Virus record (IMG/VR): IMGVR_UViG_3300020159_002173
Span: 1 to 26,952 of that record
Length of the DNA stretch: 26,952 nt
Source: a virus
Strand: one strand, 5' to 3'
Part shown: one piece after another, positions 1 to 26,952 of the stretch
Layout: every line of letters starts with the position of its first letter
How positions within the stretch are numbered: position 1 is the stretch's first letter
Program-made: the position numbers and the translations under genes
The notes under the pieces: generated by a model
What the model saw: the letters and a program-made list of their open reading frames with translations, nothing else
What the model was told of the DNA's origin: nothing
The model's database searches: none

Positions 1-688
1 CGTCAGTTTTCTGTGAAAACCACTGACGTTTTCTACTATTCTCCTCTTCTACAGTACTCGCCTGCGATATGTATTGCTTATAAGCTTTGTAATCATCCAA
101 CTCCTTCTCTGATAGACCGCCACCTGCCGACTCGACAGGCACTTTGTACTTCTCTTTTTCAGAGTTGAAAAAATTCTTAGCCTCTATAAGAATCTTTTTT
201 CTTGCGATTTTTATCTTACCAACATGAGACTCGTCATCAAGGTCTTCATCATAAGAGTAGTCATCCATAAGGATATCTATATCTTCTTTATCAAGCCCTT
301 TTTGAGTCTCAACCAAATACCCTCTAATAAGGGCATCTTCCGGTTCGGATTCAAAATCTCTATTTAACTTAACGAAGTCTTCTATTCCTCGTCCTGTTTC
401 TTTTTTGTACTTCAAAAACGCAGATACGTCTTCGGGTAGCTCCTGAGGCTCAGCCTCGAATTTTATCTCATCAAGCGATGTAATTGGTCTATTACTACGC
501 TTACTTAAATACTTTACAACCTCATCATCATTCAACTCGATTGCCGATTGAACTTCAGATTCTTTCTTTTCAGGCTCAGTAACAACTGTTTCTGTAGTCC
601 CTGATTCAGCAGTCTTGATAAGTTCACTCTCAAGTACAACCGCCCCTTTTGCAGTAGGCGCACCTACTTCTTTTACGCTTAATTCCAT
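1..688 (-). CDS. Acidic scaffold-like head protein, C-terminus outside window
   Basis: An open frame of 229 codons reads leftward from an ATG at 686-688 and runs off the left edge, so the C-terminus is missing. It begins MELSVKEVGAPTAKG and is rich in Glu, Asp and Lys, with predicted helical, coiled-coil-like stretches such as the segment around YKAYKQYISQAS. It follows the portal gene in the same direction. In crAss-like phages the interval between portal and major capsid often holds a charged scaffold-type protein, so a scaffolding or head-assembly role is inferred from position and composition only. I recognise no domain. A TAACTTTG element just upstream could give it its own promoter. Confidence 0.6.
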   Translation of the reverse strand, partial: MELSVKEVGAPTAKGAVVLESELIKTAESGTTETVVTEPEKKESEVQSAIELNDDEVVKYLSKRSNRPITSLDEIKFEAEPQELPEDVSAFLKYKKETGRGIEDFVKLNRDFESEPEDALIRGYLVETQKGLDKEDIDILMDDYSYDEDLDDESHVGKIKIARKKILIEAKNFFNSEKEKYKVPVESAGGGLSEKELDDYKAYKQYISQASTVEEENSRKRQWFSQKTD

Positions 689-708
689 ATTTTTAAATTT
701 AATTTCAG

Positions 709-716
709 CAAAGTTA
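709..716 (-). promoter_or_regulatory. Candidate Bacteroidota -7 box upstream of scaffold-like gene
   Basis: On the minus strand this reads TAACTTTG, matching the Bacteroidota -7 consensus TAnnTTTG, about 20 bases before the ATG at 688. No good -33 TTTG lies at the expected distance. It sits in the only gap of more than 40 bases in the left part of the arm, so a secondary promoter for head genes is plausible but unproven. Confidence 0.3.
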
Positions 717-734
717 TAACATTTTTTTTAATAT

Positions 735-3173
735 TTATCTCGGTTCAAATTCTTCTAATCCAAAGCCATCAAAACTGTCCTCATTAGATTCGAAACTCAT
801 AGGGGGTAAGTTGTTCTTTCTTTGGTTAATAAGTGCCGATTGCTGCGTACTCTGCAGTCTCAAACGATTCTCCTTTTCTGTTTCCTTTTTTGTCTCTATA
901 GAATTAGTAACCTCCATCTGCATCTTATGAAGCATCATATTATAGTTGAATTCCTCCTTCATAAGTGTACGCTTAAGATTAGCCTCTACGGTCATTTTCG
1001 CAGTATCAACCTCAAGTTCCTTATCCTTAATAGCTATCTTCACCTCTCCCTCCTTTTCCAACTTCATCATAGCTATTTGAGCTGCTGCTTGTTGAGACTG
1101 CAGATTTTGCTGAGCCACCATAGCATCTCGCTGCATAGCCACTTTAGTCTCTCTATCCTGCTTTCTTAATCTCTTTAGTTTTAATAGCTGATTAGCTAAC
1201 TTTAGATTTCTTAACTCACGGATATCAATAGCATCCTCAAGATTTATATCCCCTTTAGAAATGGCCATTTGTATATTACCCTCAAGCTGAGCCCTTTGCT
1301 CCTCGTCAGGGGCTACCTCAATAAACATACCAAAGTCATATAAATATAGCTCACTTATTTCTTCCAATAAGCTCACATTGTACTTCCCTATTTGGTTAAT
1401 AAACTCCTCCCTTGCATCAGAGTATTGAAGTATATCACTTATTCTGTACGTTATAGCCTCTGCAAGAGCCTTATATATATAAATTCCTGAATCCAATATA
1501 TGCCTTGTGGCAGTATTTGAATTCATAGCGGCAAGCTTTTGTAACCCAACAAGAGACCTCGCATCAGGCATAGACCCGTCACGGGCCTCATTCAATCCTG
1601 TTACCGCCCTAATCATATTCAGGTAATGTTCATAGTTAGCAATCAACATTTGCATCTTAGACCCGCCCGAACGAGACTCAAGCTGCTGTATAGGTATTCT
1701 TGCATTATTAAACTCTCCATCTTGGGTATAACTACGCCCAATAACACTACCCGTTTGAAAATATAATCTTAATGCGTCCTTAGGACTATATGTAGCTCCC
1801 TCCCCAAGGTCAACTTCATTTATACCGTCAGCATCAATAAATACGCCATCAGGTACTATTCTATTTATAACCTGTTGCACCTTTAAATGGGTAATCTGCG
1901 CTAAGTCTATAAGTGGCACCATTCGTCTCCCTAAAGATTCTATTCTACCCTTATACATCCTTGGCGCACAAGCTACATAGTTTGGTATTGCGAATTGCGA
2001 AGCGGATTTAGGACGAACCATATTTTTAGACATCTCCCACTTAAGGATTATGTTAGCTCCTAAAACCATGACCCCTTCATACCATACATCAATCTCTTTT
2101 GATACTTTTTCAAACTTACCCTCCTCCATCATCTCTGCAGGTGGGTTAAACGACTCGCCCTTCTTTATCATACGGACTCCGCCATTATCTAACTTCTTTT
2201 TCTTATATACAATCTTCTTAGTTGTCTTGTAATTAAAGTACAATAAAGTGGTTGTATTCTTAGAATATAAATCATCGAATCCTAAATTGGCCACGCCAAA
2301 GTAATCGTTCCAAGCACCTGAGCCCTTTTTAATCTCATCAATCTGAGTATCCGTCAAATTTGGGTTTATCTTTCTCAACTCCGATATTGGAGTCACTGAC
2401 ACTTCTCCCCAATAGAAGCAATCCTTAAAATTAGGGTCTTCCGTATAGCTATATATAATATTAGCAGGGTCTACATATGATATGCGGATACCCTCATTGT
2501 GTTTATACTCATGCTTAGCTACGGCGATACCTATAACAGTAGAGTCGTAATCAAGCCGCTTTCTAATATCGTCATATTTATTCTCGTCAAAAATAGTATT
2601 GACAGCCTGTTCTTCAGCAATCTCAATAGCAGGCTTGTACTTCAGTTGCATATGCAATTGAGTCTCCTCGTCATTAGTAGGCAACTCATCAGGCTCCATT
2701 ATAAACGGGTCTGCACCTGTAGACTCCTTCACTACAGATAATACATCTTTAGCTGCAGCTTGGCCTTCTACCTGTAGTTGATACTTGCTCCTATTACTTT
2801 GAGACATAGCGTCCTGCGCATAAACCTTCACTTTGAATAACCTCTCCGACATCCCATTTACCACTATGTCTATAAACTTAGGCATAATCGGTATTGGAGT
2901 CCAATCTAAATTAAGGTACGAAAGGTCGCCATCTACAGCCATCTCGTTTTTATATTTAGCAATAGGCTGCTCACCACGAGCATACAAGCGTAATTCGTGG
3001 AAGTCTCTTAATTGGTTGTAATACCTTGAGCCACCACTGTCTCTTCGGAACCATTCGTTCTGTATAGATTGACCAATCTTTAGCCCGTATTCGTGACTTG
3101 ATTTGTCTAAATCTCCTTCACAGTCAGATGGGAATGACACTTGTGGTATTATTTCTATTTTTTTATCATCCAT
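735..3173 (-). CDS. Portal protein, crAss-like
   Basis: This 812-aa protein is the probable dodecameric portal at the capsid vertex, through which DNA is packaged and ejected and to which the terminase docks. The N-terminal block at about residues 61-120 (LRLYARGEQPIAKYK, then DLSYLNLDWTPIPIMPKF and IDIVVNGMSERLFKVK) is the part I recognise from crAss-like portals. Residues of about 660-790 form a long, highly charged coiled coil rich in Lys, Glu, Gln and Met, an extension common in large podovirus-type portals. The start ATG overlaps the TerL stop in ATGGATGA, which implies translational coupling, and the gene order TerL-portal fits. The tail EDSFDGFGLEEFEPR is acidic. Family assignment is from memory of conserved blocks. 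Confidence 0.85.
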   Translation of the reverse strand: MDDKKIEIIPQVSFPSDCEGDLDKSSHEYGLKIGQSIQNEWFRRDSGGSRYYNQLRDFHELRLYARGEQPIAKYKNEMAVDGDLSYLNLDWTPIPIMPKFIDIVVNGMSERLFKVKVYAQDAMSQSNRSKYQLQVEGQAAAKDVLSVVKESTGADPFIMEPDELPTNDEETQLHMQLKYKPAIEIAEEQAVNTIFDENKYDDIRKRLDYDSTVIGIAVAKHEYKHNEGIRISYVDPANIIYSYTEDPNFKDCFYWGEVSVTPISELRKINPNLTDTQIDEIKKGSGAWNDYFGVANLGFDDLYSKNTTTLLYFNYKTTKKIVYKKKKLDNGGVRMIKKGESFNPPAEMMEEGKFEKVSKEIDVWYEGVMVLGANIILKWEMSKNMVRPKSASQFAIPNYVACAPRMYKGRIESLGRRMVPLIDLAQITHLKVQQVINRIVPDGVFIDADGINEVDLGEGATYSPKDALRLYFQTGSVIGRSYTQDGEFNNARIPIQQLESRSGGSKMQMLIANYEHYLNMIRAVTGLNEARDGSMPDARSLVGLQKLAAMNSNTATRHILDSGIYIYKALAEAITYRISDILQYSDAREEFINQIGKYNVSLLEEISELYLYDFGMFIEVAPDEEQRAQLEGNIQMAISKGDINLEDAIDIRELRNLKLANQLLKLKRLRKQDRETKVAMQRDAMVAQQNLQSQQAAAQIAMMKLEKEGEVKIAIKDKELEVDTAKMTVEANLKRTLMKEEFNYNMMLHKMQMEVTNSIETKKETEKENRLRLQSTQQSALINQRKNNLPPMSFESNEDSFDGFGLEEFEPR

Positions 3174-5427
3174 TTTTGATGCTGCTTAAATTGCCTTCGT
3201 TATTATATCTTGCGAAGTTAATCATTATTTTTGATTTCTTCACCACAGGCTTGTACAAATGCCTGCTTATTGCCATAAGAGCAAGCCCTGAACTAATGGA
3301 AGCATCATGCTTCGTCCTATTGCTTATATCGAACTTGGCCCAATCATCGAGTGTCCTCGGAAACACCATCGAACCAATCTCCCCTGCTTCCCTGTATTTT
3401 CCATCATTATCTATCCCTATGTATTTTTCTATGTAAGACCCTATAGCAGCGGCATGAGATTGCATTACATCCTCCGAAGAGTTAGGGATTCCCCCAAGCT
3501 CCCTCTCTGTGGCGGATAACTTGTTTAAAGCCTTATCGGGCCTATTCATAGAAAACCCTCTATATCCTCTATTCTTTAGATGATACAGTAGCCTTGGCTT
3601 ATTATTCTCTGCCAATATTGGCATCCCGTAGAATACTATTGCCATAAGGACATCCTCGTAGAAAATCTCTGCCATAGGAGGTCTAGCTATATACTCAAGG
3701 AAGAACTCATTTATTGGGGCATCTTCCATATGGAACCCTGTCGCTCCATGCAATGCGCCGTTAGACCCTCTACCATCAACTACTGCCGATATATCATAAG
3801 AGTCACAGCCAAACGCCCCCATGTGTTCATTGCCGGGGTATTTTATCCCATTCCTTATGTGCACGTTGTTTTGTAGATGTGGCGGAGGAACCCAACTTAC
3901 CAAAAACCTACCACTTCTGTCAGGGTAAAATATAACCTCTGTATCTTGTATACCGTCCTTCCATCTAAATGAGCCTCTCGTTACATGGTGCTCCTTTATA
4001 GTCGCATCATTATGGTCTATCTGTTGATATATTTTTGTTAAGTTAAATAAAGCCTGTTTGCTTTCATCTCTAAACGCATGAGACTCTGTACGTGGGTATT
4101 GTCTATAAAACTCATTAAGCGCATCTGCATCATTCTTCAATGACTCAACCTCCGCTTCCCAAAAGTCAATAGCTCCATTTGTAATCTTATTCCCGTCTAT
4201 TCCTATTATAGGAGATTCGGGCTTTCTGAATACAGGCATCCCATAACGGTCAATAAAGCCTTCCATATTCCATTCCATTGGAACGAATAATGAATATAGC
4301 CCACTTTTCGTCTGCCCATTCTTGTTTCTCTCAGTTGGCACCGAGTCGAAGTATATATCCTTGAAGTTCTGACCTCCCTTTGGTAGAGCATTCACGGTAG
4401 ACCCCATCATACACTTGCCTATTATCTTACTACCCAACCTCAAGCACGTTTTCGTTACCCGCCAATTCTCCTTAATATTTTGCGGCTTTGTCCACTTCCC
4501 CGACTCGTCATGAGCCAAGAAAATCAACTTCTCACCATCATAAGCATTATCATCCGTATTCCTCCAATCGATAGTCGTATTAAGCCCGTCTAATTCATCA
4601 CTCCCCGTGTCGTACATATTGTTACGAGTAATTTTCGTAGCAGGAATTCTATAAGCAATCTCTGTCTTAGGAGTATCCATCCCATCCATTACGGGCTTAA
4701 AGAAGAACGGCATTTTGCTGTTTATAGGTACAACCTTTCCTGTGAACATTTTCTTGGCATCAGGGCCCGTCTTGGACAATATACCTATTCTCGAATCTCT
4801 TGCAAGAGTCCCTATATTAACGCACTCCGAGGAGGACATGAATGAAAACCCTGAACGGCGTATCTTAAGATAATTCATGCCATAACACCTAATATCAGCC
4901 TTACAAGCCTCCCAATATATGAAAAATATCCTATTAGCCTCCCTGTAATCAGGGTACCCAACGTCTATACTCGCCCATTGTAAATACATCCAATGAGACG
5001 GTGTTACATAGGTAGGAGCCCCATTATTCATGAACCAAAATCCGTTATCCCTATACTCGTACTGCTTTTCGATATAATCAATCCATTTAGCCTTAAATTC
5101 CCTTGGCTTTTCATTCCATTGATGTATGGACTTGATTTTAGCCAACTCAGCAGGCATCGAATGCCTCTCCCAATACTGCCCGGACTTTAGTGTACTTCTT
5201 TTAAATACATTATTTGATTGCAGAGGGAGTGCTATGCAAAGCCCATTTATATTATAGATGTCTCCTATCTGCCCGGTCTTAGATATTACCACCATGTCAA
5301 AACGCTCATTGTACCCATAAACCCAAGACCTGTCCTTATTCTTTTTCTTAAGGACGGCTGAATCTATATAGTCAAAAACTATATGGTATAGATTGTTATT
5401 TTGAAGTATATCGTTCTGCGAATCCAT
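3166..5427 (-). CDS. terL: Terminase large subunit (TerL)
   Basis: This 753-aa packaging motor couples ATP hydrolysis to DNA translocation at the portal and cuts concatemers. A deviant Walker A-like segment IRRSGFSF lies at about 189-196, and Walker B LIFLAHDE with the catalytic D-E pair at about 301-308. The C-terminal RNase H-like nuclease shows candidate metal ligands in GCDSYD (about 541-546), LAENN (about 605-609) and SEDVMQ (about 651-656). Blocks such as LKIRRSGFSF, TGPDAKKMF, IIGKCMMGS and PMEWNMEGFIDRYG are typical of crAss-like TerL proteins. It overlaps the upstream 98-aa gene by 32 bases and the portal by 8. A truncated element resembling the dispersed 18-bp palindrome lies inside at 3350-3367 but lacks one invariant base. 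Confidence 0.92.
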   Translation of the reverse strand: MDSQNDILQNNNLYHIVFDYIDSAVLKKKNKDRSWVYGYNERFDMVVISKTGQIGDIYNINGLCIALPLQSNNVFKRSTLKSGQYWERHSMPAELAKIKSIHQWNEKPREFKAKWIDYIEKQYEYRDNGFWFMNNGAPTYVTPSHWMYLQWASIDVGYPDYREANRIFFIYWEACKADIRCYGMNYLKIRRSGFSFMSSSECVNIGTLARDSRIGILSKTGPDAKKMFTGKVVPINSKMPFFFKPVMDGMDTPKTEIAYRIPATKITRNNMYDTGSDELDGLNTTIDWRNTDDNAYDGEKLIFLAHDESGKWTKPQNIKENWRVTKTCLRLGSKIIGKCMMGSTVNALPKGGQNFKDIYFDSVPTERNKNGQTKSGLYSLFVPMEWNMEGFIDRYGMPVFRKPESPIIGIDGNKITNGAIDFWEAEVESLKNDADALNEFYRQYPRTESHAFRDESKQALFNLTKIYQQIDHNDATIKEHHVTRGSFRWKDGIQDTEVIFYPDRSGRFLVSWVPPPHLQNNVHIRNGIKYPGNEHMGAFGCDSYDISAVVDGRGSNGALHGATGFHMEDAPINEFFLEYIARPPMAEIFYEDVLMAIVFYGMPILAENNKPRLLYHLKNRGYRGFSMNRPDKALNKLSATERELGGIPNSSEDVMQSHAAAIGSYIEKYIGIDNDGKYREAGEIGSMVFPRTLDDWAKFDISNRTKHDASISSGLALMAISRHLYKPVVKKSKIMINFARYNNEGNLSSIKNG

Positions 5428-5692
5428 TTTTAGAGTCTACATTCTTTTTTAAATCCCCATCTATCTCAGGGGCTTCTATATTGTTTTTTTCATCCTCAAT
5501 CCTTTTTAAAATTTCAAAAGCGTCAAATATGGCCAACTTTTTAGTAGCCGCCGCATTCTTTAACTTGTCAGCAGTTAGGTCATTCTCTTTATCCTCGCTA
5601 TTTAATATAGAATCCTCTGCGACCTTAATCAGCTCGTCTACAGCCTTATGACCCGCTGCTATTATTCTTAACCTTATATCTTTGTTACTCAT
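5396..5692 (-). CDS. Small conserved protein before TerL; possible terminase small subunit
   Basis: A 98-aa, mainly helical and charged protein that opens with SNKDIRLRIIAAGHKAVDEL and contains LTADKLKNAAATKKLAIFDAF. It lies directly upstream of TerL and overlaps it by 32 bases, the usual place for a small terminase subunit, which would bind packaging sites as an oligomer. I recall similar small proteins beside TerL in crAss-like phages, but no helix-turn-helix is evident by eye. TerS is therefore a positional inference. Confidence 0.7.
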   Translation of the reverse strand: MSNKDIRLRIIAAGHKAVDELIKVAEDSILNSEDKENDLTADKLKNAAATKKLAIFDAFEILKRIEDEKNNIEAPEIDGDLKKNVDSKNGFAERYTSK

Positions 5693-6263
5693 AAGATTTG
5701 TTATAAAATATTACATATATCATTCTCCCATCCTTCCATCCTAAATTCGGATACTTACTATGAAAGTAGTTAGCAGGGTATGCTACGGCTCTATTTGGCT
5801 TATACCCAACAACAGAACTTAGCTCCCAATTATCTAAATTATTTGACTCCTCTAAAAGCATTCTGTCCGCCTCCTCGTCAGAAGTATCTAATGGCATTTC
5901 ATACCCCATCTTTTTGTGCTTCCAAAAAGCGGTTCCATGCAACCCGTTCATGTGCGAAGGAGATATATAAAGCACTAACGCCATTTGAGGCATAACGTCA
6001 CCAATCTTAGAATCAGCGTGTACCCTCCAATCGGTATCCAACTCATCGGTAGCTACCCTGAAAAACGACAATAAAGACTTCCTCTTTATCCCGTCTATCT
6101 CGCTCAACTTATTTAGAACGTATTCATCAAAAGATTCATTACTTTCTTGAATGTAAAAAACCTTATCCCCTACCTGAACGCCATTAAATGTGTTATTTAG
6201 TAATAACTGATAAACAGTATCGAACACCCTCTGTCCTAAAAAGTTATCTATAATATTTATCAT
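5685..6263 (-). CDS. 2-oxoglutarate/Fe(II) oxygenase-like protein (DUF6445-like)
   Basis: The 192-aa protein has the facial-triad pattern of Fe(II)/2-oxoglutarate dioxygenases: H82-A-D84 in WRVHADSKIG, a distal H168 in NYFHSKYP, and R180 in GRMIYVIFY as the likely 2-oxoglutarate anchor. The order (HxD near the middle, H near the end, R about 12 residues later) and the double-stranded beta-helix-like hydrophobic spacing fit prolyl-hydroxylase-like enzymes such as DUF6445. The substrate is unknown. It sits in the structural module, overlapping its neighbours by 8 and 4 bases, so hydroxylation of a virion protein or a lost-activity structural role are both possible. Confidence 0.7.
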   Translation of the reverse strand: MINIIDNFLGQRVFDTVYQLLLNNTFNGVQVGDKVFYIQESNESFDEYVLNKLSEIDGIKRKSLLSFFRVATDELDTDWRVHADSKIGDVMPQMALVLYISPSHMNGLHGTAFWKHKKMGYEMPLDTSDEEADRMLLEESNNLDNWELSSVVGYKPNRAVAYPANYFHSKYPNLGWKDGRMIYVIFYNKSYE

Positions 6264-6823
6264 AATACCATTGTTATTTGATGGTCAAAAACTCTATATA
6301 ACTTTTTATCGTCTATAGTAAACTCATATTCACTGTCAGGAGTAAACCCAACAGTCATCCCCGGCATAATGCCTTGGGTAATTAATTTCTTATTAGGGTA
6401 AACCATAATCCCACACAAAGGCTCGTTTGTGAATGGCTTTTTTACAAAAGACTCTGAAGCAGGCAATGGTTTTACAAAACAGTACCTACCGTAAGCATAC
6501 CACTTATTAGCCCTTTTATACATGAAAAATTGGTCGTCATCTACAAAAAACAAACCATCCCTTAAAAAACTTCGACCGCTTTTACGGCGGCCCTTCATAT
6601 CATTGTAAAATTTAAACACATTATGGTGCACTACAAGTATATCCCCAACCTGTATAGCTCCTGAATAATTTACCGGCAATTCTAAGACTTTAGCAAAACG
6701 ATTTGAAAATAAATGGTCTTCCTCCGATGTGCTTACAATCAGCTCAATCCCACCTATCGATTTCGTATTGTCATATCTTTTATCGTTTACCGGCTTTACA
6801 ATAAAGTAAAATGGTGATTTCAT
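6260..6823 (-). CDS. Conserved structural-module protein with two GroES-like (cpn10-like) repeats
   Basis: The 187-aa protein looks like two cpn10-type barrels in tandem. The first half has KPVNDKRY, then GGIELIVST resembling a GroES mobile loop (GGIVLTG in E. coli), then QVGDILVVHHN matching the GroES VGDIV block. The second half has CGIMVYPNKKL, MPGMTVGFTPDSEYEF and KLYRVFDHQITMVL, again in cpn10 order. It is in the conserved block next to terminase, overlapping the oxygenase gene by 4 bases, and is separate from the groES beside groEL. A co-chaperonin-like or purely structural role is inferred; fold prediction would decide. Confidence 0.6.
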   Translation of the reverse strand: MKSPFYFIVKPVNDKRYDNTKSIGGIELIVSTSEEDHLFSNRFAKVLELPVNYSGAIQVGDILVVHHNVFKFYNDMKGRRKSGRSFLRDGLFFVDDDQFFMYKRANKWYAYGRYCFVKPLPASESFVKKPFTNEPLCGIMVYPNKKLITQGIMPGMTVGFTPDSEYEFTIDDKKLYRVFDHQITMVL

Positions 6824-7045
6824 TTAAAAATTTATATTACATTCTATTACACAAGGCATCGTTGACGTTACTACTTTCCAAAGTAAAACTTCATTCGCCT
6901 CTGTTTCTATGTAAATCTCAATAGCCCCCGTGTCTAACTTTCGTATAGCGTGAATGCTGTGTGTGCCGTTAAGTACAGCCTGACCAACTACATAATGCAT
7001 AGCCGACTTATAATCAACCCCAACCGAAACTTTTCTTATATCCAT
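6824..7045 (-). CDS. Small conserved protein, function unknown
   Basis: A 73-aa protein starting MDIRKVSVGVDYKSAMHYVV, with a mixed alpha/beta pattern and no recognisable domain. It abuts the double GroES-like gene with no spacer and overlaps the end of the next upstream gene by one base, so it is cotranscribed with the structural genes. Its fixed place between a decoration-like protein and the cpn10-like protein suggests a virion or assembly role, but nothing in the sequence shows one. Confidence 0.7.
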   Translation of the reverse strand: MDIRKVSVGVDYKSAMHYVVGQAVLNGTHSIHAIRKLDTGAIEIYIETEANEVLLWKVVTSTMPCVIECNINF

Positions 7046-7698
7046 TATATTTTAGTTACAGTTACATACAAGCTTGGCTTGCTAGCATAGTTAGACCCTG
7101 CCGCCGCAGCATTTAGACTCATACCTACATTGCTTGTCATCCACATAGGCGATATGTAATCATTTGCCGCCACTTCAATAATATACTCAGCATAAGCCGT
7201 GCCAAAAGGAATTGTGGGGTGAAGCGAAAACCGCTTTGTCGTATTACTGATAAAGTTAGGTTCTCCATTTCTTGATAACCAAATCATAATATCCTGCTTT
7301 GCATTGTCTGCATTTGCTATCTGAGCAGAAATTCCTATCTTGTAAATACCTTCCGTTGGGAAGGTTAATCTGCACGGGATAGAAGAACCATTCAAAGCGA
7401 CAGAAACGCCCGATGTTAAAGCACTGTCAGTAACCCCCATCTCTAATGGGAACGGATTGTTTGGTGCCGAAGCTACATGATTTACTAAGCTGTAGAATAC
7501 CCCTCTTTTTGAAGCAATTGTTGCACTGAATGCTGATATTGCATTGTTCACAAAAGTAGCAACCTGAGCCATTATATAGGCAGATATAGCCCCAATAGAA
7601 AAATTCTTCGTTGCATTACTTCCTGACACATCAGTCCCTATTACCATGTCATCGTCAGAAATGGTCGGTTTTATTGGGTATACTACTATTTTTGACAT
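7045..7698 (-). CDS. Virion decoration or fibre-like protein with C1q/TNF-like C-terminus
   Basis: The 217-aa protein starts with PTISDDDMVIGTDVSGSN and NFSIGAISAYI, an attachment-type N-terminus often seen on phage tail or head fibre proteins. A short helical stretch (AQVATFVNNAISAFSATIAS, about 44-63) precedes a beta-rich C-terminal half with the rhythm of C1q/TNF-type jelly rolls: LTFPTEGIYKIGISAQI, IMIWLSRNG, AEYIIEVAANDYI, PSLYVTVTKI. Such proteins usually trimerise and bind surface ligands or decorate capsids. The domain call is by pattern only. It lies between a coiled-coil protein and small conserved genes in the late operon. Confidence 0.65.
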   Translation of the reverse strand: MSKIVVYPIKPTISDDDMVIGTDVSGSNATKNFSIGAISAYIMAQVATFVNNAISAFSATIASKRGVFYSLVNHVASAPNNPFPLEMGVTDSALTSGVSVALNGSSIPCRLTFPTEGIYKIGISAQIANADNAKQDIMIWLSRNGEPNFISNTTKRFSLHPTIPFGTAYAEYIIEVAANDYISPMWMTSNVGMSLNAAAAGSNYASKPSLYVTVTKI

Positions 7699-7703
7699 TG
7701 ATA

Positions 7704-7982
7704 TTATTTTTTATCCATGCTAACAACATTCCCCATCGACTTTTTATTCATCTCTGAAATCTCGCCTGTAGCCATGTTAATCATGATGTTATCTCCGTAT
7801 TTATTTTTGAGCATTTGCTCGTGAGCTGACAAAGCCTCACGTAGAGATTCTACCCCACGCATCATGCCCTGTTTTTCAATTTCTAAGCTACCAATCGCAC
7901 TTTCGAGCTTTCGGTATTCGCTATTCAAACCTTGTGTGGTTTGTAAATCTTCATTACTTAAGTAATTTTTATTGCTATCCAT
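7704..7982 (-). CDS. Small coiled-coil protein (prefoldin-like)
   Basis: A 92-aa protein made largely of a charged heptad-type helix (LNSEYRKLESAIGSLEIEKQ onward through ALSAHEQMLKNKYG) followed by a short NIMINMATGEIS segment. This layout, a coiled coil and then a KYG...I...TGE motif, recurs in small proteins of Bacteroidota phages, where it is annotated as hypothetical or prefoldin-like. It is preceded by a TACATTTG box, so a transcription unit may start here. Confidence 0.7.
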   Translation of the reverse strand: MDSNKNYLSNEDLQTTQGLNSEYRKLESAIGSLEIEKQGMMRGVESLREALSAHEQMLKNKYGDNIMINMATGEISEMNKKSMGNVVSMDKK

Positions 7983-7986
7983 AGTG

Positions 7987-7994
7987 CAAATGTA
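7987..7994 (-). promoter_or_regulatory. Candidate -7 box upstream of the coiled-coil gene
   Basis: The minus strand reads TACATTTG here, five bases before the ATG at 7982. It matches TAnnTTTG, but at the -33 distance only TTAG (8018-8015) is present, so the element is partial. If used, the transcript would be almost leaderless. Confidence 0.25.
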
Positions 7995-8004
7995 TGTAAT
8001 TAAA

Positions 8005-8676
8005 TTAAATTAACCTAATAAATCCCTTACATTTTGAAATAAGTCTACCTCCCGGCTTTTTGCAGACCTCATGACCTTCTCTTGAGCCATCGTCATTAGA
8101 GTTCCCTTCTGCTGTATTGAATATAAAACCCTTTAATATGTCATCACAAAAACCTGTATGCCCCTTACCTCCGCCAAAATCCATTATAAATATATCCCCC
8201 GGTTGCGGAGAAGCTTTCACTAACCCCTTCCTTTTTGCGTAGTTATAAACTGTCAATACGTGACCCGACTTAAATAGTGGGTTCTTTTTGCCTGTCGTTT
8301 CGCAAGCCCTAATTACACACCAATAAACAAACGCCATACACCATGACGCAGGAATTTTTAAGCCTACCGAATCCAAATACACCTTGACCTCAGGCCCCCA
8401 ATTAGACCCCTTCGGAACCTCTTGGACACCAATCTCAGATTTTGCATAATATAAAGCCACCTCGCCTAATGCCGCATTGTACGGCTTAAGGAACTTAGTG
8501 TTCACCCAACCATATCGTGTATACCCCCAAACGTCACTACCAACACTCTCTGTTTTATGAACGGCAACAATCTCGCCATTAGATAATGGCGGTCTGCTTT
8601 TTACTAACGTATGATTAACCCCCGGGCCTACTCGCAAATTAAGCATCTTAGAATCTACCTTGTATATAACGTCCAT
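8005..8676 (-). CDS. Endolysin: SH3b domain plus CHAP-type amidase/peptidase
   Basis: The 223-aa protein combines an N-terminal bacterial SH3 domain (about 1-66, LNLRVGPGVNHTLVKS through YGWVNTKFLKP), which binds peptidoglycan, and a CHAP/NlpC-P60-like domain (about 75-223). The catalytic Cys is C113 in SWCMAFVYWC, the His is H173 in GKGHTGFCDD, and the polar residues after TAEGNSND complete the site. Cell-wall cleavage at the end of infection is the likely role. There is no signal peptide, so release would depend on the two-TM holin-like protein encoded at 9740-9919. SH3b in front of the catalytic domain is the reverse of many Gram-positive phage lysins. Confidence 0.88.
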   Translation of the reverse strand: MDVIYKVDSKMLNLRVGPGVNHTLVKSRPPLSNGEIVAVHKTESVGSDVWGYTRYGWVNTKFLKPYNAALGEVALYYAKSEIGVQEVPKGSNWGPEVKVYLDSVGLKIPASWCMAFVYWCVIRACETTGKKNPLFKSGHVLTVYNYAKRKGLVKASPQPGDIFIMDFGGGKGHTGFCDDILKGFIFNTAEGNSNDDGSREGHEVCKKPGGRLISKCKGFIRLI

Positions 8677-8677
8677 T

Positions 8678-8950
8678 TTACTTCTTTTTAAATAGGTTAA
8701 TATCTATAGCAGATAGTATCCCTAATATCTTTCGAAGAATACTGCCTACTTTTGTAGATGGCTCACTTTCAGAATACTTGCTTGCAATAGATTGCAAAAC
8801 AGCCAACAGGACAATCTTCGCTCTGTGTGCGGGGACATCCTTAGCTAACATAATCCCAAGCTCCTGTCTAACAACTCGATTGTAATCAGGCACCTTCCCT
8901 TGGAATTTAATTATATCATGGTCTGTAAGTAAATTATCGTAATTCTGCAT
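8678..8950 (-). CDS. 90-aa helical protein in the lysis region
   Basis: An unrecognised protein one base upstream of the endolysin gene. It is helical, with a moderately hydrophobic stretch AHRAKIVLLAVLQSIASKYS and a basic C-terminal amphipathic segment ending DINLFKKK. The hydrophobic run is interrupted by charged residues, so it is not a clear membrane span. Its place beside the endolysin raises the option of a lysis accessory protein, but a structural role is equally possible. Confidence 0.65.
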   Translation of the reverse strand: MQNYDNLLTDHDIIKFQGKVPDYNRVVRQELGIMLAKDVPAHRAKIVLLAVLQSIASKYSESEPSTKVGSILRKILGILSAIDINLFKKK

Positions 8951-8969
8951 TTTTTTGTTTTTAATAATA

Positions 8970-9512
8970 CTACCACATAGCTATGAATGGAGGCTTCATA
9001 GTAGAATCTTTAGCAACGAAAGCATTTAAATTTTTAAAATAAATAAACTTCTTAATTTGGAATGGCAAAATAATAGGCCCTGAAGGTTGTGCCGCTTGGT
9101 CTATAATATAATCTATAATATCCCCGCCTATAGTCTCTACGGTTACGTACCCGTAAGAATCAGTAATCCCACAAGTAATCATCAGTGTACATCCTCGATT
9201 ATTCAACCCCGAAGCGTCACTGCCTGAGTATATTTCGTAATCCTCGCCGGGACTAGTGAATATGTCATCTGATAAGATTAGATTGTTTGTACCTACGCTT
9301 AATACTTTAGCGACAGTATAAAAATAACTTGGATTGTACACAATGTCTCCTGCAGAGACCCCTAATGCTATAAAGTCAGTATTATTGTCTATAAGTTGAT
9401 ACCCCGTTGCAGCTGTTGTAGCTCCCTGCTTTATTAAATTAGGGTATGGTATGTCATAAGGGCTTGCGTTTATATGTAAGGCTCTTGTATATTTTTGGTT
9501 AAATGCTGACAT
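8970..9512 (-). CDS. Beta-rich virion protein, conserved type
   Basis: A 180-aa protein starting SAFNQKYTRALHINASPYDI. It contains DFIALGVSAGDIVYN, AKVLSVGTNNLILSDDIF and YVTVETIGGDIIDYI, a pattern common in phage structural proteins built from beta strands (head-fibre, tail-knob or baseplate components). No catalytic motif is visible. Its spacing from neighbours is short and it shares direction with the late genes. The exact virion location cannot be told from the sequence. Confidence 0.65.
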   Translation of the reverse strand: MSAFNQKYTRALHINASPYDIPYPNLIKQGATTAATGYQLIDNNTDFIALGVSAGDIVYNPSYFYTVAKVLSVGTNNLILSDDIFTSPGEDYEIYSGSDASGLNNRGCTLMITCGITDSYGYVTVETIGGDIIDYIIDQAAQPSGPIILPFQIKKFIYFKNLNAFVAKDSTMKPPFIAMW

Positions 9513-9514
9513 TT

Positions 9515-9736
9515 TTATCTTTTTTTGTTTTTGTAAAAAATTTTGTTTATCAGGATGTTAGGCTCGTTTAGCCTTTCTTTCCTTTCTTCACACCCGCAAT
9601 CCACCCCTGTTACATCTGACACCTTATCGACAACCATTTTTATACCTGTAGCTTTTGTTATTCGCTCTATAGTGTCGCCTATTCCTCTGTCAGGAATTTT
9701 ATAATCCTTCCATTTCTCAGTGTGTATCGTAGGCAT
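9515..9736 (-). CDS. Small protein with VDCGCEERKERLN motif
   Basis: A 73-aa protein with an amphipathic central helix (IGDTIERITKATGIKMVVDK) followed by VTGVDCGCEERKERLNEP and a basic tail. A CGC-x-x-R-K-x-x-L-N motif of this kind recurs in small proteins encoded next to holins in Bacteroidota phages, usually without assigned function. It lies between the holin-like gene and a structural gene. Confidence 0.65.
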   Translation of the reverse strand: MPTIHTEKWKDYKIPDRGIGDTIERITKATGIKMVVDKVSDVTGVDCGCEERKERLNEPNILINKIFYKNKKR

Positions 9737-9739
9737 ATT

Positions 9740-9919
9740 TTATTTTATAACTTCATTAGCTGTAATGCGCCCATATATTGCGTATACTAATCCCGCAACT
9801 TCTACAAGTTTCGTGGCTATAACGCTCAACTCGCTCTCTTCCATAACAAATCCTGTTAAAGAAGCAATAGCTGCTGCTACAATTCCCCAAATCGTTCTTG
9901 ACTGATACCAATTTTTCAT
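9740..9919 (-). CDS. Holin-like small membrane protein (59 aa)
   Basis: This short frame runs from ATG at 9917-9919 to TAA at 9740-9742. It begins MKNWYQSRTIWGIVAAAIAS. Two hydrophobic segments are visible, about residues 9-26 and 34-50 (LSVIATKLVEVAGLVYAIYG), separated by an acidic MEESE turn, with a charged tail ending GRITANEVIK. Two-TM proteins of this size next to an endolysin commonly act as holins, forming inner-membrane lesions that release the lysin. The leader is T/A rich on the minus strand, and a dispersed 18-bp palindrome lies 15 bases upstream at 9935-9952. Confidence 0.7.
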   Translation of the reverse strand: MKNWYQSRTIWGIVAAAIASLTGFVMEESELSVIATKLVEVAGLVYAIYGRITANEVIK

Positions 9920-9934
9920 GTTATTATTTTTTTT

Positions 9935-9952
9935 AGTGTCCCCGAAGAGACT
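9935..9952. promoter_or_regulatory. Dispersed 18-bp near-palindrome, copy 1
   Basis: AGTGTCCCCGAAGAGACT. This is the only full-quality copy in the left arm. It sits in the gap between the small acidic gene and the holin-like gene, where a bound protein could block or end transcription into the lysis genes. All invariant positions (GT, TC, GA, AC) are present. Confidence 0.6.
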
Positions 9953-9960
9953 GTTTGAAA

Positions 9961-10155
9961 TTATTTTGCTCTACTTTTTCTGCCCGGGTCTCCGTTTTTT
10001 GTGTCAATATAGACCCACCCGTCATCGGTGATTTCTTCTGTCACCTCCTGTTCAGGGGCCTCAAGTACATCGGGTTCTTGTTCGTAAACTACAGGAGTTT
10101 TAGTTTCAATAACTTCTGTCTCCTCAACTTTTTCAATATTTTTTTTGTTACCCAT
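9961..10155 (-). CDS. Small acidic protein (64 aa)
   Basis: I take the start as the ATG at 10153-10155 (MGNKKNIEKVEETEV) because the frame upstream of it overlaps the promoter region; a longer form from 10182 adds nine residues. The protein is strongly acidic in the middle (EQEPDVLEAPEQEVTEEITD) and ends with basic GDPGRKSRAK. It looks disordered and I recognise no domain. It is transcribed away from the winged-helix gene, with 40 bases between the two start codons. Confidence 0.6.
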   Translation of the reverse strand: MGNKKNIEKVEETEVIETKTPVVYEQEPDVLEAPEQEVTEEITDDGWVYIDTKNGDPGRKSRAK

Positions 10156-10175
10156 TTTTAAAGTATTTATCTTTG
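10144..10175 (+). promoter_or_regulatory. Bacteroidota promoter for the winged-helix gene
   Basis: TTTG at 10144-10147, a 20-base spacer, then TATCTTTG at 10168-10175, an exact fit to the Bacteroidota pattern TTTG-N19/21-TAnnTTTG. Transcription would start near 10182, giving a leader of about 14 bases before the ATG at 10196. The -33 box lies inside the first codons of the divergent acidic gene, so the two genes share control DNA. Confidence 0.6.
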
Positions 10176-10179
10176 TCTG

Positions 10180-10187
10180 CAAATATA
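10180..10187 (-). promoter_or_regulatory. Candidate -7 box for the leftward acidic gene
   Basis: The minus strand reads TATATTTG, about 25 bases before the ATG at 10155, which fits TAnnTTTG. The -33 position has TTTC, one mismatch from TTTG. Together with the rightward promoter it makes a compact divergent promoter pair. Confidence 0.35.
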
Positions 10188-10195
10188 CAAATAAA

Positions 10196-10663
10196 ATGAG
10201 ATTAAGAAAAAATAATTACCTGAAATATTATAAAGTTGTCAGGAAGTATATGTTAGCTAAATATAATCTAAGCCAAGCAGATTTGGATGTGCTACTTTAC
10301 ATCTACAGCGAATCCTACTTTACAAGAAAAACCTTTTTTATAATAAATAAAGTTCTTAAGTGGGAGGATGACAAGCTTTCTCGAATGATGAAGGATGGGT
10401 GGATTGAAAAGTTCAGAAACTCAAGCCCGGGTAAACCTGCAAGATACCAAATATCAATTAAGGGGTCGAGGCTTGTAACGGATTTGTACAATATTTTAGA
10501 CGGCGACAGAGAGATTAGCCAAAAAGCAAGATTCAACCCTTTATACTCAAGCAAACAGGATATAGATAAAAACTATATCAAAATGTTGGAAGAAATGATA
10601 GAGGACACCAAAAGGTTGAAAGCACTTGCTACTCAACAACAACTACGTCCCCCTCACGAATAA
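10196..10663 (+). CDS. Winged-helix (MarR/PadR-like) DNA-binding protein
   Basis: This 155-aa protein is the only rightward gene in the left arm. I use the ATG at 10196 (MRLRKNNYLKYYKVV), since it follows a good promoter; a 17-residue N-terminal extension in the same frame would begin upstream of the -7 box. Features of a winged helix are LSQADLDVLLYIYSE, a recognition region around INKVLKWEDDKLSRMMKDGW, and the wing SSPGKPARYQISIKGSRLV, typical of MarR-type regulators. It probably regulates phage transcription. Its 3' end overlaps the 3' end of groES by 35 bases in opposite orientation. Confidence 0.75.
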   Translation: MRLRKNNYLKYYKVVRKYMLAKYNLSQADLDVLLYIYSESYFTRKTFFIINKVLKWEDDKLSRMMKDGWIEKFRNSSPGKPARYQISIKGSRLVTDLYNILDGDREISQKARFNPLYSSKQDIDKNYIKMLEEMIEDTKRLKALATQQQLRPPHE

Positions 10664-10886
10664 TCGTAACCTGCTCATCCTTGATTAGCATAGTAAACGA
10701 GCTGCCCTTGTCGTAATAGACAACGTCTCCGTCTTTAATCGATTGAACCTCAGTCCCTTTCTTGATAACGACTGCTCTGCGGTATCGCAGTTGGTTAGCG
10801 TCCTCGCCCGAAAGCAATAATCCTGACTCTGTCTTTATGTCAGAGTGGTCGTCACGAACGGCTATGTACTTCCCTATCGGTTGCAT
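10629..10886 (-). CDS. groS: Co-chaperonin GroES (phage cpn10)
   Basis: An 85-aa cpn10 protein, shorter than the usual 94-97. It starts MQPIGKYIAVRDDHSD. The mobile loop is visible as TESGLLLSGEDAN, whose GLLLSG matches the GGIVLTG that docks on GroEL, followed by RRAVVIKKGTEV and KDGDVVYYDKG, the usual barrel strands. The roof loop is short. It would cap the phage GroEL encoded two genes upstream; the start overlaps the Cys-rich gene by 35 bases. The final residues EGDVVVVE match the classical end DILAIVE. Confidence 0.88.
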   Translation of the reverse strand: MQPIGKYIAVRDDHSDIKTESGLLLSGEDANQLRYRRAVVIKKGTEVQSIKDGDVVYYDKGSSFTMLIKDEQVTIIREGDVVVVE

Positions 10887-11061
10887 ATATTAAGTTTTTA
10901 TTATATATAAAATTATCGCAATGTGTTTTGCCCTCAAACTCATCGAATTTGAATATTTTAAACACAGACGGGTCTCCACCCGGGTGATTCGTGTATCGTT
11001 TGCATGACCCCTTTAGTGGGCACATGGTGTTTGCACAGCCTATATTAACCTCTTGCGTCAT
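10852..11061 (-). CDS. Small Cys protein between groEL and groES
   Basis: A 69-aa protein beginning MTQEVNIGCANTMCPLKGSC, with Cys at about 9, 14, 20 and 48 (KTHCDNF), which suggests a zinc or disulfide-stabilised fold. It overlaps groEL by 17 bases and groES by 35, so all three are one translation-coupled unit. I do not recognise the family. Its position invites the guess that it acts with the chaperonin, for example as a client or adaptor, but this is inference. Confidence 0.7.
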   Translation of the reverse strand: MTQEVNIGCANTMCPLKGSCKRYTNHPGGDPSVFKIFKFDEFEGKTHCDNFIYNKNLIYATDREVHSRS

Positions 11062-12646
11062 ATTCTCTTGCCATTGTGATTATTGCGTTAGTTGATAGGA
11101 TTGTAACAGCAACACTAATTGCGTTCTGCAATGCGCTTCTTGTTACCTTCAATGGGTCTATCACGCCCATATCGATTAGGTTCCCCTTTTCTCCTGTCTT
11201 CACGTTATATCCTTCATCCCAAGCCATACCGCCTGAGTAGATGTTGGTAACACAAAGCCCTGCATTCTCGATTATCTGAGTAAGCGGAGCTTTCAGTGAT
11301 AACTGAATTATATTCAACGCTGCAGCGTGCTCAGGAGATGTAGCTCCGCCACACAACTCTCTAAGGTCTATCGAGTCAAGCCCTCTACCTGCGCCCGGTA
11401 GGATACCCTCCTCAAGCGCAGAGCGAACAGCACATACTGCATCGTCCACTCGGTCATACAACTCCTTCTGCTCTAAGTCGGTATTACCGCCAACGTATAT
11501 CACGCCAACTCCACCCGTTAAAGAAGCAATTCGCTCAAGGATAAAGTCCTTGTCTGTTTTTTTAGTTGCCTTGTCGTAAGCATGCTTTAGCTCGTCCACT
11601 CGTTTCTCAATCTCCTCCATGTTTACCTTAGCCTCAGAACGGATAATAACAGTCTTGTCTGAACTTATCACAACCTTAGCAGCGTGGCCAAGGTCTCCGT
11701 AATTAATTAAACTTAAATCGTCACCTGTCTTTTCGCTGAAGTAGGTCGCTCCTACACTCATCGCAATGTCTTGCATCAGCTCATGTTGTCGGTACCCAAA
11801 ATTAGGAGGCTGAACAGCGCAGCATTTCAAATTCCCCCTAACCACATTAGCCGCTAACGTGTTTAGCATATTCTTCCCGCAAGGGGATATGATTAACAAT
11901 TTCTTACCCTCGGTGATAATTGGTTTCAAAACCTGCTCAACCTGAAGGATGTTGGATATCTCCGTGTCACTCATCAGTATCATCACGTCCTCAAGGATAC
12001 ACTCGTCTCGCTTTTGGTCGTTCACGAATAATGGGCTCATAAACCCACGATTAAATTGCAACCCCTTCGTACTCTCCGTATAGGTCTCGGTTGTCTGAGA
12101 CTTCTCCACCGTCACTATGCCATTACGACCAACAGCTTTGTACACGTCAGCTATCAACTTCCCCGTCTCCTTGTCGTTATTCGCAGACAATGACGCTACA
12201 TCCCCAATCATTTTCGTTGTCACTCGTTTACTCATCCCTCGAAGCTTGTCCACTACCTGCTCCCCTATGTCTGACATATGGCGAAGCACAGCAGTCCTGT
12301 TCAACTTCTCATCCAAAAACTCAATCCCCGTCAAAACCAATGCCTCAGTTAATACTATCGCCGTTGTCGTCCCATCCCCCGCAGAAGTAGCGGTACGCTC
12401 AGCAGCCTCACGCATCATACTCACAGCCAAATTTTCAACAGGGTCTATCAACTCTATCGACTTCGCTACAGTTACCCCATCCTTCGTCACAGTTATACCA
12501 TGGGTATGATTAGGTGACTCTATCAAGACCGTATTACCCGATGGCCCTAAAGTGCTTTTTACAGCAGTTGCCATTTTTACAATACCCTTCACTAATTTGT
12601 CTCGACCTTCTTTTCCGAACTTTAAATTTTTTGGTTGGTACTCCAT
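11045..12646 (-). CDS. groL: Chaperonin GroEL (phage-encoded)
   Basis: This 533-aa group I chaperonin is near full length (E. coli 548). Nucleotide-binding motifs are present: STLGPSGNTVLIE (about 31-43), TKDGVTVAKSIEL (54-66), SAGDGTTTA (88-96) with the catalytic Asp, and RVDDAV at about 399-404 with the residue equivalent to E. coli D398. The apical block RGFMSPLFVN is intact, as is the equatorial C-terminal GNLIDMGVIDPLKVTRSALQ. The GGM-repeat tail is absent; it ends MAREYDARG. It differs at GPSGN (usually GPKGRN) and GILPGAG (usually GVVAGGG). It is the first gene of the leftward arm, behind a near-consensus promoter, and probably folds virion proteins. Confidence 0.95.
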   Translation of the reverse strand: MEYQPKNLKFGKEGRDKLVKGIVKMATAVKSTLGPSGNTVLIESPNHTHGITVTKDGVTVAKSIELIDPVENLAVSMMREAAERTATSAGDGTTTAIVLTEALVLTGIEFLDEKLNRTAVLRHMSDIGEQVVDKLRGMSKRVTTKMIGDVASLSANNDKETGKLIADVYKAVGRNGIVTVEKSQTTETYTESTKGLQFNRGFMSPLFVNDQKRDECILEDVMILMSDTEISNILQVEQVLKPIITEGKKLLIISPCGKNMLNTLAANVVRGNLKCCAVQPPNFGYRQHELMQDIAMSVGATYFSEKTGDDLSLINYGDLGHAAKVVISSDKTVIIRSEAKVNMEEIEKRVDELKHAYDKATKKTDKDFILERIASLTGGVGVIYVGGNTDLEQKELYDRVDDAVCAVRSALEEGILPGAGRGLDSIDLRELCGGATSPEHAAALNIIQLSLKAPLTQIIENAGLCVTNIYSGGMAWDEGYNVKTGEKGNLIDMGVIDPLKVTRSALQNAISVAVTILSTNAIITMAREYDARG

Positions 12647-12681
12647 TTGAATGTTTATATTTTTAATTTATGATTATGAGG

Positions 12682-12712
12682 CAAATTTAATACTAATATC
12701 TAAACTAACAAA
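12682..12712 (-). promoter_or_regulatory. Bacteroidota promoter for the groEL operon
   Basis: On the minus strand, TTTG (12712-12709), 19 bases, then TAAATTTG (12689-12682), an exact match to TTTG-N19/21-TAnnTTTG. The start would fall near 12675, leaving a leader of about 30 A/T-rich bases before the groEL ATG at 12646. This is the strongest promoter candidate for the leftward arm. Confidence 0.65.
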
Positions 12713-12810
12713 AAAAACTTTTAATTCCAAAAATGTCAAAATAAAAGTTCCCTATTATATATATATATTCTATTATACTTTTATTTTTTTTATATTATAA
12801 AATAAGAATA

Positions 12811-12902
12811 AAATCGACATTATCGACACTATTCCCAATTGACAATAGTTTCAGAGAAAAAAAACGACACAATCTTGACATTAGACCGACATAAAAGTGT
12901 CA
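12811..12902. repeat. Left iteron cluster (YGACA repeats)
   Basis: CGACA occurs at 12815, 12824, 12865 and 12887, and TGACA at 12840 and 12876. The last three (12865, 12876, 12887) are exactly 11 bases apart, one helical turn. An inverted TGTCA follows at 12898. The 16-mer AAATCGACATTATCGA at 12811-12826 recurs at 12987-13002. The orientation is opposite to that of the right cluster. Confidence 0.6.
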
Positions 12903-12986
12903 AAAACTACCCCAAAATACCCTAAAAACATATGTGAAAAATACATATAAGTAATATTCTTCATGGATTCAGGTGCTTTTTAGGGG

Positions 12987-13100
12987 AAATCGACATTATC
13001 GATGTCGTCTTTTTGGTCTAAAATGACGACTTTTTACCCCCTCGTGTCGGTTTTTTATCCATTTTGTGTCGATTTTTTGTCAGTTTTGTGTCGATTTTTA
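12987..13100. repeat. Right iteron array, TGTCGnYTTTTT at 21-22 bp spacing
   Basis: Five repeats start at 13003, 13024, 13045, 13067 and 13089 (spacings 21, 21, 22, 22): TGTCGTCTTTTT, TGACGACTTTTT, TGTCGGTTTTTT, TGTCGATTTTTT, TGTCGATTTTTA. Spacing of two helical turns places each site and its T-tract on one face, which also predicts bent DNA. The first repeat forms a dyad CGACAT-TATCG-ATGTCG with the facing half-site at 12991. Iterons of this kind bind replication initiators or regulators. Confidence 0.7.
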
Positions 13101-13285
13101 GGGGTAAGATATAGGAAGATTTGGGGTAATTGGGTACATTTTGCGCCGGCGTTTGAAATGGGAAAGTGATATTTTTTTAGCCATGGGGGGTCACTTTTTT
13201 GACCTTTTTCGGGCAGATTTTAGGCTTTTTGCCATAGAGGGGACCTATATGCGTGCCACATACATATAGATAATACCTATACTTG

Positions 13286-13600
13286 TATAGCTATAGTCTA
13301 TAGTGCGATGCACGAAGTATAGCTTAAAGTTATACTTTATATAGACATAGCTAATACATTGATAACCAATGTATTGAGTCTGTCTATAGTTATATATCGA
13401 TAGCTTATATAGTTATACCGACTATATAGATGCAGTCTATACGATTCTATAGATTCTATCTATATATATAGACAAACTATATAGATACAGTCTATACTCG
13501 TATAGCTATATCTTATATATTGATGCTATTAATATAGAGATATTCTATTGGAGTCTAATAGATTTTGTCTATATATGCGACCGAACTATATAGACATTCG
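13286..13600. repeat. Field of GTCTATA / TATAGAC repeats
   Basis: About nine copies of GTCTATA or its complement lie in this A/T-rich tract, many extended to CTATATAGA palindromes. Two 22-bp direct repeats (13421-13442 and 13476-13497) are identical except at one position; both start ACTATATAGAT and end CAGTCTATAC. Isolated CTATAG-type motifs continue to about 13860. The dense half-site repetition suggests a protein-binding or easily melted region, not a coding tract. Confidence 0.55.
13353..13375. repeat. Hairpin with 9-bp perfect stem
   Basis: AATACATTG, loop ATAAC, CAATGTATT. Perfect pairing with a five-base loop, embedded in the GTCTATA repeat field. Confidence 0.5.
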
Positions 13601-13611
13601 AATCTCACATT

Positions 13612-13644
13612 GGACAATTGTCAATGCACAATTGACAATTGTCT
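13612..13644. repeat. Hairpin A: 12-bp stem, GCACA loop
   Basis: The stem ACAATTGTCAAT (13614-13625) pairs perfectly with ATTGACAATTGT (13631-13642) across the loop GCACA; a further G-C and a G-T pair extend it. Its right arm overlaps the start of the 18-bp palindrome at 13640, so the hairpin and the occupied palindrome may exclude each other. Confidence 0.6.
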
Positions 13645-13657
13645 CTTCGAAGAGACC
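13640..13657. promoter_or_regulatory. Dispersed 18-bp near-palindrome, copy 2
   Basis: TGTCTCTTCGAAGAGACC. The inner 16 bases are a perfect palindrome. It lies in the central control region, overlapping hairpin A by a few bases, about 950 bases before the first rightward gene. Confidence 0.6.
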
Positions 13658-13689
13658 GAACTAAAACGACATATGTCATATACCAAACT

Positions 13690-13720
13690 GACATTTGACT
13701 ATGCTCAATAGTCAAATGTT
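13690..13720. repeat. Hairpin B: 12-bp stem, GCTCA loop
   Basis: ACATTTGACTAT (13691-13702), loop GCTCA, ATAGTCAAATGT (13708-13719), perfect pairing. It has the same size and loop type as hairpin A, and its 5' arm is 9/12 identical to that of A, with each difference compensated on the other arm. Confidence 0.6.
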
Positions 13721-14563
13721 ACACATATAAGAGACCGTTTACACACCAATATCCAATATCGAAACATTGTGCACAGGGAATGACTCCTATAAGATACAAA
13801 AATCGCTGAGACCCGCACTACCACCGACTCTTAGACTCAGTATAGACGGAATCTATAGCATATAGAAAATAACTATTTGCATACTCCAAATATTTGTTTA
13901 TGCAAGACTAAATTTATACAGGCAAAAAATACGTTTTATAACACATTGATTAACAAGCAGTTAACCAAGTAGAGGTCACTTTCCCCTCCTCCTAACATCT
14001 CATTAACTAAATTTATGACGTTTCCGCCCGCTCTGAAACCCGCTCCCACAAAGGCTTTGAGGCTCATTAACATCTCGTTTACAAAGAAAAATGACGATAT
14101 ATTAGGTCATGCTATCATTATGCTATTACATTTGCCCTCGTCAATCAGTTCTTTCACTACCGCACTCAACACACCTTATATAGGTGCCCGCACTGAGTCT
14201 ATACGTCTAACGACAAGTATATCACCTTATCTACGATTACCGATGTAATATTGGAATAGCTAAGCCAAGATAAACCGAGTATAGTGACCTTCAATGTCAG
14301 CTAATAAACTTAGAATTCTTCGGACAAGCACCATACCCGCTCGAAGTCTTATTGTTAGGGATGCGCAAAATGTAGTCATGGAGAGAAAACCATAGCGATG
14401 CGAGAGAAGCAAGTGAGGCCATATGGCCCTTGACTTAAAGTACGATAAAGACAAGAGAAAAAAGAAAGGAAGAATAGATAACAAACAATGAAATTTAGCT
14501 ACGAGAGTGAGACATAACAATATGTGGGCACATTAAACAAATTCGTGATTAACTCGTAGCACT

Positions 14564-14577
14564 CACTTAATTTAAAA
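14564..14577 (+). promoter_or_regulatory. Shared leader element, copy 1
   Basis: CACTTAATTTAAAA, starting 33 bases before the ATG of the HTH gene. The same 14-mer (with a preceding T) recurs at exactly the same distance before the AAA+ gene. It may be a translation leader or a regulatory element; no promoter consensus accompanies it. Confidence 0.4.
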
Positions 14578-14596
14578 ACAAATAAAAACAAGCATT

Positions 14597-15211
14597 ATGA
14601 ACAACAATTTTTTTAACACACACAAGACAGAGTTGAAACTTAATAAAATCAGCTCACTAAGCGAAAAAATCGCAAAGAGCGATAGTTCGAAATTTGCCAA
14701 TACTATGGAGTTGGCGAAAGTTGTAGCTGAGTCATACCAATGGTTTCAGTCAGAAGGGAAGGAATTAATGAAGGCTCAAGAAGGTGTAGGTATGACATCT
14801 GAGGAATTTGCACGTGAAATTGGGATATCCAAAGGTTGGATGTTCAAGTTGATTAAGGCCAATGGTCTCTCTGAAGAGACTATTGAGAATTACAACAATG
14901 CATGTGACAGAGTTGATGCGAAAGGTGATGACACAGCGATGAGAAGTATTGCAGGCCTTTTGAAATTTGCGGGCACAAGTAGTGTAGAGGAAGTTGAAGG
15001 TGAGAGCGAAGTTGAAGGTGAGAGTGATGAGAAGGTAGTAAAAGAGAAACCAATTGTATCATTTACATGTCGATTGGAAGACCTTGGAGTTGAGGGTATG
15101 AAAAATGTGTCTTTAAGAGTTGATGCCCAAGGCAATGTCACTACGAAGAATTCGAAAGAAGAGATTCTTCAAGCAATGGCAGTCTTGCAGTCAGCACTAC
15201 TTGAAGAGTAA
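14597..15211 (+). CDS. HTH DNA-binding protein, ParB/KorB-like helix-turn-helix; first rightward gene
   Basis: A 204-aa protein with a helical N-terminal part (about 20-60), an HTH at about 66-90 (MTSEEFAREIGISKGWMFKL, with the following IKAN), an acidic hinge containing the direct repeat VEGESEVEGES, and a small beta-containing C-terminal domain (SFTCRLEDLGVEGMKNVSLR) with a final helix. The HTH resembles those of ParB/KorB-type or phage regulator proteins. As first gene of the rightward arm it may be an early regulator or initiator. Two copies of the dispersed 18-bp palindrome lie inside its gene (14864) and right after its stop (15214), so autoregulation through that site is an attractive inference. 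Confidence 0.7.
   Translation: MNNNFFNTHKTELKLNKISSLSEKIAKSDSSKFANTMELAKVVAESYQWFQSEGKELMKAQEGVGMTSEEFAREIGISKGWMFKLIKANGLSEETIENYNNACDRVDAKGDDTAMRSIAGLLKFAGTSSVEEVEGESEVEGESDEKVVKEKPIVSFTCRLEDLGVEGMKNVSLRVDAQGNVTTKNSKEEILQAMAVLQSALLEE
14864..14881. promoter_or_regulatory. Dispersed 18-bp near-palindrome, copy 3 (intragenic)
   Basis: GGTCTCTCTGAAGAGACT, inside the HTH gene, where it encodes part of GLSEET, immediately after the HTH codons. All eight invariant bases are present; the centre is CTCTGA rather than the usual TTCGAA. Confidence 0.5.
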
Positions 15212-15213
15212 TT

Positions 15214-15231
15214 AGTCTCTTCGAAGAGACT
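15214..15231. promoter_or_regulatory. Dispersed 18-bp palindrome, copy 4 (perfect)
   Basis: AGTCTCTTCGAAGAGACT, a perfect 18-bp palindrome beginning three bases after the HTH gene's stop codon and ending two bases before the tRNA-like element. No T-run follows, so it does not look like a simple terminator. Confidence 0.65.
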
Positions 15232-15233
15232 GA

Positions 15234-15285
15234 AAACTGAGACGTTTGGACGTTTAAATAGTAGGTTCGATGCCTATCTCAGTTT
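15234..15285 (+). ncRNA. tRNA-like minihelix element
   Basis: AAACTGAG (15234-15241) pairs perfectly with CTCAGTTT (15278-15285), like an acceptor stem. Directly before the 3' strand is a T-arm: GTAGG, loop TTCGATG, CCTAT (15261-15277), four Watson-Crick pairs plus one G-U, with the canonical TTCRAnn seven-base loop. Between acceptor and T-arm are only 19 bases (15242-15260), with a possible 4-bp ACGT hairpin, so there is no D-arm or normal anticodon arm. It could be an RNase P-type processing signal, a decayed tRNA or attachment-site remnant. It is not a functional tRNA as it stands. Confidence 0.4.
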
Positions 15286-15299
15286 CACTTAATTTAAAA
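15286..15299 (+). promoter_or_regulatory. Shared leader element, copy 2
   Basis: CACTTAATTTAAAA again, 33 bases before the ATG of the AAA+ ATPase gene, identical in sequence and offset to the copy before the HTH gene. It follows the tRNA-like element directly. Confidence 0.4.
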
Positions 15300-15318
15300 C
15301 AATAAAAAAAAATAGAAT

Positions 15319-16440
15319 ATGAAATTCCAAAGCAAAAAAATCGATTTGACCGCATCTGCATTAGGATTAAAGGCCAATGCAGTTGACAATGTAGAGATAA
15401 TTAAGTCTATATTGGAGCCAAGAATGCGAGATATGCAGTCAGAACTTGTTAGTTCAGTGAACAAGCAAGTGGAGGTGATAAATACTTCAGTGAGTCACCT
15501 TGAGAAGGCGTCCAATGTATCAGCGATAGCTATTCACGAGATGAGAGCGCAAATGGAGCGAATAGAGAAGGCTCCTAAGGGAGGCGGAGATGTGAATATG
15601 GAGACATTGAAGGAGGCGATTGCTCACGGAATTGGAGACCTTTTAGAGCCAATGGTTACTCACGTATTGAGTCAAAAGACTCCAATGGAGGTGATTGTGA
15701 AACAAGTTGAGAAGGCGGACGTTCACGTAGATACGTGTCATTACAACTTCGACAAGTTGATTAAAATGGCGGGGGCGAGATTAAATGTAGCTTTGATAGG
15801 TGAAGCGGGCAGTGGTAAAACACATGGCGCACAACAATGTGCTGAGGTATTAGGCCTTCAGCACTATACTATATCATTCCATGCAAAAATGACAAGTACA
15901 GATTTGAGAGGTTATATGGATGCGATAGGGAAGTATAATGAGAGTGCATTGTATACTGCTTTCAAGAATGGAGGAGTGTTAATCTTGGACGAATTTGATA
16001 GGGCCAATACTGAAGTGGTAGTTAGTTTGAATAACTTGTTAGCGGGTAGAAGCTACTTGTTCCCAAATGGGGAAAATGTAGCAAAGCATGATGACCTCAT
16101 CATAATTGCATGCCAAAACACTACGGGAAGTGGAGCGAGCAAACAATATGCGGCTGCATCACGTCAAGATGCAAGTACATTGAATAGATTTGTGAAATTG
16201 GCATGGGATGTGGATGAGTGTTTGGAAATAGCTATAGCGGGTGATACTGAAGCCACAAGAGAGGTTCAGCGTATTCGTAGAAAGGCGAGAGATTTAGGTA
16301 TGGACATGGTAATATCGCCAAGACAAGCAATTCATGCCAATACCTTAATGGGTGTAGGTTTCACATTGGATGAGGCCTTGCAATATAGCATCTTTGAATG
16401 CTTAGCTGAAGACCAAATTTTAAGACTAAAAAATATTTAA
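15319..16440 (+). CDS. MoxR/CbbQ-type AAA+ ATPase
   Basis: The 373-aa protein has an N-terminal helical, coiled-coil-like region (about 25-130) and a C-terminal AAA+ module. Walker A is GEAGSGKT (about 161-168), Walker B VLILDEFDRAN (220-230), sensor 1 IIACQNT (262-268), a putative arginine finger in LNRFVKL (about 290) and sensor 2 SPRQAIH (about 333-339). The insert-type layout matches the MoxR/AAA_5 clade, whose members remodel protein complexes with a partner protein encoded downstream. The next gene starts three bases later and is the likely partner. Target and timing are unknown. Confidence 0.85.
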   Translation: MKFQSKKIDLTASALGLKANAVDNVEIIKSILEPRMRDMQSELVSSVNKQVEVINTSVSHLEKASNVSAIAIHEMRAQMERIEKAPKGGGDVNMETLKEAIAHGIGDLLEPMVTHVLSQKTPMEVIVKQVEKADVHVDTCHYNFDKLIKMAGARLNVALIGEAGSGKTHGAQQCAEVLGLQHYTISFHAKMTSTDLRGYMDAIGKYNESALYTAFKNGGVLILDEFDRANTEVVVSLNNLLAGRSYLFPNGENVAKHDDLIIIACQNTTGSGASKQYAAASRQDASTLNRFVKLAWDVDECLEIAIAGDTEATREVQRIRRKARDLGMDMVISPRQAIHANTLMGVGFTLDEALQYSIFECLAEDQILRLKNI

Positions 16441-16442
16441 TC

Positions 16443-17327
16443 ATGAGAAGCGAAGTAAAAAATAAATTGACTAAGACATACTCTACCTTTAGTGAGTATG
16501 TTTCAATGGCAGTGGAGATGCCAAAAGTGAAATGGAGCGGATATGCATCTGAAGAAAGTGGAGACGAGTCTTTCTATGGCGATACGAATAGCTTTGGAGA
16601 CATGGTAAATAGATGCTATGACGGGTATAATGCCAAGAAAATATCCGACAAACGTCATGTCATAGGAGATATGGTTAGTGTCTTCAAGGAGACTGCTGAT
16701 TTGTCGGTGTCGGGAGAGTCATTGGACATACCGACATTCTTATCGGGAAACATGAGATGCTTTTGGAAGGATATCAGCGATGATATTCAACCAAAAAGAG
16801 TGCACCTCGTGTACAATGGTGCGACTCCATGGTACGTGGACGCTGAGAACTACATAAACCATGGTGGTGCGATAAGCGCATTGGCTGATGCATTGACAGA
16901 GAATGGGTATAGCGTTAAAATAAGCGCATACTATCCTATAGACAATGTGGTTAGTGGAGCATACTACGGAGCGATAGAGTTGAAGTCATACCAAGAAGAC
17001 TTGGACGTGTGTAGAATTGGTGCAGTCACTCATGCATCATTTTTAAGACGCATAGTATTTGCTCACTTAGAGAAAGTGGGGGCGTACTTAGGTCTAAAGA
17101 ATAACGGGATAGACCCTATGGAGGTGAGCTATGGTAGAACTAAAGACATTAACATTATAAGCGAAGAAGAGGAGGCTGATTGGTTAAGAATTAGTGATGA
17201 TGAGATTATCATCAAGGTTCAATCACCGGAGAGTGCTAACTTCGCAACTACCAAGAGTTCAGCTGACTTTGTTACTGAGTCAGTGGAGAAGATAACGAAT
17301 GACAAAACTAATTTGATAAAACTTTAA
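16443..17327 (+). CDS. Probable partner of the MoxR-like ATPase (DUF7192-like)
   Basis: A 294-aa protein that follows the AAA+ gene by two bases. The core at about 120-220 reads KRVHLVYNGATPWYVDAENY, GGAISALADALTENGYSVKI and DVCRIGAVTHASFLRRIVF. I associate this arrangement with a phage protein family often paired with MoxR-like ATPases (tentatively DUF7192). It is reminiscent of a von Willebrand A-type fold, but no DxSxS metal site is seen. The N-terminus is acidic (ASEESGDESFYGDTNSFGDM). By analogy with MoxR-VWA pairs it may be the substrate-handling subunit. An 18-bp palindrome copy lies inside at 16677. Confidence 0.65.
   Translation: MRSEVKNKLTKTYSTFSEYVSMAVEMPKVKWSGYASEESGDESFYGDTNSFGDMVNRCYDGYNAKKISDKRHVIGDMVSVFKETADLSVSGESLDIPTFLSGNMRCFWKDISDDIQPKRVHLVYNGATPWYVDAENYINHGGAISALADALTENGYSVKISAYYPIDNVVSGAYYGAIELKSYQEDLDVCRIGAVTHASFLRRIVFAHLEKVGAYLGLKNNGIDPMEVSYGRTKDINIISEEEEADWLRISDDEIIIKVQSPESANFATTKSSADFVTESVEKITNDKTNLIKL
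16677..16694. promoter_or_regulatory. Dispersed 18-bp near-palindrome, copy 5 (intragenic)
   Basis: AGTGTCTTCAAGGAGACT inside the ATPase-partner gene, encoding part of SVFKETA. All invariant positions are kept. Confidence 0.5.
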
Positions 17328-17338
17328 AAAAAAATACA

Positions 17339-17647
17339 ATGAATAACGGACAAGGAATTTTTGAAGACGGGAAATACTCTGTATTATCGGAGATTACCGC
17401 ACTCCTAACATTGATAGATGTTAAAGAGAGAGACATGGTAGCAAACCACTACATAAAATTATGGCAAGAGATGCCACAAGATAGCGGGAGAAAGTACGTT
17501 GAGGTACTGATGCAAATAGAGAGTCATTCAGCATCAAGAGGCATGGGGGTACCTACCGCAATTGCGGTGTACATTAAGGATTTGATGTACTCTCAATTGA
17601 CGCTTGATATAGATGAGGACTTGTTTTTAACACTAAATACAAATTAA
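17339..17647 (+). CDS. Unknown 102-aa protein
   Basis: Starts MNNGQGIFEDGKYSVLSE after the A-rich leader AAAAAAAAATACA. It is helical with mixed charge (LLTLIDVKERDMVANHYIKL) and an acidic C-terminal part (LTLDIDEDLFLTLNTN). No domain is recognised. It is spaced 11 bases from the ATPase partner and one base from the zinc-ribbon gene, so it is cotranscribed with both. Confidence 0.7.
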   Translation: MNNGQGIFEDGKYSVLSEITALLTLIDVKERDMVANHYIKLWQEMPQDSGRKYVEVLMQIESHSASRGMGVPTAIAVYIKDLMYSQLTLDIDEDLFLTLNTN

Positions 17648-17648
17648 T

Positions 17649-17867
17649 ATGAAGACTAAATTTGAGTTAGCCAAAGAGCAGATAGCACTACAAGAGAAGA
17701 TACAGCGAGAGGCAAATGTAAACATTGCAACTTGTGGGAATTGCGGTAATGTAGTACTATATGAGAGAGGAGTTGAAGAGATTCAATGCTTTTCATGTGA
17801 ACAAGTAATAAATACATGGGATTGCACTGATTTGTGGGGGATAGGGGATGAAAATAATTTCAAATAA
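17649..17867 (+). CDS. Zinc-ribbon protein, short paralogue (72 aa)
   Basis: An N-terminal helix (FELAKEQIALQEKIQREANV) is followed by a four-Cys ribbon: CGNC at about 28-31 and CFSC at about 49-52, then DCTDLWGIGDE. The whole protein aligns with the C-terminal part of the 161-aa protein at 19218: KEQI-LQ-K, VN-A/V-x-C-x-x-C, IQC-x-x-C, DC-x-DLW-x-x-GDE are shared. It probably binds zinc. Its role is unknown, though such ribbons often mediate nucleic-acid or RNA-polymerase contact. Confidence 0.75.
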   Translation: MKTKFELAKEQIALQEKIQREANVNIATCGNCGNVVLYERGVEEIQCFSCEQVINTWDCTDLWGIGDENNFK

Positions 17868-17888
17868 AATAATATAAATTAATTACCA

Positions 17889-18062
17889 ATGGAGAATTTA
17901 TTAAACTACATCAATAATGAGATTCAAAGAGTCGAGTCGGCTGATTACTTCAATGAATTAAATAGTATATGGAAAGATTCCAATACTACATACATAGTTA
18001 TCAAGACTGAATTGAATACTTTATTACGAATTAAATTACAAATATTAACAACAATAAAATAA
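17889..18062 (+). CDS. Small unknown protein (57 aa)
   Basis: The frame ATG 17889-17891 to TAA 18060-18062 encodes MENLLNYINNEIQRVESADY onward, a mostly helical peptide ending LRIKLQILTTIK. It has the usual A/T leader (AAATTAATTACC) and short spacing to both neighbours, with codon use like theirs, so I take it as real. No function can be given. Confidence 0.6.
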   Translation: MENLLNYINNEIQRVESADYFNELNSIWKDSNTTYIVIKTELNTLLRIKLQILTTIK

Positions 18063-18068
18063 AACAAC

Positions 18069-18560
18069 ATGAAAAATTTAAGTAAAAAACAAAAAGACAT
18101 CGTGAATTCTATAATCGCAGAATTCCAACAACAAAACGAGAGCGAGTCATCTAATGACATGGTAGCTTACATTAATCGTGAGTTAAATACATCGAAACAA
18201 AGACTGCATGAAGCAAAAATGAAGAGCGATGCATTAAGAGTGATGATAGAAGAAAGCATTGCGGAGATTGTCATTAAGAGTAGAGACCTTGCGAATAAAT
18301 TTGGATATAAGTTTCATTGCGTTGAACACTTATCTAAGTTAAACAACGCAGACAATATAATAGAATATACCGAGATATGGGTAGAGGGTGCGCAAAGCAT
18401 CAAAATATATCCAAAACAATGTATATGGGTAGAGGGGCATTTATTCTACAATGAGTGTGAATTGACTGCATTAAGAGGTGGTAGAAGTACACATGAAGTT
18501 GACGTGGTAAAAGCAATTGCGAATCAAATAATTGAACTTAAGAAAAAAGAAAATAATTAA
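18069..18560 (+). CDS. Unknown 163-aa protein with N-terminal coiled coil
   Basis: The N-terminal half is charged and helical (KKQKDIVNSIIAEFQQQNES, NRELNTSKQRLHEAKMKSDA). The C-terminal half is beta-rich with a repeated IWVEG motif (EIWVEGAQSIKIYP and CIWVEGHLFYNE) and ends in a helix with a KKKENN tail. No domain is recognised. It lies within the run of small right-arm genes. Confidence 0.7.
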   Translation: MKNLSKKQKDIVNSIIAEFQQQNESESSNDMVAYINRELNTSKQRLHEAKMKSDALRVMIEESIAEIVIKSRDLANKFGYKFHCVEHLSKLNNADNIIEYTEIWVEGAQSIKIYPKQCIWVEGHLFYNECELTALRGGRSTHEVDVVKAIANQIIELKKKENN

Positions 18561-18585
18561 TTTAACTAAATAAAAATATAACAAA

Positions 18586-19197
18586 ATGGCAACAAACAAT
18601 TTTCACTACGTAAATGCATCATGTGCATTCGTAGTATGCGACAGACAAGACTATGTAGAGGATGACGATACATGGTATGACTATGACCTTGAGATGGACG
18701 ACTTAAGAGAGTCTATCAAAGTAATTGCTGAGGAAGAAGGATTAGAATTAAGACCTTCTAATACCAATGATAGAAGAGAACTGCGAAGCTTCCCGTCTCA
18801 GACAATGTTTGACGTGATTAAGGACTTCAATGTCTTCGGTGTTGAGGTGGAGCTAAATATTACGATGATAGTAAGGCAAGGATACTACTCATCTGCTTGT
18901 TTAGATTGGCAGTTAACTATATCTATCGGAGATAGTGTCTTCGAGGATACTGATATGGTTAGCACTGATGACATAGCCGATGCTATTGGCGATGATTACT
19001 TCAATGGGATTGGAGGCGAGTGCGCTAAGCAGTACGGGGTCGAGAATCCATTGCAAGAGAGTGCTAGATTCATAAACGAGAAGATTGAGGAGAATATCGC
19101 CAAGATAGAGGCTATATTCAAGTCTGTATCTAATCCTTTTAGACTCTTAGGAACTGCATCTAACGGGGAGGCTTTTTACGAAAAGATAAATAAATAA
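18586..19197 (+). CDS. Unknown acidic 203-aa protein
   Basis: Starts MATNNFHYVNASCAFVVCDR, with a strongly acidic N-terminal region (DYVEDDDTWYDYDLEMDDLR) and beta strands such as VELNITMIVRQGYYSSACLD. The second half is helical and acidic. Net negative charge and small size recall DNA-mimic or anti-host proteins, but this is only a compositional remark. An 18-bp palindrome copy is inside at 18934. Confidence 0.7.
   Translation: MATNNFHYVNASCAFVVCDRQDYVEDDDTWYDYDLEMDDLRESIKVIAEEEGLELRPSNTNDRRELRSFPSQTMFDVIKDFNVFGVEVELNITMIVRQGYYSSACLDWQLTISIGDSVFEDTDMVSTDDIADAIGDDYFNGIGGECAKQYGVENPLQESARFINEKIEENIAKIEAIFKSVSNPFRLLGTASNGEAFYEKINK
18934..18951. promoter_or_regulatory. Dispersed 18-bp near-palindrome, copy 6 (intragenic)
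   Basis: AGTGTCTTCGAGGATACT inside the acidic 203-aa gene, encoding part of SVFEDTD, similar to SVFKETA at copy 5 although the proteins are unrelated. All invariant bases are kept. Confidence 0.5.
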
Positions 19198-19217
19198 AAA
19201 AAAATAAAATACAAACC

Positions 19218-19703
19218 ATGTTACACAACGAACACTTGAAAAAGGCTGACGAGCTATACGAAATACGTCATGACGACAATGGGAATGCAATTCATATCTT
19301 CATTAAGGATGGCAATGCCAATATTTATAGAACGCTTTACGACATGATTCAAAGAGAATACCTTGGGCAAAATGGCGTAGAGGTTATTCAAATCACAGAG
19401 GATGGGTTAACTGAGTTGTATGGATTGTTAGGTAGTCATTATTCTTTTGACGATGTAAAAAAATTATACCTAAAAATGCCGAATAAAAAGCTGTCATTTT
19501 ATGTAGTTAAGGAGCAAATCCAACTGCAACACAAAATGAAAACATCGGGGAGCGTGAATGCAGTTATCTGCACACATTGTGACCAAGTTTTACTTCACGA
19601 CCTATCGGTTTCTGCGATACAATGTTGCGCTTGCGATGAGGTCATGAGCGTAAGCGATTGTAGGGATTTATGGAGAGGCGGTGACGAATATGATTACCAA
19701 TAA
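19218..19703 (+). CDS. Zinc-ribbon protein, long paralogue (161 aa)
   Basis: The N-terminal domain of about 90 residues (LKKADELYEIRHDDNGNAIH and NGVEVIQITEDGLTELYGLL) is joined to a C-terminal copy of the 72-aa zinc ribbon. CTHC at about 118-121 and CCAC at about 138-141 are followed by DCRDLWRGGDEYDY. About half of the ribbon positions match the short paralogue. A gene duplication with domain gain, or domain loss in the short copy, is implied. Function unknown. Confidence 0.75.
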   Translation: MLHNEHLKKADELYEIRHDDNGNAIHIFIKDGNANIYRTLYDMIQREYLGQNGVEVIQITEDGLTELYGLLGSHYSFDDVKKLYLKMPNKKLSFYVVKEQIQLQHKMKTSGSVNAVICTHCDQVLLHDLSVSAIQCCACDEVMSVSDCRDLWRGGDEYDYQ

Positions 19704-19715
19704 AATACAAATAAT

Positions 19716-19862
19716 ATGACTAACATTCAAAGAAAATTAGTGTTTAAAAGGGCATGGAGAGAGCATAAGATTAAGCTAAAGCACAATTGCAGTAGCACTC
19801 TATCAGAATGCCTAATAAGACACTATAGGATAGCGAGACTACTAAAAGAAAATTATCAATAA
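19716..19862 (+). CDS. Small basic protein (48 aa)
   Basis: ATG 19716-19718 to TAA 19860-19862 gives MTNIQRKLVFKRAWREHKIK onward, basic and helical, ending RLLKENYQ. The leader AAATACAAATAAT is typical for this arm. Short lysine-rich proteins with a KRAW motif are frequent in Bacteroidota phages and have no known role. The partial gene at the right edge contains an internal MTN that could be a related start. Confidence 0.6.
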   Translation: MTNIQRKLVFKRAWREHKIKLKHNCSSTLSECLIRHYRIARLLKENYQ

Positions 19863-19880
19863 ATCATTAAAACAAAAATC

Positions 19881-20148
19881 ATGAGTTTAAAAAAAAATAT
19901 TACCGCTACTTGCTATGATGGCAATGTCTTCTGATGGGATGGAATTTGGCTGCTTATCTAATCCTAAACGTAAACGTAAATTCGTAACATTAACTGACGA
20001 ACAAAAGGAACGACTGAAAAGAGAAAGATTAAAGGATAAGGGGTTGAAAGAATTTTGGATTGAAGGTGAATGTATAATGGCAATTAACGAAAGAGTTGCA
20101 ATTAAAAAATATAACAACAAAAATAAAACACAATGGACAAGGCAGTAA
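19881..20148 (+). CDS. Small protein with hydrophobic N-terminus, apparent frameshift at A9
   Basis: ATG at 19881 opens MSLKK and then the frame closes after 17 codons. Reading one base forward after the run of nine A (19889-19897) continues without interruption to 20148: MSLKKILPLLAMMAMSSDG, then a basic KRKRK segment, a charged helix (LTDEQKERLKRERLKDKG) and LKEFWIEGECIMAINERVAI. Small phage proteins with such an LKK-LLPLLAM start and a final I-x-A-I-N-x-x-x-A motif are familiar from Bacteroidota phages, so the join is probably right. Either the run has one A too many in the assembly or expression needs slippage at A9. An internal start at ATG 19915 would lose most of the hydrophobic N-terminus. 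Confidence 0.55.
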
Positions 20149-20597
20149 ATAAAAATGTAGCTATGCTACTTAAAAAACAAGGGTATAGGAATCCTACTTT
20201 GTGCTACTACTTCGAGGATGGAGTATTTGTACAAAATGATTCCAAGGATGTAACGGGGAGTGATTACGGCTCTGAATTCAGAATCGAATATGGGGAGTTG
20301 CTAGAGAATTGGAATAGCGGTTGGCTCGCTAAAAAGAATGGGGATAGATGCTTCGGATGCTCTAAAGATAGAGGTTATTTCGAGACATTCTCAGCACCTA
20401 CAATTATAGAGGCAGTGATGTGGATATACGAAAAGTATGGGATATGGATAGCAGTTACACAAGAACTAGGAGCTACTATAACTTTTTGTTATCAAGTAAT
20501 GGGAGAGCATACATCTTCTACTTACAAGCAGTTTTTTAAATCACCAACAGAAGCGTATGAGTCAGCAATTGAAAACACTTTAAAAAATATACAATGA
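20133..20597 (+). CDS. Unknown 154-aa phage protein
   Basis: Starts MDKAVNKNVAMLLKKQGYRN inside the end of the preceding gene (16-base overlap). The middle has EFRIEYGELLENWNSGWLAK, and the second half FETFSAPTIIEAVMWIYEKYGIWIAV, a layout I recall from hypothetical proteins of Bacteroidota phages (a conserved PT-x-x-E/x-x-x-x-W-I-Y block). No enzymatic motif is seen. The next gene overlaps it by 4 bases. Confidence 0.7.
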   Translation: MDKAVNKNVAMLLKKQGYRNPTLCYYFEDGVFVQNDSKDVTGSDYGSEFRIEYGELLENWNSGWLAKKNGDRCFGCSKDRGYFETFSAPTIIEAVMWIYEKYGIWIAVTQELGATITFCYQVMGEHTSSTYKQFFKSPTEAYESAIENTLKNIQ

Positions 20598-20857
20598 ACA
20601 AGAATGCATCAAATTTAGTAGTGATAGTAAGCGCAGTGCTACTAATCATCATCATCGGCGGTCTCTTCGGGGACACTGATTTTAAAGTCGCTCAACAAGA
20701 AGAGCATTACGCAAAATGCCAATGGGACGATTGCGACAAACTAACGGAGTCGTGCGAGGACAAGGACGAGTGTGACTCGTGCCTAATATATGACATACAC
20801 GTAGAGCATCCTACATGGACACCATCGCAATGCGAAGATTTTTTATTCGAAAATTAA
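20594..20857 (+). CDS. Membrane-anchored Cys-rich small protein (87 aa)
   Basis: One strong N-terminal membrane span (about 7-24, LVVIVSAVLLIIIIGGLFG) without a clear cleavage site, followed by an acidic Cys-rich domain with six Cys (CQWDDCDKLTESCEDKDECDSC and a later C). It could expose the Cys domain to the periplasm; disulfides or metal binding are possible. It overlaps the gene before it by four bases. A palindrome copy lies over codons for GGLFGDT. Confidence 0.65.
   Translation: MNKNASNLVVIVSAVLLIIIIGGLFGDTDFKVAQQEEHYAKCQWDDCDKLTESCEDKDECDSCLIYDIHVEHPTWTPSQCEDFLFEN
20660..20677. promoter_or_regulatory. Dispersed 18-bp near-palindrome, copy 7 (intragenic)
   Basis: GGTCTCTTCGGGGACACT inside the membrane Cys-rich gene. 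It is nearly the reverse complement of copy 1 at 9935, which shows that the same variant occurs in both arms. Confidence 0.55.
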
Positions 20858-20868
20858 ACCAATATACA

Positions 20869-21093
20869 ATGAACATAACATACGCAAAAAATACAAGCCA
20901 ACGACACGCCAATACATTCAACGAAGATGAAAGAGTATTCGTAGCAGATAATGGGGTTGATAAGGTAGTTGTAAAGGTCAGAAAGTGGAATGAAAAACAG
21001 CAGACGTTTGCTATTATACTAAATGGCAATTATGTGACTGCGTCAAGCAACTATTTAAAGGCTATAGGAGAAGCCGTGCTATTACTTAGTTAA
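20869..21093 (+). CDS. Unknown 74-aa protein
   Basis: I choose the ATG at 20869, preceded by AATATACA, the leader type of this arm; an upstream ATG at 20815 would overlap the previous gene by 43 bases. The protein (MNITYAKNTSQRHANTF onward) has beta strands (DERVFVADNGVDKVVVKVRK) and a final helix. No family is recognised. Confidence 0.65.
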   Translation: MNITYAKNTSQRHANTFNEDERVFVADNGVDKVVVKVRKWNEKQQTFAIILNGNYVTASSNYLKAIGEAVLLLS

Positions 21094-21102
21094 AAGTATT
21101 AC

Positions 21103-21381
21103 ATGATAAATAAATTTCTAAACAAAGCAAACAGCCCAAATGTAGAGTTAAAGCTAAATGACTTCTGCTTCAGTGTATTCGGTAAGACACATATAGATAT
21201 TATGCAGTTCAATGATAATATGCAGATGATTGCGCTATCAATGTTTCTACAGCAGGAATTAATAAAGCAGGAGGATATTACGCCTACTAAGTTTGGGTTA
21301 TCAGTACATAGAAGATGTGTTGAGAAAGGTATTAATGAATATTGTGAAAAATTAAATAAAAAAAATGATACATACACTTAA
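21103..21381 (+). CDS. Unknown 92-aa protein
   Basis: Starts MINKFLNKANSPNVELKLND; helical, with LSMFLQQELIKQ and a basic-charged C-terminus ending KLNKKNDTYT. Nothing marks a function. It lies nine bases after the preceding gene. Confidence 0.6.
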   Translation: MINKFLNKANSPNVELKLNDFCFSVFGKTHIDIMQFNDNMQMIALSMFLQQELIKQEDITPTKFGLSVHRRCVEKGINEYCEKLNKKNDTYT

Positions 21382-21397
21382 TCTAACAGACTAAGAA

Positions 21398-21580
21398 ATA
21401 AGTATTATCGCAAACGCCTTAAACGCCTATTTGAGTGATGCACACGAGCAACTTGAGAACAAAGGCGTAATGATGAGTGATAGAACAAAGCAGCCACTTG
21501 GCGACATTGAAAAAGCGATGCTTGAGAAAAGGGAGGAATTGGCTATGCCACTATTGAGGCTTTTTGAGAATTTGGACTAA
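21398..21580 (+). CDS. Small protein with apparent ATA start codon (60 aa)
   Basis: The frame after TAA at 21392-21394 reads GAA ATA AGT ATT ATC GCA, then continues to TAA at 21578-21580: SIIANALNAYLSDAHEQL, then an Asp/Lys-rich helical part and AMPLLRLFENLD. The first ATG in frame is not until 21470, in the middle of the helix, so the natural start seems to be the ATA at 21398, an ATG changed at its third base. Either a rare start codon is used, translation begins at 21470 giving 36 residues, or the gene is newly inactivated. Confidence 0.45.
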   Translation: MSIIANALNAYLSDAHEQLENKGVMMSDRTKQPLGDIEKAMLEKREELAMPLLRLFENLD

Positions 21581-21615
21581 TTAACTAATTAAATAATAAA
21601 CAAAAATAAAACACA

Positions 21616-22290
21616 ATGAAAAAGCAATTAAACAACAAAGAGAATTTTTTAGAATTCCTAAGAAACGGCCAATGGGCCATAGTTACGGGAGATAATCCTA
21701 ATGGTAAAGTGGCACCCGCACATAGTAATGAGGCGCAAAAGTACAAGGTATGGCAATGGCTTCTCGACAGAGACTATACTGCTACGAGTTGTATAGGCTT
21801 CTACAATAATTTATTTGAGAGTTCGTACTTCGTCTATGGGATGTCTTACGCAGATGCGATTGACTTCGCAGTAGATTTCGAGCAAGAATGCGTGGCGACT
21901 AACATGGGTATGGTGTACCAAGATGGTAGATACAACGACTACCTTGACACGCTTCCGTGCGATGATACATATTCGGGGTTCACGGAGATAGTCATCGGTG
22001 ATGATAGTTTTCGATTCTACGTTCAGTATGATTGGAGCAAAACAAAGCCTGCGGTTATTGTTAGGAATAAAGCAGCAGCAGTTGCTGTAATAAATGGGGA
22101 GCCGGAGTCGAGTGGGACGCTTCTTGCATCTGCTTGGAGTTTTGTGATAAGGTCTATGGCAAAGGCTAATGAAGATATATGGGAGGATATGCCATTATTC
22201 AAAGAGGCGGCAAGGGGATTAGTGGAAATAAAACTTTTTGACAATAACGGCAGATTAACATCATCGGGTAGTCAATTCTTTGGTATCTAA
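21616..22290 (+). CDS. 224-aa protein with DUF3293-like N-terminal domain
   Basis: The N-terminal 95 residues read as DUF3293: WAIVTGDNPNGK, a helix containing KVWQWLLDRDY, then CIGFYN and SSYFVYGMSYADAIDFAVDF followed by QECV. The C-terminal 110 residues contain FTEIVIGDDSFRFYVQYDWS and a helical end, with no recognisable family. DUF3293 has no firm function. The gene has a clear leader (ACAAAAATAAAACACA). Domain call by pattern only. Confidence 0.6.
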   Translation: MKKQLNNKENFLEFLRNGQWAIVTGDNPNGKVAPAHSNEAQKYKVWQWLLDRDYTATSCIGFYNNLFESSYFVYGMSYADAIDFAVDFEQECVATNMGMVYQDGRYNDYLDTLPCDDTYSGFTEIVIGDDSFRFYVQYDWSKTKPAVIVRNKAAAVAVINGEPESSGTLLASAWSFVIRSMAKANEDIWEDMPLFKEAARGLVEIKLFDNNGRLTSSGSQFFGI

Positions 22291-22310
22291 TTTAATAACA
22301 AATAAATTTG
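22279..22310 (+). promoter_or_regulatory. Bacteroidota promoter before the 76-aa gene
   Basis: TTTG (22279-22282), 20 bases, TAAATTTG (22303-22310): an exact consensus fit. The start would be near 22314, only a few bases before the ATG at 22317, so this transcript would be almost leaderless. It would be an internal promoter of the rightward arm; the -33 box lies in the last codons of the preceding gene. Confidence 0.45.
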
Positions 22311-22316
22311 TAAAAA

Positions 22317-22547
22317 ATGGAAATAATAATCATAAACACAGAAGAAACGGGAGACGTTTTTATTGAGACCGAGTTGGACTCGTTAGAGGTGTACGATTCT
22401 ATAAGAGAGGCGTTAGCTGAGTGGCGAGACGATAGCGACATTGAGATTAACGGAGAACTTATTGAGGCTCACTTAAAAAGAAGCTTCAGAGGGTCGGGTC
22501 GCAAGTCAAGGTTAGTGCGCTTTTCGGGTGATATTTTAAATTTGTAA
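22317..22547 (+). CDS. Small protein (76 aa), acidic N-terminal part
   Basis: MEIIIINTEETGDVFIETEL onward; acidic N-terminal two thirds and a basic end (RSFRGSGRKSRLVRFSGD). It has a beta-helix-like start and a helix SIREALAEWRDDSD. No family recognised. It follows the near-leaderless promoter. Confidence 0.65.
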   Translation: MEIIIINTEETGDVFIETELDSLEVYDSIREALAEWRDDSDIEINGELIEAHLKRSFRGSGRKSRLVRFSGDILNL

Positions 22548-22558
22548 ATTTTTAACCC

Positions 22559-22813
22559 ATGAATAATATAACAGAAAAAGAATACGAATTAGCTTGCCTT
22601 CTGCATCATTTGCAAGACGCTCCAAGCAGTTGTGAATTATGCATAGAAGAGATAGGTACAATGATTGCCCATTCTATAAAATGGAGGTTTGACTTATTAA
22701 TAAGAGCATCTGACACTTGCTCTTTATTGAGGGTGCATAAGCCAAAAACTATTGAAGATTGTATTAAAGTAACCATTAAAATTTTAAAATATGCAAAAGA
22801 AATTAGAAATTAA
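22559..22813 (+). CDS. Unknown 84-aa protein with CELC motif
   Basis: Starts MNNITEKEYELACLLHHLQD; contains SSCELCIEE and further Cys in DTCSLL and EDCIKV, perhaps a metal-binding helical bundle. It overlaps the next gene by 23 bases. Function unknown. Confidence 0.65.
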   Translation: MNNITEKEYELACLLHHLQDAPSSCELCIEEIGTMIAHSIKWRFDLLIRASDTCSLLRVHKPKTIEDCIKVTIKILKYAKEIRN

Positions 22814-23180
22814 TATACCGATTCTTGAGAGTCAGATATACAACATAATTAGCAGAAGTGTTTCTGACTTAGATTGGCTTGTGTTCAGCGTTAACACGGG
22901 CAAGGATAGATGGAAAGAGACGCAAAATGTTGCAGAGATTTGCAAACGAATCTCACTTGGGGAGAAGGTGGCTATGTCTCCAAAGCAAGCTGATGATAGT
23001 TATCGATTCTACGGATATCATGACGGGAAGATGCTATCTCTCCTTTCGATAAGAAATGGACTGCATGACGCTTTTATCCATGGGAAACACAAGGATGTGC
23101 TAATGACTCTTGCGATGGAATACTTTGACATCAATACTATAATGTCATTTATAATCTTTCAGTCTCCTCGGAGATACTAA
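22791..23180 (+). CDS. Unknown 129-aa protein
   Basis: Starts MQKKLEINIPILESQIYNII within the end of the previous gene. The region WLVFSVNTGKDRWKETQNVA and DDSYRFYGYHDGKMLSLLSI is compact and mixed alpha/beta. No family recognised. Its last codons coincide with a copy of the 18-bp palindrome that ends at the stop codon. Confidence 0.65.
   Translation: MQKKLEINIPILESQIYNIISRSVSDLDWLVFSVNTGKDRWKETQNVAEICKRISLGEKVAMSPKQADDSYRFYGYHDGKMLSLLSIRNGLHDAFIHGKHKDVLMTLAMEYFDINTIMSFIIFQSPRRY
23161..23178. promoter_or_regulatory. Dispersed 18-bp near-palindrome, copy 8 (gene end)
   Basis: AGTCTCCTCGGAGATACT, ending in the first base of the TAA stop of the 129-aa gene. Placement at the end of a gene matches copies 4 and 9. 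Confidence 0.55.
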
Positions 23181-23204
23181 TTAAATAATAATAAAAAAAA
23201 CAAA

Positions 23205-23600
23205 ATGAACAAGAATTTAATCTTAAAAAGAAGTGTATGCTGTGGAATATTAGAGCGTATGGGAATCAAATGGGTTACCCTTGATGGTATTAGTAAATGT
23301 ATGCCATATATTGAAGGGAGCTCCGATGGCGTTATGTACAGGGTGAACAACTGCCCTTCGTGCGGGGCGTATGTAAGAGATGTTATAATTGGGACGGGAG
23401 CCTTAGGCACTGAGCCCTCATTAGAGGATTGTAGCGACTTACAAGAAAAGGCATTGGGCCTTCTGAGTACTGCCGAAACGCCCAAGCAACTTGACGAACT
23501 AACTACATGGGTACTTAGCGCACACTTTAACAACGAGCTTACAAAAAACATACTAGAATCCATCAATAATAAAAAAGATAGCATTAAATTTGCACAATAA
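23205..23600 (+). CDS. Unknown 131-aa protein with CPSCG zinc-knuckle-like motif
   Basis: Contains SVCCGILERMGIKW and, about residue 50, NNCPSCGAYVRDVIIGTGAL. The CC pair and CPSCG could form one four-Cys zinc site. The C-terminal half is helical (DELTTWVLSAHFNNELTKNI). Family unknown. Leader AATAATAAAAAAAACAAA. Confidence 0.65.
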   Translation: MNKNLILKRSVCCGILERMGIKWVTLDGISKCMPYIEGSSDGVMYRVNNCPSCGAYVRDVIIGTGALGTEPSLEDCSDLQEKALGLLSTAETPKQLDELTTWVLSAHFNNELTKNILESINNKKDSIKFAQ

Positions 23601-23621
23601 TCAAACAATAAACGCACAATA

Positions 23622-23921
23622 ATGAAAGAGACAATATTTGAGTTATACGTAAGTGAGGTTTGTAGCCTTTTCGGGCTAACAAAGCAAGACCTCTTTAGTA
23701 AGAGGTCAGGGAGGATAGTAGCTCATGCCCGTCAATTCCTTTTTTGGATATGCCATAAGAGAGGGATGATGGGTGCTGAGATTGTAAAGTACAGCAAGGC
23801 CTATATAAAACTACACTTAAGCACAGTCTGTTATGGGATAAGAGTTATCTCTAAAAAGGCAGAGGCCGATAATGACTTGGTTAAGTTAGAAAGGAGAATG
23901 CGAGAGTCGGTATCAATATAA
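23622..23921 (+). CDS. DnaA domain IV-like DNA-binding protein
   Basis: This 99-aa protein resembles the stand-alone C-terminal (DNA-box-binding) domain of DnaA: VCSLFGLTKQDLFSKRSGRI matches the V-x-x-x-x-x-V-x-x-x-D-L-x-S-K-x-R-x-x-x-I pattern, AHARQFLFWICHKRG corresponds to the ARQ-x-A-x-x-L helix, and YSKAYIKLHLSTVCYGIRVI takes the place of the GRDHTTVLHAC helix. There is no AAA+ domain. It could bind origin or regulatory DNA of the phage, for instance the central repeats, or compete with host DnaA. It stands just before the recombination genes. Confidence 0.75.
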   Translation: MKETIFELYVSEVCSLFGLTKQDLFSKRSGRIVAHARQFLFWICHKRGMMGAEIVKYSKAYIKLHLSTVCYGIRVISKKAEADNDLVKLERRMRESVSI

Positions 23922-23948
23922 AATTAACAAATAAAAATCAAATAAAAA

Positions 23949-24683
23949 ATGGAACAGAAAACAAAATCAGTGTTTGAAACACTAAGCGCAATTGACCTTT
24001 CGGGTAAGGTTGAGAAGAAAAATAATCTATCTTATGTGTCGTGGGCGCATGCATGGGCAGCCGTTAAGCGATTATACCCGAATACCACATACAGGGTGCA
24101 CGAAACGACAGAGGACTCCCAATTGGGGTTTATGTGCCACACATCTGTAACGATTGAGGGCGAGACCTTGGATATGTGGTTACCCGTAATGGATGGCGAG
24201 AATAAGGTGCTAAAAAGAACGCCTTACACATTCAAAAAAGGCAAGTGGCAAAATGGTCAGAAGGTATTCTTCGATGCGACTGTTGAGCCTGCTAATGGGT
24301 TTGACATTAACAAGACCATCATGAGATGCTTGGTTAAAAATTTAGCAATGTTCGGCTTAGGTATTAATATTTATGCGGGCGAGGATTTGCCACTCGCTGA
24401 TGCTGTAAATGATGCTGTAACTGCTCCTGCAACTGCCCCTGCAACTGCTCCTGCAACTGCTTCTGCAACTGCTCCTGCAACTGCTCCTATTATGTTAAAG
24501 AAGTCATCTGATAATTGGAAGCTTGTAGTTGGGTATATCGAAGCTAATAAGGCAACTCCTTTCGAGGATATATACAAGCAACTACTTAGAAAGTACACAA
24601 TAAGCGGGGTGCTAAAAGCTGAGCTTGAGAAATTACATGGCGGTGTAGAAGAAGTAAAAAAAGGAGGTGATGATGGAAAATAA
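23949..24683 (+). CDS. Single-strand annealing protein, DUF1071 (Sak-type)
   Basis: Residues 1-145 carry the DUF1071 signature: SVFETLSAIDLSGKVEKKNN, LSYVSWAHAWAAVKRLYPNT, and FDINKTIMRCLVKNLAMFGL followed by GINIYAGEDLP. Members anneal complementary single strands in phage recombination. The 244-aa protein then has a low-complexity linker of Thr-Ala-Pro-Ala repeats from a 12-bp tandem repeat (24420-24488), followed by a small helical domain. The next gene, a nuclease, starts inside its 3' end, so annealase and exonuclease form a classic two-component recombination system. Confidence 0.85.
   Translation: MEQKTKSVFETLSAIDLSGKVEKKNNLSYVSWAHAWAAVKRLYPNTTYRVHETTEDSQLGFMCHTSVTIEGETLDMWLPVMDGENKVLKRTPYTFKKGKWQNGQKVFFDATVEPANGFDINKTIMRCLVKNLAMFGLGINIYAGEDLPLADAVNDAVTAPATAPATAPATASATAPATAPIMLKKSSDNWKLVVGYIEANKATPFEDIYKQLLRKYTISGVLKAELEKLHGGVEEVKKGGDDGK
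24420..24488 (+). repeat. 12-bp tandem repeat in the annealase gene
   Basis: Five and three-quarter units of ACTGCTCCTGCA with few changes, encoding the repeated TAPA linker. In-frame length changes here would lengthen or shorten the linker without harm; recent slippage is likely. Confidence 0.8.
24661..24667 (+). promoter_or_regulatory. Strong Shine-Dalgarno sequence before the exonuclease
   Basis: AAGGAGG five bases before the ATG at 24673. Nearly all other genes in the window have only A-rich leaders, so a full SD is exceptional here. It lies in the last codons of the annealase (KKGGDDGK), so part of its conservation may be coding. Confidence 0.5.
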
Positions 24684-25410
24684 TGTAATTGAGCTACTCA
24701 GAAATGATAGCGAGTACTATACAGGGGAGGGGAGAAAATATCTCTCCAACTCTGATATAGGGACTTTGATTTCTAACCCCAAAAAATTTGGGACTCCTCG
24801 TGATGATAGTAAGGAGCTTATCCAAGGCAGATTGTTTCACCAAGTACTTATAGAGCCGAGCAAGGTGGATTTAACTCATGTTGTTGATACTTCTACAAGG
24901 ACAACTAAAGAGTACAAGGAGTATTTAAAGAACAACGGGCTTACTATAGCCCTATTAAAATCGGATGTCGAAGATGTAAAGTTGTGGTGCTCTGCCATGA
25001 GTGGCAATATTATCATCTATGATGAGATATACAAGCCGGGTAATTTATACGAAGAGCCTGCTATAGGAGAGATTAACGGACTTGCTTGGAAGGGCAAGGC
25101 TGACATAATCACTGACGAATGTATCATAGACCTTAAGACCACATCTGACATAAGTAAGTTCTCCCGAAATGCATACATATACAACTACGATTCTCAAGCG
25201 TATATTTATCAAACATTATTTGGCAAGCCTATGAAATTCTTTGTTGTATGCAAGGCTACATTGCAAGTAGGCGTTTTTACGCCAACAGAAAGCTTTATTG
25301 ATAATGGCAGAAGAAAGGTAGAGAGAGCAGTAGCTATTTACGAGCAATATTTTGGGGCTAACAAGACAGATGACATCAATAATTTTGTTGTTAAGATGGA
25401 CTTGTATTAG
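24673..25410 (+). CDS. PD-(D/E)XK exonuclease (DUF3799-like)
   Basis: I use ATG 24673, correctly spaced from the SD; in-frame GTG 24667 and ATG 24670 are alternatives. The 245-aa protein has the order of RecE/exonuclease VIII-type nucleases: YLSNSDIGTLISNPKKFG, GRLFHQVLIEP (motif H), YEEPA (candidate Glu), KGKADIITDECIIDLKTTSD (the D-x-K core, IIDLKTT) and YDSQAYIYQTLFG (Gln-Ala-Tyr motif). It should resect double-stranded ends for the annealing protein encoded upstream. The stop codon is followed at once by a palindrome copy. Confidence 0.85.
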   Translation: MENNVIELLRNDSEYYTGEGRKYLSNSDIGTLISNPKKFGTPRDDSKELIQGRLFHQVLIEPSKVDLTHVVDTSTRTTKEYKEYLKNNGLTIALLKSDVEDVKLWCSAMSGNIIIYDEIYKPGNLYEEPAIGEINGLAWKGKADIITDECIIDLKTTSDISKFSRNAYIYNYDSQAYIYQTLFGKPMKFFVVCKATLQVGVFTPTESFIDNGRRKVERAVAIYEQYFGANKTDDINNFVVKMDLY

Positions 25411-25426
25411 TATCTTTGAAGACACT
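25409..25426. promoter_or_regulatory. Dispersed 18-bp near-palindrome, copy 9 (gene end)
   Basis: AGTATCTTTGAAGACACT; its first two bases are the end of the TAG stop codon of the exonuclease. It has the most divergent centre of the set but keeps the eight invariant bases. Confidence 0.5.
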
Positions 25427-25494
25427 GAGTTCGCTTTATAGCCATGGATGAGGTGAGCTTGGTATATATAGACCATGGCAAAAAAACAATTATT

Positions 25495-25773
25495 ATGCAA
25501 GAACAAGAAAAAATCTTCGCAAACGGGTTTTCGTTCAAGAGAAACGAAAAAGCCCCTGACTTTGTTGTAGGGAGAATGAGTATGAAAGTTGATGACGCTA
25601 TCGCTTTCCTCAAGGAAAATGAGAAGCGTGGGTATGTCAACGTAAACGTCAAGAAAGCCCGTAGCGGCAACTTTTATGTTGAACTCGACACATTCGAACC
25701 TACAGGCAAGGCGGCACTTGACCCAACAAGCACAGGTACAGGTAGTGTACAAAAAGACGACCTGCCATTTTAG
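25495..25773 (+). CDS. SSB-like single-stranded-DNA-binding protein
   Basis: I take ATG 25495, preceded by an A-rich leader; ATG 25444 would add 17 residues. The 92-aa protein reads MQEQEKIFANGFSFKRNEKA with a short beta-rich body (FVVGRMSMKVDDAIAFLKEN, YVNVNVKKARSGNFYVELDT) and ends in KDDLPF after a flexible Gly/Ser/Thr-rich linker. The acidic tip DDLPF mimics the DDDIPF tail with which SSB recruits partner proteins. Placement after annealase and exonuclease supports a role in recombination or replication. The OB fold itself is not certain from the sequence. Confidence 0.65.
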   Translation: MQEQEKIFANGFSFKRNEKAPDFVVGRMSMKVDDAIAFLKENEKRGYVNVNVKKARSGNFYVELDTFEPTGKAALDPTSTGTGSVQKDDLPF

Positions 25774-25787
25774 TGGGGAGTTAAATA

Positions 25788-25824
25788 AAATCAGGAATCA
25801 AAGCAATGCGGTTCCTGATTTTTA
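25788..25824 (+). terminator. Rho-independent terminator after the SSB-like gene
   Basis: AAATCAGGAA (25788-25797) pairs with TTCCTGATTT (25812-25821), a 10-bp stem with a 14-base loop, running into TTTTT. It closes the recombination operon and precedes about 100 bases (25825-25928) without visible signal before the DUF1599 gene. Confidence 0.7.
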
Positions 25825-25928
25825 ATCTTTTCAATTAGAAGAGTTGTCAAAGAAGCTAAATTAACTATCGAATATCATTGCGTTTATTCGGAAGAAAATG
25901 CTAAAAATAGCAATAAATAAATATAAAA

Positions 25929-26228
25929 ATGACACAAGAAGAACAAGTAAAACATTTTGAAGTATTAACTACTCAAATGAAAGAAATCCTTTTTAAGAAA
26001 GGTAATGATTATGCAAATACTGATAGACTTTCTAATTTTAAATTAGCCGGTGGTATTTGTGGACTAAAAGCAGAGCAAAACTGCTTGTCGATAATAGCTA
26101 CAAAAGTGGCAAGGTTGGGTGTTTTATTAAATTCAGATAAAGCACCGAATAATGAGAGTATTCAAGATAGTGTTTTGGATTTAGCTAATTACTCTATTTT
26201 ATTATCAATGATTTTAAACGACAAATAA
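25929..26228 (+). CDS. DUF1599-type protein (nucleotide modification associated domain 1)
   Basis: 99 residues with the family's landmarks: KKGNDYANTDRLSNFKLAGG (K-G-x-D-Y-A and N-F-K), TKVARLGVLLN (K-x-x-R) and NESIQDSVLDLANYSILLSM (N-E-S, D-S, D-L-x-N-Y). Proteins of this type occur in phages near nucleotide metabolism or DNA modification genes and have an all-helical, MazG-like character. The exact reaction is not known. Its TAA overlaps the ATG of the next gene. Confidence 0.8.
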   Translation: MTQEEQVKHFEVLTTQMKEILFKKGNDYANTDRLSNFKLAGGICGLKAEQNCLSIIATKVARLGVLLNSDKAPNNESIQDSVLDLANYSILLSMILNDK

Positions 26229-26473
26229 TGAAGCTATTTATAACCGGATTTACGCAAGTATTTTTTGTAGCTATCAATACCTTTTTTATAAGCAAAGCTA
26301 TTTATGGTGGTGTTCTTATTTGTGGGTTTTTAATATCATTTGTTTGGTCTTGGAATGTCAAAAAGGTAGCCTTTGGAACTATACAAGATAGACTATGGTA
26401 TTCGTTTGGTGCCGGATTCGGCTCATTGGTAGGTCTTATTGTATCGGTGGCGGTCTTTCAGCATATCAGCTAA
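26228..26473 (+). CDS. Small integral membrane protein (81 aa)
   Basis: At least two, perhaps three membrane spans: FITGFTQVFFVAINTFFISK (about 4-23), YGGVLICGFLISFVWSW (about 26-42) and AGFGSLVGLIVSVAVF (about 62-77), with the polar loop VKKVAFGTIQDRL between. Similar small membrane proteins are familiar from Bacteroidota phages. Its stop codon lies inside the first box of the attC-like site that follows, which marks the probable junction of phage gene and inserted element. Confidence 0.65.
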   Translation: MKLFITGFTQVFFVAINTFFISKAIYGGVLICGFLISFVWSWNVKKVAFGTIQDRLWYSFGAGFGSLVGLIVSVAVFQHIS

Positions 26474-26562
26474 CGGTTTGCGTATATACGAGGTACGCCT
26501 TAACGAAATTTCAAATTATAAACAAATGCTTGTAGGCGTATCTTGTATATACGCTGTTAGGC
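26468..26562 (+). mobile_element. attC-like recombination site 1
   Basis: Outer boxes CTAAC (26470-26474) and GTTAGGC (26556-26562). Between them a 20-base arm (26480-26499, from GCGTATATAC to TACGCC) pairs with a second arm (26535-26554, from GGCGTA to TATACGC) with two mismatches; an unpaired GGTTT on one side and a single T on the other mimic the extrahelical asymmetry of attC sites. The long A/T-rich loop has no coding potential. GTTAGGC fits the GTTRRRY consensus. Confidence 0.6.
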
Positions 26563-26574
26563 GAAGTACTTATT

Positions 26575-26814
26575 ATGGATTTTAGAAAAACATTAAAATA
26601 CCTACGCATTGTGCAAACGGTATCAAACGAAGAAAGACACAAACAAGGATTAAAACGATTAGGTCGTGGCTATTTCAACGCACACAGATTTAATCCATAC
26701 AATCCGCTTAGTTACATATCACTCATTATAATACTAATTGTAGGTATTTTAATGTTTGGCTTTGTCGGATTTTGGAAAGAAACTACAACTCTCAATCCGT
26801 TTCGGTGGGATTAG
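26575..26814 (+). CDS. Putative cassette-borne small membrane protein (79 aa)
   Basis: A basic N-terminal half (MDFRKTLKYLRIVQTVSNEE, RHKQGLKRLGRG) is followed by one membrane span (about 48-67, ISLIIILIVGILMFGFVGFW) and a short tail ending NPFRWD. It starts 13 bases after the first attC-like site and ends seven bases before the second, the compact gene-plus-attC layout of an integron cassette. The leader differs from the A-rich phage leaders (GAAGTACTTATT). Function unknown; cassette genes often are. Confidence 0.6.
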   Translation: MDFRKTLKYLRIVQTVSNEERHKQGLKRLGRGYFNAHRFNPYNPLSYISLIIILIVGILMFGFVGFWKETTTLNPFRWD

Positions 26815-26820
26815 TATTTC

Positions 26821-26881
26821 GCCTAACTTACCGATAGGCGATAGTTGCCGCCTCGGCAATTTTGCCTATCGAGAGTTAGGT
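26821..26881 (+). mobile_element. attC-like recombination site 2
   Basis: GCCTAAC (26821-26827, RYYYAAC) and GTTAGGT (26875-26881, GTTRRRY) are outer boxes. CGATAGGC (26832-26839) pairs with GCCTATCG (26864-26871), with TTAC against AGA as unpaired, asymmetric spacers. TTGCCG-CCT-CGGCAA (26845-26859) makes a terminal hairpin. GCCTAAC is the exact complement of GTTAGGC at the start of this cassette (26556), as the attC model requires of a cassette and its own site. Confidence 0.7.
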
Positions 26882-26896
26882 GTCCTCGAAGAGACT
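26879..26896. promoter_or_regulatory. Dispersed 18-bp near-palindrome, copy 10
   Basis: GGTGTCCTCGAAGAGACT, overlapping the last three bases of the second attC-like site and preceding the next gene by about 30 bases. It marks return to phage sequence. Confidence 0.55.
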
Positions 26897-26924
26897 AAGT
26901 AAATAATAAACAAAATAAAATAAT

Positions 26925-26952
26925 ATGGGGCATATACAGAATATGACTAACG
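26925..26952 (+). CDS. Start of a gene cut off by the window edge
   Basis: ATG at 26925 after a typical leader (AATAATAAACAAAATAAAAT) opens MGHIQNMTN before the window ends. A second in-frame ATG at 26943 opens MTN, like the 48-aa basic protein MTNIQRK. Too short to identify. Confidence 0.35.

Follow-up and report, generated by a model that had tools for sequence, protein, structure and literature searches.

Integrons (the integrase IntI with its attI and attC sites; sedentary chromosomal integrons included) are known as bacterial devices, and phages are known only as occasional carriers of their parts. The I2 domain is specific to IntI, where it reportedly makes room for the extrahelical bases of attC (PMC4792948). 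Escudero et al. (2016) raised the question of attC selection before the I2 domain existed and asked whether integrons are of viral origin (PMC4792948). Qi et al. (2023) described virulent phages that carry gene cassettes and sites of the attC type, and IntI1 used five of the six attC sites tested; the 21 phages concerned carry ordinary attC clusters or host-derived IntI integrons (PMC9892861). CTXphi with the XerCD of its host resembles the system described below in its folded single-stranded phage site without extrahelical bases and in an enzyme without an I2 domain; unlike that system, CTXphi has neither a recombinase gene nor a cassette array (PMC4792948). The literature covered, with preprints and most subscription papers outside its scope, describes integron parts in phages (PMC9892861) and no phage system of the present kind. 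Here we examined a viral contig which, judged by sequence comparison, very probably carries two cassettes, one complete and the other truncated, of a site-specific recombination system that resembles integrons and is borne by phages.

The window, i.e. the whole stretch of DNA analysed, is a viral contig of 26,952 bases. It encodes a tailed-phage large terminase and a portal protein, and its right end falls shortly after the start of the feature (Table 1). A preliminary description had noted a 79-aa gene between two attC-like hairpins. Both hairpins could be confirmed. Folded as single-stranded DNA, 26468-26564 reached -21 kcal/mol (z -5.8) and 26819-26884 with -20.5 kcal/mol (z -7.4); in either case none of 200 dinucleotide shuffles was equally stable. 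The complementarity proposed across the gene was also present. The R box GTTAGGCGAA has an exact 10-nt complement, TTCGCCTAAC, directly after the 79-aa ORF; beyond these ten positions G faces T at position 11 and four more complementary bases follow. The first site overlaps the stop codon of the upstream phage gene, as had been stated. The second site starts at the TAAC which closes cassette 1 (hairpin score 9.5). The cassette to which it belongs is truncated by the contig end at 26952, and its R'' box would fall past the contig. The 79-aa ORF had no match in Pfam or PHROG, a scan of the window with Rfam returned no RNA family, and no tRNA was found in the window.

Table 1. Features at the right end of the window (↓ marks the junction between units).
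Feature	Position	Strand	Remarks
Upstream phage gene, 81 aa, PHROG 6764	26228..26473	+	TAA stop overlaps left TAAC junction box
Left TAAC box	26471..26474	+	lies over the TAA stop of the upstream gene
Complete cassette (mobile unit)	26475..26827	+	junctions TAAC↓GG left, TAAC↓TT right; different outer flanks in L025-L028
attC-like site 1	26471..26565	+	TAAC box, one-sided bulge GGTTT, inner stem, R box GTTAGGCGAA
Inner stem of attC-like site 1	26480..26499 / 26535..26554	+	
R box of cassette 1	26556..26565	+	GTTAGGCGAA
79-aa ORF, hydrophobic segment	26575..26814	+	family widespread in phages, usually without hairpins
R'' box of cassette 1	26813..26827	+	AGTA T TTCGCCTAAC, complementary to R box GTTAGGCGAA
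Exact 10-nt complement of R box	26818..26827	+	TTCGCCTAAC
attC-like site 2, start of next cassette	26824..26884	+	R box GTTAGGTGTC at 26875-26884

The extent of the unit was defined by its relatives. Copies of the 79-aa gene with 94-99% identity were present in four other viral contigs (L025-L028). The whole upstream hairpin was present in three of these four, and L026 retained only its last bases. The outer flanks differ in each of the five contigs, on the left before TAAC↓G and on the right after CGCCTAAC. Because the differing flanks lie outside hairpin plus gene, the unit is 26475-26827 and not the stretch 26556-26875 originally taken as the cassette. The polarity was reversed as well: the attC-like site is located 5' of the gene. 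The unit detector called cassette 1 of the window with TAAC at 26471, the R box at 26556 and the end at 26827. The downstream hairpin occurs in the window only. Conservation of gene and hairpins at one locus in all relatives would have contradicted a mobile cassette. However, 21 relatives of the upstream gene lacked the cassette at this place, and gene and hairpin were found again at unrelated places. L004, the closest relative of the upstream gene, does not show a clean empty site. About 30 distant homologues of the 79-aa gene are located in ordinary phage gene rows without hairpins. Two other relatives of the upstream gene have cassette arrays elsewhere in the locus (L007, around 7671-12069; L011, reverse strand, around 8552-10352).

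A scan with the hairpin core retrieved 35 viral contigs, about 29 of them with the full hairpin, and the hairpin preceded a different gene in nearly all. The hairpins share structure, yet too little sequence for a MAFFT alignment. If a unit was once circular, the complement of its own box is expected at its end, and this prediction was tested on the hairpin copies. The complement was present in 25 of 29. It nearly always comprised 8-10 exact nucleotides, 160-414 bases on, and was located right after one small ORF. Several unit ends run directly into another hairpin. Mobile regulatory cassettes have been proposed for T4-type phages. On a similar model, the hairpins would act in regulation, as RNA or as promoter stem-loops, and the genes would be shuffled by homologous recombination among the repeats. 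The position of a hairpin upstream of each ORF, on the coding strand, agrees with it. However, the box complementarity spans the ORF and varies between units, the junctions are exactly at TAAC, and the promoter motif TAnnTTTG was not enriched in the hairpins (23 observed, 28 expected). We consider regulatory stem-loops very unlikely, also in light of the arrays described next. The count of TAnnTTTG equally gave no support to the notion that each hairpin is a standard Bacteroidota promoter.

Six of 30 hairpin-bearing records encode a tyrosine recombinase, directly after the array in all six. Relatives of this 267-aa recombinase were found in 191 contigs, viral by IMG/VR classification, and 80 of these were used for the locus analysis. 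A search for structure plus complement detected 309 units in the 80 recombinase loci compared to 12 in shuffled sequence. With a polarity filter, the recombinase had 296 units on its upstream side and 5 on its downstream side. A control of 53 unrelated phage loci, 572 kb in total, gave 13 units, 9 of them in two array-carrying contigs. Among 410 hairpins, 296 had the complement of their own box downstream and 51 that of the box of another unit. As in integrons, the units chain head to tail: 289 of 419 ended where another hairpin starts, and the largest arrays detected comprised 14-15 units. Just as attI adjoins the integrase gene, a conserved attI-like site, TAAC↓TATWWTATATA, lies between the last cassette, which abuts it, and the start codon of the recombinase; the degree of its conservation was assessed in a pattern-selected set of loci. 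Of the 69 recombinase loci that extend at least 500 bp upstream, 20 had no unit end called by the detector within 150 bp of the gene, and in several of these the array ended somewhat further upstream. Stem-loops of a regulatory kind would not be expected to pile up on one side of a recombinase and to abut a conserved site.

The genes within the arrays are oriented differently from those of integrons. The longest ORF faced the recombinase in 258 units and had the opposite direction in 27, and the hairpin is 5' of the gene. In integrons, genes point away from the integrase and attC is 3' of the gene; accordingly, in R100 with intI1 and aadA1, an ordinary integron, the cassette gene points away. 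One may also think of a small transposon, e.g. a single-strand element of the IS200/IS605 type with a passenger gene, since a subterminal hairpin and a short, fixed, target-like TAAC are features of the units. Elements of the IS200/IS605 type have hairpins at both ends and an HUH transposase. Yet there is one hairpin per unit, on the left only, the ends vary between units while remaining self-complementary, and the units are strung head to tail at a single location. A transposon is thus most improbable. Two more, divergent recombinases follow directly after arrays in L097 and L098; therefore, more than one recombinase lineage may serve such cassettes. In L072, L086 and L098 the ORF of some units starts within the hairpin loop, i.e. 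gene and recombination site overlap.

Closure of a cassette into a circle would join TAAC to the hairpin and thereby complete a long paired site. As with R' and R'' of integron cassettes, the outer boxes are complementary in the circular form, in the window, in 25 of the 29 hairpin copies and in a total of 330 units. In the latter, pairing at positions 1-8 is imposed by the search itself. Positions 9-10 paired in 70-82% and positions 12-15 in 75-85% of the units. Position 11 was almost never complementary; in 231 of the 330 units a 5' G was opposite T. When the circle-closed site was folded, the coding strand folded better in 295 of 314 cases (p ~1e-50) because the imperfections are mostly G/T wobbles on the coding strand. 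In integron cassettes, too, one strand folds better, and extrahelical bases mark this recombinogenic strand. The wobbles fit RNA as well as single-stranded DNA, a point in favor of regulatory stem-loops, and the strand bias could partly be RNA structure, as a wobble-tolerant fold is also present in RNA of the same strand. Most sites had a one-sided bulge of 3-4 nt next to the junction and clean arms. This differs from the usual extrahelical bases of attC; single extrahelical bases were not seen in the sites examined. The R box is GTTA, and the integron consensus GTTRRRY, advanced as an attC hallmark of this locus, fits the GTTAGGC of the window and only 31 of the 330 R boxes of the system. Very compact sites of 45 nt are present in L116, L130, L131, L100 and L099; their loop, AATCGTTTTAATG, is common to many arrays and the outer boxes differ.

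Are units gained, lost and moved as a whole, as integron cassettes are? This was evident in L116, L130 and L131. Their backbones are 97-99.6% identical, yet they differ by whole units. Positions 1-1828 of L130 equal 1429-3256 of L116 at 100%, and the identity breaks exactly after TAAC. A unit of 960 bases, with 99.9% identity, has two other units as its neighbors in L116; in L130 and L131 it adjoins the recombinase. The array of L163 carries one unit twice. The recombination events themselves we infer from these comparisons, and repeats of 45-60 nt in metagenomic contigs could in principle cause assembly misjoins.

Next, the affiliation of the 267-aa recombinase was examined. The best NCBIfam model was XerA/integron integrase NF040815 with 167 bits, below the cut-off of 220; the IntI model TIGR02249 gave 153.8 bits (cut-off 265). 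The predicted structure (mean pLDDT 85) matched best with IntI4 (2a3v) and XerA (5hxy). An alignment with four IntI proteins including IntI1 showed that the long I2 insert specific for IntI is lacking. In a tree, the IntI proteins formed their own clade (98/97) with the phage enzymes outside; the latter grouped with Bacteroidota recombinases (87/93, rough supports). The catalytic residues R, K, H, R, H and Y were invariant across 58 recombinases. In size and fold the enzyme is like XerA/Xer recombinases (NF040815; PDB 5hxy, 4a8e). Unlike those, it is below the family cut-off and is associated with cassette arrays rather than with dif sites. By these features the system would work like an integron, but it departs from what defines one. 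We did not classify it as an integron because the recombinase lacks the IntI insert and is outside the IntI clade, and because the ORFs face the recombinase.

Taken together, a cassette consists of an attC-like hairpin site followed by one small ORF, the far end of which is the complement of the box located just inside the hairpin. In an intact system the array ends at the attI-like TAAC↓TATWWTATATA, directly followed by the 267-aa tyrosine recombinase of the Xer/IntI type. This enzyme would cleave the folded coding strand at TAAC↓G, release cassettes in circular form and integrate them into attI-like or attC-like sites. The catalytic role of the recombinase and the single-stranded nature of its substrate are inferred from sequence. 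The suggestion of an integron-type cassette in a phage was thus apt as to the type, but a lone capture is not what we see, as the same class forms arrays beside a phage-encoded recombinase. The statement that the window lacks an integrase was correct: no IntI was found in the window record, and its 26,952 bases show no recombinase. The integrase is presumably missing because the window is a fragment truncated within a cassette array. Provided that the layout is the usual one, the sequence to the right of base 26952 is predicted to contain more cassettes, as well as the attI-like site and the recombinase.

Alternatively, the cassettes could be those of integrons of the Bacteroidota host, occasionally inserted by the host integrase, with the phages as passive carriers. 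Integron pieces in phages are already known (PMC9892861), the window is without a recombinase, and one cassette of this hairpin class, on a Chryseobacterium plasmid, has genes that point the usual way. The plasmid is L183 (NZ_CP041688.1; cassette around 7062-8272). The cassette contains Crp/Fnr and RidA genes, and a nearby gene bears the annotation site-specific tyrosine recombinase/integron integrase, which suggests exchange between phages and Bacteroidota. However, the arrays adjoin the recombinase gene on viral contigs, many of which also have a terminase gene (17 of 43 recombinase-bearing records, including those of 310 and 362 kb). G065 and G067, with recombinase and array, carry relatives of the terminase and portal of the window itself. 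The hairpin of the window had no full match in 72,556 plasmid records, only partial ones at chance level, and no match in 50,697 phage records. Moreover, IntegronFinder 2.0 reported very few Bacteroidetes integrons. Over the viral, plasmid and phage records covered, we therefore consider an origin from host integrons unlikely. A scan of genome contigs with a 19-mer from the R box side gave one archaeal hit, of a size expected by chance. Four recombinase relatives on isolate phage or plasmid records were examined (L183-L186); these had no array save for the one cassette on the Chryseobacterium plasmid.

The phage-borne system also differs from the phages of Qi et al. (2023) in two respects: its arrays, present in dozens of viral contigs, are associated with a distinct recombinase family, and the genes are reversed. 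It is carried by phages, and we lean toward the view that Bacteroidota phages, very large ones included, have an integron lineage of their own, with a Xer-like, I2-less enzyme acting on folded strands without classical extrahelical bases. If so, this lineage could be a sister or a forerunner of the bacterial integrons. An intermediate of this sort is what a viral origin of integrons, as proposed, would call for, as would the puzzle whether I2 domain or attC came first. A recombinase plus array would allow viruses to collect and shuffle accessory genes themselves, and would offer natural examples of hairpin cassette recombination without an IntI-specific domain. One enzyme and two short DNA sites would suffice to put the question of origin to the test. 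For the largest genomes of Al-Shayeb et al. (2020), Bacteroidetes are the predicted hosts (PMC7162821). A related hairpin is also present in two phage genomes, L194 (LR756502.1, 642 kb) and L195 (LR745206.1, 635 kb); the 40-kb stretches examined in them contain a few units of the same class, and no tyrosine recombinase was recognized there by motif.

Finally, the cargo was characterized. Few of 149 cassette ORFs matched Pfam: two DNA methylases, one each of Mom, RNA ligase, HAD_SAK_2, ART-PolyVal and YopX, and others. PHROGs and PADLOC agreed with Pfam; most ORFs were small and of unknown function. Elsewhere in the window, at 10629-12646 on the minus strand, a GroES-like protein (85 aa) and a GroEL (533 aa) are encoded. 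The GroEL is about 40% identical to bacterial GroELs on plasmids, and a GroEL is also encoded near the recombinase in L138 and L161.
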